Part shown: piece after piece, positions 1 through 64,000 of the stretch
Position numbering within the stretch: the stretch's first letter is position 1
How the letters are laid out: each line of letters opens with the position of its first letter
DNA from: Hyphomonas sp.
Lineage (GTDB): Bacteria > Pseudomonadota > Alphaproteobacteria > Caulobacterales > Hyphomonadaceae
Assembly (NCBI GenBank): GCA_017792365.1
Contig: CP051229.1
Span: 3,223,725 to 3,287,724, forward strand
Reading direction: 5' to 3'
Length of the DNA: 64,000 nucleotides
Position numbers and translations under genes: made by a program
The notes under the pieces: model-generated
What the model saw: the letters and a program-made list of their open reading frames with translations, nothing else
Database searches by the model: none
What the model was told of the DNA's origin: nothing

Positions 1-137
1 TTGCGCCGCATGTCCATGTCATCATCCGGCCCGATGCATACGGTGCGCGTCGCCTCCTGCGGACCGACGACGTGTTCGGTAGCGGCGACAAACTCGTCGG
101 CGAGACGACCGTGTGTGACGACGACCATGCCGATCAT
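1..137 (-). CDS. PTS mannose-type IIA component (partial, N-terminus only)
   Basis: The first 45 codons run off the left edge of the window. The protein opens MIGMVVVTHGRLADEF, which matches the start of EIIA-Man family proteins; the His in THG (residue 9) is where the family carries its phosphohistidine. In alphaproteobacteria such IIA proteins belong to a regulatory PTS with HPr and EI rather than to sugar uptake. The gene follows chvG after only 66 bp on the same strand. The usual hprK and rapZ genes are not between them, so this locus has a shortened arrangement. The start is the ATG at 137; an in-frame ATG at 128 is the alternative. Confidence 0.8.
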   Translation of the reverse strand, partial: MIGMVVVTHGRLADEFVAATEHVVGPQEATRTVCIGPDDDMDMRR

Positions 138-203
138 TGGGAAACCTCGATACAGGCGAACTGGGTTAATCGTGGCGCGCAGACCATCGCGGGGTCAAGC
201 CTA

Positions 204-1798
204 TTAAACGGTAAACGGCGCCTGCGGCAGTTCGACGACAAAACGGGCTCCTGCAACACTCTCGCCACCTTGCGGTCCGGGGCGATTCTCGGCCCAGACC
301 CTGCCTTTGTGGGTCTCTGCGATCTGGCGGACGATGGAGAGACCAAGGCCGGAATTGTTGCCGAACTTCGCCCCTTCGGGACGGTCGGTGTAGAAGCGGT
401 CGAAGATCTTCTCCAGCTTGTCGTGGGGCACGCCGGGCCCGTCGTCGTCCACGACGATGCGGATCGCCGGTCCGTTCAGCCGGCTCTTGTGATCCAGCGT
501 GACCCTGACTTCGCCGTCGGCGGGAGAAAACGAGCGCGCATTCTCGATCAGGTTGCGCATGATCTGGCCCAGCGGCCCCTCGCGGCCCATGACCACTGAC
601 GGCTTGCCGCGGGTCTCGATCTTCAGGGTCACATTGGCCTGATGCTCCCGCCGCGTATCGCGATAGATTGAGACGATTTCGTCAATCAGGCGCTCGATGT
701 CGACCGGCGTGAGCTTCTCGCGGACGATCTCGCCTTCAAGTCGCGACAGGTTGGAGATGTCGGTGATGAGGCGGTCGAGCCGGATCACATCGCGTGCAAT
801 GACTTCCCGCATCCGCTCGCGGACGGCCGGGTCCTCGACCGTGCGCGATGTCTCGACCGCCGACCGGATGGAGGTGAGGGGTTCTTGAGCTCGTGGGCCA
901 CATCCGCCGCGAAGCGTTCGTTGGACTGGATGCGGTCGTAGAGCGCGGCGGTCATGGCCTCCATGGCGCGGGCGAGGTCGCCGATCTCGTCCTTGCGATT
1001 GTGCAGCGCGCCGAGACTGAGCCGTTCGGCAGCGCCCGTGCGCACGCGATCCGAGGCGATCGAAAGCTTTCGCAACGGACGGGCGATCCCTGCGGTGAGC
1101 AGGGCGGATGTGGTGAGCGCCACGAGGATGGCGACAACGATGAGTGGTATGAGGGCTGCGCGCTCAGCCGCGATGATGTTGGCGACATCGCTGGTTTCGA
1201 TGGTGACTGTGCCGACGACGGCGCCGACGAGCCGGATGGGGACCGTAACCGAAATCACGCGCTCGGCGGCGTCGTTGAACCGTTCTGATGCGACCGTGTC
1301 GCCACGCAGGGCGCCCTGGACTTCCTCCTCCAGCGAAACGGCCTCTTCGATCTCTTCGCTGCCAAAGCCTTCCAGCGTGCGGTTGGCGGCGCGCACGACG
1401 GAGAGCCAGCTGCGCTCAAGCGCGTTGGGCTCCTCGATGGGCGGCAGCTCGCGACCTTCCACTTCATCATTGAGGAGATCGGTGTCGGCGACCACTTCAC
1501 CTTCCGGATCGTGGATGCGCAGGCGCGAGTTTTCGAGCACCGGGATGCGCTTGATCCGCGCCCGCGCCACATCGTCGAGCAGACGCGGGGTCGGTTCGCC
1601 GATCGCTGCGCTGTCGGTGAGGATGGACGAGATCGTGTCGGCCATCTCGTTGAGCGACGCCTTGCGCGCCTGGACGAGATTGGAGCGCACCTCGTTCAGC
1701 GCCAGCGCGCCGGTGATGATAATGATCAGCCCGGCCAGGTTCGACGCCAGGATCAGCCGCGCAATCGGCGAGAAGATCAAAGCGCCGGTGCGCCGCAC
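204..1798 (-). CDS. chvG: ChvG-type sensor histidine kinase (frameshifted)
   Basis: Membrane sensor kinase of the ChvG/ChvI (ExoS/ChvI) envelope and acid stress system. The N-terminal part has a TM segment near residues 15-35, a periplasmic region, a second TM near 215-235, a HAMP region and the H-box AADVAHELKNP. The reading frame is then lost. The dimerisation helix (RLITDISNLSRLE), N-box (LIENARSF) and G-boxes (DDGPGVP, GLGLSIV) continue in another frame to the stop at 204. Restoring one C in the run at 878-881 joins both parts as a normal kinase. It lies directly downstream of chvI, so they are probably co-transcribed. A sequencing error is likelier than true loss. Confidence 0.85.
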
Positions 1799-1823
1799 TG
1801 CACCGCGCGAACGCGGCGAAGGC

Positions 1824-2522
1824 TCAGACTTCCTTATAGCGGTACCCTACGCCGTAGAGCGTCTCTATCGAATCAAACGTGTCGTCGAGATCGCGAAACT
1901 TCTTGCGCAGCCGCTTGATGTGGCTGTCGATCGTGCGGTCGTCGACATAGACCTGATCGTCGTAGGCCGCGTCCATGAGCTGGTCGCGACTTTTCACGTA
2001 GCCCGGGCGCGAGGCCAGCGCCTGCAGGATCAGGAACTCGGTGACGGTCAGGCGGACGGGTTCACCATCCCACGAGCAGGCGTGCCGATTGGGATCCAGC
2101 GTGAGGCGGCCACGGACGATCGGTTTCTTGTCGCCTTCCTCGGGACCGGCCGCGGCGCCGCGCGCGCGGCGGAGGACCGCTTTCACACGCTCGGCCAGAA
2201 GGCGGTTGGAGCAGGGCTTACGGATAAAGTCGTCCGCGCCGATGTTGAAGCCGACCACTTCGTCGATCTCATCGTCCTTCGAGGTCAGGAAGATCGCGGG
2301 CAGGGAGGAGTTCTGGCGGAGCTTCCGGAGCAGCTCCATGCCGTCCATCTTCGGCATCTTGACGTCGAGGATTGCGATATCGGGCGGGTTTTCCGACAGG
2401 CCGGCATAGGCCGCCTCGCCATCGTGATAGGCGCGAACCTGATAACCCTCTGATTCAAAGAAGGCTTTGAGTGCCTCTACGATGTTCTCGTCGTCATCGA
2501 CCAGCGCGATAGTGGCCATCAT
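1824..2522 (-). CDS. chvI: ChvI-type response regulator
   Basis: OmpR/PhoB-class transcription factor, about 231 residues, that partners the ChvG kinase encoded downstream. The receiver domain (residues about 3-120) has the acidic cluster DDD, the phospho-acceptor in [11 protein letters not shown], the Thr/Ser of LTSKDD and the Lys of RKPCS. The C-terminal winged helix ends in the typical [10 protein letters not shown]. The start follows a strong GGAGGAGGAC Shine-Dalgarno; two ATGs are adjacent, and the second may be the true start. ChvI systems control exopolysaccharide, motility and acid or envelope stress genes in rhizobia and relatives; the regulon here is unknown. Confidence 0.92.
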
Positions 2523-2736
2523 GTCCTCCTCCGGTCGGCATTCCCGCTCGCCGCCCGTCTACATAATTGTGGCGCCCGCGTCCAAGGGGCAAGTGGAGAT
2601 GGCGCCGCCAGCAATTGTCGGAAGGTTCACGGTTAACGAGCGGCGATGGCACATCGATTGCTCCGTGTTGCGGGTAATGGCCGGGACAACTTCGCCTGGA
2701 AAGCGAGCGCCTGGCTCACCTCGAAGGGTCGAGCAG

Positions 2737-3507
2737 ATGAAGATCATTACTGTCAGCGGCTTTAAGGGCGGCACGGGCAAGACGACCATTTCGGCCTTGC
2801 TCGGCGTGGCGGCGGTGCAAGAAGGGTTGCGCGTTGCGGCCCTCGATCTGGACCGTTTCACCAGCAACCTTTCGCGGTTCCTGCATGTCCGTAAGGAAGC
2901 CGGACTGAAATCGCCCGACCATTTCCTGATGATGGAGACGGACGGCGGCAAGGATCAGTCCAGCGCCAGCGGGCGGCTGCAAGGCTTTGTCGAGATGGCC
3001 CGACTGGACGGGTATGACCTGATGATCATCGACACGTCGTCCGGCCACCAGCACGATATCTACGACGCCCACCTTATCGCGGACATCATCCTGACGCCGA
3101 TGAACGAGAGCCCTGCGGACATGCACGCGCTGTTTACGCCGTCCGGCGCGCCGATGGCGCCGCGCAACAATTACCGGGACATGGTGGATGCCGCTCGCTT
3201 TGACCGTGCAAGAGCCGGCAAACCGAGGCAGCGCTGGTCGATCTGCGTCAATCGCGTGCAGGCTTTGCCGACCCGTATCGGCGCCGCCATCCAGGGCAGG
3301 GTGGAGAGCATGGCGATGGCCACCGGTTTCGACGATGTCTGGTACCTGCGCGAGCGCGTGGCCCACCGCGCCATCTCCGAAGATGGCATGACGGTGCTCG
3401 ACACGCCGGCTGACGGCAAGCTGACGATGAGCGAGATCTCTGGCCGCGCCGAACTGCGCGGCATATTGGGCCAGCTCACGGACAACGACGTCGCGCTGGC
3501 GGCCTAA
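2737..3507 (+). CDS. ParA/MinD-family ATPase
   Basis: A 256-residue P-loop ATPase with a deviant Walker A motif at its start (FKGGTGKTT), a Walker A' region (DLDRFTSN) and a Walker B strand (LMIIDTSSG). This is the ParA/MinD architecture, used for partitioning DNA or positioning protein complexes. It does not look like the chromosomal ParA or MipZ: no parB or parS lies beside it, and it stands alone between chvI (divergent) and an alkaline phosphatase. The start is the ATG at 2737; the open frame upstream to 2467 is non-coding. The cargo cannot be told from the sequence. Confidence 0.8.
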   Translation: MKIITVSGFKGGTGKTTISALLGVAAVQEGLRVAALDLDRFTSNLSRFLHVRKEAGLKSPDHFLMMETDGGKDQSSASGRLQGFVEMARLDGYDLMIIDTSSGHQHDIYDAHLIADIILTPMNESPADMHALFTPSGAPMAPRNNYRDMVDAARFDRARAGKPRQRWSICVNRVQALPTRIGAAIQGRVESMAMATGFDDVWYLRERVAHRAISEDGMTVLDTPADGKLTMSEISGRAELRGILGQLTDNDVALAA

Positions 3508-3608
3508 GACCGTCACCAGGCTGCTTCCGGTAAATTCCGACGTGCGCTTGTCACGCTGAACGGCTAGGACTGTTTCAGCTGCCAACCACGAGGATAACCG
3601 GAGGAGCC

Positions 3609-5159
3609 ATGACCCGGATCGCTGCGCCAGCGCTTGCCATGCTGATTGCCGTTGGGGGATGCGCATCCACTGCGCCAGCCGATGCGCCGGAAGTGGTGAC
3701 GGCTGAGACCGAGCCCCTCTACACCCCAAGGCAAGCCGGAGACAGCTACTACGTCGCGGCCCATACCGCAGTGTCGGCGCGCAAGGCGGAACGCGGCGCC
3801 AAGCCCGCAAAGAATGTCATCCTCTTCGTCGGCGACGGCATGGGCGTTTCGTCGATCACCGCCGGGCGCATTTTTGCCGGCCAGGCAAAAGGCGTTGATG
3901 GCGAGAGCTACCGGCTGGCGATGGAGCAGCTGCCGTACTCGGCGATGGTGAAGACCTATACGCACGATGCGCAGGTCGCCGACAGCGCCCCGACCGCGGC
4001 CGCCATGACGACCGGGGTGAAGTCGAGCAACGGAACGATTGGCGTCACGCAGGACGGCACGCCCGGCAATTGCGCCGTGCAGGCGTCGAGCGCCGCCGAC
4101 AGCCTGTGGGAGATCGCGGAGGACGCGGGTCTTGCGACCGGGTTCGTTTCGACCGCCCGGATTACCCACGCAACGCCGGCCGCGACGTTCGCCAAAACCG
4201 TTGACCGCGACTGGGAGGCTGACGTCAATCTGTCCCCTGCCGCAAGCGCGGGTGGTTGCACGGATATCGCGCGGCAGTTTGTCGAATGGAGCCACGGCGA
4301 CGGCTTTGAGATCGCGATGGGCGGCGGGCGCGCCAACTTCCTGCCGACCACAGAGGCCGATCCGGAATACGCGCAGCGGACCGGGGTGCGTGGCGATGGC
4401 AGGAACCTGATCGAGGAATGGACCGGCGCGCGCGAAGATCGCGTCTTCATGTCGAACCTGTCGGAGCTGCAGGCGCATGACTTTTCCAGCGATGCAAAAG
4501 TGCTCGCGCTCTTCGAGCCATCTCACATGCAGTACGAGGCCGACCGCAATACCGGTCCTGACGGCGAACCTTCGCTCGCGGAGATGACGCGCGCGGCGAT
4601 CACGCGCCTGTCTCAGGACGAGGAAGGTTACGTTCTGATGGTTGAGGCGGGGCGCATCGATCACGCGCATCATGCCGGCAATGCAGCGCGCGCACTTGGC
4701 GACCTTGTGGCGATGGACGATGCGATCGCAGCGGCGCAGGAGATGACCAATGGCGAGGATACGCTGATCATCGTCACCGCCGATCACAGTCACACGCTGG
4801 TGATCCAGGGCTATCCGGGTCGCAATAACCCGATCCTCGGCTTTGTCCTCTATCCGGGACTCGGCGAACCGGCAAAGGCGGCAGACGGCAAGCCTTACAC
4901 CACGCTGGCCTACGCAAACGGCCCCGGTGCAATCTGCATCAACAGCGAGGATCCGTGCGAGCGCAAGGATCTGCAGGGCGATGACCCTGAAGCGCTGGAT
5001 TTCATCCAGCAGGCGACCGTGCCGTTTGCATCGGAAACGCATGCGGGTGAGGACGTGGCGCTGTTCGCCTCGGGGCCGGGCGCCAATCTGTTTTCCGGCA
5101 CAATCGAGCAGAACGAGATTTTCCACGTCATGGCGCAGAGCCTGGGACTGGTGGAATAA
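3609..5159 (+). CDS. alkaline phosphatase (PhoA family), lipoprotein
   Basis: Periplasmic or outer-membrane-anchored metal-dependent phosphomonoesterase, 516 residues. It opens with a lipoprotein signal whose lipobox ends at Cys18 (LIAVGGC). The first metal-binding motif is VGDGMG (residues 74-79), and the nucleophile is Ser126 in VADSAPTAAAMTTG. Further ligands are in EAGRIDHAHHAGN and TADHSHT, the last two His-rich metal sites. Start: ATG behind GGAGGAG. The gene is single and unlinked to pst/pho genes. I saw no convincing Pho box upstream. Confidence 0.93.
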   Translation: MTRIAAPALAMLIAVGGCASTAPADAPEVVTAETEPLYTPRQAGDSYYVAAHTAVSARKAERGAKPAKNVILFVGDGMGVSSITAGRIFAGQAKGVDGESYRLAMEQLPYSAMVKTYTHDAQVADSAPTAAAMTTGVKSSNGTIGVTQDGTPGNCAVQASSAADSLWEIAEDAGLATGFVSTARITHATPAATFAKTVDRDWEADVNLSPAASAGGCTDIARQFVEWSHGDGFEIAMGGGRANFLPTTEADPEYAQRTGVRGDGRNLIEEWTGAREDRVFMSNLSELQAHDFSSDAKVLALFEPSHMQYEADRNTGPDGEPSLAEMTRAAITRLSQDEEGYVLMVEAGRIDHAHHAGNAARALGDLVAMDDAIAAAQEMTNGEDTLIIVTADHSHTLVIQGYPGRNNPILGFVLYPGLGEPAKAADGKPYTTLAYANGPGAICINSEDPCERKDLQGDDPEALDFIQQATVPFASETHAGEDVALFASGPGANLFSGTIEQNEIFHVMAQSLGLVE

Positions 5160-5271
5160 ACTGACCTGACAGCGTCTGGCGCTATAGCGGCGGCGTCTGC
5201 GGCTTGCCGTGGCAGGCGGCGGGGGATAGGTCTCGCTGGCTGAACGTCAATGCGAGTAGCTGGAGAGCGCG

Positions 5272-6273
5272 ATGGCGACCCCGTCGACCTATCTCGATTT
5301 CGAACGACCTGTTGCAGACCTCGAGACCAAGATCGCCGAGTTGCAGGAAGCCGGCGGTTCGGTCGTAAGCGAGGAAGTGTCCAAGCTGCGCGAGAAGTCG
5401 GCAAAGCAGCTCAAGGACATCTATTCCAAGCTCAGCCCGTGGCAGAAAACGCAGGTCGCCCGGCATCCCGACCGTCCCCACTTCGCTGATTACGTCGAGG
5501 GGTTGTGCGACGATTTCGTTCAGCTGGACGGCGATCGCAAGTTCATGAACGACGAAGCCATCATTGGCGGGCTCGCCAAGTTTCGCGGACAGCCCGTTGT
5601 GGTCATCGGGCACGAAAAGGGGCGGGACACGCAGACCCGCATCAAGCACAATTTCGGCATGGGCCGGCCTGAAGGCTACCGCAAGGCGGTGCGCCTGATG
5701 GAGCTGGCGGGACGCTTCGGCCTGCCGGTGATCGCGCTGGTCGACACGTCCGGCGCATTCCCGGGCAAGGGCGGTGAAGAGCGCGGGCAAGCCGAGGCGT
5801 TGGCGCGCTCGATCGAAGCCTGCCTCATGCTGGATACGCCGATGATATCTGTGATCGTCGGCGAAGGCGGCTCAGGCGGCGCGGTCGCGCTCGCGTCGGG
5901 CAACAGGGTCATGATGATGGAACACGCCATCTATTCGGTGATCTCGCCGGAGGGCGCAGCTTCGATCCTGTTCCGCGACGCCAAGCGCGCCAAGGACACG
6001 GCCGAGGCGATGAAGATCACGGCGCAGGACCTGGAGAAATTCCGCATCATCGACGCGGTCATTCCCGAACCGATGGGCGGCGCGCACCGGGATCCGAAGA
6101 CGGCGATTTCGCGCGTTGGCGATGCCATCGAGAAGGCGCTCAAGAGCCTGAAGGACATGTCGCCGGATGAGCTGCGTGACCAGCGCAAACAGCGCTTCTA
6201 TGCGATCGGGCGTGATGGACTGCCGGCTGCGGCATCCGCTGCGACGCGCACGCCGCAGCGGAAAAAGCCCTAG
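5272..6273 (+). CDS. accA: acetyl-CoA carboxylase carboxyltransferase subunit alpha
   Basis: Alpha half of the carboxyltransferase that moves the carboxyl group from biotin to acetyl-CoA, the first committed step of fatty acid synthesis. The 333 residues cover the whole family, with the crotonase-type core GLPVIALVDTSGAFPG and the oxyanion/glycine region GEGGSGGAVALASG. The start is the ATG at 5272 with a modest GGAGAG upstream. Its stop overlaps the stop of the convergent DUF481 gene by 3 bp, so there is no intergenic space at the 3' end. Confidence 0.96.
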   Translation: MATPSTYLDFERPVADLETKIAELQEAGGSVVSEEVSKLREKSAKQLKDIYSKLSPWQKTQVARHPDRPHFADYVEGLCDDFVQLDGDRKFMNDEAIIGGLAKFRGQPVVVIGHEKGRDTQTRIKHNFGMGRPEGYRKAVRLMELAGRFGLPVIALVDTSGAFPGKGGEERGQAEALARSIEACLMLDTPMISVIVGEGGSGGAVALASGNRVMMMEHAIYSVISPEGAASILFRDAKRAKDTAEAMKITAQDLEKFRIIDAVIPEPMGGAHRDPKTAISRVGDAIEKALKSLKDMSPDELRDQRKQRFYAIGRDGLPAAASAATRTPQRKKP

Positions 6274-6996
6274 CCGACCTTGTAGACCATCGAGAAGCGG
6301 GTCGCGGTGTCGGTTTCCTCGAAACCGGCCGGCGGGTCCGTGTCGTGACGCACGTCGTAGGAGATGCGCGCCGACAGGTTGCCGGTCAGATCGAACGTGA
6401 ACGCCAGCGAGTTGATGATCTGCGTGGACGTGCTGGAGTAGATCACGTCCGTGTCGTTGCTGAGCGCCACGTTGTCGTTGAACTGGTGCTCGAGCCGCGA
6501 GCCGGCGGCGAAGCCCAGCGACTCTTCTTGTTCGCCGGTCGTGCGGATTTCATCGACGCGATAGCCGGGGCCGCCCTGTACGGTCCATGTCGTCGGTTCG
6601 CCGACGATGATGTCGTAGGCGAGACCGCCGCCGAGAAAGTAGCGGTTCTCGAAACCGGAGAACTCGTCTTTCTCCCGTGCCGCGGCCGTATGCGCTCAGT
6701 CGCTCGCTGAGGATGCGGTCGACCTGGCCTGCGGCTGCGAGGCGGTTCTTGGTTTCGACGCTGTCGGTCTCGCCATAGTCGGCGGAGAACTGCCCTGACT
6801 GCGTCCAAAGCTCGCCATTGTGCTTGAGCTTCACCCCGGCCCCGAAGTCGGTCGTCTCGGTATTGCCGGTCGTGTAGCCCGCGGAGAGCGAGCCTTCGCC
6901 TTCCCATTCCGGCGTCTCGTCGGCGTCTTGGGCGAGCGCAGGCGCGGCGAAAGCAAGCGGCGCTGCAGCGGCGATGAACAATGACCTGTATTTCAA
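6270..6996 (-). CDS. DUF481 outer-membrane beta-barrel protein (frameshifted)
   Basis: Predicted secreted protein of the DUF481 family, small outer-membrane barrels of unknown role. A signal peptide (SLFIAAAAPLAFAAPALAQ) is followed by EWEGEGSLSAGYTTGNTET, the family's opening strand. Alternating strands run to the C-terminal aromatic-rich end (FSMVYKVG). The frame breaks near 6698-6702: one extra G there shifts it, and removing it rejoins the two halves. The start is TTG at 6996 behind AAGGAG; an upstream in-frame ATG at 7053 lacks such support. A perfect CRP-type palindrome lies about 112 bp upstream. Confidence 0.75.
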
Positions 6997-7107
6997 GACA
7001 GTCTCCTTCGGGCTGATCGGGGGATGCCGCGCCGATAGCGTGCGCTGGCGCATGGGACAATGACCGCCGGCGACCGATTTGGCCTGAGACTGCCCGAATC
7101 AATCAGG

Positions 7108-7123
7108 TGTGATCGACATCACA
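7108..7123 (-). promoter_or_regulatory. CRP-type operator palindrome
   Basis: TGTGA-N6-TCACA is an exact match to the classical CRP/FNR-superfamily (cAMP-CRP) consensus. It is nested in a wider dyad, AATCAGG at 7101-7107 and CCTGATT at 7143-7149. It lies between the end of secA and the DUF481 gene, about 112 bp before the DUF481 start codon. It is likely an activator or repressor site for that gene; the cognate regulator is not in the window. Confidence 0.5.
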
Positions 7124-7215
7124 CAATATCGATACGCGAACGCCTGATTCACCGCGGCGGCCGCAAGGCCAGCACGTGCGAGGCGCTGTTGCTGCAGTAC
7201 GGGTGGAGATCGCGA

Positions 7216-9915
<2,700 letters not shown>

Positions 9916-10012
9916 CGGGGGCTATCCGCTCTCATCTGCGCCGGGAACGCCCGGCACGCTTGCTAAAAGCCGTCGTTCCGGGGATTGTGAGCCGGCAAGG
10001 ACGCCAAATGTG

Positions 10013-10024
10013 TAAACCGGTTTA
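10013..10024. promoter_or_regulatory. 12-bp palindrome in the secA / parvulin intergenic region
   Basis: TAAACCGGTTTA is a perfect palindrome in an AT-richer stretch, 98 bp before secA and 113 bp before the parvulin lipoprotein gene. Position and symmetry suggest an operator or promoter element for one or both genes. I cannot name a regulator. Confidence 0.3.
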
Positions 10025-10136
10025 AATTACCGATTTGCGCTATCGCGACACGTAAGGACCAGCCTATTGAGTGTCAATCCGAGCGCGTGGCGTCGCCGCC
10101 TCGGACCACAGTTTCAGTGTTCAGGGAGTTTCCCCC

Positions 10137-11120
10137 ATGCAGGTCAGGATTGCGCAGATTGCAGCTGTATTGGCGGCATCCGCGGGTCTTGGACTGTCTG
10201 GCTGTGACCAGCCCGCGCCGCTGACGGAAATGGCTGTAGTTGAGGATTCTTCTGCAGTTGCCGCCTACGTTGACGGCCAGCCGATCTATGCCTCCGACGT
10301 GATATTCGCCGCCGAGGCCGAGGGCGCCATCGAAGCCGGCGACGCCCTTGAGCCGGACAGCCCGGAATTCAATCGGGTGCTGGATGGGCTGATCGACGTG
10401 CGCCTGATGGCGATGGAAGCGGAGGCGAGGGGACTGGACGAGGACCCGCAGTCGCGGTTCCGCCTCCAGTCGATCCGCGAGAATACCTTGTCGAATATCC
10501 TGATCGAGACGGTTGTCGCCGAGCGCGTCGATGAGGCCGCCGTGCGCAAGATGTACGAAGCGCAGATTGCCATATCGGAACTCGGCGAAGAGGCTCGCGT
10601 GCGCCAGATCGTGACCGCCACAAAGAGCGACATGGATCAGGTGATTGCGGAGCTGGATTCCGGGGTGGATTTCGCGATCGTTGCGTCCCAGCAATCGATC
10701 GATGAGCCCACCCGGCTGGAAGGCGGCGATCTTGGCTATCTCAAGGAAGACGAGGTGCCGCCAGCCTTCGCCCAGGCCATTCTCGCCACGGCGACGGGCG
10801 GCGTCTCGCGTCCGTTCGAGACGGCCAATGGCTGGCGCATCCTCAAGGTCGAGGAGCGTCGCGAGGAGGCGCCGCCGTCCCTCGAAGAATTGCGCGGGCC
10901 GATCCTGAATTATCTCGGCATGATCGAGATCGACAAGCTGCTAAAACAGCTGCGGTCGGAATCGGCGATCGACCGCCGCTCCAGCGCGTCTGCGCCTGCC
11001 TTGCGGACCGACCCGTTCTCCATCGCGCCGGAAGAAGAGGATGTCGATGAAGCGCCGCCTCGCATCGAGGCGCAGGCGGAAACGGCCGACAGCGCCCCGG
11101 AAGCTGGCGAGGCGCAATAG
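10137..11120 (+). CDS. parvulin-type peptidyl-prolyl isomerase lipoprotein
   Basis: Periplasmic folding factor of 327 residues. The start at 10137 gives a lipoprotein signal with lipobox LGLSGC, then a SurA/PpiD-like N-terminal helical segment. A PpiC (parvulin) domain follows at about residues 130-235, with EEARVRQIV, GGDLGYLKEDEVPPAF and PFETANGWRILKV as the typical landmarks. A low-complexity acidic tail ends the protein. It lies next to secA (divergent) and 3 bp before argJ, so it may act on exported proteins. The upstream open frame from 10071 is excluded because it would bury the signal peptide. Confidence 0.88.
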   Translation: MQVRIAQIAAVLAASAGLGLSGCDQPAPLTEMAVVEDSSAVAAYVDGQPIYASDVIFAAEAEGAIEAGDALEPDSPEFNRVLDGLIDVRLMAMEAEARGLDEDPQSRFRLQSIRENTLSNILIETVVAERVDEAAVRKMYEAQIAISELGEEARVRQIVTATKSDMDQVIAELDSGVDFAIVASQQSIDEPTRLEGGDLGYLKEDEVPPAFAQAILATATGGVSRPFETANGWRILKVEERREEAPPSLEELRGPILNYLGMIEIDKLLKQLRSESAIDRRSSASAPALRTDPFSIAPEEEDVDEAPPRIEAQAETADSAPEAGEAQ

Positions 11121-11123
11121 ACG

Positions 11124-12374
11124 ATGGGCGTTACTAATCTGCCGGTGTCGCCACTGGCTCCGAAATCGTTCCCGGAATTGCCTGAAGTTGGCGGCGTCGA
11201 ACTGACGACATTCGCGCTCGGACTGTATTCGGGAACATCGCGCGATGACCTGCTCGTCGTGCACTTCCCGAATGGCGCGGCGCCCGGAGGCGTCTTCACC
11301 ACATCCTCCACGCGGTCGGCCGATGTCGACTGGTGTCGCAGCGCCCTGAAGTCCAGCGAGGTGCGGGCGCGTGCGCTTGTGGTCAATGCCGGGAACTCGA
11401 ATGCGTTCACGGGGCAAGCCGGTATCGAGAAAAACCGCGCGACAACCGCCGCCGTCGTGGGCCTCGCCGGTTGCTTGGACACCAACGTTTTTCTCGCCGC
11501 GACCGGCGTGATCGGAGAGCCGCTGCCTCCGACCCGTGTCGCCGATGGCGTCAGGGCGGCCTGGCCAGCGCTTGGCATGCCGAACTGGGAGAAGGCCGCC
11601 AACGCCATCCGCACCACCGATACCTTCGCCAAGGCGTCCGGCGCGACGACCGAGATCGAAGGCCGGGCCGTGAACATTGTCGGCATCGCCAAAGGCTCCG
11701 GGATGATCGCGCCCAACATGGCGACGACGCTGAATTACGTTTTCACCGATGCGCCGCTGAGCGCCAAGGCGGCGCAGGCGCTGATCGCTCGATACTGCGA
11801 CCTGACCTACAATTGCATCACCGTCGATAGCGACACCTCGACATCGGATACCCTGATGCTGTTTGCGACCGGCGCATCGGGCGGTGAGACGATCTATGAT
11901 CCGGATGATCCGCGGCTCGAAGGGCTCCGCACCAAGCTCCACGCGGTCCTCAAGGATCTGGCGCTGCAGATCGTCCGGGACGGCGAGGGCGCCCGGCGCC
12001 TGATCGAGATCAACGTGATAGGCGCTGCCGACGACCATGCTGCGCGGGTGATCGGCGCATCGATCGCCAATTCTCCGCTGGTGAAGACCGCGATGGCGGC
12101 AGGCGACGCTAATTGGGGCCGCATCGTCATGGCGGTCGGCAAATCGGGCGAGGTTGTCGAGCGGGACTCGCTGGCGATCTGGTTCGGCGATCACCAGGTC
12201 GCAAAGGATGGAGCCCGCGCGCCGGACTATTCCGAGGCCAAGGCGAGCCAGGCGGTATCCGGCGAGTTGGTGCGCGTGCGTGTTGATGCGGGTGTCGGCG
12301 ATGGCCAGGCGACCGTCTGGACGTGCGACCTCACCGAAGGTTACGTGAAGATAAACGGCGCGTACCGAAGTTGA
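11124..12374 (+). CDS. argJ: ArgJ, glutamate N-acetyltransferase / N-acetylornithine transferase
   Basis: Bifunctional arginine-biosynthesis enzyme that recycles the acetyl group from acetylornithine to glutamate. It is made as one 416-residue chain that cleaves itself. The cleavage region reads MIAPNMATTL, so the conserved Thr nucleophile after Ala is kept, although the usual ATML is ATTL here. C-terminal family landmarks include NCITVDSDTSTSDT, AAGDANWGRIVMA and CDLTEGYVKING. It starts 3 bp after the parvulin gene and is followed by mutT, as in many alphaproteobacteria. Confidence 0.95.
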   Translation: MGVTNLPVSPLAPKSFPELPEVGGVELTTFALGLYSGTSRDDLLVVHFPNGAAPGGVFTTSSTRSADVDWCRSALKSSEVRARALVVNAGNSNAFTGQAGIEKNRATTAAVVGLAGCLDTNVFLAATGVIGEPLPPTRVADGVRAAWPALGMPNWEKAANAIRTTDTFAKASGATTEIEGRAVNIVGIAKGSGMIAPNMATTLNYVFTDAPLSAKAAQALIARYCDLTYNCITVDSDTSTSDTLMLFATGASGGETIYDPDDPRLEGLRTKLHAVLKDLALQIVRDGEGARRLIEINVIGAADDHAARVIGASIANSPLVKTAMAAGDANWGRIVMAVGKSGEVVERDSLAIWFGDHQVAKDGARAPDYSEAKASQAVSGELVRVRVDAGVGDGQATVWTCDLTEGYVKINGAYRS

Positions 12375-12406
12375 CTGCGGCGTCTGCACGCCGAATTTAC
12401 CCTCCC

Positions 12407-12838
12407 ATGAGAGAAATCTCCCAAGACAAGAAAATCGTGACGGTCGTCGCGGCGGCGCTGGTTCGAGCGGACAAGCGCATCCTGCTGGCGCGCCGACCGG
12501 AGGGAAAACCGATGGCCGGACTTTGGGAATTGCCGGGGGGCAAGCTCGAACAGGGCGAAAGCCCCGAAATCGCGCTGGTGCGTGAACTGCGCGAGGAACT
12601 GGCGATTGGGGTGGAGCCGGACAATCTGAAGCCGTTCACCTTCGCGTCCCATGCCTATGACGATTTCCACCTGCTGATGCCGGTATTCATGTGCCGCGAG
12701 TGGGAAGGGGAGCCGACGCCGCAGGAGCTGCAGGAGATCGCCTGGGCCGCGGCGGAGGATGTACACGAATACCCGGCGCCGGCGGCGGACAAGCCGCTCT
12801 TCGACAGTTTCATAGAATGGGTTGGCAAAGCGGCATGA
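12407..12838 (+). CDS. mutT: MutT-type (d)NTP pyrophosphohydrolase
   Basis: Nudix hydrolase of 143 residues. The Nudix box GGKLEQGESPEIALVRELRE plus EEL is complete, with the catalytic Glu residues in REELAI. MutT cleans oxidised nucleotides such as 8-oxo-dGTP from the pool. The start at 12407 removes an unrelated N-terminal extension that overlaps argJ. Its stop overlaps the start of the pilin gene (ATGA), so the two are translationally coupled. Confidence 0.88.
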   Translation: MREISQDKKIVTVVAAALVRADKRILLARRPEGKPMAGLWELPGGKLEQGESPEIALVRELREELAIGVEPDNLKPFTFASHAYDDFHLLMPVFMCREWEGEPTPQELQEIAWAAAEDVHEYPAPAADKPLFDSFIEWVGKAA

Positions 12839-13017
12839 ACACGCTGTACAACAAGCTTCGGGCTTTCGGCCGGAACATACACGGCGCCACAGCGATCGAG
12901 TACGCGCTGATCGCCGGGATCATCTCTCTTGCGGTCGTCGGCGGGGCGACATTGATCGGCCAGTCCGCGAACGCCGGCTTTGTCAGTGTCGATGAACAGG
13001 TCTGGAGCGACGACTAG
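12835..13017 (+). CDS. Flp/Fap-type pilin subunit
   Basis: A 60-residue type IVb pilin precursor. A short basic leader ends at Gly, followed by ATAIEYALIAGIISLAVVGG, the hallmark Flp N-terminal helix with Glu at position 5 after the predicted cleavage. Maturation would need a CpaA-type prepilin peptidase, and none is in the window. The gene overlaps mutT by 4 bp and the convergent methyltransferase by 4 bp, so it is an isolated pilin away from any tad cluster. It may be an accessory or minor pilin. Confidence 0.85.
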   Translation: MNTLYNKLRAFGRNIHGATAIEYALIAGIISLAVVGGATLIGQSANAGFVSVDEQVWSDD

Positions 13018-13952
13018 TCCCTTTTGCCGCCCGGCTTTTCGCCGGCTGACTGTTCCCTGACGCCGAGTGCATCCGCCAGTCGAACCTTGGCGCTGCCGGG
13101 ACGCTTTGGCACCGGCTGGCCGGCCGCCGGCGCCCAACCGGACAGCGTGACGATTTCGAAGGTCGCACGGATGCGCCCGTCCCGGTCAGCAAACTCCTGA
13201 GCGTAGATCTCCGCCGCACGCATCAGAATGCCTCGCGTGAGGGGCGGACCGCTGCGATCGGCGAACGCCGCGGTCTCGCCCATCCCGCGCAGGTCAGACA
13301 AGAGCTTCAGCATGGAATCGTAGCGCACGACAATTGTGTCGGCGTCGGCCACCGGCATGGCGAAACCGGTTCGCTGCAGGAGCTGGGCGCCATCGATGAC
13401 GTCCAGGTACGGTGAAACCCGCATCGCGGCGCCGCCGCGGATCTCGGTCTCCGCGCGCAGCAGCGCCTGCCGCAATTCACCCAGCGACCCCGCGCCCGGG
13501 AGCGCTGCGAGCAGAAGTCCATCGGGCTTCAAGGCCCGCTGCAGCTGGATCAACGCGCCCGGCAGGTCGTTCACCCAGTGAAGCGACAAGGCGGATGCTG
13601 CGAGATCGAACGACCCTTCCGCGAAGGGCAACGCCTCCTCGTCGGCGCAAACGCTCAACGGGGGGGAGCAGAACGCCGGCGAGATGTCGCTCCGGATGAC
13701 ATGGCGGCCGTCAGCGGCGAGCGCGCTTGCCAGGACGCCGCTGTGGGCGCCGAGGTCGAGCACAGTCGGAAACTCACGATTGATCGCAAGAAGCCGGTCT
13801 GCCAGGTCTTCCGATACGCGCTGTTTCAGGAAAGAGTAGCTGTTGTAGGTTGGCGCGGCACGGTCGCGACGGCGCGCATGCAGGGTCCGATCGAAGACCT
13901 GCGGCACGCCGATGGTCGGCGCGGTGACGGGGGAAGGGGGACGTTCAGACAT
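13014..13952 (-). CDS. BioC/NDUFAF5-like SAM-dependent methyltransferase
   Basis: Class I methyltransferase of 312 residues. Motif I is VLDLGAHSGVLASAL, with the acidic loop D at VIRSDIS and the post-I segment SALSLHWVNDLPGAL. The SxLxLHWVNDLP signature is shared by BioC and by mitochondrial NDUFAF5-like proteins common in alphaproteobacteria; with no bio genes nearby, the latter group is the better guess. Motif I has GAHSG instead of the usual GCGTG. The gene is divergent from comF; the two start codons share one base at 13952. Confidence 0.8.
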   Translation of the reverse strand: MSERPPSPVTAPTIGVPQVFDRTLHARRRDRAAPTYNSYSFLKQRVSEDLADRLLAINREFPTVLDLGAHSGVLASALAADGRHVIRSDISPAFCSPPLSVCADEEALPFAEGSFDLAASALSLHWVNDLPGALIQLQRALKPDGLLLAALPGAGSLGELRQALLRAETEIRGGAAMRVSPYLDVIDGAQLLQRTGFAMPVADADTIVVRYDSMLKLLSDLRGMGETAAFADRSGPPLTRGILMRAAEIYAQEFADRDGRIRATFEIVTLSGWAPAAGQPVPKRPGSAKVRLADALGVREQSAGEKPGGKRD

Positions 13953-14734
13953 TGCGGGACAATCTATCCGGCTCTCGCGGCAAGGCCAGCAGCGCGCTTC
14001 GTCGCGGGGCTGACCGCCTTTCAAGGTTGATCTGGCCGACCACGTCCCTGATTTCCGGTCGGGAGGTAGCCGGCCCCGGCGTGCTGGAGCCTCACTACTG
14101 GTCGCAGCTGAAGTTCCTTTCGGGCGCGATGTGCCAGCGCTGCGGCACGCCGTTCGAGATTGTTGTCGACCCCGATCAATGGTGCGGCGCCTGTATGGCC
14201 AGTCCGCCGGTCTATCATCGCGCGCGGGCGGCGCTGGAGTACGGCGACGTCTCCCGCCAGATCGTGCTGGCGCTGAAACACAGCGGCCGCCGGGACGGCC
14301 TGCCGACGATTGCGGCATGGATGACGACGGCGGCGCAGGAACTGGTGCAGGACGCGGACATGCTTGCGCCCGTTCCCTTGCACTACTTTCGGTTGGTGAG
14401 GCGGGGCTTCAACCAGTCCGTGTGGCTCGCAGCCGCGCTGGGCCGGCGTATCGACAAGCCTGTCTATGTCGACATTCTCCACCGCCGTCGCCACACCCCG
14501 ATCCAGGGCGGCCTGTCGGCCGATGCGCGCAGGCGCAATGTGGCGGGCGCGTTCAGGGTGCCGGAACGATACCGGAAGCGGATCGAGGGCAAGACCATCC
14601 TGCTGGTCGACGATGTCCTGACGACCGGCGCAACGGTGCAGGCCTGCGCGCGTGCACTGAAATCAGGCGGCGCCGCGAGTATCGATGTCGTGACACTTGC
14701 GCGCGTTGCAGGCCCGCGCAGCGTCCCCATATAA
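13952..14734 (+). CDS. comF: ComF-family phosphoribosyltransferase-like protein
   Basis: A 260-residue protein with the PRPP-binding motif LLVDDVLTTGATVQAC and the ComF motifs APVPLHYFRLVRRGFNQS and RRRHTPIQGGLS. ComF proteins assist DNA uptake or repair by a still unclear mechanism. One zinc-type Cys set is present (CQRCGTPF and CGACM), but the N-terminal CxxC normally found in PPxCxxC reads TSLISG here, so the first zinc ribbon is lost. The start is TTG at 13952; a later start is possible but would not restore the missing cysteines. Confidence 0.82.
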   Translation: MRDNLSGSRGKASSALRRGADRLSRLIWPTTSLISGREVAGPGVLEPHYWSQLKFLSGAMCQRCGTPFEIVVDPDQWCGACMASPPVYHRARAALEYGDVSRQIVLALKHSGRRDGLPTIAAWMTTAAQELVQDADMLAPVPLHYFRLVRRGFNQSVWLAAALGRRIDKPVYVDILHRRRHTPIQGGLSADARRRNVAGAFRVPERYRKRIEGKTILLVDDVLTTGATVQACARALKSGGAASIDVVTLARVAGPRSVPI

Positions 14735-14762
14735 ATCGTGTTCAACTACTTCGAGGATGAGA

Positions 14763-15026
14763 ATGGCGAAAGTCGAAATCTATACTCGTGATTTCTGCGG
14801 TTTTTGCTCCAGAGCAAAATCGCTACTGGAGTCCAAGAACATCAAGTTCACGGAATACAATATCGGAATGGACCCTGACCTGCGTCCGGAGATGATACAG
14901 CGCTCGAATGGCGGGCTCACCGTTCCGCAGATTTTCATTAACGATGACCACATTGGCGGGTGCGATGATTTGTTCGCACTGGAACAGGCGGGACGGTTGG
15001 ACCCCGCCCTCGCGCAAGCCGGGTAA
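14763..15026 (+). CDS. grxC: glutaredoxin 3 (GrxC type)
   Basis: A small cytoplasmic thiol-disulfide oxidoreductase of 87 residues. The dithiol active site is CGFC (residues about 12-15); TVPQIFIN with the cis-Pro and the GGCDD glutathione-binding motif follow. The start ATG lies behind a GAGGATGAGA stretch and gives the standard MAKVEIYT opening. It sits between comF and a DUF1178 gene, an order seen widely in alphaproteobacteria. Confidence 0.93.
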   Translation: MAKVEIYTRDFCGFCSRAKSLLESKNIKFTEYNIGMDPDLRPEMIQRSNGGLTVPQIFINDDHIGGCDDLFALEQAGRLDPALAQAG

Positions 15027-15049
15027 GAGAGGCAAGTCGAAGGGTAGCC

Positions 15050-15487
15050 ATGATCAGGTATGCTCTTGAATGCGTTGGCGAGCACCAGTTCGAAGCCTGG
15101 TTCTCGAACTCCGAGGCCTACGAAAAACAGCGCCGCCGCGGGCTCATCGAGTGTCCGGAGTGCGGCAGCCGCAAGGTGCAGAAGCAGATCATGGCTCCTG
15201 CAGTGAGCGGCACCAAGAAATCGGCGCCCGCCGACCAAATGGAGGTCATGGCCGCGAGGTTTGCCGGCGAGGTGCGCAAGCAGATCGCAAACACGCACGA
15301 ATTCGTCGGGGAGCGGTTCGCGTCCGAGGCGCGGGCCATGCACGCCGGCGAAAAGGACGCCCGGCCCGTCTGGGGTCAGGTCAGTCCCGAGGTTGCCAAG
15401 GAGCTGAGGGAAGAAGGGGTTCCGGCCATGCCATTGCCTGCGCCCTTCGCGCCCCAACCGCCGAAAAAGTCGCGAGAACTCAATTAG
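15050..15487 (+). CDS. DUF1178 family protein
   Basis: A 145-residue protein of the DUF1178 family, conserved in alpha- and betaproteobacteria, function unknown. It opens with the family motif MIRYALECVGEHQFEAWF and has a zinc-ribbon-like pair CPECG. Only that one Cys pair is obvious here. A charged middle segment and a proline-rich tail follow. It starts 23 bp after grxC, so probably one transcript. Confidence 0.85.
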   Translation: MIRYALECVGEHQFEAWFSNSEAYEKQRRRGLIECPECGSRKVQKQIMAPAVSGTKKSAPADQMEVMAARFAGEVRKQIANTHEFVGERFASEARAMHAGEKDARPVWGQVSPEVAKELREEGVPAMPLPAPFAPQPPKKSRELN

Positions 15488-15585
15488 GAGCCTGCCGGGC
15501 TCGCCGCACGTTAGAACATCCCGACATTGCGTGTTAGAACCCTCGGAAGCAGCGCTGCAGAGCGGCGCCATCTGGATATTGATCG

Positions 15586-16418
15586 ATGAACTATGTTGAC
15601 GCGCTCGATGCGCCATCGCGCAATACCGGGCAGATCAAACTGCACGGACCGGAGGCTTTTGCGGGCATGCGGAAGGCGGGACGCCTCGCCGCCGAATGCC
15701 TCGACATGCTGGTCGACCATGTGCAACCGGGTGTGACCACGGGCGCGCTGGATGACCTTGCCCGCGACTTTGTCCTGTCGCACGGCGCGACGCCGGCGTG
15801 CATGTTCTACCGGGGCTATCGGCACACGATCTGTACCTCCATCAACGAGGTTGTCTGCCATGGCATTCCCGGCGAAAGGGCGCTGAAGGATGGCGACATC
15901 GTCAACATCGACGTCACTGTGATCGTTGACGGGTGGCACGGCGACACGTCTCGCATGTATTCCGTCGGTTCGCCGAAGCGGAAGGCGACGAGGCTCATGG
16001 ACGTGACCTATGAGTGCCTGCAGCGCGGCATCGCGGCGGTGAAGCCGGGCAATACGCTCGGCGATATCGGCGCAGCCATCCAGGCGCATGCCGAGCGCAA
16101 CCGCTATTCTGTCGTCGAGGCTTTCTGCGGGCACGGCCTAGGACGGATCTTCCACGACGCGCCCAACATCCTGCACTTCGGGCGCAAGGGCGCTGGCGAG
16201 AAGCTGCAGGCCGGCATGTTCTTCACCATCGAGCCGATGATCAACATCGGGCGCCGGGACGTGGCGCTGATGCCGGACGGCTGGACGGCGAAGACCAGGA
16301 CCGGTCTTTGACGGCCCAGTTCGAGCATTCCATCGGCGTGACCGAGGACGGCTGTGAGATTTTCACGCTGTCGCCGAAAGGTCTGCACACGCCCCACAAT
16401 CCCGAGCTGTCTGCCTGA
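15586..16418 (+). CDS. map: methionine aminopeptidase type I (frameshifted)
   Basis: Removes the N-terminal Met from nascent proteins and is normally essential. The metal ligands are visible: Asp in NIDVTVIVDGWHGD, the second Asp of HGDTSRMY, His in GHGLGRIFHDAPNI, and Glu in FTIEPM. The final Glu lies in AQFEHSIGVTEDG, but in a different frame. A missing G in the run at 16298-16299 explains this; with it restored the protein runs to 16418 at normal length. As read, it stops early after KTRTGL and lacks the last metal ligand. A sequencing error is the likely cause. Confidence 0.87.
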
Positions 16419-16440
16419 TCGATCATCTGGGGGCAGGGGA

Positions 16441-17169
16441 ATGGGTGGCGCTGGCGATAGCGAAGACGAACAGCCGAAGGCCGCGTCGCGCGGGCCCACA
16501 AAGCACTTCCATGGGCACCGCGACCGACTGCGTCAGCGCATCATGCAGGGGGATGGATCCGGCCTGCAGGATTATGAACTTCTCGAACTGCTGCTGTGCG
16601 CGTTCATTCCGCGACGTGACGTGAAACCGATCGCCAAGGAAATGCTCTCGCGGTTTGGCTCGGTCTCCGCAGCCCTTGGCGCCGACCCGCGCCGATTGAT
16701 GGAGATTGAAGGGATCGGCGAGACGTCGGTCGCCTACATCCGCGCCACGCATCGCCTGCTGGGTCAGGCGTCGAAGGACAGCGTGGCTGCGCGACCCGTC
16801 ATCTCGAATTGGGCGGCGCTGCAGAACTACGTGCGGACACAATTGCGGCACGAGAAGACCGAGCAGGTTCGGGTCTTGTTTCTGGACCGCAAGAACAAGC
16901 TGATCGCGGACGAGGTGACCGGGCGCGGCACCGTCGATCATGCGCCAGTCTACCCGAGGGAGATTGCGCGCAGGGCGATCGAGCTGTCGGCCTCGGCGGT
17001 GATCCTCGTGCACAACCATCCAAGCGGCGACCCCACGCCATCGCGCGCTGACGTAACCATGACGCGCGACATCATCGAGGCGCTCGAAGCGCTCGACATC
17101 AAGCTCCACGATCACCTTGTAGTGGGCGCCGACGAAACGATCAGCATGAAGGCCCAGGGTCTGATCTGA
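16441..17169 (+). CDS. radC: RadC family JAB/MPN-domain protein
   Basis: A 242-residue RadC protein. The N-terminal helix-hairpin-helix region (LMEIEGIGETSVAYIRA) precedes a JAB domain with the JAMM metal motif HNHPSGDPTPSRAD. The biochemical role of RadC is unsettled despite its old link to DNA repair. The start is the ATG at 16441 after GGGGCAGGGG. It follows map by 22 bp. Everything expected of the family is present. Confidence 0.9.
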   Translation: MGGAGDSEDEQPKAASRGPTKHFHGHRDRLRQRIMQGDGSGLQDYELLELLLCAFIPRRDVKPIAKEMLSRFGSVSAALGADPRRLMEIEGIGETSVAYIRATHRLLGQASKDSVAARPVISNWAALQNYVRTQLRHEKTEQVRVLFLDRKNKLIADEVTGRGTVDHAPVYPREIARRAIELSASAVILVHNHPSGDPTPSRADVTMTRDIIEALEALDIKLHDHLVVGADETISMKAQGLI

Positions 17170-17476
17170 TCTCTGTATCGGGGGCGGCCTCGCGTCCGTT
17201 GGGGCCAGCGCGGGTGGGGGGGCTTGTAGCCGCTTGTTCATCAGACACCCAAAGACGCCGCCAACAAGTGCGCGAGCTACGCGAATCGGGGTGGACCTGT
17301 TCGTGACTTCAACTAAGCTCGATCCATCGGGAACCCCAATAGAACAATCCTGCCTGAAGAGTATCGGGCTGAGGTTGGCGCGGGAGGCCGCCGCCGACTC
17401 GTCTCAGTGATCGAGGGCCGAGACGAGCGGACAATAAAACAAAGCCGCCACAGTGCGGATCAGGGGAGGAGCATAT
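17170..17476. other. intergenic region upstream of the MFS gene
   Basis: No gene is supported in these 307 bases. They contain an 8-bp inverted repeat, CTCGTCTC at 17398-17405 and GAGACGAG at 17420-17427. It lies about 50-80 bp before the MFS start and could be an operator for a local repressor or a leader hairpin. Confidence 0.4.
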
Positions 17477-18984
17477 ATGGGCGCGCCAACCGCTGCGGGA
17501 GCAGCGCCGGGGACCGACGAGTCCCAAGGGCATATCACCGGCTACGGCACGAAGGCGTATCGCTCGTACGTGCTTGTCTCGCTTATGGTGATCTACATCC
17601 TGAACTTTATTGACCGCGGGCTCCTGTCCGTTGTGGCGCGCCCGCTGAAGGCCGAGCTGCTGATCGGCGACACTGCCTTCGGCTTGCTGACCGGCTTTGG
17701 CTTCGCGCTGCTCTACACCATCGTCGGGATACCTCTGGCGCGGATCGCCGAGCGCAGAAACCGCGTCTGGATCATGGGCATTTGCGTCATGCTGTGGTCG
17801 ATCATGACCGCGCTATGCGGTCTCGCAACAGACATAACGATCGGTTCGATGGTGATCGGCGGATTTTGGATACTGCTGGTGTGCAGGATCGGGGTCGGCA
17901 TCGGAGAAGCGGGATGTACGCCGCCCGCGAACTCCGTGATTGCGGATTACTACCCACCGGGAAAGCGTTCCACGGCGCTTGGCTTTTATGCGATGGGCGT
18001 CACCCTCGGTACGACCCTGGCGAACCTGATCGGTGGTCCGGTAGCAGACGCCTTTGGCTGGCGGGCCGCCTTTTTCATTCTAGGGCTGCCGGGCGTAGCG
18101 ATCGGCATCCTCCTGATCCTGACGGTGAGGGAACCGCCAAGAGGGTTCAGCGATCCACCCGATGCGAGGAAGGTCCAAAGCGCCAGTCTCAGTCAGGCGC
18201 TGAATGAGTTGTTCTCCAAACCGTCATTCTGGACGATGGCTGCTGGCGCGACGATCGCCGCGTTCTGCGGTTATGCCGTTGCTAGTTTCCAGTCTTTGTA
18301 TCTCCAGAGAACGTTTGATGTCACCGCCGGCGAGGCTGCCGTCTGGTTCAACGCACCGGCGTATGCTGCCGGCGCGCTCGGCACCTTCCTCCTTGGCTGG
18401 ATTGCGGAGAAGCTCGGCAAGCGTTCAACGAACTCGATCGCCCGGCTTGCTGCCGGTGGAATGTTCCTTTGTGTGCCGTTTTACTTCTTGGCTTTCACGA
18501 CAGACTCGATGATGTGGTGCATGATCGGCCGGCGACAGGTCATTTCGTGAAGTACGGCTATCTCGCCGCGCAATACACGATCGGCCAGGGCGTCGTATCC
18601 ATGCGCGTGCGCGCCACCGCGACAGCTATCTTGTTGTTCGTCATCAACCTGCTCGGATATGGCTTGGGACCCCTTTTTGCAGGGTTTCTCAGCGACTTCT
18701 TCTTCAGATCGAGCGCAGCAGCTGAGGGTTACGAAGGCCTCGGCACGGCGGTTTGCGACGGAGCCCAACAGGCCTTGCAGGATGCAGGTGAAGGCTCCGT
18801 AGTTGCAGATGTGCTCGCTGGCCTCGCACGGCCAATGACGGAAGCCGAGTTCGCGTTCTGTGAAATCGCCAATGCCAGCGCGACAGAGGCGTCAATGCTC
18901 ACGATATCCGCAATGTATGCGCTTGGCGGGATCATGTTCGTTTTCTGCATGTTCACGCTGAACAAGGACATGGTTGCGCGGTAG
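17477..18984 (+). CDS. spinster-type MFS transporter (frameshifted)
   Basis: Major facilitator with about 12 TM segments. The opening YVLVSLMVIYILNFIDRGLLSV and the GIGEAG motif in TM5 fit the spinster-like branch of MFS permeases, whose bacterial substrates are mostly unknown. The frame breaks near 18529-18530. One missing C in CGGCC(C)GGCG restores MIGPATGHFVKYGYLAAQ and continues to 18984. The start is ATG at 17477 behind a strong GGGGAGGAG. It is single, with its own terminator at 19011-19049. Confidence 0.82.
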
Positions 18985-19010
18985 GCGGTCACGCCGGACA
19001 TTTAAGACTT

Positions 19011-19049
19011 GGCGGCTCCCTGCCTTGAGCGGGGAGCCGCCTGCGTTTT
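19011..19049 (+). terminator. intrinsic terminator after the MFS gene
   Basis: A perfect 10-bp stem (GGCGGCTCCC / GGGAGCCGCC) with an 11-nt loop is followed after 4 nt by TTTT. It lies 26 bp after the MFS stop codon and before purB. Confidence 0.75.
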
Positions 19050-19120
19050 GGGCCCATTTGCCAGCGGCCGCGTGCGCAGCTACACCCCGCCGCAACTGTT
19101 CTGGATAGGAATGTGGCCCG

Positions 19121-20431
19121 ATGATCCCACGCTACGCCCGCGCTGAGATGACCGACATCTGGACGTCGGAAAGCAAGTATTCGATCTGGCTTGAGATCGA
19201 AACGCTGGCGGCTGAGGCGATGGCCGAACTGGGTGTGGTGCCCGTCGGGGCGGCGAAGGCGGCGCGCGAGCGGGGCGGTTTCGATGTCGACCGGGTCGAC
19301 GCCATCGAGCGCGAAGTCAAACACGACGTCATCGCCTTCCTCACCTCGGTTGCAGAACATGTCGGCGATGAGGCGCGCTTCCTTCACAAGGGAATGACGT
19401 CATCGGACGTTCTCGACACATGTCTGGCCGTCCAGCTGGTGCGGGCGAGCGACCTGCTTCTCAAGGGAGTTGATCGGGTTCTGGCCGCGCTGGAAAAGCG
19501 CGCGTTCGAGCACAAGCTGACGCCGACGATCGGGCGCAGCCATGGCATCCACGCGGAACCGACCACGTTCGGCGTCAAGCTGGCCCGCTTTCACGCCGAG
19601 ATGGCGCGCGGCCGCAAGCGCCTCGAGACGGCCCGCGAGGAGATCGCGACGTGTGCGCTGTCCGGGGCCGTCGGCACCTTCGCCAATATCGATCCGCGCG
19701 TTGAGGATATGGTGGCGGAGAAACTCGGGCTCGTGGTCGAGCCGGTGTCATCGCAGGTGATCCCGCGCGACCGGCACGCGGCGTTCTTCGCGGCGCTCGG
19801 CGTGGTGGCGTCATCCATTGAGAATATCGCTGTCGAGATCCGGCATCTGCAGCGGACCGAGGTTCTCGAAGCGGAGGAATACTTCTCTGAGAAACAGAAG
19901 GGCTCGTCGGCGATGCCGCACAAGCGCAACCCTGTGCTCACTGAGAACCTCACCGGCCTTGCGCGTCTTGTGCGCTCTGCCGTCTACCCGGCCATGGAAA
20001 ACGTTGCGCTCTGGCACGAGCGCGACATTTCGCATTCATCCGTCGAGCGCGGCATTGGTCCGGATGCGACGATCCACCTGGATTTCGCCCTTCACCGGCT
20101 TGCGGGAGTCATCGAGAACCTTCTGGTCTATCCGGAGAACATGCTGGCCAACCTCAATCGACTTGGCGGCCTGCACAATTCGCAACGCGTTCTCCTCGCG
20201 CTTGTCGAGGCCGGTGTGTCTCGCGAGGATTCCTATCGGCTGGTCCAGCGCAACGCGATGAAGGTGTGGGCGGACCGAGATCGCGGCGAGGGTGATTTCC
20301 TGCGCAACCTGAAGGAAGATGGCGAGGTATCCGCTAAGCTGTCCGATGAGAAACTCGAAAGCCTGTTCGACCTCGACTACCACTTCAAGAATGTCGACGT
20401 GATCTTCCAGCGCGTGTTCGGCCGGGCCTGA
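19121..20431 (+). CDS. purB: adenylosuccinate lyase
   Basis: Catalyses two beta-eliminations in purine synthesis: SAICAR to AICAR and adenylosuccinate to AMP. The 436 residues are full length and open with the typical MIPRYARAEMTDIW. The fumarase/aspartase signature is intact (GSSAMPHKRNP), as are TSSDVLDT and the catalytic His region GRSHGIHAEPTTF. It is transcribed alone; purC, purS and purQ follow at a distance on the same strand. Confidence 0.97.
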   Translation: MIPRYARAEMTDIWTSESKYSIWLEIETLAAEAMAELGVVPVGAAKAARERGGFDVDRVDAIEREVKHDVIAFLTSVAEHVGDEARFLHKGMTSSDVLDTCLAVQLVRASDLLLKGVDRVLAALEKRAFEHKLTPTIGRSHGIHAEPTTFGVKLARFHAEMARGRKRLETAREEIATCALSGAVGTFANIDPRVEDMVAEKLGLVVEPVSSQVIPRDRHAAFFAALGVVASSIENIAVEIRHLQRTEVLEAEEYFSEKQKGSSAMPHKRNPVLTENLTGLARLVRSAVYPAMENVALWHERDISHSSVERGIGPDATIHLDFALHRLAGVIENLLVYPENMLANLNRLGGLHNSQRVLLALVEAGVSREDSYRLVQRNAMKVWADRDRGEGDFLRNLKEDGEVSAKLSDEKLESLFDLDYHFKNVDVIFQRVFGRA

Positions 20432-20465
20432 AAAAATGGGCCGGATCGATGAACGACCCGGCCCA
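20431..20465 (-). terminator. stem-loop with T-tract (minus strand), next to the purB stop
   Basis: TGGGCCGG (20437-20444) pairs with CCGGCCCA (20458-20465). Read on the minus strand, the stem is followed at once by six Ts (20436-20431), a standard intrinsic terminator. Read on the plus strand it has no T-tract but may still help end purB. Confidence 0.55.
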
Positions 20466-20819
20466 GTAGATGGCGGAGCACAACGCGGAGAAAAGCGTCG
20501 CTCGAAATGAAATCGCGTGCACCGGGGGAGTGCAGCTAACGCTGGGCGGCTCAACGGGGGACAGATCGCCGCCGCGCCTCGACTTCAGGGAACCAGGCCG
20601 ACGCGGACGTCGCCTTCAAAAACGAACCTGCCTGATACCCGGAAAACAAATGAGAACGACTGGCGCGGAAATGTCCGCGAGCCGTTGACCACGCTGGTGC
20701 GGCTTGGCGGCGCTGATGGCAATTCGTGGGGAAAAAACGGGAAAACCGGCCCGCCGCATGGTTAAGCAGCGGGCCTCAAAAACTGTTCGGCAGGCGAAGA
20801 TTTATTCTCCGGCCAGGAA
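20466..20819. other. gene-free interval between purB and the zeta-subunit gene
   Basis: No protein gene is convincing; short open frames on both strands lack a Shine-Dalgarno and family features. The stretch is bounded by two minus-strand terminators (20431-20465 and 20731-20775) and holds a small hairpin, CGCGGA-aatg-TCCGCG at 20664-20679. A minus-strand small RNA ending at the left terminator is conceivable. Confidence 0.35.
20731..20775 (-). terminator. intrinsic terminator after the ATPase zeta-subunit gene
   Basis: On the minus strand, GGCCCGC (20775-20769) pairs with GCGGGCC (20754-20748), followed by a T-rich run containing TTTT and TTTTTT down to 20731. It lies about 45 bp after the stop of the minus-strand gene. 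Confidence 0.6.
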
Positions 20820-21146
20820 TTAGCCGGCTTCGGCTTTGACCTGCTCAGCGGCGAGAGCCATCAGCTCTTCCATCTGGCGGCGGATCTGGTGTTCGGACTG
20901 GTCCACGCCGGCCGCTGAAAGGTCGCCGCTGACTTTGCGGAAGACGTCTTCATCGCCAGCTTCCTCGAAATCTGCCTTCACGACTTCTACGGCGTAACCG
21001 GCTGCTTCTTCGCCACTTTTTCCCATAAGTTCGGCGGCCCAGAGCCCGAGGAGCTTGTTCCTGCGGGCCGTCGCCTTGAACAGCAATTGCTGGTCGAGCG
21101 CATATTTGGCTTCTTCGCTTTTTTCCCGTTTGTCGAAACCGCTCAC
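20820..21146 (-). CDS. F1-ATPase inhibitor subunit zeta (DUF1476)
   Basis: A 108-residue protein matching the alphaproteobacterial zeta subunit, which binds F1-ATPase and blocks ATP hydrolysis, like mitochondrial IF1. The N-terminal inhibitory segment FDKREKSEEAKYALDQ and the conserved ARRNKLLGLWAAELMG are clear. The start is GTG at 21146, placed by GGAGA 8 nt upstream and by the family's conserved N-terminus; the longer open frame is spurious. It is divergent from purC and has its own terminator. Confidence 0.92.
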   Translation of the reverse strand: MSGFDKREKSEEAKYALDQQLLFKATARRNKLLGLWAAELMGKSGEEAAGYAVEVVKADFEEAGDEDVFRKVSGDLSAAGVDQSEHQIRRQMEELMALAAEQVKAEAG

Positions 21147-21340
21147 CAATGTTCTCCACTTCCAGCTTGCGCGACGCGCTTCAGCTGTCGATATACCCCC
21201 CGGGCCGCCCAAAATCACCCCCGGCAAGCATCCCGCAGCGATGCGACGCATGCTAGGTATGACGGATGGCGGCTCGCGAGAATCAGCGCGGGGCGATTTC
21301 ACCGTCCTCGTCGCCACGATGGGTTAGGAGCAGTCGCCAT

Positions 21341-22114
21341 ATGGCCAAGCGCCGCAAGATATATGAGGGCAAGGCTAAGATCCTGTACGAGGGACCTGAG
21401 CCGGGCACGATCATCCAGTACTTCAAGGATGACGCGACCGCCTTCAACAATCAGAAGCAGGCTGTGCTGGACGGCAAGGGCGTTCTGAACAACCGCATCT
21501 CCGAATTCATCATGACGCAGCTGAACGCGGTGGGCCTGCCGACGCACTTCCTGCGCCGGTTGAACATGCGCGAACAATTGGTGCGCGAGGTGGAGATCAT
21601 TCCGCTCGAAGTCATTTGCCGGAATGTCGCCGCCGGCTCGATGGCCAAGCGTCTGGGCATGGAGGAGGGCGCGCAGCTGCCGCGCTCCATCATCGAGTTC
21701 TGCTACAAGAAGGACGAGCTGGGCGACCCGCTGGTGCCTGAAGAGTACATCACGGCGTTCAATTGGGCCTCGAACCAGGAAATCGACGACATGGTCGCAA
21801 TGACCCTGCGCGTGAACGATTTCCTGACTGGCCTGTTCGCCGGCGTCGGCATCAAGCTCATCGACTTCAAGGTCGAGTACGGCAGGCTCTATGAAGGCGA
21901 GATGGTGCGCACGGTGCTGGCCGACGAGATCAGCCCGGATTCATGCCGGCTTTGGGACGCCGCCACTGGCGAGAAGATGGACAAGGACCGCTTCCGCCGC
22001 GACCTGGGCGGCGTAACCGAGGCCTATCGCGAAGTCGCCCGGCGGCTCGGCATTTTCCGGGATGAGCAGGCGGGCGCAGAAATCGTCGCGCTGGAAACCG
22101 GCGGAGGGAAGTAG
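21341..22114 (+). CDS. purC: phosphoribosylaminoimidazole-succinocarboxamide synthase
   Basis: ATP-dependent SAICAR synthetase of purine synthesis, 257 residues. The N-terminus ([18 protein letters not shown]) and the motifs [26 protein letters not shown] and [10 protein letters not shown] are all conserved. The start at 21341 excludes an open extension to 21266. It abuts purS with no gap (stop at 22112-22114, ATG at 22115), so the two are probably coupled. Confidence 0.97.
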
Positions 22115-22357
22115 ATGAGAGCCCGTGTTCACGTCAGCCTGAAACCGGGCGTGCTCGACCCTCAGGGCAAGGCCGTCAGTGACGCCCTTGGGCGACTTGG
22201 CTTCTCGGAAGTCGGCGAAGTCCGCGTTGGCAAGACGATCGAGCTGGAGCTTGAGGATGGCCTGGCTGCGGATGCCGCCGAAGCCCGCGTCAAGGAAATG
22301 TGCGAGAAGCTGCTCGCGAACACCGTCATCGAGCGCTACGCCGTCGAACTCGTCTAG
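22115..22357 (+). CDS. purS: phosphoribosylformylglycinamidine synthase subunit PurS
   Basis: An 80-residue small subunit of the three-part FGAM synthase (PurS-PurQ-PurL). It opens MRARVHVSLKPGVLDPQGKAV and ends in NTVIERYAVELV, both typical. In most alphaproteobacteria purQ follows at once; here a 1.3-kb block holding three minus-strand genes separates purS from purQ. purL is not in the window. Confidence 0.95.
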   Translation: MRARVHVSLKPGVLDPQGKAVSDALGRLGFSEVGEVRVGKTIELELEDGLAADAAEARVKEMCEKLLANTVIERYAVELV

Positions 22358-22983
22358 GCGGCGGCCGCTTCGGGTTTCTTCGCAACCAGAAACAGGACGG
22401 CCTCGTCATTCGGGGCCCAGTCGTGGTCGATCCGGAAGCCCGCATCGGTCATGCTGCGCCTCAGGTGATCTTTCCCGAACAGACGGATGGCCGGCGTCAG
22501 CGGCAGGACGCGGCTGGCCTGCGCAAATAGCTTCCAGCCGCCCTTCATCTCGTCGAGGCAGACTGTGCTTGAGACGAAAACGCCGCCGGGTTTCAGCGTG
22601 CGATAGATGCGGGCGAGCATTGTTTCCTTGTCGGCTAGCAGATGCAGCACGCTGTGCGCCATCACGACATCATAGCCGTCGTCCGGGAGTGCGACCCGGG
22701 TGACGTCGACTTTCTTCAGGGCGATATTGGTGACGCCAGCTTCCTGAACGCGAGACTGCGCGATCTCCAGCAGCTTGCCCGAAGCATCATAGGCGTCGAT
22801 GTGCGCGACGTATGGCGCGTGCGCGATCGCCGTGGAGCCCGTCCCGCAGCCGATCTCAAGTACCCGCATGTCGGGGCGCAGGTAGGTGCGGGTGATCTCG
22901 AGCTTCTTCTCGTATGACGCCTGATCCCGAATTGGGGCCTTGGCGTACGACTTGGCTGTCAGATCGAACAGGAGCGTCGACAA
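22354..22983 (-). CDS. class I SAM-dependent methyltransferase
   Basis: A 209-residue methyltransferase with motif I VLEIGCGTGSTAIAHA, the acidic residue of DAYDASGKLL and the post-motif region YDVVMAHSVLHLL, placing it with ubiquinone/menaquinone-type (Methyltransf_11) enzymes. The substrate is unknown. It overlaps the 3' end of purS by 4 bp in the opposite direction and is not part of the pur operon. Confidence 0.85.
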   Translation of the reverse strand: MSTLLFDLTAKSYAKAPIRDQASYEKKLEITRTYLRPDMRVLEIGCGTGSTAIAHAPYVAHIDAYDASGKLLEIAQSRVQEAGVTNIALKKVDVTRVALPDDGYDVVMAHSVLHLLADKETMLARIYRTLKPGGVFVSSTVCLDEMKGGWKLFAQASRVLPLTPAIRLFGKDHLRRSMTDAGFRIDHDWAPNDEAVLFLVAKKPEAAAA

Positions 22984-23052
22984 TCAGAATCTCCCCGGCT
23001 GCGCCCTTGATCGGGTACAGCCAGGTTTATCGATTGTCAATAAGGATCGATT

Positions 23053-23190
23053 TTAGTTCTTTGCGTCTTCGGCGGTGTCTTCGATGCTGTCGCCGACCGT
23101 GCTGAGGTCTTCGCCCATCCCCGCAATCGTATTGCAGGCCGAGAGCGCCAACGAGCTCGCAACGCAGAACGCCAAAACAATCTTCTTCAT
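23053..23190 (-). CDS. entericidin A/B family lipoprotein
   Basis: A 45-residue lipoprotein of the entericidin family. The signal ends in the lipobox LALSAC, followed by NTIAGMGEDLSTVGDSIEDTA, the family core. In E. coli EcnB is a stationary-phase bacteriolytic toxin and EcnA its antidote; single alphaproteobacterial members probably act in the envelope and are not proven toxins. The start ATG follows GGGAGAG. A longer paralogue lies 84 bp upstream on the same strand. Confidence 0.8.
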   Translation of the reverse strand: MKKIVLAFCVASSLALSACNTIAGMGEDLSTVGDSIEDTAEDAKN

Positions 23191-23274
23191 GGATACTCTC
23201 CCGATCGGCCGATTACCGTCCACGGCGCACAATATGTGATCAATAGGCGATTGTAGGCAAGCAGCGAAGTTGGC

Positions 23275-23484
23275 CTAGCAGTCGCTGCGGCGAGAGGCGC
23301 CGCTGCCGCCGCACAGCTCAAGATCGTTATCCGCCGTGCTGGTGCGGCGATCGCCGCTCTGGGCGTCATCGGACGCGCGCGTCATGGCGGTGCCGACAGC
23401 CTGCAGATCCTGACCGATGCCGGAGATTGTGTTGCAGCCGCCCAGTGCAATGACTGCTGCAGTGGTGAGGAAAATTGTACGCAT
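23275..23484 (-). CDS. entericidin-like lipoprotein, longer paralogue
   Basis: A 69-residue lipoprotein paralogous to the gene at 23053. The start at 23484 gives a signal with lipobox IALGGC followed by NTISGIGQDLQAVG, the entericidin core. It differs in a polar C-terminal tail of about 30 residues with two extra cysteines (LCGGSG and the terminal SDC), which could form a disulfide. The two genes form a tandem pair, a layout known for toxin/antidote entericidin loci; which is which, if either, is not decided by the sequence. Confidence 0.75.
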   Translation of the reverse strand: MRTIFLTTAAVIALGGCNTISGIGQDLQAVGTAMTRASDDAQSGDRRTSTADNDLELCGGSGASRRSDC

Positions 23485-23639
23485 GCGGCCTGTCCATAAG
23501 TCTCGATGCGCGCCCCATGACGCCAAATCGAGGCCAAAATATGGGGCTTGCTCTATGATCGACCCTGACAGGAATAACCGAGGCCGCCATCGACGACAAA
23601 TACTCGTCTGCGCCCGGAATCGCTGATAAACAGCCCCGC

Positions 23640-24299
23640 ATGAAGTCAGCTGTCATCGTCTTTCCGGGTTCAAACTGCGATCGCGACGCCCAGGTCGCGT
23701 TGCGCAGGTTCACAGGCGCTGAGCCCGCCATGGTCTGGCACAAGGACGCGGAGATCCCGGAGGATACCGATCTTGTTCTTCTGCCGGGCGGATTTTCCTA
23801 CGGCGATTACCTGCGTTCAGGCGCGATGGCGGCCGCGTCTCCCATAGGCTCAGCGCTTCGCGCCCACGCCGATCGCGGCGGATACGTTCTGGCGATCTGC
23901 AACGGCTTTCAGGTCGCAACCGAGCTCGGGTTGTTGCCGGGGGCCTTGTTGCGCAACGCGGGGCTGAACTTCGTGTGCCGCCCGCAGGTGCTGGCGATCT
24001 CCACCAACTCGGCGTTCACATCGGCCTACGGGACGCAGCAGGAAGTGTCGTTCCCCATCGCGCACCACGACGGCAATTACTTCGCCGATGATGAGACCCT
24101 CGACCGTCTTGAAGGCGAGGGGCGGATCGCCTTCCGCTATTGTGACAATCCCAACGGCTCGGCCCGCGATATCGCCGGCATCCTGTCTGAGAACGGTCGT
24201 GTGCTGGGAATGATGCCCCATCCGGAGCGCGCCATCGGCGGCCACGAGGGCGGCGTTGACGGCGCCAAGCTGTTTGAGAGCGTACTCGCCGCAGCCTGA
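23640..24299 (+). CDS. purQ: phosphoribosylformylglycinamidine synthase subunit PurQ
   Basis: Glutaminase subunit of FGAM synthase, 219 residues. The nucleophile Cys lies in AICNGFQ and the His-Glu pair in PHPERA, with the oxyanion strand [13 protein letters not shown]; all are standard. The ATG at 23640 opens [16 protein letters not shown], the normal N-terminus. It supplies ammonia to PurL. It has its own upstream region because the entericidin/methyltransferase block separates it from purS. Confidence 0.96.
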
Positions 24300-24372
24300 G
24301 GGATGTCTGGCGTTCGTGAACCGCTTGTGGCGGTATAACGTAGAGGCCGGACAAACCGATCGGCGAGGTCAC

Positions 24373-25308
24373 ATGAAATGCATCAGCCAGATTGCAGCAA
24401 TCTGCCTTCTGGGGCTGGCGGCGGCCTGCTCGGCCTATCCGGCGACAGAGATGTCTGAAGCGCGCTATGTCGAAGCCGATGGCGTATCGAGCCGTGTCGC
24501 CGAATGGGGCGATGGACCGCCGATCCTGCTGATCCATGGCGCATCGTCGACGCTGTCCGTCTTCGAACCGACCGTCGCGCCGCTATTGAGCGCGACCCAT
24601 CGGCTGGTCGCCTACGACCGCCCGGGAATGGGATTGTCTGCTGACAGGCCGGCGGACGCTGACACGCTGAAGGTGCAGGCGGAGGTCGCCGCCGGCGTGA
24701 TTGACGCGATGGAGATGGAGCGGCCGATCGTGATCGGTCATTCGCTCGGTGGCGCGATTGCGCTGCGGCTGGCGCTGGACCACCCGGAATTAGTTTCCGG
24801 CCTCGTGCTGATCGGCGCGCCGGCCTACGAGTGGCCAGGCAGCGTTGCGTGGCACTACCACATGTCGGACATGCCGCTGGTGGGACCGGTGTTCAATCAC
24901 GTGCTGTCGCGGCCATTTATTGGCGGCGCGATCAAATCGGGCATCGAGGGATTGTTTGCACCCCAGGACGCCCCCGACGGATATCTGGAGGCGACCAATA
25001 CGCGCCTTGCGGCCGCACCCGGCGCACTCCGCGCGAATGCGCGGGACGTCAAATCGCTCAAGCGGGAACTGATCGCGCAGGCGCCGCGTTATCCTGACAT
25101 AGATCAACCCGTCGGGATTCTGGTCGGGGTCGACGATCGCGTTGTCAGCTATGAACTGCACTCAAGGCGGTTAGCTGAAACGCTTCCGAATGCGCGGATT
25201 GAAACGCTTTCCGGGGTCGGCCACGCCCCACATGAGATCGCGCCGCAGACACTGCGGGCGTTGGTCGACTGGGTCGGAGAAAATGCCGAGAAATCTCAGG
25301 AAAACTGA
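24373..25308 (+). CDS. alpha/beta hydrolase, lipoprotein
   Basis: A 311-residue envelope hydrolase. The signal ends in LLGLAAAC, predicting lipid attachment. The fold landmarks are the oxyanion strand LLIHGASS, the nucleophile elbow GHSLGG, the acid in LVGVDDRVV and the catalytic His in GVGHAPHE. The substrate cannot be told; esterase or lipase activity is likely. The start at 24373 follows GGCGAGGT and keeps the signal peptide intact. Confidence 0.85.
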   Translation: MKCISQIAAICLLGLAAACSAYPATEMSEARYVEADGVSSRVAEWGDGPPILLIHGASSTLSVFEPTVAPLLSATHRLVAYDRPGMGLSADRPADADTLKVQAEVAAGVIDAMEMERPIVIGHSLGGAIALRLALDHPELVSGLVLIGAPAYEWPGSVAWHYHMSDMPLVGPVFNHVLSRPFIGGAIKSGIEGLFAPQDAPDGYLEATNTRLAAAPGALRANARDVKSLKRELIAQAPRYPDIDQPVGILVGVDDRVVSYELHSRRLAETLPNARIETLSGVGHAPHEIAPQTLRALVDWVGENAEKSQEN

Positions 25309-25342
25309 GCGCTAACCTTGCAAACCTGACGGCCTCTACTAA

Positions 25343-25359
25343 TTTAGAATGGTTCTAAA
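25343..25359 (+). promoter_or_regulatory. Irr-type iron control element (ICE) before dps
   Basis: TTTAGAA-tgg-TTCTAAA is a perfect 7-3-7 palindrome, 15 bp before the dps start codon. It matches the ICE/Irr-box pattern of alphaproteobacterial iron regulation as I recall it. It overlaps a plausible promoter (TTGCAA at 25318-25323 and a TAATTT -10 about 16 bp later), so an Irr-like protein bound here would block transcription when iron is low. Confidence 0.65.
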
Positions 25360-25374
25360 AATGGAGACGACAGG

Positions 25375-25836
25375 ATGGACATCGGAATTGACAAAGGCAG
25401 CCGTAAGGATGTCGCCGCCGCGTTGGAGCAGGTGCTGGCTGACAGTTATGCGCTGTATGGGAAGACCCACGGATACCACTGGAACGTAGAGGGACCGCGC
25501 TTCTCGACGCTGCATGCGGCCTTCGAGGAGCAGTACCGCGAGCAATGGGCGGCGCTTGATGAAATCGCCGAGCGCATCCGGACGCTTGGCGAATACGCGC
25601 CATCAGGCATCACCATGGGTGAGAAAGCCAAGATCAAGGCTGACAAGAACGTGCCGAATGCGGAGCAAATGCTCTCCAACCTCGTTGAGAGCAATGAGAT
25701 CGTCGTGAATTCGGCGCGCGCCGCTCTGAAAGTTGCTGAGAAAGCAGGAGATGACGCGACCGCTGATCTCATGACGCAGCGAGTTGCGATCCACGAAAAG
25801 ACCGCGTGGATGCTGAGATCTCATCTGGCCGGCTAG
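25375..25836 (+). CDS. dps: Dps-family ferritin-like DNA-protection protein
   Basis: A 153-residue mini-ferritin that stores iron by oxidising Fe2+ with peroxide and shields DNA. The Dps signature is complete: THGYHWNVEGPRFSTLH followed by FEEQYREQWAALDEIAERIR carries the inter-subunit ferroxidase ligands. Basic residues lie near the N-terminus (KGSRKD). An Irr-type palindrome sits over its promoter, and a strong terminator follows, so it is a single iron-regulated unit. Confidence 0.93.
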   Translation: MDIGIDKGSRKDVAAALEQVLADSYALYGKTHGYHWNVEGPRFSTLHAAFEEQYREQWAALDEIAERIRTLGEYAPSGITMGEKAKIKADKNVPNAEQMLSNLVESNEIVVNSARAALKVAEKAGDDATADLMTQRVAIHEKTAWMLRSHLAG

Positions 25837-25859
25837 CTCCTGGTTCGGTCAGAAAACTC

Positions 25860-25894
25860 GCCCCGCGGGCAGCAGCCCGCGGGGCTGTTTTTTT
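25860..25894 (+). terminator. intrinsic terminator after dps
   Basis: An 11-bp perfect stem (GCCCCGCGGGC / GCCCGCGGGGC) with the 4-nt loop AGCA is followed by TG and seven Ts. It lies 24 bp after the dps stop. Confidence 0.9.
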
Positions 25895-26057
25895 GGGTCT
25901 GCCGCTAACGGAAACCTGATCGGTCGAGTTCACGCAGGAATACCGCGATGGTGAGCGACCAAGCGACCGGCTTGCATGGCGCCGGGGTGTAACTTGAGTT
26001 ACGTCTTGGGCTTCAAATGTCATGCGTCACGGGAGTTGGGCGCGCGCGGAGGTCCCC

Positions 26058-26984
26058 ATGAACCGCAACCTTGTCGCGATCGGCGGAGCCCTGGCCGTTC
26101 TGGCCGGTCCTGCGTTTGCGGAGGACACAAGCATCCAGCGCACCGAGGACGGGCGGCCAGACTTGCAGGGCGTGTGGTCGAGCCGATGGCTTACACCCGT
26201 CGAGCGGATTGCTGGTGAAACCGAACTCGTTGTTTCAGCAGAGCGTGGAGCCGAGCTGGCCAAGGAGTTGCTCGAGCGCGCGGGCCATCCGGCGCAGATG
26301 GACCCTGAGCTTGCTGCGCCGGACGCAGAGACGCTTGCGATCGTGCGCGGCGAACATCGCACGTCGCTGATCATATCGCCGGACGATGGAAAGCTGCCGA
26401 TGAACGACGCTGGCAGGGCGGCGCGGCTGGCCTATGTCAGCGGGCTTGATGGCCCCGAGCAGCGCATGACGACCGAACGATGCATCGGAGGCGTTGGCTG
26501 GGCCCCACTGCAGATACGCACGCATGCGATGTTGCGCGAGATCGTACAGACTGACGACCACGTCGTGTTGCGGACCGAAGCTTATTCCGACCTGCGCCTG
26601 GTGCCGATTGATGCCGAGCGGCGTCCGGATGCGGCCGCGCCGCACATGGGGGAATCGGTCGGACGGTGGGAGGGCGACACCCTTGTTGTCGAAACGAGGA
26701 ATTACGATCCTGACCTTTCGACCCACGGCATCGTCACAGTCATGAGCCCGGATGCGGTCGTCACCGAGTGGTTCACGCCAGCATCCGCTGACGAGATCGT
26801 CTACCGCTATCAGGTCGACGACCCGACCTACTACGACCAGCCGTGGTCAGTGGAGTATTCTCTCATGCGGACCGACGAAAAGGTCTACGAGTTCGCCTGT
26901 CACGAGGGGAATTACGCCCTCAAGCACATGCTGAACGGCGCACGCATGGAAGAGATGTCTGCGCGGTCGAAAGCAGAGAACTAG
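26058..26984 (+). CDS. conserved secreted protein of unknown function
   Basis: A 308-residue exported protein. A signal peptide (ALAVLAGPAFA) is followed by RPDLQGVWSS. PDLxGxW openings and a later GRWEGDTLVVETRNY segment recur in a family common in sphingomonads and acidobacteria, function unknown to me. No catalytic motif stands out; two cysteines (ERCIGG and FACHEG) could pair. The start at 26058 is behind GGAGGT; the frame opens earlier, but only this start preserves the signal peptide. Confidence 0.75.
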   Translation: MNRNLVAIGGALAVLAGPAFAEDTSIQRTEDGRPDLQGVWSSRWLTPVERIAGETELVVSAERGAELAKELLERAGHPAQMDPELAAPDAETLAIVRGEHRTSLIISPDDGKLPMNDAGRAARLAYVSGLDGPEQRMTTERCIGGVGWAPLQIRTHAMLREIVQTDDHVVLRTEAYSDLRLVPIDAERRPDAAAPHMGESVGRWEGDTLVVETRNYDPDLSTHGIVTVMSPDAVVTEWFTPASADEIVYRYQVDDPTYYDQPWSVEYSLMRTDEKVYEFACHEGNYALKHMLNGARMEEMSARSKAEN

Positions 26985-27051
26985 GCCGGCGCGAGATGCG
27001 GCGAACTCTACCCATACAGTTGCACAGTAACGATTGTACGGCGCTCGCTGA

Positions 27052-28023
27052 TCAGTAGGCGGCTGGCGCGGGCGCGTCTTCAGGCAGGCCAGCCAGATAC
27101 TTCTCGGCTTCAAGAGCGGCCATGCAGCCCATGCCGGCGGCGGTCACCGCCTGACGGTAGATGTCGTCAGTGACATCGCCTGCAGCATAGACGCCGGGTA
27201 TGTTCGTCGCAGTCGAGTCCGGCTTGGTGACGATGTAGTTGCCAGACTTCATCTCCAGCTGATCGATGAACAACTCAGTCTGTGGTGCGTGGCCAATCGC
27301 GATGAAGATGCCGTGGACGGGCAGCTCCGTGACCTCGCCCGTCTTGAGGTTTTTGAGGCGCGCAGTCGTGACCGACTTGGGGTCTTCGGCGCCAATGACT
27401 TCCTCAAGCGTCGTATCCCAGATGACGTTGACCTTCGGGTTCTTGAACAGGCGGTCTTGCAGGATCCGCTCGGCGCGGAAGCTGTCGCGACGGTGGATCA
27501 CGGTCACCTTGTCGGCGAAGTGGGTGAGGTGGAGCGCTTCTTCAACAGCTGTGTTGCCGCCGCCCACCACCAGAACTTCCTTCTGGCGGTAGAAGAACGC
27601 ATCGCACGTCGCGCAGGCCGAGACGCCAAAGCCCTTAAACTTCTCTTCCGAAGGCAGGCCGAGCCATTTCGCCTGGGCGCCTGTGCAAATGATCAGCACA
27701 TCGCAGGTGTAAGTTTTTCCGCTGTCGCCAGTCAGCGTGTAGGGCTTCTTTGAGAGGTCCGCCTTGATGATGTGGTCGCCGACAATCTCGGTGCCGACAT
27801 TCACCGCCTGCTCGCGCATCTGCTCCATGAGCCAGGGGCCCTGAATGACGTCAGCGAAGCCGGGGTAGTTTTCGACATCCGTCGTGATCGTCAGCTGGCC
27901 GCCGGGCTGGATGCCCTCGATGAGGAGCGGCTTGCGCAGCGCGCGCGCAGCATAGACGGCGGCGGAATACCCGGCGGGGCCCGAACCGAGGATGATGATC
28001 TGTGAATGACGCGTTTCGGTCAT
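27052..28023 (-). CDS. trxB: thioredoxin-disulfide reductase
   Basis: NADPH-dependent flavoenzyme that reduces thioredoxin, 323 residues. The FAD-binding [16 protein letters not shown], the redox-active CATC, the NADPH-binding [14 protein letters not shown] and the C-terminal FAD motif GVYAAGDV are all present. It is convergent with the secreted-protein gene and lies downstream of the ELM1 gene, 113 bp apart. Confidence 0.96.
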
Positions 28024-28136
28024 CTGAAGGCTCCGCGCGGCTTGTATCGGTGGATTCGCTTGTCCCTTCTTATGGTTACACCGGATGCCGGATGGAAGGG
28101 GCGGGTAGGAAAGTGCTGTGGGTGTTGAGAATTTCT

Positions 28137-29189
28137 CTAGGCTTCGGGCCGTGGGTGACGCTCCAGCAGGAGCCGTGCGATCTCATCGGCCGCACGCTCG
28201 ACTTCCCTCACCGGCTCGTAGGCCCAGAGCGAAATCTTGCCGTCGAACCACTTCGCCGCGCCCCGATCGATGAAGCCGTTGTGGAGCCTGTCAAACCGAG
28301 GGGAGGAGCCTTCCAGGCGGATGATGTGAATTGGTTTGCCGAAGTAGGCGGGGTCGGCGAGCATGTTGGCCGAGTCTTCCGTCACTAGGGCTGCATCGCA
28401 CAGCGACAGGAAGGCCAGGTAGGGATTGGGCCCGTCAACGGCTTCACTTTCCCAGAAGCGCGCGCCAACTTCGCCGGCCATCGCGCGCAGGCGGGCGCGA
28501 GCCAGTTCCGGCGTGCGGCGCGAAACGGTGATCCAGAGCCGCAGGCCGTCACGCGCCAGTTTCCGCAGCGTGGCGTCGATCTCTTCGACCTTGTCGTCCG
28601 TCATCCGGTGCGTGTTTGAATCGCCGCCGATCGAGACAAGGATTTTCGTGCCGGCCTTGGCCGTCAGGTCGCCGAACTTCAGGTGCGCGTCCTCGACGTC
28701 GTCTTGGGGGAAATAGGTGGGCGGCCCTAGGATCGGAAAGACGTTGGGCCCCTTGATCCCGTCATGCTCCGGCGGGATGACGAGATCATATGGTGCAAGG
28801 CTGGTTCTTGGGTTCTGGGTCTGCACGACCAGCGTGCGCCCTCCCGACCACTTCTTCATGCGGCGGGAATAGGGGATGGAGCGCCGGCCGGTCGCGATCC
28901 AGACATCTGGCCATGGCGGCTGCAGTTGCTCGCGCTGGCGACGTGACAGGGCAGCCATCGGTGCGACCCACTTGTCGGCGGGCAGCGGCACCTGCCAGCC
29001 AGCCGGGCTCAATCGTAGTGGTTCGCTGCGGTGAGCGTCAGAGCGAATGTGGCGGAGCTGTTCCCAACGCTGCGGCTCGCCAAGCGCGCGCGCGAGCGAA
29101 AGCGCCTGGCGTTCAATGCCAGCTCTCCCGTCGGATACGACCCAGATGGACGGCCCGGCAGGGCCCGGCCTCGTGTCGGAAGCTGTCAC
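28137..29189 (-). CDS. ELM1/GtrOC1-family protein
   Basis: A 350-residue protein of the family named after plant ELM1, which recruits dynamin to mitochondria; the bacterial members are common in alphaproteobacteria, where their role is unknown. Landmarks are [18 protein letters not shown] at the start, the sugar-nucleotide-transferase-like stretch [14 protein letters not shown] and [13 protein letters not shown] glycosyltransferase-B-like fold is plausible. The start is GTG at 29189, only 9 bp after greA, so they are probably co-transcribed. Confidence 0.85.
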
Positions 29190-29198
29190 GCTTTCACA

Positions 29199-29671
29199 CT
29201 AGCGCCAGGAGATCTCGATGATCTCGAAAGACTTGGCGCCGCCGGGCGCGGCGACCTCGGCGGTGTCGCCTTCTTCCTTGCCAATCATCGCGCGCGCGAT
29301 TGGCGAGGAGATCGAGATCTTGCCTTCGGCGACGTTCGCCTCGTCCTCACCCACGATCTGGTAGGTGAATTCATCGCCGGTGTCTTCGTCGACTACCTTC
29401 ACGGTGGCGCCGAACTTGACCGTGTCACCGGTCAGCTTCGACGTGTCGATGACCTGCGCGCGCGCGAGCTTGTCTTCGAGTTCGGCAACGCGACCTCGAT
29501 GAAGCTCTGCTTCTCCTTGGCGGCATGATACTCGGCGTTCTCCGACAGGTCGCCATGAGCACGCGCCTCGGCGATCGCCGCGATCACGGCCGGGCGCTCA
29601 GAGGATTTTAGAGTCTTCAGTTCCGTCTCCAGGGAGTGATGTCCCTGAACCGTCATAGGAATGCGCTGCAT
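29199..29671 (-). CDS. greA: transcription elongation factor GreA (frameshifted)
   Basis: Rescues stalled RNA polymerase by stimulating transcript cleavage. The N-terminal coiled coil has the acidic tip [20 protein letters not shown], and the C-terminal FKBP-like domain has [14 protein letters not shown]. The two halves are in different frames; a missing G in the run at 29494-29495 restores [17 protein letters not shown] and gives a normal length near 157 residues. It lies 71 bp after carB, the usual alphaproteobacterial order. Probably a sequencing error. Confidence 0.88.
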
Positions 29672-29742
29672 AAAAAGTCCTGTCCGCGTCTAGATTTACG
29701 GAAGCGTTCGTCGCCGTCGTGCAGAAGACTTCGATCTCGAAC

Positions 29743-33043
<3,301 letters not shown>

Positions 33044-33268
33044 CAGCCGGTCCCTCGCACCTGCAGCAGGTCAAACGGCTGCCCTATAACTGCCAACGAG
33101 GGGCAGGGGCAAGCTTCCGATTGCCAGATCGGTTCAATAAGCGGGCATTCGCCGCACGCGGGCGACCGTCGAGCTGATTCGCTGACGCTCGTTAGTGAGA
33201 TTGGGTCGCACAGCGAGCAAATTTCGGTCCGCACGGCAGTGACCGCGACGCGCCCGGCGGCCCTCAGG

Positions 33269-34018
33269 CTAGGTATAGCGCTTGGAGAGCTTTTGCTCGG
33301 TTGCATCGGCCTGCTGCTTCTGGGCCCCAGCATAGCCCGTGATGCGATCGGCGACGAACGGATTGCTGACGCGCTCGACACCGAACTTGGACGTTGGGCC
33401 ATGGCCGGGCACAAATGCCATCTCGACGCCGAGCGGCCAGAGTTTTCTGGTGATTGAATCAAGCAGTTGCTGATGATTCCCACGCGGGAAGTCGGTCCGG
33501 CCGATCGAACCCGCAAAGAGCACATCTCCGACGAACGCGATATTGAGATCGGTGTTGTAGATCACGACATGGCCTGGCGTGTGTCCCGGCGTGTGAACGA
33601 CGCCGAACTCGATCCCGTCCAGCTCGAGTGTATCTCCTTCTTCAAGATAGCGGTCAGGCGTGACATTGCGGCCGCCGGTGATGCCATACTTGGCGCCCGA
33701 CTCCTCGACCAGGTCGAGCAGCCACTGGTCGTCCTTGTGAGGACCGTGAATCTCGACACCGGTCCGCTCGCGCAAATCGGCTGCGGCGCCGGCATGGTCC
33801 ATGTGGCCGTGTGTGAGCCAGATGCGCTTCAGCGTCAGGCCGAAATGGTCGAGTGCGCCCATCAGCGTATCGATATCGCCGCCCGGATCGACCATCGCCG
33901 CGTGTTTCGTCTCCTCATTCCAGATGAGGGAGCAGTTCTGCTGCAGCGGCGTGACCGGGATCAGGCGGATCTGCAGCTTGGACGGATTTTCGGCGGTCGT
34001 GTCATTCATTGGGTACAT
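33269..34018 (-). CDS. metallo-beta-lactamase-fold hydrolase (glyoxalase II-like)
   Basis: A 249-residue MBL-fold enzyme. The metal motif HGHMDHAGAAADL (HxHxDH), the His of VVHTPGHTPGH, the Asp of VGDVLFAGSIGRTD and the late His of PGHGPTS give a complete binuclear site. The GSIGRTDFP pattern is shared with GloB/YcbL-type thioesterases; hydroxyacylglutathione hydrolase activity is possible. Two starts 9 bp apart (34018 and 34009) are equally plausible, with no clear Shine-Dalgarno. Confidence 0.85.
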   Translation of the reverse strand: MYPMNDTTAENPSKLQIRLIPVTPLQQNCSLIWNEETKHAAMVDPGGDIDTLMGALDHFGLTLKRIWLTHGHMDHAGAAADLRERTGVEIHGPHKDDQWLLDLVEESGAKYGITGGRNVTPDRYLEEGDTLELDGIEFGVVHTPGHTPGHVVIYNTDLNIAFVGDVLFAGSIGRTDFPRGNHQQLLDSITRKLWPLGVEMAFVPGHGPTSKFGVERVSNPFVADRITGYAGAQKQQADATEQKLSKRYT

Positions 34019-34141
34019 CTGGCCTGACTGGGGGGTATTCGCAAGCATGTGCTGGGCGCAGGCGGGAGCTTCCAACTGACATTGGGGGTGTTTATGCTCC
34101 CCAAGCATGCCCGCTGGTCGGGGAGAATGCGGGAGTGAGGA

Positions 34142-35104
34142 ATGCGGATTCCCCAGTATTCACGACGTGCAGGCCGACGCGGCGGCGGACTGGGGGCGAT
34201 CGGCGGGCGACTGCCGCTGATCCTGCTGATCATAGGCGGATTGGCCGTTTACTGGTTCTCGAACCAGAAAACCGGCGTTACCGGCCGCAATCAGATGATC
34301 ACGATGGGTCTCGAGCAGGAGGTCCAGATGGGTCAGGACGCCTATCTCCAAATCCTGTCCTCGCGCGAAGAACCGGTCGTGTGCGGGCCACAGGCGCAGT
34401 CCTGTTCGCCCGCTGACAGTCAGAACGTCGAGATCATCCAGGAAGTCGGCCGCAGGATCGCGGAGGCGGCGATCGCATGGGAGGCCGAGGGCGCCCCGAT
34501 GGTGTTGCAGGGGAATGTCGAGGGACGCCTCCCGAGCTGGGGCGCGCTGGCCGACAAGTTCGACTGGCAGTTCAACCTGATCCGCTCGGACACGCCGAAC
34601 GCATTCTGTCTGCCAGGCGGCTATGTCGCCTTCTACGAGGGCATCCTGCCGACGGCTGCGAATGTCGATGGCATTGCGGTCATCATGGGGCACGAGATTG
34701 GCCACGCGCTGGCCCGCCATGGCGCGGAGCGGATGAGCCAGCAGCAATTGATGCAGATCGGCCAGATGGCGGTCGGCGCCTCGTTGGGCGACATGGGGAT
34801 CGAGGCGCAGCGGGCGGTCATGGCGGCGATGGGCATGGGCGCCCAGGTGGGCGTGCTGCTGCCGTTCTCGCGCGCGCATGAGTCCGAAGCCGACATGATC
34901 GGCCTCGAGCTGCTGGTTCGGGCCTGCTATGACCCGCGCGAGGCGCCGCGGCTGTGGGAACGAATGGCCGAACTGGGCGGAGGCCAGAGACCGCCGCCCA
35001 TGCTGTCGACGCACCCCGACCCGATACAGCGTGCGCAGGCCTTTGAAGCTGTGATGCCGGCCGCCATCGAGCTCTATGAGCAACGCTGCGGCGCTTTGCA
35101 GTGA
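34142..35104 (+). CDS. M48-family metallopeptidase, membrane-anchored
   Basis: A 320-residue zinc protease with an N-terminal TM anchor (LPLILLIIGGLAVYWF). The HEXXH motif is HEIGHALARHGAERM and the third ligand lies in SEADMIG. The arrangement matches LoiP/BepA-like envelope quality-control proteases. A disulfide is possible (VVCGPQAQSC). The start ATG follows GTGAGGA. It is 25 bp before the DUF389 fusion gene, probably one transcript. Confidence 0.9.
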   Translation: MRIPQYSRRAGRRGGGLGAIGGRLPLILLIIGGLAVYWFSNQKTGVTGRNQMITMGLEQEVQMGQDAYLQILSSREEPVVCGPQAQSCSPADSQNVEIIQEVGRRIAEAAIAWEAEGAPMVLQGNVEGRLPSWGALADKFDWQFNLIRSDTPNAFCLPGGYVAFYEGILPTAANVDGIAVIMGHEIGHALARHGAERMSQQQLMQIGQMAVGASLGDMGIEAQRAVMAAMGMGAQVGVLLPFSRAHESEADMIGLELLVRACYDPREAPRLWERMAELGGGQRPPPMLSTHPDPIQRAQAFEAVMPAAIELYEQRCGALQ

Positions 35105-35129
35105 GACTCTAGCCAACGGATTGATCTGA

Positions 35130-36941
35130 GTGGATTCCGCAGAAACCGCCAAAGCCGCCGATGGCGGATCGTCGGAGAAGCGTCAGGCGGCGTCTGCCCG
35201 TCGGAAGCCTGGCGACGCTCTTGCCGTGCGCTTGCGCTGGCTGCGGTCCCGGTTCACCGGCGGGGTGCGGGCGCTGGCGCGAAAGATCGATCACGCCGAA
35301 GTTGTTCGCGATGTAGAAGCCGACGGCATTCTGTCCGCCCGCTTCGTGTTCATGACCGTGATGTCGTGCGCCATCGCGATGCTGGGGCTTTTGCTGTCGT
35401 CACCGGCCGTGGTCATCGGAGCGATGCTGATTTCGCCCCTGATGGGCCCGATCATGCTGATGGGCTTTTCGCTCTGCGTGCTCGACTATGGCGAGATGCG
35501 GCGATCGCTGGTGTCGATGGGCGTCGGCATCCTGGCCGCGCTGGCGATATCGATCATCATCGTGTCGATGTCGCCGCTGCGGGAAGCCACGCCCGAAATC
35601 CTGGCGCGGACCAAGCCGAACTTGTTCGACCTCATGGTCGCGATCTTCTCCGGCTTGGCAGGCGGCTATTCGGTCATTCACCGCAAGGGGGCGACGATTG
35701 TTGGCGTTGCGATCGCGACCGCCCTTATGCCGCCGCTCGCTGTCGCCGGCTTCGGGATTGCGACGGCGAACATGGTGATCGCAGGCGGCGCCCTGTTCCT
35801 GTTCATGACCAACCTGCTCGCCATCGCGCTCTCGGTCACGGCCTTGGCCTGGCTTCACGGTTTTGCATCCGTGGAATCGCAAGGGACGGCGACCTATCAG
35901 GCAATGCTCGTGGTCGCAGTGTTTGCTGCGTTGTCCGTGCCGTTGGGATTTGCGCTTCGCGATATTGCCTACGAAACCCGCGTGCAGAACATCGTTCGAG
36001 AAGAGGCGCTGCGTCCGTTCGAGGGGCGGGAAGCGCAGGTCGCCCTGTTGACGGTGGACTTTCCGAGGAACCAGCCGATCGAGATTACGCAGACGGTTTA
36101 TACGAAGGAGAGAGTGCCAGACGCCGAGGATCGCCTGCAGCGATACTATTCCGAACTGCTGCGCGCGCCTGTGAGAGTAAGGCTGAACCAGGTCGCGGTG
36201 GATCAGGCCAAGCCGATCGACGAGGCGAAGGTCGAGCAGCTTGCGCGCAACTCGATGGCTCCGCTGCAGCAGATCATCGCCCGCATGGACGCGCGCGAGA
36301 CGACCATCGCTTCCATCCGTGAGGCTATCCCGTTCAGGACCACAGCCGTCGACATCGATGCCGCCGCGCAGAGCGTGTCGGTGATGGCTGCACGAACGTC
36401 CGGCATCACGCTGGAGGGGTTTCGGGAAATGGAGAGGCTTCTCTACGAGCGCTTTCCCGATTGGATCGTCAGGGTCGTTCCGCCCATCCAGCCGCTGCCG
36501 GATGTCAGCTTCGCCGCCGATGCCTCTGAACTCGGTGATGATGGACTGGCGACGCTGGAGACGGTCGTTTGGGCGCTGGACCGGTGGGAGGTCGGCAAGG
36601 TGACGGTGACGGGCCGGGCCGCGGCGACAACCGGCCGGGCGACATCCGCCAACCGTCGCTTGGCCCTGCAGCGCGCCGAAAGCGTCGCAGCTTATCTGGC
36701 TGAGCGGAACATCGCCGCCGAAGCCGTCGGGGGATTTGGAGGCGCTGGTCAGGTTTCGGCAGAAAGGCAGTCGGGGTCCGCACAGTATGAGACGGCAGAG
36801 CTCGAAGCCGACCTGTCTACGCCAGCTGCGCCTGCGCCGCCGGCGGATGTCGACGCCGTCGTGAGTTCTGTTGGCGGGGCGGGGGCGGAAGATACGGTCG
36901 AACCGCCCAGCGGGCCGCAAGCGCCAGTACCGGCGCCGTAG
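35130..36941 (+). CDS. DUF389 membrane protein with C-terminal OmpA-like domain
   Basis: A 603-residue fusion. The N-terminal half is a DUF389 (TIGR00341) membrane domain with about six TM segments and the motif SSPAVVIGAMLISPLMGPI. After the membrane part a long soluble region leads to an OmpA-like domain at about residues 480-550 (RRLALQRAESVAAYLAERNI), the fold that binds peptidoglycan or acts in MotB-like anchors. A proline-rich tail ends it. The start is GTG at 35130. The role of DUF389 is unknown; the fusion suggests a wall-linked membrane protein. Confidence 0.82.
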   Translation: MDSAETAKAADGGSSEKRQAASARRKPGDALAVRLRWLRSRFTGGVRALARKIDHAEVVRDVEADGILSARFVFMTVMSCAIAMLGLLLSSPAVVIGAMLISPLMGPIMLMGFSLCVLDYGEMRRSLVSMGVGILAALAISIIIVSMSPLREATPEILARTKPNLFDLMVAIFSGLAGGYSVIHRKGATIVGVAIATALMPPLAVAGFGIATANMVIAGGALFLFMTNLLAIALSVTALAWLHGFASVESQGTATYQAMLVVAVFAALSVPLGFALRDIAYETRVQNIVREEALRPFEGREAQVALLTVDFPRNQPIEITQTVYTKERVPDAEDRLQRYYSELLRAPVRVRLNQVAVDQAKPIDEAKVEQLARNSMAPLQQIIARMDARETTIASIREAIPFRTTAVDIDAAAQSVSVMAARTSGITLEGFREMERLLYERFPDWIVRVVPPIQPLPDVSFAADASELGDDGLATLETVVWALDRWEVGKVTVTGRAAATTGRATSANRRLALQRAESVAAYLAERNIAAEAVGGFGGAGQVSAERQSGSAQYETAELEADLSTPAAPAPPADVDAVVSSVGGAGAEDTVEPPSGPQAPVPAP

Positions 36942-36954
36942 CAGGTGCAGTCTT

Positions 36955-38133
36955 CTAGTTGACGGCGGTGCGGCGGGGCATGTCGCGCGTGAGATCCTGA
37001 CGCTGGCGCTCAGCGCGTGCGCCCATCCGGATATCGTTCATCTGTGAGCGGGTCTCTGCGAGACGCTCCAGCTTGGCCGTCAGGCTTTCGATCTGGTTGT
37101 ATTGCAGGCGCTTCATTTCCCGACGTCCGCGCGCGACCGTTTCGAGAATCACGCCGGAGACGAGGCCGACGGCGGCAAGCACGGCAAGGAAGCCTGAGAG
37201 GAACGCTGTCGGAAACCGGTCCACCGATCCCGACTGCAGGAAGTCCATCACGACGGGGACACCGAGGCCAAGGGACGCCAGCGCGGCGAAGAGAGAAAGG
37301 CTGCCGAAGAACGCGAGCGGACGCTCGTCGCGGGTCAACTGGCCGATCGTCTTGAGGATGCGCAGGCCGTCCGCAACGGTGTTCAGCTTGGAGATCGAGC
37401 CTTCGGGGCGCGCCGAATAGGTCGCGTGAATCTCGGTGATGATCATGTCGAGTTCGAGCGCATGCACGGTCAGCTCAGTCTCGGTTTCGAAGCCGGACGC
37501 CAGCGCCGGGTAGGATTTGGCGAAGCGGCGCGAGACAGCGCGATAGCCGGACAGCATGTCTGTTGTCCGCTCGCCGAAAATTTTAGAGACCGTGCCGGTG
37601 AGCATCGCATTCCCGAAGCGGTGGCCTGTTCTGTATGCGGCCTTGTCCTCGGTTATGCGCGCGCCAACGACCATGTCGGCGCCGGTCTCTATCAGGCGCG
37701 AAACCATACGCGGGGCGGCAGCCGCGTCGTAGGTTCCGTCGCCATCCACCATCAGGTAAATGTCTGCTTCAATGTCCGCGAACATGCGGCGGACAACGTG
37801 TCCCTTGCCCTGCAGGGGTTCGCGCCGAACGATAGCTCCGGCGTCCCGGGCAATGCCCGCCGTGTTGTCGGTCGAGTTGTTGTCGTAGACGTAGATGCGC
37901 GCCATCGGCAGCGCAGCCTGGAAATTCTTGACGACGCCGGCAATCGTGGCGGCTTCGTTGTAGCAGGGAATGGTGACGGCGATGTCGAGCTCATCAATCG
38001 CCGAACTCGTCTTCTGACCGATCGCTCCGAGCGCAGCCTCGGCCATGGCGAGGCGGTCATGAATGTCGAGGTCTTTGTACTTCCCGGCCATCGCATCCAG
38101 TCCCCAGCCTGTATCAGACCGGAACACTTCCAT
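36955..38133 (-). CDS. GT2-family glycosyltransferase with C-terminal TM pair
   Basis: A 392-residue membrane glycosyltransferase. The nucleotide-sugar fold opens VTIPCYNEAATI and the metal-binding motif is LMVDGDGTYD, with the acceptor-side motif EIHATYSARPEGS. Two TM segments follow near residues 275-335, then a charged tail. This is the DPM1/polyprenyl-phosphate type of GT2, probably transferring a sugar to undecaprenyl phosphate. It sits alone between carA and the DUF389 gene. Confidence 0.85.
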   Translation of the reverse strand: MEVFRSDTGWGLDAMAGKYKDLDIHDRLAMAEAALGAIGQKTSSAIDELDIAVTIPCYNEAATIAGVVKNFQAALPMARIYVYDNNSTDNTAGIARDAGAIVRREPLQGKGHVVRRMFADIEADIYLMVDGDGTYDAAAAPRMVSRLIETGADMVVGARITEDKAAYRTGHRFGNAMLTGTVSKIFGERTTDMLSGYRAVSRRFAKSYPALASGFETETELTVHALELDMIITEIHATYSARPEGSISKLNTVADGLRILKTIGQLTRDERPLAFFGSLSLFAALASLGLGVPVVMDFLQSGSVDRFPTAFLSGFLAVLAAVGLVSGVILETVARGRREMKRLQYNQIESLTAKLERLAETRSQMNDIRMGARAERQRQDLTRDMPRRTAVN

Positions 38134-38203
38134 AGCGGGGTAAAGAAATTGGGTGCTGAGTCGCTAACAACTCGTTGCAATTCGCAGCGCGACGAGCCGC
38201 TTT

Positions 38204-39367
38204 CTAGGCCTTGCGATACTCGTCCATGAGATCGGCGAACCGCTGGAAGATATAGAAGGAATCCTGCGGACCGGGGCTGGCCTCCGGATGGTGCTGGACC
38301 GAGATGATCGGCTTGCCGGCAACCGCGAGGCCGGAATTGGTCCCGTCGAACAGGGAGCGGTGGCTTTCCTCCACACCCGCAGGCAGCGTGGCGGCGTCAA
38401 CAGTGAAGCCATGGTTCATCGAGACGATTTCGACCTTGCCGGTGGAGAGGTCCTTCACCGGATGGTTCGCGCCATGGTGGCCCTGCGGCATCTTCTTGGT
38501 TTTTGCGCCCAGCGTCAGCGCAAGCATCTGGTGGCCAAGGCAGATGCCGAGGATCGGTATGCCTGCGTCGACGAGCGTCTTGATGTGCGGGCCGGCGTGT
38601 TTTGCGGTCGCCGCCGGGTCGCCAGGGCCGTTTGACAGCACAACCCCGTCCGGCTTGAGCGCCAAAATCTCATCGGCTGACGTCGACGCCGGAACAACGC
38701 TCGCGCGCGCGCCGACCTGCGCCAGATTGCGCAGGATGTTCTTCTTCACCCCGAAGTCGATGACGACGACGTGGAATCGGGAAGAGTCCGGTCTGGCGAA
38801 GCTGGTGGCGATCTCCCACAGGCCATCCTCGTGGCTGAAGGTCTGACCCGCGGTGACATTCGCAGCGAGGTCGGCGTTTTCCAGTCCGACCCAGTTGCGG
38901 GCGGTGTCGATCAGTGCGGCGGCGTCGATCGCGCCTGACGGGTCGTGGGCGATGGCCGCCTTGGGCATGCCAAGTTCACGAATACGACGCGTCAGGGCGC
39001 GTGTGTCGACGCCTGAAAGCCCGATGATGTTGCGACGCTGCAGCCACCCGCCAAGATGGTCGACGGAGCGCCAGTTGGCAGGCGGTGTCGGGGACGCCCG
39101 GAAGACCGCGCCGCGCGCCGCACGTTCGGCTTCAACGGACGAACTCTCAAGGTCCTCCTCGTTGGCGCCGACATTGCCGATATGGGGGAAGGTGAAGAGG
39201 ACGATCTGTTCGGCGTACGAGGGGTCTGTCAGGATTTCCTGATACCCGGTGATCGCAGTGTTGAAGCAGAGCTCGCCCGCGGCCACGCCAACGCCGCCAT
39301 GTCCCTCACCCCAGAAGACGGAGCCATCGTCCAGAGCGATGGCGCCGGTAGGAGCTGGTCTGGGCAT
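38204..39367 (-). CDS. carA: carbamoyl-phosphate synthase small subunit
   Basis: Glutamine amidotransferase subunit that feeds ammonia to CarB. Class I amidotransferase landmarks are complete: the Cys nucleophile in GICLGHQ, the His-Glu in [11 protein letters not shown] and the oxyanion strand [12 protein letters not shown]. The start at 39367 (MPRPAPTG) fits the family; an upstream in-frame ATG at 39400 would add 11 residues. carB is on the same strand but 5 kb downstream, past a glycosyltransferase, two plus-strand genes and an MBL hydrolase. Confidence 0.94.
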
Positions 39368-39510
39368 CGGGCGGAACCTCGTGACACGTCCATCAGGCAA
39401 ACGCCCGGTGGATAGGGGCGGGGGCGGGGCAGGTCAAGCTTTCGGACAGCGCCTTGTATGCGCCCTGTGGACGCGCAAGACTATCGCCCTCGCGCGGGAG
39501 TCGGCCCTCA

Positions 39511-39984
39511 ATGATGGAAGTGTTTGGCTGGATCGAGGGAACGCCCGTCAGCATCTGGGTCCGGGAGAGCATGTGGGCGTTCCCGTTCTGGCTGATCCTG
39601 CACGCCATAGGCATGGCCTTCCTTGCCGGAGGCGTGATTCTGCTTGGGCTTCGCCGGGCAGGCGTTTCGGATCTGGGGAAGCTCGCCGACTTCGTGCGGT
39701 TCAGCACGGTCATGTGGGCGGGGTTCTGGGTTTCGCTTGTGTCTGGCGTCTTCCTGTTGCTGGCCTATCCGGCGAAGGGAATGACCAACCCTCTGTTCGG
39801 GCTGAAATTCGTTCTGCTCGCGTCAAGTGTGCTGCTGCTTCGGGCGGCGCTGCGACTTCCCGAAGAGCAGGCACCCCAGTGGAAAGCACGCGGACTGGCC
39901 ATTGCGGCTATGTTCGCTGTTGCGGGAGCGATCTTTGCGGGGCGGTTCCTCGCCTACACCCACAAGATCCTGCTGGCGTACTGA
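39511..39984 (+). CDS. four-TM membrane protein (first of a pair)
   Basis: A 157-residue integral membrane protein with about four hydrophobic helices and a His in the first (WLILHAIGMAFLAGG) plus one near the C-terminus (YTHKILLAY). It resembles the next gene in size, layout and the LHxxGM/LS motif, so the two are probably distant paralogues forming a heterodimer. Helix histidines of this type can hold heme, but that is inference. The family is not one I can name with confidence. Confidence 0.7.
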   Translation: MMEVFGWIEGTPVSIWVRESMWAFPFWLILHAIGMAFLAGGVILLGLRRAGVSDLGKLADFVRFSTVMWAGFWVSLVSGVFLLLAYPAKGMTNPLFGLKFVLLASSVLLLRAALRLPEEQAPQWKARGLAIAAMFAVAGAIFAGRFLAYTHKILLAY

Positions 39985-39987
39985 AGC

Positions 39988-40524
39988 ATGAATCAGGACC
40001 CCTTCATCGACACGGATGCAATCGTGCAATGGTCCTACGACGTGGGCCTCTTCGGCTTCATGAACTCGCAGTGGGGCTGGCCTATCATCGAGTCACTCCA
40101 CTTCCTGGGTTTGTCGATGCTCATAGGAACCGTCGGCCTGTTCGACCTGCGAATGCTTGGCGTCGCAAAGTCGCTCAGCCTGCGGTCGCTGCACGCGTTC
40201 ATTCCGGTCGGCGTGGCGGGGTTCATTCTCAACGTCGTCACCGGGACGATGTTCTTTCTCTCGGCGCCGGCGCAATACCTCTACAATCCGGCCTTTCAGC
40301 TGAAGGCGACGTGCCTCGCCATCGCCGGGCTCAACATGGTCGTCTTCTATCGGGTGGCGTCGAAATCTGTTGTCGAGGTCGGCTCCGGAGAAGATGTGCC
40401 GCGCGCCGCGCGGGTTTTTGCGGCGGTATCGCTGCTCGCGTGGGCCGGTGTCATCACCTTCGGTCGCTTGCTGACGTTCTTCCGTCCGCCTTACCATTGG
40501 TGCGCATGGTGCGGAGCAAGCTAG
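39988..40524 (+). CDS. four-TM membrane protein (second of a pair, DUF6644-like)
   Basis: A 178-residue membrane protein beginning 3 bp after its partner gene. The segment IESLHFLGLSMLIGTVGLFDLRMLG is typical of DUF6644-like proteins of unknown function. Three helices follow, and the C-terminus ends YHWCAWC with two cysteines and a His, a possible metal or heme site. Tight spacing suggests the two proteins act together. Confidence 0.75.
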   Translation: MNQDPFIDTDAIVQWSYDVGLFGFMNSQWGWPIIESLHFLGLSMLIGTVGLFDLRMLGVAKSLSLRSLHAFIPVGVAGFILNVVTGTMFFLSAPAQYLYNPAFQLKATCLAIAGLNMVVFYRVASKSVVEVGSGEDVPRAARVFAAVSLLAWAGVITFGRLLTFFRPPYHWCAWCGAS

Positions 40525-40537
40525 CGATGTCGTTTCG

Positions 40538-41188
40538 ATGAGCGCGCCTCTAGACGTGCGCGACCGGGCTGCGCTGTCGGGAGCGGTGCGGCGTCTCGCT
40601 GACGCCTGTCCCGTTCTGGCTGATGCGCACGCATCAATCGGCGTTCCGGCGTGGCGCAGCAGGCGCGGCGGTTACGCGGGTCTTGCCCGGATCATCGCCT
40701 TCCAGCAGGTCTCGACCAAGGCAGCAGCTGCCATCTGGGCGAGGGTGGAGGACCATCTCGGACGCGTGACGCCGGCGACCATCCTGCAGGCGACAGATGA
40801 GGAATTGCGCGCTTGCGGCATGTCGCGTCCCAAGGTTGCGCACCTCAAATCGATCGCAATGGCTGTAGACAGCGGCAGCCTGAATTTCCGTCGCATCGCA
40901 CGCAAGAGCGACGATGAGGCCCGGGCCGAGCTGGTCGCGGTGAAGGGTGTCGGCCCGTGGACGGCTGACGTCTATCTCATGTCATGTCTCGGTCGCACCG
41001 ATGTTTTTCCGCATGCCGACATTGGCCTTTCCGAAGCCTACAGGATGCTTTCGGGTGAGGCCGTGCGCCAGACCCCAAAAGTCTTCCTTCAAACCGGCGA
41101 GCGGTGGCGACCGTATAGAGGGGTGGCGGCGCACCTGTTGTGGGCTTACATTAATGCTGAGCGACAACGCCAGACGGGCGGCGCGTGA
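40538..41188 (+). CDS. AlkA-type DNA-3-methyladenine glycosylase
   Basis: A 216-residue base-excision glycosylase of the HhH-GPD superfamily. The helix-hairpin-helix is VAVKGVGPWTADVYL and the catalytic Asp lies downstream in HADIGL; ARIIAFQQVSTKAAAAIW is the conserved N-terminal helix. It removes alkylated purines. The N-terminal AlkA subdomain is missing, as in many short bacterial members. It starts 13 bp after the membrane-protein pair. Confidence 0.9.
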   Translation: MSAPLDVRDRAALSGAVRRLADACPVLADAHASIGVPAWRSRRGGYAGLARIIAFQQVSTKAAAAIWARVEDHLGRVTPATILQATDEELRACGMSRPKVAHLKSIAMAVDSGSLNFRRIARKSDDEARAELVAVKGVGPWTADVYLMSCLGRTDVFPHADIGLSEAYRMLSGEAVRQTPKVFLQTGERWRPYRGVAAHLLWAYINAERQRQTGGA

Positions 41189-41355
41189 CCTTCGCGCTTC
41201 ACTATCCGGAAAGCGAATCGCCAAATTGAAAGGACTACTGGACAGTTATCGCGACAGTCATGAAGCTGTTGCGGAGAATCGTAAGGTAGGTCCGACTCGC
41301 GCAGGGCGAGGCCTTCGCGGGTTCGGTCGACGGAATGATCGAACGGGAGGCGGAC

Positions 41356-41955
41356 TTGTCTCAAAACACCCTAGTTGCCGAGCGAAGTACGACCGCGCAG
41401 GTCACCGCCAAGGCGCCCAATGGCGCCCCGGCGCTGGTCCTGAACGCCGACTTCCGTCCACTGTCGTATTATCCCTTGTCCCTCTGGCCGTGGCAGGAGG
41501 TGATCAAGGCAGTGTTCCTTGAACGTGTTGATGTGATCGCGGAGTACGATCAGTTCGTCCACTCGCCCTCAATGAAGATGCGGCTTCCGTCGGTCATCGC
41601 GCTGCGCGAGTTCGTGAAGCAGGATCGGCCGCCCGCGTTTACACGCTTCAACGTCTTCCTTCGCGACGGATTCAAGTGCGCCTATTGCAGTTCTCCGAAC
41701 GATCTGACGTTCGATCACGTCATCCCTCGCTCGAAGGGCGGGCGCACGTCATGGGAAAACATCGTTGCGGCCTGCTCGCCGTGCAATCTCCGCAAGGGCG
41801 GACGCCTGCCGCATGAAGCCAAGATGCATCCTGCGAACAGGCCGGTGCGGCCGTCAGCGTACTTTCTGCAGGAAGTGGGCAGGCGGTTCCCGCCGAACCA
41901 CCTGCACCAGACATGGCTCGATTATCTCTACTGGGACGTCGAGCTGGAGAGCTGA
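41356..41955 (+). CDS. HNH endonuclease
   Basis: A 199-residue HNH nuclease of the group conserved across alphaproteobacteria (ALVLNADFRPLSYYPLSLWPWQ opening). The zinc ribbon CAYC with CSPCN frames the catalytic FDHVIPRSKGG and SWENIVAAC. The start is set at TTG 41356 because GGGAGG lies just upstream; the ATG at 41335 is the alternative, with no ribosome site. The function is unproven, possibly DNA repair or restriction. Confidence 0.88.
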   Translation: MSQNTLVAERSTTAQVTAKAPNGAPALVLNADFRPLSYYPLSLWPWQEVIKAVFLERVDVIAEYDQFVHSPSMKMRLPSVIALREFVKQDRPPAFTRFNVFLRDGFKCAYCSSPNDLTFDHVIPRSKGGRTSWENIVAACSPCNLRKGGRLPHEAKMHPANRPVRPSAYFLQEVGRRFPPNHLHQTWLDYLYWDVELES

Positions 41956-41961
41956 TCCGAC

Positions 41962-42468
41962 GTGAATATGACGCCTGACGACGAACGGTTGGCGATCTTC
42001 ACCACCGGCGGGACGATCGACAAGATCTACTTCGACGCCCTGAGCGACTTTCAGGTCGGTGAGACGGCGCTTGATGCGATCCTGCGCGAGGCCAATGTCT
42101 CATTCGCATTCGAGATACGCTCGCTGATGCGCAAGGACAGCCTAGAGCTGACTGACGACGATCGCGCGGCGGTGCGAGCGGCGGTGCTCGGCACATCGGC
42201 TCGCCACGTCCTGATCACGCACGGGACGGATACGATGATCGAGACGGCATTGGCGCTCGGAGATGTCGGTGAGCGCACCGTGGTGTTCACGGGGGCGATG
42301 CAGCCCGCGAGCCTCCGCCGCTCGGATGCGGTGTTCAACATCGGGTTTGACTGCCGCGGTCTGACTTTGACGAAGGGCGTCTACATCGCCATGAATGGGC
42401 GCATCTTCGATCCGGCAACGATCCGCAAGAACCGGGATGCACAGCGCTTCGAGCAGAACCCGGCCTGA
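41962..42468 (+). CDS. short asparaginase-domain protein
   Basis: A 168-residue protein consisting only of the N-terminal domain of L-asparaginase, which is about 330 residues in the classical enzyme. Both catalytic Thr motifs are present: TTGGTIDKIYF and HGTDTMIETA. The short form is a known bacterial family, so the gene does not look truncated. Without the C-terminal domain the active site would need dimerisation. The start is GTG at 41962 (ATG at 41968 is possible). Confidence 0.8.
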   Translation: MNMTPDDERLAIFTTGGTIDKIYFDALSDFQVGETALDAILREANVSFAFEIRSLMRKDSLELTDDDRAAVRAAVLGTSARHVLITHGTDTMIETALALGDVGERTVVFTGAMQPASLRRSDAVFNIGFDCRGLTLTKGVYIAMNGRIFDPATIRKNRDAQRFEQNPA

Positions 42469-42507
42469 AGTTCTGGCCGACGCCGGTTTCTTTGAGCGTC
42501 GCTGCGC

Positions 42508-43047
42508 CTAGACTTTTTCGCTGATCCTGATCGCCAGCCGGCACCCAGCCTGGATGACAGCCGACAGGACCGGATAGCCGGGGGCCTGTTGCGCGCCTTC
42601 CGACTCCGCAAGCTCTCTATGCGCCGCTTCCTCATCGCGGAACCGGGCGAACGTGGACGCGAGATCCGTGTCGCCCGCTTTTTCAAGTTCGTCGACCTGG
42701 TCGGCGTAATGCTCTTCGATCACGGTTTCGACCGCTTCAGTGCAGGCGTGCGCGGCCTTCTCGCCTAGCAGAGCTGTTGCCGCGCCCAGCGCAAAGCCCG
42801 CCGCGTTCCAGATCGGGGAGAGGGCGGTGGGACGCACACGGTTCTCCGCGAGCAATTCATCGAAGGCGTCGAGATGCTCCTGCTCCTGCTCCGCCATTTC
42901 CTTGAGCTGGCCGACCGTGCGCTCCGCGCCGGCCCGTCGCCCCAGCACGGCTATCTGGCCGCGATAGATGGCGACTGCGCCATACTCGCCAGCGTGATCG
43001 ACACGCAGCATTTCGTGGCGCCGGGACCTGTTGAGACGTTCGCTCAT
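42508..43047 (-). CDS. coq7: demethoxyubiquinone hydroxylase Coq7
   Basis: Di-iron monooxygenase that adds the C6 hydroxyl in ubiquinone synthesis, 179 residues. The ligands are visible in two ferritin-like repeats, RVDHAGEYGAV with EMAEQEQEH, and TEAVETVIEEHYADQ with FRDEEAAHREL. It is a full-length member. It overlaps the dsbB stop by 4 bp, so it is coupled to disulfide-bond metabolism in one transcript; DsbB passes its electrons to quinone. Confidence 0.93.
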   Translation of the reverse strand: MSERLNRSRRHEMLRVDHAGEYGAVAIYRGQIAVLGRRAGAERTVGQLKEMAEQEQEHLDAFDELLAENRVRPTALSPIWNAAGFALGAATALLGEKAAHACTEAVETVIEEHYADQVDELEKAGDTDLASTFARFRDEEAAHRELAESEGAQQAPGYPVLSAVIQAGCRLAIRISEKV

Positions 43048-43589
43048 TCGGCGGCGGCCTCACTCGGCAGTTCGTTAGCCGTGTCGGCTCCCATCGGGTG
43101 GTAGGCGGCGTAGAAGGTTGCAATGGCCAGTGCGAGGGAAATGGCCGTATTGTAGTTGGCCATCGTCAGCCCGAAGAGTTCCCAGAGCGGTTCGGCGCAT
43201 GACGGAACGGCGATCGGACCTTCGAGCTGCGAGGCGAGGTCATCGCCGATCGGTGCGCCGAGGCCCGCCGCGCAGGTGTCCGGCGCCGGAAGGATGCCCC
43301 ACTCGACGAGTGAGTGATAGCCGGCCACGCACATCGAGACGAGGAAGGCGACGCCGATCAAGAGATTGAACGTAAAGAGCAGGCGAGAGGTCGGCCCGCG
43401 GCGGATCAGGAAAATTGCGACGACGCTGAGCGCCGCAGCAGCCCAATAAACCTGCCTCTGGTTATAACAGAGCACACAGGGCGCCAGATGCATGAAGCGC
43501 TCGAAGCCGTGCGCAGCCGCCAGCATTGCGAGCGAAGCCCCCAATGCCGCGAAAGGCCAGCGGATACTGGTTAACGGCAGCCTGTCCAT
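43044..43589 (-). CDS. dsbB: disulfide bond formation protein DsbB
   Basis: A four-TM oxidase that regenerates DsbA by handing electrons to ubiquinone, 181 residues. The first periplasmic pair is CVLCYNQRQ with the quinone-binding Arg, and the second loop has the Cys residues DTCAAG and VPSCAEP. It lies upstream of coq7 with a 4-bp overlap, which pairs a quinone user with a quinone-synthesis enzyme. Confidence 0.9.
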   Translation of the reverse strand: MDRLPLTSIRWPFAALGASLAMLAAAHGFERFMHLAPCVLCYNQRQVYWAAAALSVVAIFLIRRGPTSRLLFTFNLLIGVAFLVSMCVAGYHSLVEWGILPAPDTCAAGLGAPIGDDLASQLEGPIAVPSCAEPLWELFGLTMANYNTAISLALAIATFYAAYHPMGADTANELPSEAAAE

Positions 43590-43733
43590 TGCGACACGTT
43601 AGACCGGTGACTTGGGGCTACAATGCGACCAAAACGCATGAAGCCTCAACTATCTGGCCTTAAAACGCTCACGACTCGAGGCAATCTCCTGGTTGGCGCA
43701 GCCCCTGCAGGAGCAGCGCGAAACAGGATCCCC

Positions 43734-44318
43734 ATGCTCCGCAAACTCTATAATTATGTGCTGAAACTGGCCGGTGGCCCACGCGCGGAACCCGCGCTCG
43801 CGATCGTGTCGTTCGCGGAAAGCTCCTTCTTTCCAATCCCGCCGGACGTGATGCTGGCGCCGATGTGCTACGCCAAGCCAGAAAACGCCTGGCGTTTTGC
43901 ACTTGTCTGCACGATTGCGTCGGTGTTGGGCGGGATTGCCGGTTACGGCATCGGGTATCTGGCGTTCGAGACCATAGGCCAGCGCATCTTCTCGGTATTT
44001 GGATACGGCGAAGAGCGGATCGAGGGCTTCAAGGCGGTCTACGACAATTACGGGTTCTGGTTCACGGCCATCGCCGGCTTCACGCCCATACCTTTCAAGC
44101 TGGTGACGATTGTCTCGGGCGCCATGGAATACGCCTTCCTGCCGTTCGTCATCGCCTGCACGGTCACCCGGGGCGCGCGTTTCTTCCTCGTCGCCTGGCT
44201 CTTCAAGACCTTCGGCCCAACACTGGCGCCCGTCATTGAGCGCCGGATCGGCCTGTTCTCGCTGCTGTTCGTGGTTCTGCTCGTCGGCGCATTCGTCCTT
44301 GTGAAATTCATTCACTGA
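43734..44318 (+). CDS. YqaA/DedA-type VTT-domain membrane protein
   Basis: A 194-residue membrane protein of the YqaA branch of the DedA/SNARE-associated family, which includes likely lipid scramblases. Landmarks are the re-entrant loop FAESSFFPIPPDVMLAP and the second one AGFTPIPFKLVTIVSGAMEYAF. The start is the ATG at 43734 after AGGATC; the longer open frame lacks a ribosome site. It is divergent from dsbB. Confidence 0.85.
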   Translation: MLRKLYNYVLKLAGGPRAEPALAIVSFAESSFFPIPPDVMLAPMCYAKPENAWRFALVCTIASVLGGIAGYGIGYLAFETIGQRIFSVFGYGEERIEGFKAVYDNYGFWFTAIAGFTPIPFKLVTIVSGAMEYAFLPFVIACTVTRGARFFLVAWLFKTFGPTLAPVIERRIGLFSLLFVVLLVGAFVLVKFIH

Positions 44319-44702
44319 ACCGCAAGGCTGCGGACGGTGAATCGAGCGTAAATCCCGGCGCACAGATTCTCGCCGGTTCTACACGCAATGTTTGCTTCTA
44401 AGCGCCAGTCTCTACGGCTCGTAGGAAGACAACAACCATTGGGTGTCGCCATGCGGACGTTCCGCGTTTCCAAGGCTCCTCGCCGCGATTACATCATCTG
44501 CGCTACCGCCAGCTTCCTGCTGTGCGCGTGCCTGTCGATCGAGCTGCTGGCCAATACGGCCATCTCGGTCTAGCGCTCGCGGCTGCCTGCCAGCTTTGCC
44601 ATGTCTGACATGACGCCAGTTGGCGTCTGCGCCGCAGGTTTCCCCTTTGAGAGTGGGCCGGTGTGCGCTAACACCCTCGCGCGCCTGTAAACGGGCCGCC
44701 AC
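44319..44702. other. intergenic region upstream of tRNA-Leu
   Basis: A 384-bp gap. A 40-residue open frame at 44451-44573 (+) has one hydrophobic stretch (FLLCACLSIELLA) but no ribosome site and no family match, so it is listed separately at low confidence. The remainder holds the presumed tRNA promoter; nothing else stands out. Confidence 0.4.
44451..44573 (+). CDS. possible small membrane peptide
   Basis: A 40-residue open frame, basic at the N-terminus with one predicted TM stretch. I see no Shine-Dalgarno and recognise no family. It could be chance. It is mentioned because it lies in an otherwise empty region. Confidence 0.2.
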   Translation: MRTFRVSKAPRRDYIICATASFLLCACLSIELLANTAISV

Positions 44703-44787
44703 GCGGGTGTGGTGGAATTGGTAGACGCGCCGGACTCAAAATCCGGTTCCGCAAGGAGTGTGGGTTCGAGTCCCACCACCCGCACCA
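44703..44787 (+). tRNA. tRNA-Leu (anticodon CAA)
   Basis: A class II tRNA with a 7-bp acceptor stem GCGGGTG / CACCCGC, the D-arm GGTGGAATTGGTAGAC, an anticodon stem CCGGA / TCCGG with loop CTCAAAA (anticodon CAA), a long variable arm, and TGGGTTCGAGTCCCA as the T arm. The CCA end is encoded. The length of 85 nt fits Leu. Confidence 0.97.
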
Positions 44788-44823
44788 TCTACAGCTTCGA
44801 ATTGAGTATCGACCCGGGCGCGC

Positions 44824-45612
44824 CTAGCGGGCCATGGCCGCGACGACGATGATCGCCAAATTGTCCGGCGCGCCTTCGGATGTGCACGCCGTTTCGATCG
44901 CCTCGACCATCTCTTCGACCGATGCACCGGGGCGGGAGAGTTGCGCTTCAATCTCGCTGTCGCTCATCACAGCGGTTACACCGTCGCTGCAGAGCAGGAA
45001 GCGATCGCCTGCCTCCACGCTGCCGTAGGCTGTCTCCAGCTCCAGTCCTTCATCGATGCCGACCGCGCGCGTTATGGCGTTCGCGCCGTAGACGCGCTTA
45101 GCGTTCAATTCATCCACCAGGCCGGTATCGATCACTTCCTGTAGGACGCTGTGGTCCCGCGTGATAGGCTGCAGGCGGCCGTTTCTCAGGAGGTAGGCGC
45201 GGCTGTCCCCGGCCCACATGCATGCAAAGTGTCTGTCGTGGATATAAAGCGCTGCGACGGTCGATCCCATTCTCCGGATGCTTCGCTGAGAAGCGAGGGC
45301 GCGTATCTCTGCGTTCGCGGAGTGGATGGACGCTTCGACTTGCTGGCCGCGCTTGTAGGGAGATCCTCGCAGCATCAGACCGGCCAGCGAATCCACAACC
45401 ACCTGACTTGCGACCTCGCCCGCGTCATGCCCGCCCATACCGTCCGCAACCGCCCAGAGACCGGTTTCAGGACGAACAAGAATCGCGTCTTCATTGGCCG
45501 GTCGGACGCAGCCGCGACTGGTTCTGCCAAATGACGTGATGCATAGCTCACTTGTCGCCAGACGTTGGGTGGCATCGCCGCCAACAGGATCGAGCGTGCG
45601 TGAGGTGGTCAC
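44824..45612 (-). CDS. PP2C-family Ser/Thr protein phosphatase
   Basis: A 262-residue metal-dependent phosphatase. PP2C motifs are complete: PANEDAILV, AVADGMGGHDAGEVAS, WAGDSRAYLLRNG, LLCSDGV and PDNLAIIVV, holding the Asp residues for the binuclear metal site. In T6SS loci such a protein (PppA) reverses kinase PpkA. It is the last of five overlapping genes and starts at GTG 45612 inside the FHA gene stop (GTGA), so it is translated with its probable antagonist kinase. Confidence 0.92.
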   Translation of the reverse strand: MTTSRTLDPVGGDATQRLATSELCITSFGRTSRGCVRPANEDAILVRPETGLWAVADGMGGHDAGEVASQVVVDSLAGLMLRGSPYKRGQQVEASIHSANAEIRALASQRSIRRMGSTVAALYIHDRHFACMWAGDSRAYLLRNGRLQPITRDHSVLQEVIDTGLVDELNAKRVYGANAITRAVGIDEGLELETAYGSVEAGDRFLLCSDGVTAVMSDSEIEAQLSRPGASVEEMVEAIETACTSEGAPDNLAIIVVAAMAR

Positions 45613-46529
45613 CGCCCGCCCCCTTTCAGCGCTTCCCGGTAGGCGTGGCCCACGACGTCATCCCCGCTCTCGATCTCGGTCATCAGGCGATTGATACGCG
45701 TCTCGTATTCGTGAAGGAGCTCCTCCGCTGTGGCGTTGGGGCCAACGGCGGCGCGCACCTGTTGCGGCGAAAGCGTCTCCATGATGATGCGGCTGGAGCC
45801 TTTTCCGGTCTTCGCCAGCGCGTCGCAGTGGGCGCGCAGGTCTCGAAAGGACTCAGCGATTGCTTCCGCGCCCTTCAGAAAGCCGCCTGAAGTTCCCTTC
45901 ACGAGATCAACAGCGATGCTGGCCGCCGGCGCCCATTTGAACGGGTTGTTCTTCCAGCCCCCGACCGTGGTGCGATCAAGGTGCAGCTCGGCTTTGAACA
46001 GCGCGCGATCGCGAAGCATGTCGCACATGTCTTCGATGACCTGCCGGTAGATTCCGCCGAGGCGCCACATGACAGCCTGCGCATCCTGGCCAGCGTATGC
46101 GCCGGGCTCGAGCCCGGCGCCTTCGCAGAATGAAGCCAGAAGTTCAGCCTGTGTAACGCCTTGCGGGGCTTCGGTGGGGTCGGAAGCGGTGGCCGGTTCG
46201 GCGCCATCGTTGTCGGCCGCCAACTCCGTCGTCAGGATGTAATCGCCGATATAGATGGCGTCGCCCAAAGCGAGATCGTGCTGTTCGTTCTTGGGAAGGC
46301 TCGTGCGCTTCATGCCGACTGCGACGCCGTTTGTGCTCAAGTCGACGATCGTGAGCCTGTCTCCCTCGCAGGCGATGGTGCAGTGGCGACGCGAAATCTT
46401 CGCGCCTGCATCGGCAAGCTGCCACTCGCAAGCCGGATCCCGACCGATCGTCAGCGAACCGGAATCAAGCAAGCGGTGCTCAAGCTGCTCAAACGGCGCG
46501 CTGGCGATAAAACTGCGGATGACGATCAC
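45609..46529 (-). CDS. FHA-domain protein with TagH-type C-terminus
   Basis: A 306-residue protein. The N-terminal FHA domain has the phosphothreonine-binding residues GR (29-30), SxxH (46-49) and N67. The C-terminal half (about 140-270) resembles the T6SS FHA_C domain of TagH/ImpI/VasC: LDRTTVGGWKNNPFKWAP, GFLKGAEAIAESFRDLRAHCDAL. In T6SS systems such proteins are kinase targets that switch assembly. Here no secretion genes are nearby. The start is GTG at 46529, overlapping the restored kinase stop (GTGA). Confidence 0.85.
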   Translation of the reverse strand: MIVIRSFIASAPFEQLEHRLLDSGSLTIGRDPACEWQLADAGAKISRRHCTIACEGDRLTIVDLSTNGVAVGMKRTSLPKNEQHDLALGDAIYIGDYILTTELAADNDGAEPATASDPTEAPQGVTQAELLASFCEGAGLEPGAYAGQDAQAVMWRLGGIYRQVIEDMCDMLRDRALFKAELHLDRTTVGGWKNNPFKWAPAASIAVDLVKGTSGGFLKGAEAIAESFRDLRAHCDALAKTGKGSSRIIMETLSPQQVRAAVGPNATAEELLHEYETRINRLMTEIESGDDVVGHAYREALKGGGR

Positions 46530-48138
46530 GACGCTTCCCGCAACTGCTGGTCAGCGGTCAGTGGCGCGACAGACTGAGTTGGCAGCGTGCGCTCAGGCTG
46601 CATGGAGCCGACCAGTTGTTGAAGTCGTCGTAAAGCTCGCCGAATTCGTCGCTGCGATTGTGGGAGATGCGGAAGTCGTGGTCGCCGTCAGCAGCGCCTT
46701 TCATTGCCTTCGCCAGCCTGCGAAGCGGGTAGAAGGTCATCTTCCCGACTGCATAGCTGAGCGCGAGCATCACGATGGTCGTGACCAACCCGACGCCGAT
46801 CAGGAGCCAACTGCTGGCGCTTTCCGCCGCCGTGACCGACTCGTCGCTGAACGTCAGATAGACTGTGCCAACCTCAACGCCGGAATAGATGATCGGCTCG
46901 GCTACATCGAGCCCGGCTGCTTTTTCTGAGCCGTAAGTATGTGATCGGCCGACCATGTTGGGATCATTCGAGCCGCGGATGACATTGGTTTTGTCGACGA
47001 CGGTCAGTGCGAGGATGTTCGGGTCGCTCGCGACGGTTTGGGCGAATGCCTCGATCGGCAGCCAGTCGGCTTCCTCGACGGGCAGGGCGACATTCTGCAT
47101 CATCGGGAGGGCGGCGTTCGCGCTGATGAATCCCGCGACCGCGCGTGCGGATGTTTCGGCTACGTGATCCATCGCCCGGCTTTGATTGCCCGACACGATC
47201 GACAGCGCTGCAAAAGAAACGAGCGCAAACACGAGTGTCGCTGCGGATGCAAACTTCAGATAGAGCGGCAATCCGCGGCGTTCTTCTGCGATGGCGCCCT
47301 GGATGGAAATGCTCTCGCGCTTAAGAGCGTCGGCCAGCGCCTGTGCATCTGCAAAGCGTTGCTTCGGCAGCTTTGCCAGCAGCTTCTGGATGATGTGCTG
47401 GAGCCCGCGCGGACACTCGGGCGTGGACTGGATCGGCGGCGGCTCGGTGCCGGTGATCTGCAGTGCGAGCGTTGCAACGCTGGACCCATCGAAGGCGGGG
47501 CGACCGGCCACCATTTCATAGAGAACTGCGCCGAGCGAAAACAGGTCGGACCGGTTATCGATATCGTGCCCCAAGGCCTGTTCGGGGCTCATGTATCGCG
47601 GCGTGCCCAGCAGCTCGCCAGCATGCGTCAGGGCGAGGCGTGTGGCGTCAGTTTCCGATGCGGGACCCGCGACCCGAGCAATGCCGAAATCGAGGATCTT
47701 GATCGTCCTCTTGTCCCTGCCGAGGATCATGTTGGACGGCTTGATGTCGCGGTGGATGACGCCGTTGGCGTGCGCATATCCCAGCGCCTCCGCAAGCTGG
47801 CGGCCAAGCTCCAGCACCGTCTGCGGATCGAAGGCGGTTTCATCCGCCAGCACCTCGTCCAGGGGGCGGCCTTCCAGCAGCTCCATGGCGATGTAGGGAA
47901 CGCCGTTGTCATCGCCCACGTCGTGGATGGTCACGATGTTTGGGTGCGCCAGCGCGCCCGATGCCCTCGCTTCTCTCAGAAACCTCTCGACGCAATCAGC
48001 GTCCTGACGAAGCTGCTCGTTCAGAACCTTGATTGCGACGTCGCGCTGGATCTGAGGATCGAACGCCCTGTAGACGCGTGCCATCGCGCCTTCGCCCAGC
48101 TGATCCCGGATCTCGTATTTGCCGATCGATTTCATCAC
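46526..48138 (-). CDS. membrane Ser/Thr kinase with extracytoplasmic sensor and HAMP (frameshifted at the end)
   Basis: About 537 residues when read through a frameshift at 46616-46621. The kinase domain (residues 8-265) has the G-loop GEGAMARV, Lys37 (AIKVL), HRDIKPSN (129-136), DFG (150-152) and SPE. TM1 is near 292-316, an extracytoplasmic domain of about 125 residues lies at 317-442, TM2 is near 443-465, and a HAMP-like region follows. So the kinase is cytoplasmic and N-terminal while the sensor is outside. As read, the last residues are wrong (NNWSAPCS); one missing C restores NQLVGSMQPERT and a stop overlapping the FHA start. Confidence 0.85.
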
Positions 48139-48860
48139 CGTGTGACCGCTTGCTGGATCGACCGGGCGCGCTTCAGATCGCTCTCGAGATTCTTGTTGTC
48201 GCCATCAATCGCGTAAGCGGCCGCGAGGAGTTGGACGGCAAGGTCGGATTGCCCTGCATTCAATGCCTGAAGTCCGCGCCGCCGCAGGTCTCGGGACTTT
48301 TCGGCGTCGGCGGGCGACAGCGCGGCGAGCGTTGCAGCTCCCGTTGTCTTGGCTCCTGCAAGCTCGGGGGCATCAGATGCGCCGGGGATTTTGAGCACGA
48401 CGCCGACGTCGAGCGATTGTGCGGAAGAAAGGCCGTTGTATTTGCTCAACGCGTGGAAGAGGAGCGGATCGCCCAGGTGCTGAGCCGCCAGGGCCGAAAG
48501 CGTGTCGCCCGCCTTGACGGTGTAGGTGTGGTGAGCCTCGCCAAGCAGCGCCACAGGGTCTGTTTCGATCTGGCGCATCATGGTGAGAGCCGTCTTGTTG
48601 GACGGGTTTTCCTTCAAGACCGCTTCGAGCAAGGCCTTCGCTTCGGGTTCATTACCCGCATCGAGAAGCGTGATTGCTCTCTGGATTGGCGTCGGCCCTG
48701 CCGGCTGCTCAGTCTGGGACGTTTCGGCCGAGGCTGGCATTGTTTCGACAGTGGCGGGCTGCTCGGCTGCGACTTCGGCAGACCCAGTCGGTTGCGGCGC
48801 AAGGGAGCACGCAGGGAGCAGGAGCGCCACAAGGATGAGGCAAGGACTATGGCGCGTCAT
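48135..48860 (-). CDS. LysM-domain lipoprotein with TPR-like repeats
   Basis: A 241-residue lipoprotein (lipobox LLLPAC, Cys18). TPR-like helices at about 57-98 (AITLLDAGNEPEAKALLEAVL) are followed by a LysM domain at 112-158 (YTVKAGDTLSALAAQHLGD), which would bind peptidoglycan. A further helical repeat (GLQALNAGQSDLAVQLLAAAY) ends it. It overlaps the phosphodiesterase stop and the kinase start by 4 bp each. An envelope sensor feeding the kinase is a reasonable guess, like TagQ in P. aeruginosa T6SS regulation. Confidence 0.82.
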   Translation of the reverse strand: MTRHSPCLILVALLLPACSLAPQPTGSAEVAAEQPATVETMPASAETSQTEQPAGPTPIQRAITLLDAGNEPEAKALLEAVLKENPSNKTALTMMRQIETDPVALLGEAHHTYTVKAGDTLSALAAQHLGDPLLFHALSKYNGLSSAQSLDVGVVLKIPGASDAPELAGAKTTGAATLAALSPADAEKSRDLRRRGLQALNAGQSDLAVQLLAAAYAIDGDNKNLESDLKRARSIQQAVTR

Positions 48861-50266
48861 GGCGCACTCCGCTCGGTGAGGGTGTTGTTGTCGCGATTGA
48901 GCTCTCTCAGGACGTCGGCGAGCCATTCCGGTTTGGTCAGCTTGCTGCCGAGAAGGTCGGCAGAACGCGGACGCGAGAAGAAATAGCCCTGGTAGAGATT
49001 GCATCCGAGGCGACGAAGCATCCTCACCTCTTCGGCCCGCTCGACGCCTTCTGCGAGGACGGTCACGCCAAGCTCGTGGCTAAGACGGATGATCGCGCGA
49101 CAGATGGACTGGCGGACCGGGTGTTGGTCGATGTCGGCGACGAACGCGCGGTCAATCTTCACCTTGGTGATGGGCAGGTTCTGCAGATTGAAGAGATTGG
49201 AGAAGCCGACGCCGAAGTCATCGAGTGCGATCCCAAACCCCATCTCGCCGAGTTCGCGAAGCAGGGCCGCATTGCGCGCCTGATCGTCCATTGCGGCTGT
49301 CTCTGTCAGCTCCAGTTCGATGTCGCGCGGGGCCAGATTATGAGCGCTGATTGTCTGGAGGATGACATCCTTGAGGTCGGGGCGCCGGAGCTGGACAGCC
49401 GACAGATTCACGGCCAGCCGGAGGTGAGGATAGCCCGCCCTGCGCCAGACCGTGATTTGCCTGCATGCCGTGTTCAGAGCCCACAGCCCGATCTCGTGGA
49501 CCAGATCGGATGACTCCAACAGCGGGACGAAGACGCTCGGCGAGACTTCACCAAGCGCGGGCGAGTTCCAACGCAACAGCGTCTCGGCGCCGACGACCTG
49601 GTTGTCCTCGATATTGACTTGCGGCTGGTAGCAGAGGGACAGCTGACCTTCCCTGACGGCGCGGCGGAGCGCCTGATCAAGGGAGAAGCGGCGAACGCTG
49701 TCTCGCGCTCGATCGAGGGCGTTCGACGCGCCGTCTCTTCCAAACTGCGCACGGGGGCAGGCGGCTTCCCGCGCGCGTCGGCACACATTCACCTCTGGTT
49801 CGTCCGCCTTTCCGGCGCGCGCCAGTCCGATATGAATGTCGGGGGCGAGCGTATAGCGCCGTTTTGTGACGTCCTGAGCCAGGATGTAGGCAAGCGAGTC
49901 GAGTTCGGCCTCAACCGTTTCAGCCGGGGTGTGGGCCTCGAACATGATGCAGAAGGTGTCGTCATCGAGTTCAATGAAGCGACGGCTGCTTGCAAGTTCG
50001 AGGCGGGACTTCAAGGCTCCGAGAAAGAGAGTCGCGTGACGCGGATCCCATGCGGTCACGAGCGAAGCATTCGCCACCCGTAGTACGCCGACCCAGAGGA
50101 AATCCTCATCGGGTTCGTTCGCGCCGCAGAGAGCGACGCCATCAACCGAACCATGGTGGGCCGAAAGGGGGGTAGGGCTGTCGGGTGACTGATCGATTGG
50201 CAAAGCGGATTGCCGCGCGGCTTCATGCGCACGCTCGACTACCAGCCGATCCGCAGAATACGACAT
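48857..50266 (-). CDS. EAL-domain c-di-GMP phosphodiesterase with degenerate GGDEF region
   Basis: The EAL domain (C-terminal 250 residues) has the expected active-site motifs: AETLLRW (ETL for EAL), VNLSAVQLR, ELTETA, LDDFGVGFSNL, KVKIDR and AEGVERAEE, so hydrolysis of c-di-GMP is likely. The N-terminal 200 residues have the shape of a GGDEF domain but no GGDEF motif. It is cytoplasmic with no TM segment. The start is ATG at 50266 behind GAGGGCGAGA, rather than GTG 50278. It is the first of five overlapping genes. Confidence 0.85.
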   Translation of the reverse strand: MSYSADRLVVERAHEAARQSALPIDQSPDSPTPLSAHHGSVDGVALCGANEPDEDFLWVGVLRVANASLVTAWDPRHATLFLGALKSRLELASSRRFIELDDDTFCIMFEAHTPAETVEAELDSLAYILAQDVTKRRYTLAPDIHIGLARAGKADEPEVNVCRRAREAACPRAQFGRDGASNALDRARDSVRRFSLDQALRRAVREGQLSLCYQPQVNIEDNQVVGAETLLRWNSPALGEVSPSVFVPLLESSDLVHEIGLWALNTACRQITVWRRAGYPHLRLAVNLSAVQLRRPDLKDVILQTISAHNLAPRDIELELTETAAMDDQARNAALLRELGEMGFGIALDDFGVGFSNLFNLQNLPITKVKIDRAFVADIDQHPVRQSICRAIIRLSHELGVTVLAEGVERAEEVRMLRRLGCNLYQGYFFSRPRSADLLGSKLTKPEWLADVLRELNRDNNTLTERSAP

Positions 50267-50344
50267 TCTCGCCCTCACTAGAGGACGATAATGTCATGAC
50301 TAACCTTACGCCGACTTAATATCCTAGATTAGCAGGGTCATGGT

Positions 50345-50358
50345 TTAACTTGGGTTAA
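50345..50358. promoter_or_regulatory. inverted repeat TTAAC-N4-GTTAA upstream of the signalling operon
   Basis: A perfect 5-4-5 palindrome about 80 bp before the EAL start codon and 207 bp before the divergent DUF305-LVIVD gene. It resembles the CtrA half-site pair TTAA..TTAA, but the spacing is one base short of the classical N7. A cell-cycle link would be inference. Confidence 0.35.
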
Positions 50359-50564
50359 TCGGGCTGTCGGCTCTGAAACCCTTGAAAAAATAGGCATGTC
50401 TTGCGACCCGGTCGGGACACGGATCCGGCGCCCGTGCCGATTATTACGAGCGCGGACAAGGGTTTGACACTTACCTACCAGCAGCTCGGTTTTTTAGTTG
50501 AGCGGCCCACGCTCCGCGCTAGGGTTCTCGCCTGCGGTAGCCAGTCACGAGCTAGGAGCGGGGA

Positions 50565-53012
50565 ATGCTGGATTACAGACGGACGGTATCACTTCGGGCA
50601 TTTGTCTGCGCGGGGGTAAGCGCGCTGGCGCTGAATGTCGGCTGCACGGCGGTTGGGCAGGAATCCAGCATCGTTCAGCCGGGCGCGCCTGGCGCGCCTG
50701 CCCGCGTGCTGAGCGCCGAAGAAGCGACGCGCATTGCAGATTCCAATTATTCGCCGGAGGACGTGCTGTTCCTGCAGGCGATGATCCCGCACCACCAGCA
50801 GGCGCTGGAGATGGCGGAACTGGTCGATGACCGCACCAACCGCCAGGAGATCATCGACGTCGCCGGCCGCATCGACGATTCCCAGGCTGACGAGATCGCG
50901 TTCATGGAGAACTGGCTGCGTCAGCGCGGCGAGCCCGCGGGCGCGGCTCACCACAACATGCACGGCGCGCATGGGATGATGGGCATGGCGACGCCGGAAC
51001 AGATGGCGGCGCTTGCTGCAGCAGAGGGCGCAGCCTTCGACCAGCTGTTCCTGGAGCTGATGATCACCCACCATGAAGGCGCCTTGACCATGGTGGATGA
51101 GCTGTTGAGCCAGCCCGGCTCGGCTTATGACCCGCTGCTGTTCGAGTTCGTCAACGATGTCGACAACGACCAGAACGCCGAGATCGAGCGGATGAACGCG
51201 CTGCTCGCCTCGCTGTCGCCCGATCCGCGCGCGGGGTTGGCGGCGGGGTTCCGCGATGCGGGCGAAGCGATCAGCAACATGCGGTTGATCGCAGCGCTGC
51301 CCAAGCCCGACGGCTTCTTTGATCCGGCCAACCCGTCGGGCCTGCCGCCGATCAAGGAACCGCTTGAGGGCGAGGAGGAGGCCGAACAGGCGGCGGACGA
51401 AGAATCCGACGACGATGAAGACAGCACGCAGTACGGCCGTCGTGCGCCGCTGATGAGCTTCTCGAACACCGACATGGCGTTCTCCGGCGATGTCCTCGCC
51501 GCGGGCAATTATCACGGTTTCAACCTGTACAGACTGGGCGCCAACGGCGTGCCCGACCTCGTGAGCTCGGTCGTGTGTCCCGGCGGTCAGGGCGACGTGT
51601 CGATCGTCGGCAACCTTCTGATCATGTCGGTGGAGCAGACGCGTGGACGCGTGGACTGTGGCCGCGAAGGCATTCGCGAGGAGGTCAGTGAGGAACGGTT
51701 CCGCGGCATCCGCATCTTCGACATCAGCGACCTCGCCCGTCCCCGGCAGGTCGGGCAGGTGCAGACCTGCCGCGGCTCGCACACGCATTCAGTGGTCGCC
51801 TCCGATGACCGGCGGATCGTCGTCTACAATTCCGGCACCGCGCGTGTGCGCGACGAGGAAGAGCTCGACGGCTGCATCGGCGAAGTGATGGGCGACGATC
51901 GCACGGTCCTGTTCCGCATCGACGTGATCGAGATCCCGGTCGCCAATCCTGCGGCTGCGCGTATCACCAGCAGCCCGGCAGTATTCGCGGATCCCGAGAC
52001 CGGGCGACTGGCCGGTCTTTGGCGTGGCGGGGACCACGGCGATGAGACGCAGCGGACCAGCCGTACAGATCACTGCCACGACATCACGGTCTTTCCTGAA
52101 CTCGATCTGGCGGCGGGCGCCTGCTCGGGCAACGGCATCATCTTCGACATCTCGGACCCGATGCAGCCCAAGCGGATCGACGAGGTCGTCGATAAGGGCT
52201 TCGCCTACTGGCACTCGGCGACGTTCAACAATGACGGCACCAAGGTTGTCTTCACCGACGAGTGGGGCGGCGGCGGCCGCGCGCGGTGCCGCGCATCCGA
52301 TCCGATGGAGTGGGGCGCAAACGCAATCTACGCGATCGAGGACCGGCAGCTGGAGTTCCAGAGCTATTACAAGCTGCCAGCGCCGCAGACGGACGAGGAG
52401 AACTGCGTCGCGCACAACGGCTCGGCCCTGCCGGTGCCGGGTCGCGATATCTTCATTCAGGCCTGGTATCAGGGCGGCATTTCGCTGATGGACTTCACTG
52501 ACGCCGAAAATCCCGTGGAGATCGCATACTTCGATCGTGGCCCGGTCAACGAGGATCGACTCGTGATGGGTGGATACTGGTCTGCGTACTGGTATGGCGA
52601 CCGCATCTACGGGACAGAGATCGCGCGTGGACTGGACGTGTTCAGCCTTCAGCCGAGCGAACATCTGAGCGCGAACGAGATCGCGGCAGCTGGCCTCGCA
52701 GATCAGGACGGCGTGTTTAACCCACAGCAGCAATTCGCGGTCGAGTGGCCAGCCGATCCTGTCATCGCGCGCGCCTATATTGACCAGCTCGAACGGTCTG
52801 AGGCGCTGCCGGCAAACCAGATGGCTGCGCTGAGCAATGCGCTCGATGAGGCTGCGTCGGCGCTGGACCGGGGGAGGCGTGCGGGCGACGTGGCGCGGCG
52901 GCTTGAGACTCTGGCTGGCGAGCTGTCGGCCGCAGGACTAAGCGCCAAAGACGCAGACCGCCTCGCGTCGCTTTCCAGAACGCTGAAGGATATCGCCGCG
53001 CGGCTCACCTGA
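50565..53012 (+). CDS. DUF305-LVIVD fusion protein, secreted
   Basis: An 815-residue exported protein. The N-terminal half (residues about 60-215) is a DUF305 ferritin-like helical domain with two His pairs, MIPHHQQALEMAEL (76-77) and MITHHEGALTMVDEL (169-170), and a His/Met-rich loop HHNMHGAHGMMGM, all good metal (copper) ligands. A very acidic linker (EEEAEQAADEESDDDEDS) leads to a beta-propeller of LVIVD-type repeats (IFDISDLARPRQVG, IFDISDPMQPKRID, LMDFTDAENPVEIA). A helical tail ends it. The start ATG follows AGGAGCGGGGA. Function unknown; metal handling is a guess. Confidence 0.85.
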   Translation: MLDYRRTVSLRAFVCAGVSALALNVGCTAVGQESSIVQPGAPGAPARVLSAEEATRIADSNYSPEDVLFLQAMIPHHQQALEMAELVDDRTNRQEIIDVAGRIDDSQADEIAFMENWLRQRGEPAGAAHHNMHGAHGMMGMATPEQMAALAAAEGAAFDQLFLELMITHHEGALTMVDELLSQPGSAYDPLLFEFVNDVDNDQNAEIERMNALLASLSPDPRAGLAAGFRDAGEAISNMRLIAALPKPDGFFDPANPSGLPPIKEPLEGEEEAEQAADEESDDDEDSTQYGRRAPLMSFSNTDMAFSGDVLAAGNYHGFNLYRLGANGVPDLVSSVVCPGGQGDVSIVGNLLIMSVEQTRGRVDCGREGIREEVSEERFRGIRIFDISDLARPRQVGQVQTCRGSHTHSVVASDDRRIVVYNSGTARVRDEEELDGCIGEVMGDDRTVLFRIDVIEIPVANPAAARITSSPAVFADPETGRLAGLWRGGDHGDETQRTSRTDHCHDITVFPELDLAAGACSGNGIIFDISDPMQPKRIDEVVDKGFAYWHSATFNNDGTKVVFTDEWGGGGRARCRASDPMEWGANAIYAIEDRQLEFQSYYKLPAPQTDEENCVAHNGSALPVPGRDIFIQAWYQGGISLMDFTDAENPVEIAYFDRGPVNEDRLVMGGYWSAYWYGDRIYGTEIARGLDVFSLQPSEHLSANEIAAAGLADQDGVFNPQQQFAVEWPADPVIARAYIDQLERSEALPANQMAALSNALDEAASALDRGRRAGDVARRLETLAGELSAAGLSAKDADRLASLSRTLKDIAARLT

Positions 53013-53015
53013 CCG

Positions 53016-53303
53016 CTAGTTGGAGATCGCCACCACCTGTGGCGCGGCGCTACTGGCGGCTGATGTCGTTGAGGGGGCAGAAGAGCTGTGCCTCGCGACA
53101 TCGGCGCTAGCCTGCTGCTGCGCGAGCGGGAAATAACCGCTGTAGTTTCTGATCGTCGTCGGCTCGGCAAGGTCATAGCGACAGGTGTCGCCTGCCTCGC
53201 AATAGCCCAGCACGGGCTGCTGCTCGCACGCCGCCAAACCGAGCGCACCGGTGAGCGCGAGGAGGGCGCCAAGACGGATGTAGGGTTTGGGGTGTCGGTG
53301 CAT
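53016..53303 (-). CDS. small lipoprotein of unknown function
   Basis: A 95-residue lipoprotein with lipobox LGLAAC, then GYCEAGDTCRYDLAEP with a likely disulfide, and a Ser/Ala-rich tail. It matches no family I know. A GGAAC-N16-CGTA sequence like an EcfG general-stress promoter lies directly upstream. It is convergent with the DUF305-LVIVD gene, 3 bp apart. Confidence 0.7.
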   Translation of the reverse strand: MHRHPKPYIRLGALLALTGALGLAACEQQPVLGYCEAGDTCRYDLAEPTTIRNYSGYFPLAQQQASADVARHSSSAPSTTSAASSAAPQVVAISN

Positions 53304-53328
53304 CTGGCCTGCTCGTTTACTGAGTAGG

Positions 53329-53355
53329 CATACGCTTCACCGGGCGCCCGGTTCC
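53329..53355 (-). promoter_or_regulatory. candidate EcfG-type promoter for the small lipoprotein
   Basis: On the minus strand GGAAC (53355-53351) is followed 16 bp later by CGTATG (53334-53329). The alphaproteobacterial EcfG/SigT pattern is GGAAC-N16-CGTT, so one -10 base differs. The start codon is about 26 bp downstream. Confidence 0.4.
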
Positions 53356-53373
53356 CGATTGTCTGCTGACCGG

Positions 53374-53413
53374 CAAGGAAAAGGGGCCGCAAGCGACAAG
53401 CTCACGACCCCTT
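53374..53413 (-). terminator. long hairpin with short T-tract (minus strand)
   Basis: Read as minus-strand RNA, positions 53413-53400 and 53394-53381 form a 14-bp stem (GC, AU and several G-U pairs) with loop UUGUC, followed by UUUUCCUU. It ends the transcript of the 25-residue peptide gene at 53459-53536. Confidence 0.55.
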
Positions 53414-53458
53414 CCGTCATGTTCGAGCGGGGATCTTCCCTCGGCTCTTAGACCAGCG

Positions 53459-53536
53459 TCATGCGCAAGTTCCGGAGGCTGCTCCGAAAATCACGTCAAT
53501 CTGCGGGGTCGAACCCCAGCTCCGTGTGACTGACAT
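53459..53536 (-). CDS. 25-residue peptide gene with perfect Shine-Dalgarno
   Basis: ATG at 53536 follows the sequence AAAGGAGGTGATC, a full match to the anti-Shine-Dalgarno of 16S rRNA, 2 bp away. The peptide is MSVTRSWGSTPQIDVIFGAA with a SGTCA end, with one Cys near the C-terminus and no signal peptide. A 14-bp hairpin lies 46 bp after the stop, so RBS, short ORF and terminator form a compact unit. It lies after the coiled-coil gene on the same strand. I recognise no family; it could be a small protein, a leader peptide or a modified-peptide precursor. Confidence 0.55.
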   Translation of the reverse strand: MSVTRSWGSTPQIDVIFGAASGTCA

Positions 53537-53642
53537 TCGATCACCTCCTTTCGCTTGTTGAACCAGATGGAGAGAGTGGGGAGCATCGCCGGCCTGCGCA
53601 AGCCTTTCGATCTCAGAATCTGCATACGGACGACAGCGACGC

Positions 53643-54217
53643 TCAGCGCGGCGGCTGCGCGATCGCGACTGCCGGGTCGAGTGCGACGCCCGGCTGTGCG
53701 TCCGGTAGCGGTCGAGCGGGCAGGTCGTTGCCTGGATCGCCGACGCTGGGTTCGAGGATCGAGACCACCATTTCGGAGGCTGCATCCACCAGCACAAACC
53801 GCCCATCGAGCCTGGCGTAGAACTGGCCGGTGGGCGCGACTGGCAGCGCGTAGCGCTCCGGATCGGGAACGACGAGGCTGGAGTGCGCGGCGATACGGCG
53901 ATTGGGGAGCATCGCTTCCCGGATCGCAGTTTCCCGCGCCATGGCCGCGCGGAGTTCGGCGCCCTCGCGCCTTAGCTCGCGCGCTTCGCGCTCGATCTCC
54001 ATGCGGCGCAGCGCTGAGGAAGCGGGAGGCCCCCCGGCTGCGCGGCGCGAAACTGCTCGCTTTGAAGACGCTCTTCAAGGCGATCGTACTGGCGTTGTTC
54101 GAGGTTGAGCTGCTGCTGCTCCAGACCCTCGAACCGCGGCGGAACGAACTCCTGTGCGTGCGCGGTTGGCATGCAGGCCACGAGGCTGGCCGTTACAATC
54201 AGGGCGGACGATCTCAT
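53643..54217 (-). CDS. secreted coiled-coil protein (frameshifted)
   Basis: An exported protein of about 190 residues: signal ALIVTASLVACMPTAHAQ, a Gln/Glu/Arg-rich coiled coil (LEQQQLNLEQRQYDRLEERLQ) and a second coiled stretch (MEIEREARELRREGAELRAAMA) in another frame. A globular C-terminus follows (YARLDGRFVLVDAASEMVVSI). One missing G in a seven-G run near 54030-54035 joins them. I cannot name a family; it may be structural or envelope-associated. Confidence 0.7.
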
Positions 54218-54388
54218 GGGATCAATATGGGGCCTTGCGGCTCGCATAACACGCCTTGCCAGCACGGCGCGCGGCCCAGCTCCATGATGCGTCGACCTGC
54301 GGGTGCTGCTAATCATGCCGCATGATAACACAAGCGATCCGAGCGCGGCCTTCCCTACTGCAGATCTCTACTGCGGGGCGCGCGTCCT

Positions 54389-55207
54389 GTGATTGACCAG
54401 CCGGAGATCTGCCAGCGCTCGCTAATGACAGCGCCGTGGCGCGATCCGCTCGCGGCGCGCCTTCCGGGACTTCAGCCGGTGCTGCCGGGCGACTGGCTGA
54501 TCCGCGACGACGCCTTCGCAGCGCAGATGAGGCTGCGCGATCACCTGTTCACCGACCACCTAACGAAAGTGTTCGCCCAGACGCCAGACTCGCTCAAGGC
54601 GCAGCGCGAGTTGTTCTCTCTCGTTGTCCGTGAAGTGCGGGCCAGCGGCGCCTATCAGGACGAGGGGCGGCATATCGTTCGTCCGGATGGCATCGCGATC
54701 GATCCGACGCAGCCCCCGCCGCTGATCGCAGCGGCCCGGCTTATCCAGGAAGACCTCGCGATCCTCGCGCCCGGCGGAGACGGCCATGTGCTCGTGGCCG
54801 CCGCCATCGCCTTTCCGGCCAGCTGGTCGCTTGCAGAGAAGATGGGGCGGTCGCTTGCGAGCATTCACGAGCCTGTGGGGCGCATTGCGGCGGACATGGA
54901 CGATCGGATCGAGGCGCTGCTGCGGCGTCTGCCGGCGGATCGCATTGTCCAGCGCTCGAACGCGCTGGCCTATAACGATCCCGGCCTGCATCAGCCGCGC
55001 CCCGAGCATGAACCCCGGGCCTTCGACCCCGGGGGGCGCGCTTTCATCCGGGTTGAGCGCCAGACGCTTCGACGATTGCCGGACAGCGGGGCCGTCGTCT
55101 TCACGATCCACACGACGGTGACGCGCTTCGCCGATTTGCCTGAGACCGAGCAGGAGCAGGCGTGCGCATACCTTGAATCGATCGGCGCTGTCGCGCCTCC
55201 CCGATAG
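54389..55207 (+). CDS. DUF3445 heme-dependent oxidative N-demethylase family
   Basis: A 272-residue protein of the DUF3445 family, now known as heme-dependent oxidative N-demethylases, whose members demethylate amines with a PAS-fold heme. Landmarks: PWRDPLAARLPGLQPV opening, VRPDGIAIDP, the heme/substrate region AIAFPASWSLAEKMGRSLASIHEPV, and ALAYNDPGLHQ with FIRVERQTLRRLP. The GTG at 54389 is used; an ATG at 54425 (MTAPWRDP) is equally likely. It stands alone. Confidence 0.8.
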   Translation: MIDQPEICQRSLMTAPWRDPLAARLPGLQPVLPGDWLIRDDAFAAQMRLRDHLFTDHLTKVFAQTPDSLKAQRELFSLVVREVRASGAYQDEGRHIVRPDGIAIDPTQPPPLIAAARLIQEDLAILAPGGDGHVLVAAAIAFPASWSLAEKMGRSLASIHEPVGRIAADMDDRIEALLRRLPADRIVQRSNALAYNDPGLHQPRPEHEPRAFDPGGRAFIRVERQTLRRLPDSGAVVFTIHTTVTRFADLPETEQEQACAYLESIGAVAPPR

Positions 55208-55380
55208 CTTGGCGGGCGCAGAAGTGTCCGCCGCGACACACTCGAATCGGAGCCGCAGCGGTTTCGATTAAACGTCCGCAACACTCGCTGTAGCTGCCTT
55301 GATTTCGCCTCGCGACTGGCGCCCAACGGCGATCATGCCGACACAAGAATCGGTCACTGATTGAGGTATGCGGAAAATGC

Positions 55381-55407
55381 GGAACGTCCCGCGCCCCGCT
55401 GCGTAAG
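55381..55407 (+). promoter_or_regulatory. candidate EcfG-type promoter for the 74-residue gene
   Basis: GGAAC at 55381-55385, a 16-bp spacer and CGTAAG at 55402-55407. The same GGAAC-N16-CGTA pattern occurs before the small lipoprotein at 53303. The start codon is about 50 bp downstream. One -10 base differs from the CGTT consensus. Confidence 0.4.
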
Positions 55408-55458
55408 TAAATTAGGCCCACGCCACGGGCCAGAGGAAACAGAAGGTCAAAGGACCAA

Positions 55459-55683
55459 ATGTCAGGCCACGAACTCACTGAAGTTCTCTCAAGCGGCGGC
55501 ACCGCACGCGTCAACGCCTCCCGATTTTCTACTCAGGAACTTGCGCGTGCTGCGCGCACAGCCAGCCTGCGCGGCGCGCTGCTGATCCTCTACAATCACG
55601 CGAGGCTAACGGTCGAAGAGGTCCGTCAGATCGCACGGGCTGGCGACCGCCGCGTGATCTTTGACGACGTCAGGCTGATCTAG
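55459..55683 (+). CDS. small conserved cytoplasmic protein, function unknown
   Basis: A 74-residue soluble protein with no signal or TM segment; a helix-rich body (ELARAARTASLRGALLILYNHARLTVEEVRQIARAGDRR) suggests a compact three-helix fold, possibly nucleic-acid or protein binding. It starts at an ATG behind AAAGGA. I recognise no family. An EcfG-like promoter lies upstream, and mscS is 73 bp downstream on the same strand. Confidence 0.65.
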   Translation: MSGHELTEVLSSGGTARVNASRFSTQELARAARTASLRGALLILYNHARLTVEEVRQIARAGDRRVIFDDVRLI

Positions 55684-55756
55684 CTCGAACCATCGCCCCT
55701 AGACCAAACGTCTCAGTCGCTTAGGGTGTCCGGTAACGCAACAAACCGGTCACCCG

Positions 55757-56653
55757 ATGGATATCGATCCCCTCGAGATTATTTATGACGCCGCGGTCGC
55801 GATGGCCGAAGGCTTTCTCGCCAATCTGCCACAGATAGGTATCGCGCTGGTCGTGATGGTGCTGACGCCGTTGGTGTCAGGGCTCATCAGGGCGCTGGTC
55901 GCGAAGGTCATGAAGCGCGCGAAGGTGCGCCGTGCGCTCATCACGCTTGCGACCAACCTGATTGGTATTGTGTCCTGGATCGTCGGCGTCGCGGTCGCCG
56001 TCATCATCATTTTCCCTTCGGTTACGCCAGCGCAGTTCATCGCGGGCCTCGGCCTGACCTCCGTCGCGATCGGCTTTGCATTCAAGGACGTGTTCGAGAA
56101 CTTTCTCGCCGGCGTCATCATCCTGGCGCGCGAGAAGATGCAGATCGGAGACGTGATCGAATGCGAGGGAGTATACGGCCGCATCGAGAACATATGGATA
56201 CGTGAGACGCATGTCCGCCGCGTGGACGGCGAACTGGTGATCGTTCCCAACGCCTTCCTGTTCCAGAATCCCCTTCGTATTCAGACCGATGCAGCCGACA
56301 TCCGGCAGGAGCTTGTGGTCGGCGTCGACTACGATACCGACCTGCCGCTTGCGCGGGATACATTGAAGGCGGCGCTTGAGAGCTGCGAGAACGTGCTCAA
56401 GGACAAGGAGCGCGCGGTTCAGTGCATCGAGTTCGGCGGATCGTCGATCGACTTCCAGATGCTATGGTGGTGTGACAGCCAGCCCGCGTCGCAGCGCAAG
56501 GCGTTCGACGAGGTGGCGTTTGCGGTCAAGCGTGAGCTCGACAAGGCGGGCATAACCATCCCGTTCCCGCAATCGACGCTGTCGTTCCGGCCGGAGGCGC
56601 AGCCGATCACAATCGCAAACGGCGCGGCGGCAAACGACCGTGCCGAAGCCTGA
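55757..56653 (+). CDS. small-conductance mechanosensitive channel (MscS family)
   Basis: A 298-residue channel that opens under membrane tension to release osmolytes. Three TM segments lie at about 25-45, 65-90 and 95-120; TM3 has the pore helix FIAGLGLTSVAIGFAFKDVFENFLAG with the Gly/Ala packing of MscS. The beta domain motif EKMQIGDVIECEGVYGRIENI is clear. The start at 55757 is set by the hydrophobic N-terminus. It ends with a 14-bp overlap with the next gene. Confidence 0.92.
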   Translation: MDIDPLEIIYDAAVAMAEGFLANLPQIGIALVVMVLTPLVSGLIRALVAKVMKRAKVRRALITLATNLIGIVSWIVGVAVAVIIIFPSVTPAQFIAGLGLTSVAIGFAFKDVFENFLAGVIILAREKMQIGDVIECEGVYGRIENIWIRETHVRRVDGELVIVPNAFLFQNPLRIQTDAADIRQELVVGVDYDTDLPLARDTLKAALESCENVLKDKERAVQCIEFGGSSIDFQMLWWCDSQPASQRKAFDEVAFAVKRELDKAGITIPFPQSTLSFRPEAQPITIANGAAANDRAEA

Positions 56654-57167
56654 TCCGGAGACCGGCTACTATCTTCCCGATCTCCTGGCGCCGAACCTCC
56701 GGCTCTGGTTCGTGGGTACGGGCGCAGGACCGCGCTCGGCGCAGGTCGGCGCCTATTACGCCCACCCGGGAAACCGCTTCTGGCCGACGCTGCACCAGAT
56801 CGGCCTGACGCCGGACCGGCTGGATCCGATGGATTTCAGTCGCGTTCTTGATCTGGGGATCGGCCTTACCGACATCTGCAAGACGGCGTGGGGCGTAGAC
56901 GCAAAGCTGCCGAAGGCGGCGTTTGATCCGGAAGGGTTCCGCGCGAAGGTGTCAGACCTCAAGCCCCAGGCCATTGCCTTCACATCAAAGGCCGCCGCCG
57001 CCCAGCACCTTGGACGGCCCACCGGTGCGATCATGATCGGCCATCAACCCAAGCGCCGTCGTGATCCGGGGCCAGAGATATTCGTCCTTCCATCGCCCTC
57101 AGGGCTCGCGACGAGCTACTGGTCGATCGAGCCGTGGCAGGACGTCGCCGACTGGTTTCGGAGCTGA
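56640..57167 (+). CDS. Mug-like mismatch-specific DNA glycosylase
   Basis: A 175-residue uracil/mismatch DNA glycosylase. The fold landmarks YYAHPGNRFWPTLHQIGL and LPSPSGLATSYW fit the Mug/TDG group. The catalytic motif, GINPG in E. coli Mug, reads GTGAGPRSA here, so the Asn that activates water is absent; related alphaproteobacterial proteins carry a similar GTAAG-type motif. Activity may differ. The start is GTG at 56640, 14 bp inside mscS. Confidence 0.78.
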   Translation: MPKPDPETGYYLPDLLAPNLRLWFVGTGAGPRSAQVGAYYAHPGNRFWPTLHQIGLTPDRLDPMDFSRVLDLGIGLTDICKTAWGVDAKLPKAAFDPEGFRAKVSDLKPQAIAFTSKAAAAQHLGRPTGAIMIGHQPKRRRDPGPEIFVLPSPSGLATSYWSIEPWQDVADWFRS

Positions 57168-57174
57168 GGCCGGA

Positions 57175-57864
57175 TTGCGTCGGTTCCTCGCCCTCATTCT
57201 CGTACTGGCTTTGATCGTCGGCGGCGCGGTTGTGACCTTCCGTCTGATCCCGCCGCAGGACAGTCCGTTTGCCGAACTCGATCTCGCCCATCCGGTCGGC
57301 ATGGCGACCGGCTTCAAGCTCGACATGCTGGAGCACGACCTGAACCAGTGCTTTGCGCTGCTGGAGCAGGGCGGCGTCGCCTATACGCCGCTCGAACTGG
57401 AAAGCGACACGGCAGCCTGCGATGTCGACCGGGCGATGACGCTGGACCAGTCGCTCGTGCCATACTCGGCGACACTGTCCATGACCTGCCCGCTGTCAGC
57501 GGCGGTCCATGTCTGGGAGCGCCATGTCGTGCTGCCGGCCGCCGAGGCGATTTTGGGGTCGCCGGTCGAACAGGTGCTGACCTACGGCTCCTACAATTGC
57601 AGGCGGGTCAATGGCTCCGCCTCTGGACGCTGGAGCGAGCATGCCTCGGCCAACGCCATCGATATATCCGGCTTCGAGCTGGCCGATGGACGGCGCATCA
57701 CGGTGCTGGACGACTTCGGTGCGGAAACGCCAGAGGGCGAGTTCCTTGAGGAGGTGCGCAAGGGGGCCTGCGACGTGTTCTCGACCACGCTCGGGCCCGA
57801 CTACAACGCGGCCCACGCGGACCATTTTCATCTCGATATGGGGGTTTTCTCGATCTGCTCCTGA
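57175..57864 (+). CDS. extensin-like family protein, membrane-anchored
   Basis: A 229-residue protein with an N-terminal signal/anchor (RRFLALILVLALIVGGAVV) and an extensin-like C-terminal domain. Conserved Cys residues (NQCFALLEQ, AACDV, MTCPLS, YNCRRV) surround the likely metal site RWSEHASANAIDISGF and HADHFHLDMG, which resembles D-Ala-D-Ala carboxypeptidase folds. The start is TTG at 57175 behind GAGG; no ATG serves. It lies 7 bp after the Mug-like gene. Confidence 0.78.
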   Translation: MRRFLALILVLALIVGGAVVTFRLIPPQDSPFAELDLAHPVGMATGFKLDMLEHDLNQCFALLEQGGVAYTPLELESDTAACDVDRAMTLDQSLVPYSATLSMTCPLSAAVHVWERHVVLPAAEAILGSPVEQVLTYGSYNCRRVNGSASGRWSEHASANAIDISGFELADGRRITVLDDFGAETPEGEFLEEVRKGACDVFSTTLGPDYNAAHADHFHLDMGVFSICS

Positions 57865-57935
57865 TCTCTGTTTTTCCGCTGGCGCAGGTCGACGGCGCGG
57901 AATAGAAGCCGCGATCGATATCTCGGAGACCCAAC

Positions 57936-58582
57936 ATGATCGCGGAAGCGGGTGCGGCGGATGCCGGATGCGTGGCGACGACGGGCGGCTGGACCGATGA
58001 TCTGGTCCGTGCGGGTCTGGCGATCCGGGACAGCGTTTTGCCCGATGCGCTGGTGGCGGCGCTCGCCGACGAGGCGCAGCGGCTGGCGCAGGCCGAAAAG
58101 CTGTGGCGCGCTGGGGTCGGCCGCGCCGAGGATCATGAACTCAACCGTGAGGTGCGCCGCGACCGCGTCAGGTGGCTGGATGGCGCGACGCTGGCTCAGG
58201 TCCAGTTCCTTGAAGCGATGGAAGCGCTGCGCCGGAGGCCAATCGCGACCTGATGCTGGGGCTGTTCGACTTCGAGGCGCACTTTGCACTGTACGAGCCC
58301 GGAGCCTTCTACTCCCGGCATGTCGACGCCTTCCGGGGGGCGCGGAACCGGGTGCTGTCGGTCGTCCTGTATCTCAACGAGGACTGGCGCGAGGGCAATG
58401 GCGGCGAGCTGGCGGTCTTCGCTGAGGACAGTGAGGTGGACGCAGCGCCGGTGCAGACGATTGCTCCTGTCATCGGGCGAATGGTGCTGTTCCTGTCCGA
58501 GGACATTCCTCATGCGGTGCTGACGGCGAACCGCGACCGGTATTCGATTGCCGGCTGGTTCCGGGTCCGCGAGGCGGTCTGA
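57936..58582 (+). CDS. 2OG-Fe(II) oxygenase, prolyl-hydroxylase type (frameshifted)
   Basis: A 215-residue 2-oxoglutarate dioxygenase if the break at 58237-58239 is repaired by one G (RRANRDLMLGLFDFE). The iron ligands are H and D in YSRHVDAF and the distal His in IPHAVLTANRDRYSIAGWF; the Arg there holds 2OG. The GGELAVF strand is also typical. As read, two short frames abut at 58253 and the N-terminal one ends in RRPIAT. The start ATG follows GGAGACCCAAC. Confidence 0.82.
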
Positions 58583-58586
58583 CCGT

Positions 58587-59057
58587 TCAGGCGCGCGAGC
58601 GGTGCTTGTGGCGGTATTGCTGGGTCACACGTAGCGACTTCGCGGAAATTGCGATCTCTCCCATGAAGGAGATCAGGCCAAGGATCAGCGCCAGCATGGC
58701 GCCGATGAACAGGCCCGCGATGAAGGTCGAAAGATCGACGTGGACGATCTCTGCGGTGAACAGGGAGACGATCACGACGCAGATCAGCAGCGCCGCCAGC
58801 GTTGCGAGCATGATGGCGCGATTGATGCGGACCATGCGGACATCGAGGCCGGCGAGTTCCGCCTTGTGCATTTCGCGCGGTTCGCCTTCGGGCTCCGACG
58901 CAATCTCGGCCTCCAGCGCACGGCCGCGATCGACCACCCGGGCGAGGCGGCTGGTCAGCACATTGAGCAGGGCGCCGATACCCGCGATCAGGAAGACCGG
59001 CGCAATGGCGAGCTCTATGTTCTGGGCGATGAATGCGAATTCGGGACCGGTTTCCAT
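58587..59057 (-). CDS. DUF2721 membrane protein
   Basis: A 156-residue membrane protein of the DUF2721 family (function unknown). Three hydrophobic segments (LAIAPVFLIAGIGALLNVL, IMLATLAALLICVVIVSLF, FIAGLFIGAMLALILGLISF) flank a charged hairpin loop with SRLARVVDRGRALEAE. The ATG at 59057 gives the family N-terminus; the longer open frame upstream is not used. It lies downstream of the SRAP gene on the same strand. Confidence 0.8.
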   Translation of the reverse strand: METGPEFAFIAQNIELAIAPVFLIAGIGALLNVLTSRLARVVDRGRALEAEIASEPEGEPREMHKAELAGLDVRMVRINRAIMLATLAALLICVVIVSLFTAEIVHVDLSTFIAGLFIGAMLALILGLISFMGEIAISAKSLRVTQQYRHKHRSRA

Positions 59058-59201
59058 GGGACGGTAAGTTGGGGTGGCGAGGCGTTTCGTCAATTGCGAA
59101 CGAAGCTGTGGATAACAGTCATGGCGTCGCAACCGGTGTCACACTTGGCGCGTAGTGCTGGCAACGATCGCCAACTCGGTACAAACGCGGCGGTTGGTTC
59201 A

Positions 59202-59242
59202 GCGCCTCCCAAATGCCTCCAGCCCCGGCATTTGGGAGGCGC
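59202..59242 (-). terminator. 16-bp perfect inverted repeat after the SRAP gene
   Basis: GCGCCTCCCAAATGCC (59202-59217) and GGCATTTGGGAGGCGC (59227-59242) form a 16-bp stem with a 9-nt loop, 28 bp after the stop of the minus-strand SRAP gene. There is no T-tract on either side, so it may be a stabilising 3' hairpin or a Rho-linked end rather than a canonical terminator. Confidence 0.5.
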
Positions 59243-59270
59243 TTCGTGTTTCAGCGGCGTTTCGAGCCCC

Positions 59271-59972
59271 TTAGTCGCCTCCGACCAGTCCCGGCCCATC
59301 GTTTCGGACATTCCCGACGCCCGGGTCGGCAGGCCAGACGCGTGTAATCGTCGACGGGTAGGGTCGCAGGATCTCGAGCGGCGCGCGGGCGGCGGGATCC
59401 AGCCAACGAGCGTGATCATCAGCATGCAGAATCACCGGCATGTGCCCGACAATCCCAGCGACCGCATCGTTGGCCGGGCAGGTGATGATCGTGAACGTGT
59501 CGAACTCCGACCCGTCGATCATCGCCCGGGACCAGAGCCCGGCGAAACAAATCCATGGCCGGTCGCCGGCGGCGATGGCGAACGGCGTCGAGGCGCCCTT
59601 CGGTCCTGACCATGCATAGAAGCCCGATGCCGGAACGAGGCATCTGCCGTGGCGCAGCGAGCCGGAGAAGGATTTCGACGTCGTCAGCCGGTCCCGCGGG
59701 GCGTTGATCGTGCTGTACTTCTTCTCGCTGAGCGGTTTCTTCCACCATGCCGGCACCAGCCCCCAGAACGCCGGCGCGAGCATGACTGCGCCGCGCGGCG
59801 CATAATCGCCCTCGTAGTTGGCCGGATCTGCGCAGCGCAGGATCGGCGCAAAGTCCGTTGGCGCGATGTTGTACTGGCCCGGCGGATCTCCGACGCCAGG
59901 CGGCGGGATCAGTCCGGTTGCGGCCGCAAGGCCGCTGAAGGAGATATCCCCCCGGAAGAAGCGTGCAGTCAT
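59271..59972 (-). CDS. SRAP-domain protein lacking catalytic residues
   Basis: A 233-residue SOS-response-associated (YedK/HMCES-like) protein. Fold landmarks are YNIAPTDFAP, PAFWGLVPAWW, INAPRDR, RCLVPASGFY and VGHMPVIL. Active SRAP proteins start MCGRF, with Cys2 making the covalent bond to abasic DNA, and have Glu in GFYEW. Here the start reads MTARF and the later motif GFYAW, so Cys2 and Glu are both replaced, while Asn of INA and His of GHMP remain. It may bind DNA without cross-linking. It lies 10 bp after the cupin gene. Confidence 0.85.
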   Translation of the reverse strand: MTARFFRGDISFSGLAAATGLIPPPGVGDPPGQYNIAPTDFAPILRCADPANYEGDYAPRGAVMLAPAFWGLVPAWWKKPLSEKKYSTINAPRDRLTTSKSFSGSLRHGRCLVPASGFYAWSGPKGASTPFAIAAGDRPWICFAGLWSRAMIDGSEFDTFTIITCPANDAVAGIVGHMPVILHADDHARWLDPAARAPLEILRPYPSTITRVWPADPGVGNVRNDGPGLVGGD

Positions 59973-59982
59973 CAGACCCCGC

Positions 59983-60402
59983 TCACTCCAGCGGCGTGGT
60001 CGCCGTCGGGCCCATGCCGCTTTCCTGGTAGACGACGCCCTCGGTTCCGGCGCGGGCGTAGTGGGGCTGGCCGCCCGGGACGATGAAGAAGTCGCCAGCG
60101 CGGTAGAGCGGCGCTGTTGCAAGATCGATGGCCTCGCCGAACCCGTACCAGACCTCACCTTCAAGCACCGTCATCTGGCGTGTGTCCGGGTGCGTGTGCG
60201 GCGGCATCGTTCCGCTCGGCATGATGGCGACGCGGATCGTGTAGAGTTCCGCCTGGCGCAGGTCGCCGTCCAGCACGGACGCCTCCACGCCGGATGCGAA
60301 CCCGATTGCTCCGTAGCGATTGCCCGCCTGCCATTGCGTTTGCGGCGCCTGGGCGCAGGCCGAAAGCAGTGAAAGGGCAACGAGGGAAAGCGGGGTGCGC
60401 AT
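59983..60402 (-). CDS. cupin-domain lipoprotein
   Basis: A 139-residue secreted cupin. The lipobox is LLSAC (Cys16). The cupin motifs are PPHTHPDTRQMTVLEGEVWYGFG and FFIVPGGQPHYA, with His residues that would hold a metal. The substrate is unknown. It is upstream of the SRAP gene on the same strand, 10 bp apart. Confidence 0.8.
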   Translation of the reverse strand: MRTPLSLVALSLLSACAQAPQTQWQAGNRYGAIGFASGVEASVLDGDLRQAELYTIRVAIMPSGTMPPHTHPDTRQMTVLEGEVWYGFGEAIDLATAPLYRAGDFFIVPGGQPHYARAGTEGVVYQESGMGPTATTPLE

Positions 60403-60607
60403 GACGTCTCCGTTTATACGCCGGGTCAGCGGGGCGGTGGATAGATTGCTACAGGAGTTCGTGCGGCGCGCCTAATCCGGCTGGTTGGGTAGCCGTTTCG
60501 TCAACGGCGTTTCCCTGCTTGTCGGGCGCCGGCCGTAGCGCTAGACAGCGCCGCCGCCGACCGATGCGACTGTCACAACCGGGCGGCGGGACAGTTTCCG
60601 TACATCC

Positions 60608-61123
60608 ATGTCTGCCAAAGCGTTTGACTGCGTGTCATGCGGCGCGTGCTGTTTCAGCAAGAACCCGCGCTATCTGTCCCTGCTTGGCTGGGACGCCGCC
60701 CGCCGCCTGCCGCCGGAAAGCCTGTTCGAGGAAGACGGCCGCACATTCGTGCGCTTCGATTGCGGGCATTGCGTGCATCTGGACCTGAGCGAGGGGAAGG
60801 CCGTGTGCAGCGTCTACGATGACCGGCCCGAGGCCTGTCGCGCGTTTCGGGCGGGAAGCTTCGAATGCATCAAGGCGCGGCGCGCGAACGGGATCATGGG
60901 AGAGAAGGTCCGCACGCCGCAACCCGTGGAGGCGTTAGTGAGCCGCGTCGAGCTCGGGGCGGGCGCGGCCCATGGTCCAGTTGGCGCAGGCGCGGACGGA
61001 TGGATTGGGCGCGCACCAGATCTCGCCGGTCTTGGTGATGATCGTGACCCAGATCAGGTTGTGCTCCTGCCCATAGTCGATCACGGCGATGGCGTAGCCG
61101 TCGCCCCGGTCGGCGACCGTTAG
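60608..61123 (+). CDS. YkgJ-family Cys-cluster protein with doubtful 3' end
   Basis: The first 105 residues form a YkgJ-type putative zinc or iron-sulfur protein: DCVSCGACC, FDCGHCVHLD, AVCSVYDDRPEACRAF and FECIKARR. After about residue 110 the frame runs on for 60 unlikely residues that overlap, on the opposite strand, a conserved-looking gene (60935-61153). The true stop was probably lost by mutation or base error. The start ATG is at 60608. Confidence 0.75.
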   Translation: MSAKAFDCVSCGACCFSKNPRYLSLLGWDAARRLPPESLFEEDGRTFVRFDCGHCVHLDLSEGKAVCSVYDDRPEACRAFRAGSFECIKARRANGIMGEKVRTPQPVEALVSRVELGAGAAHGPVGAGADGWIGRAPDLAGLGDDRDPDQVVLLPIVDHGDGVAVAPVGDR

Positions 61124-61153
61124 CGGGATCGGCGGATTGAGCTGCGTAAACAT
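60935..61153 (-). CDS. small conserved protein, function unknown
   Basis: A 72-residue soluble protein. DRGDGYAIAVIDYGQEHNLIWVTI followed by TGEIWCAPNPSVRACANWTMGR looks like a compact beta-rich fold, and I believe similar short proteins occur in Caulobacterales. The role is unknown. It overlaps the 3' end of the YkgJ-like frame on the other strand, which I take as the less reliable of the two. Confidence 0.6.
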   Translation of the reverse strand: MFTQLNPPIPLTVADRGDGYAIAVIDYGQEHNLIWVTIITKTGEIWCAPNPSVRACANWTMGRARPELDAAH

Positions 61154-61236
61154 GGATTAGCGTGCCTCTGAGCTGGATTGCGCAGAGCAACTCGCGGCGT
61201 GCAGGAAGGTTGCCGCCGCGTACGGGTCCGGGCGCG

Positions 61237-61991
61237 TCAATCGGCCTGCGGGCGCTCGTCGAGATAGGCGAGGATGCGATCGAGTCCCTGCGCGTTGGGC
61301 AGTTCGTGACCGACGCCGGGAAGGTCGAGCAATTGCATTTGCTGGGCGCCTGCGGCCTCGTACTCTGCGGCGACGCGGAGGACCAGGTCGCGCGTGAAGT
61401 CGGCGTGACCGGTGAAGAACACGAAGCGGCGATCGATGATCCTTGCGATCAGGTCGGGATCAGACGTCTCCCACGAACTGGCGCCGACGAAGTACATCGC
61501 GCCTTCGAATTCATCGGGCGCGCGGCCGATGGCGAGGCTGGCGATGCGGGCGCCGCCGGACAGGCCGCCGAGATAGGTGCGGTCGGGATCAAGTTCACGC
61601 TTCTCTGACAGGCCGGCGGCGGCCGTCAGCGCGGCGAGGACGCGGCGCGGCGGCGGGGCGTTGTTGCCGGCGTTGAGCGGGCAGATCCAGATGAGGTTGC
61701 GCGCTTCGAGCACCTGAGCCCAGCCGGGCGGCGGGCGGCAGTCGGGCGTGGGGCTGATGTAGACGGGACGCCGGGAGGTTCGCCGTCTGGTGAGGGATAG
61801 GCCTCGACGAAGAAGTCGATCGGCGTGTCGAGCCGGTAGCCGGGCGCGGCGTGGTCCTGCGCGGCCTCGCCAAGGATGTCGACCGGATTGACCTTGAGCG
61901 GGAAACGCTCGGCGCTGGCTGGCGCGGCGATGCCCGCGCCGAGGAGGGCGAAGGCTGCGACGGCGCGGGAGACGAAAGGTGCGATAAACAT
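61237..61991 (-). CDS. secreted alpha/beta hydrolase (frameshifted)
   Basis: An exported hydrolase of about 250 residues. The signal FALLGAGIAAPASA leads to a region with ISPTPDCRPPPGWAQV in another frame, then the nucleophile elbow GGLSGGARIAS and His in GVGHELP. Together these resemble a polyhydroxyalkanoate-depolymerase- or dienelactone-type esterase. The break at about 61770 is one missing C. The two halves are otherwise continuous; the start ATG is at 61991. Confidence 0.75.
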
Positions 61992-62031
61992 GACGACCGC
62001 ACTTTGCGCGTGTTGCACCGTGCCCGGCAAG

Positions 62032-62924
62032 CTAGTCGTAGAAACACTTCTCCGTGCCGTCGCCACGGTTGTAGCAGCGCGGCTCGTTGGACGGGGCGCG
62101 ATAGGCCGGGGTGCGGGGACGTTGGGCGAGCCCGCGTTGTACGGGTTGTTGCCGTAGTCTGAGTACTGGCCGTTGAACGTCTGGGTCGGGCCCTCCTTCA
62201 CTTTTCCAAGTGCGACATCGGCCCAGCGTTTGGGGGCGGTGCATTCGAAACTGGTCGGCTTGTGGAAGAAGCACATGTCGTAGGCGTCCTGCGTGTTGCG
62301 CATCTTCTTGTTGGCGTCCCACCAGCGATAGAAGGCCGGGCCGCCGGCGAAGCGCGCCATCTCGTAGAATTCCCAGTCGTTGACGATGTTCGTGCGCGCC
62401 AGCAGTTCCTCATTGGTCGGTTTGCGCTTGGCGACAGGAGCCGGGGCGGTCGCGGCGGCGACCTGCGCGCCGGCGCTGGCGGAGCGTTCGGCCCAGGTGG
62501 AGCCGATGGTGCAGTTCAGCTGTTTCTGCGCCCATTCCACCATGACCGCAGGCGGAGCTTCGAGGCCAGTCGCGGGCGGGTACTCGGGCAGGTTGCCGGC
62601 CTTGTACTTCGCGAGCTCGATGTGGAAGGCGTCGAACGCCTCCATCGCCGACAGGTCGCCGCCGCTGTCCGTGCCGCACTGGCCGTTGCGGCACTCGTCG
62701 ATCGAGCTTGTGATCTTGCCCTGCCTGCCGACGGCGCCGGAGCCGATGTCCTGCCAGTAGAGGATGGCGCGGGCGCGGGCGTTGTCCGAGGAGGGAGCGC
62801 TGGACTGGAAGTGGCCGTAGAGCACGAGGCCGGTCGGGCAGGCCTCCTGGGCGAGGGCGGGGGTTGCGGCCGCAACGGAGATCGCGGCGGCGAGGAGGGC
62901 GGCAAGGCGCGGAAAAATCTTCAT
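62032..62924 (-). CDS. secreted protein of unknown function (frameshifted)
   Basis: An exported protein of about 295 residues. The signal is AALLAAAISVAAATPALAQ; several Cys residues (EACPTG, DECRNGQCG, LNCTIG, MCFFHKP, FECTAP, PRCYNRG, KCFYD) suggest multiple disulfides. An Ala/Pro-rich linker lies mid-way. The break at 62115-62118 is one missing C in a run, after which the end reads TPAYRAPSNEPRC to a stop at 62032. I recognise no family. It lies 40 bp before the esterase gene, so likely one unit. Confidence 0.72.
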
Positions 62925-63439
62925 GACGCCGGTCTAGTAGCGTTCGCCGCGCAACGGAATCCCTTTGTGCTTGCTGGTAGCGGATGCGCCGAAAGCTCCA
63001 TCGCCTTGAAGCGTGGAGTTATCAGTATCAGTTCACGGGCGGCCGGTTCGATCGCGCGAGGGAATCCCGAGCGCGTGAATCGATCCGCCAGACAAAGACG
63101 AAGGGCGCGGGGCGCGTCTTCTTGTCCGTCTTGCCGTTACTCGGCGTTGTAGTGGACGCGAAGATGCGCCCCGCCGGGTCTTTTTTCGCCTTGCTTTCCT
63201 CGCGCTTACAGGACCGCTTTCCAAGCCAGCAGCGTAGGCTGTCCCTCTCGGGGGCCAGGGCTGGTTACGGCCGGAGACGCCGGTTGGCCTTATCGCCGCT
63301 CGTTACGCGCGCGCCAAAGCTCCGGAAACCCGCCTCGCATCCGGCTCGGTCGGTCCGGACCCGCCCTTCGTGGATGCAAGGTGAGGTGAATGTAGTGCGG
63401 GCCGGGGGGTGGCGGACAAGTTCCGATCTATCCCGCAAA
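62925..63439. other. gene-free interval
   Basis: No protein gene is supported. The long plus-strand open frame at 62984-63568 runs into the palindromic repeats and has no ribosome site or family feature. A dyad with GACAA-AGACG and CGTCT-TCTTGTC arms lies near 63090-63130. Nothing else is clear. Confidence 0.4.
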
Positions 63440-63563
63440 CCTCTCCCCGCTCATTCCGGCGAAAGCCGGAATCCATTGTGCGACAGGCGGCATACAGACG
63501 GGCTGCGCCCGGCTCTGTCCTCGGGACTGGACCCCAGCCTGCGCCGGGATGAGCGGGGAGAGG
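63440..63563. repeat. palindromic intergenic repeat, type 1
   Basis: Two arms of about 36 bp (63440-63475 and 63528-63563) are near-perfect inverted copies, starting with CCTCTCCCCGCTCATTCCGG. The element resembles REP-like repeats common between alphaproteobacterial genes. It could form a long hairpin. It touches the second repeat at 63571. Confidence 0.7.
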
Positions 63564-63570
63564 GGTAAGC

Positions 63571-63692
63571 CCCCCTCCGTCTGGCGGCCTTGCCGCCACC
63601 TCCCCCATGAATGGGTGGAGGACCCTGCGCGCGTGGCGAAGTCCTCCACCACGAACGTGGGGGAGGTGTCGAGCGCAGCGAGACGGAGGGGG
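63571..63692. repeat. palindromic intergenic repeat, type 2
   Basis: Arms of about 53 bp, opening with CCCCCTCCGTCT on the left and closing with AGACGGAGGGGG on the right, with ACCTCCCCCA and its complement inside each arm. The pattern is typical of REP-like elements in Caulobacterales and sphingomonads. It lies 28 bp from the slyX stop. Confidence 0.75.
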
Positions 63693-63720
63693 CGGCGATC
63701 GTGCGCGCCTAGCAGTGCGC

Positions 63721-63942
63721 CTACCAGTGCGGGGGACGTTCGTCCTCGCCGCCTTGCTTATCCCCTGAGCGCGCGTCGGCCTCGATGGCGGAGGCGCGTT
63801 CGCGCAGGGACTCGATCTCGCGGGTGAGGGCGTCGATGACCTTCCACTGCGCTGTGAGCGCCTCGTTGAGCTCCTCGATCACCGCATCCTGGTGGGCGAC
63901 GTGTGTTTCGAGGGCGTCGAGGCGGGAGGGGTCGTGGGTCAT
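63721..63942 (-). CDS. slyX: SlyX family protein
   Basis: A 73-residue coiled-coil protein of the SlyX family, function unknown. The body RLDALETHVAHQDAVIEELNEALTAQWKVIDALTREIESLRERA is one long helix with heptad spacing; a polar tail ends in PHW. The start ATG at 63942 follows no strong Shine-Dalgarno. It ends 28 bp from the palindromic repeats. Confidence 0.85.
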   Translation of the reverse strand: MTHDPSRLDALETHVAHQDAVIEELNEALTAQWKVIDALTREIESLRERASAIEADARSGDKQGGEDERPPHW

Positions 63943-64000
63943 CGGTGGGTGATGGCTTGTTGTGGGGTGGGAGGCAAGGTGGGGGGCGTTTCAGCGCGCT

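Follow-up and report, generated by a model that had tools for sequence, protein, structure and literature searches.

A TagH-type FHA protein encoded with a membrane Ser/Thr kinase, a PP2C phosphatase, and an EAL protein in a Hyphomonas genome with no type VI secretion system found

Threonine phosphorylation in the type VI secretion system (T6SS) involves a kinase, an Fha protein, and a phosphatase, whose roles are set out in a review (PMC10482370). The components are PpkA, Fha/TagH, and PppA, along with TagQRST in Pseudomonas aeruginosa and RtkS in Serratia. In Agrobacterium tumefaciens, Fha binds phospho-TssL (PMC3953482). Another point of comparison is PknB/Stk1-Stp1-GarA/OdhI signaling. Here, we describe an operon from Hyphomonas sp. 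that resembles the T6SS pathway in co-encoding a kinase, a protein with a T6SS_FHA_C domain, and a PP2C phosphatase, with an envelope lipoprotein beside them. Unlike that pathway, it lies in a genome in which no T6SS was found (five families searched), and it includes a predicted EAL phosphodiesterase. The lipoprotein is of the LysM/TPR type; we liken it to TagQ as an envelope lipoprotein only, with no kinship implied.

The operon occupies positions 44824-50266 of the window, by which we mean the whole 64-kb stretch of DNA analyzed and to which all coordinates refer. An earlier reading of the letters alone (the sequence-only reading) had named five genes and their domains in this order, and Pfam matches for all five, on the minus strand, bear it out:

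48857..50266, minus strand: EAL protein, 469 aa from ATG (PF00563, 1.1e-72)
48135..48860, minus strand: LysM/TPR lipoprotein, 241 aa, with lipobox Cys (PF01476, 1.3e-8)
46558..48138, minus strand: membrane Ser/Thr kinase, 526 aa as sequenced (PF00069, 3.5e-50; HAMP, 6.1e-6)
45609..46529, minus strand: TagH-type FHA protein, 306 aa (FHA, PF00498, 2.1e-13; T6SS_FHA_C, PF20232, 2.8e-25)
44824..45612, minus strand: PP2C phosphatase, 262 aa (PP2C_2, PF13672, 2.4e-14)

The same reading placed a 4-bp overlap at every junction. Three of the four are genuine (48860, 48138, and 45612); at 46529 the GTGA is present, yet the kinase ORF ends at 46558, 28 nt ahead of the FHA start, and that part of the claim falls. 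Across the seven five-gene loci, a start at -4 is available in all seven for both EAL to LysM and FHA to PP2C, in three for LysM to kinase, and in two for kinase to FHA. A tRNA-Leu (44703-44787) adjoins the window operon. We rejected tRNA-side integration, since 12 of the 13 other scanned stretches have no tRNA and in the remaining one, L088, both tRNAs are at least some 2.6 kb away from the operon. The comparison of flanks found no gene common to all the loci compared.

The FHA protein scores above the cut-offs of curated models, both for TagH (TIGR03354, 170.8 bits versus 120.25) and for T6SS_FHA_C (89.6 versus 23.7), the domain for which a Pfam check had been proposed, yet no T6SS association was found within the five families. 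Its pThr-binding residues Arg30, Ser46, and Asn67 are invariant in 13/13 sequences. In a sequence search of the PDB, only the FHA part had relatives of known structure, GarA and OdhI being closest, and these matches are limited to roughly positions 15-110 of the profile. A single-sequence structure model of the protein had a mean pLDDT of 39.8 and was set aside. The kinase consists of a kinase domain, an ectodomain between two hydrophobic segments, and HAMP, with catalytic residues invariant in all 13 sequences. The Pfam scan found no single Cache domain in the window kinase; in relatives this domain is above cut-off only in L044, and under it in L010 and L012. A kinase-tail motif, picked after the tails were inspected, was matched by 9, 10, and 8 of 12 tails when written as three patterns. 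In the phosphatase, four Asp positions are invariant in 13/13 sequences and the Glu41 column in 12/13. The LysM match (35.1 bits) exceeds its cut-off of 20.9, and the lipobox Cys column aligns by eye in 13/13 sequences.

The operon is also like PknB/Stk1-Stp1-GarA/OdhI signaling, in its kinase domain, its Stp1-like PP2C, and an FHA domain that is closest, among solved structures, to GarA and OdhI. It is unlike that system in that the kinase (300 bits, Stk1/PknB model, cut-off 450) and the phosphatase (189 bits, Stp1-like PP2C model, cut-off 230) both fall under the NCBIfam cut-offs, and the Pfam scan of the window kinase found no PASTA domain. Anti-phage defense was considered but not adopted as a reading: apart from hits of the kinase type, PADLOC gave a single weak hit for the PP2C and none for the FHA, LysM, and EAL proteins. 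The kinase matches 36 PADLOC families, PD-T4-6 being among the anti-phage kinase systems compared; among the 25 matches listed, most stay inside the kinase domain and a few reach residue 335-383.

The EAL protein, whose frame has its earliest start at a GTG at 50278, comprises a degenerate GGDEF-like part without the GGDEF motif and then an EAL domain. Eight positions that we take to be its active-site residues are all present in the window protein and are invariant in the alignment (6/6 sequences). With these residues and the PF00563 match, it has the features by which the EAL domain of c-di-GMP phosphodiesterases is recognized. Judged by eye in the alignment, the window protein has no N-terminal membrane segments, which its relatives possess. 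Hydrolysis of c-di-GMP by the EAL protein is the best candidate for the output of the module.

The sequence-only reading found no T6SS structural gene in the 64 kb and named a full T6SS cluster in the same genome, under the control of this locus, as evidence that would overturn its view. The absence extends to the whole 3.40-Mb genome, a single contig that is 100% complete: VipB, TssK, Hcp, DotU, and IcmF-related families gave 0 matches each, no cluster was found within these five, and each family was detected in a control genome. Six further carrier genomes of the taxonomic order are likewise negative for the same five families. Two observations count against a stand-alone module: G530 has a T6SS-type gene set on a separate contig, and the five genomes of the DotU/TssL variant described below (f44) have Hcp-family matches. 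The VipB search was run without G530, G531, and the Sphingobium plasmid, and G738 was searched for VipB alone. In a sample of the phylum, 68 of 70 genomes with T6SS_FHA_C also carry VipB, and for this reason the stand-alone copies represent an uncommon side branch of the threonine-phosphorylation pathway known from the T6SS.

Conservation of gene order outside the window, on which the sequence-only reading also depended, is found: besides the window genome, five genomes from three families and the Sphingobium plasmid AP027331.1 have the five genes in identical order. Within the taxonomic order, 7 of 150 genomes are carriers, that of the window included. The kinase, LysM protein, FHA protein, and PP2C occur together in all 14 stand-alone loci, of which seven have the five genes, two are without EAL, and five have DotU/TssL. 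Three FHA searches of plasmids (98, 29, and 76 records) gave at least one stand-alone case, AP027331.1, while two further plasmid FHA matches sit in T6SS clusters. The FHA-only match L011, a weak hit from the contig scan, was rejected as a module copy because no other module gene accompanies it. In the tree, the stand-alone rows form one supported group (98/91) enclosing a single T6SS row; they also group in a second tree made without six long-branch T6SS rows (L028, L035, L038, L039, L043, and L079).

In the f44 variant, the TagH-type protein lies beside DotU/TssL, with lipoproteins, one of them a polysaccharide deacetylase, and neither IcmF/TssM nor TssK was found with this cluster. The pairing recalls the Fha-TssL docking described in Agrobacterium, from which it differs in the absence of IcmF/TssM and TssK; the window genome, for its part, has no DotU. 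By that analogy, TssL would be the likely docking partner in this variant. We suggest, at somewhat less than even confidence, that T6SS_FHA_C is a general output domain rather than a T6SS part as such, around which at least two signaling machines free of the T6SS have formed. One would be a switch, linked to EAL, that leads from the envelope to c-di-GMP; the other would be a complex of the envelope, linked to TssL, that has lipoproteins and no TssM. These would be either derived from the T6SS or survivors of the signaling stock on which the T6SS drew.

The earlier proposal that the locus is a relative of the PpkA/Fha/PppA pathway standing on its own is supported, as are T6SS_FHA_C in the FHA protein, the gene order kept elsewhere, and the absence of five T6SS families from the genome. 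The roles it gave to the LysM protein and the kinase ectodomain (reading the cell wall), to FHA (carrying the output), and to EAL (coupling to c-di-GMP) are putative. We see about an even chance that the locus encodes a transmembrane phospho-signaling module that descends from this pathway, works without a secretion machine, and has c-di-GMP hydrolysis as its output in the five-gene branch. The invariant or near-invariant active sites, the FHA pThr residues, and the 4-bp overlaps kept at two junctions are consistent with such a module. The LysM lipoprotein would be held on peptidoglycan in the envelope and, with the kinase ectodomain, may sense the state of the wall or envelope. The HAMP-linked kinase, once turned on, would phosphorylate threonines on itself and its partners, as its catalytic residues suggest. 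The TagH-type protein, with its binding residues intact, would use its FHA domain to dock on phosphothreonine, which may lie in the tail of the kinase itself; T6SS_FHA_C may then recruit or control the output. In the five-gene branch, gene linkage and an intact active site point to c-di-GMP hydrolysis by EAL as that output, and the PP2C, by analogy with PppA, would reset the switch.

A less probable, though still considerable, alternative is that the module functions and EAL is an unrelated passenger, the true output being a different pThr partner of the FHA protein that is not linked to the operon. EAL is missing from half of the stand-alone loci (7/14), each of which has the other four genes, and this counts against our reading; EAL is therefore the mark of one branch and not part of the core. 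No other output gene is common to the compared flanks. However, all seven loci that have EAL place it first and overlap it by 4 bp with the next gene, in differing surroundings, and its active site is invariant in 6/6 sequences.

It is improbable that the operon is a decaying regulatory remnant of a lost T6SS, without a function of its own. Such decay would agree with the patchy spread noted above, with the long branch of the window FHA protein, and with the kinase tail: the post-HAMP tail known from relatives is found in another frame of the same window DNA, and the window kinase is therefore frame-shifted after HAMP, truly or by sequencing error. The long branch and the tail both weigh against a working module. 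However, active sites are intact in up to 13/13 sequences, the same order is shared by three families and a plasmid, and the stand-alone proteins make up one tree group rather than scattered losses. Control of a missed T6SS or other contractile machine, divergent or on an element missing from the assembly, would suit a domain that is otherwise a T6SS companion and a search of five families with other contractile systems outside its scope, but is very improbable given the complete one-contig genome, the control detections, and the six negative carriers.

To return to the stand-alone module, in carrier genomes where no syringe was found the phosphorylation switch has probably taken on a different role, for example cell-envelope sensing. 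Since curated models call the FHA protein a T6SS part, annotation may list a secretion component in genomes of this kind, although no secretion system was found in them. If the module works, it would present the phosphorylation switch separated from the syringe, so that the binding partner of T6SS_FHA_C could be asked about directly, and it would connect c-di-GMP turnover with an envelope Ser/Thr kinase within one operon.

The sequence-only reading had described an EAL protein, a LysM lipoprotein, a kinase, a TagH-type FHA protein and a phosphatase in consecutive order, and the domain scan confirmed these genes, their order and their domains:

44824-50266, minus strand: EAL protein, LysM/TPR lipoprotein, membrane Ser/Thr kinase with HAMP, FHA protein with a T6SS_FHA_C domain (PF20232), PP2C phosphatase

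The FHA protein scores 170.8 bits against the NCBI TagH model TIGR03354, above the cut-off of 120.25. A 4-bp overlap had been claimed at every junction; this held at three of the four, but the kinase ORF stops at 46558, and the FHA gene starts 28 nt later, with no overlap. The continuation found in related kinases sits in a different frame of the same window DNA (46558-46620 region), so the window kinase tail is frame-shifted and the ORF closes early, whether through mutation or sequencing error. The frame change spares the kinase domain, the ectodomain and most of the HAMP domain. The T6SS_FHA_C match of the window FHA protein covers profile positions 1-140 of 180, whereas the eight further matches in the order sample all span 1-179 or 2-179; this does not fit a simple picture. 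A tRNA-Leu (caa) gene adjoins the 3' end of the operon (44703-44787, plus strand), and 50565-53012 encodes an 815-aa protein with an N-terminal DUF305 (7.2e-44) and a long remainder, unassigned apart from a weak FIMAH-like match at its end.

The absence of T6SS genes, first claimed for the window, extends to the whole genome for the five families searched: VipB, TssK, Hcp, DotU (TssL) and the IcmF-related family (TssM) each gave 0 matches in this 3.40-Mb, single-contig, 100% complete genome. Each family search recovered one of 14 control genomes, E. coli. T6SS_FHA_C normally accompanies a T6SS, and the window falls in a group of exceptions. Counting the window's genome, VipB is missing from 4 of 18 carriers in the class sample (385 genomes), from 2 of 70 in the phylum sample (398 genomes; the other is G738), and from 7 of 9 in the order sample (150 genomes, where VipB occurs in 2, both carriers); the three samples share some genomes.

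We compared 14 stand-alone loci: the window, six order-sample loci, G188, G315 and G487 from the class sample, G530 (contig 75) and G531 from the family of G188, G738 from the phylum sample, and plasmid AP027331.1 of Sphingobium. The Sphingobium relative points to Alphaproteobacteria as the probable class of the window's genome. VipB was negative in 11 genomes of these loci (all except G530, G531 and the plasmid), with G738 searched for VipB alone; TssK, Hcp, DotU and IcmF are missing from the plasmid record, to which that search applies. Conservation of the gene order beyond the window had been proposed as a check, and the identical five genes and order occur in five further genomes, spread over three families (f1, f3, f17), and on the plasmid, or 7 of the 14 loci (window, L010 on the plasmid, L012, L014, L015, L016 and L088). 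An EAL-less variant (L013 and L017, one genus) has FHA, PP2C and LysM genes with an oppositely oriented kinase gene, and EAL does not adjoin them. The remaining five loci (L044, L045, L046, L047 and L049), all in family f44, carry PP2C, DotU, FHA, LysM protein and kinase, with extra genes between; identities come from a Pfam scan in L044 and L046 and from similarity and position in the others. Among the intervening genes, L044 and L046 both have one for a polysaccharide deacetylase, and L044 also has some for TPR proteins. Thus, the kinase, LysM protein, FHA protein and phosphatase are kept in all 14 loci. However, EAL is present in only half, which counts against a simple picture. Among the matches listed for ten loci against the window, no flanking gene is common to all, and a single one is common to L014 and L016, from one genus.

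By its gene content, the f44 cluster appears to be another case of TagH and TssL employed in the absence of a T6SS: IcmF and TssK were not found in four of its five genomes. However, G530 carries TssK, DotU, IcmF and a second TagH together on another contig, again against a simple picture. Also at odds with it, each of the five f44 genomes yields one or two Hcp-family matches; the weakest scores 24.3 bits (G188) and the strongest 122.2 bits (G531).

The T6SS_FHA_C domain tree contained the 14 stand-alone rows and 50 T6SS-type rows, the latter being any row off the stand-alone list; these came from VipB-positive genomes, except L043 (G530), which has TssK next to it. The stand-alone rows and one T6SS row (L034, genome G471) form one group (support 98/91), and in a second tree without six long-branch T6SS rows this group of 15 is supported at 99/97, and a topology placing all 14 in one clade is not rejected (p-AU 0.142). 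The seven five-gene rows group together (99/98); adding the two EAL-less rows gives a group of nine (99/81). A single gain of EAL, at the base of the five-gene branch, is thus probable. Nesting among T6SS rows in the unrooted tree favours derivation of the stand-alone copies from T6SS, though T6SS copies may have come from a stand-alone stock. At 1.3 changes per column, the branch of the window FHA protein is a long one, which also argues against a simple picture. In VipB-positive G471, one stretch (L089) has FHA proteins at 1319-2932 and 9303-10154 near TssK-like, DotU-like and IcmF-like ORFs (labelled by eye); the former is the only T6SS row within the stand-alone group.

Positions that we take to be functionally relevant are largely retained, in counts that exclude L088 (absent from the alignments). 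All 13 kinases retain the catalytic Lys, HRD Asp, DFG Asp and activation-segment Glu, and eight active-site positions do not vary among the six EAL proteins. Four PP2C Asp positions are unchanged in 13/13 (Glu41 column, 12/13), and so are FHA Arg30, Ser46 and Asn67; FHA position 47 holds Arg in 11 sequences and Lys in the other 2. By eye, the LysM proteins align at their lipobox Cys in 13/13, and no GGDEF motif was seen in the degenerate GGDEF part of the six aligned EAL proteins. An acidic-x-Thr-aliphatic motif occurs in 9 of 12 parsed kinase tails (window and L088 excluded; shuffle mean, 0.44), and it is a lead only, because the pattern was picked once the tails had been seen, and five of the rows are closely related.

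How might such a module work? In T6SS, as outlined in PMC10482370, an envelope signal reaches a kinase that phosphorylates a target on threonine, with participation of an FHA protein, and the phosphatase PppA resets the pathway. PMC3953482 describes binding of TssL phosphothreonine by Agrobacterium Fha, which agrees with DotU adjoining FHA in the f44 variant. Because TssL was not found in the window's genome, the FHA partner there would be something other than TssL. The best candidate output is the EAL enzyme, whose linkage and intact residues are seen and whose effect is proposed. A precedent for a role beyond secretion comes from Vibrio cholerae, whose TagH affects haemolysin according to PMC8993066, although this species does have a T6SS.

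Judged by titles and abstract openings, open PubMed Central full text, a scope outside which subscription papers and preprints lie, yielded no description of a T6SS-free TagH module or of the five-gene order. The stand-alone five-gene module is new as a variant. Altogether, the operon is a real and conserved relative of the T6SS phosphorylation pathway that stands alone and is probably functional, and we offer its proposed role in linking the envelope to c-di-GMP as a reasoned hypothesis.
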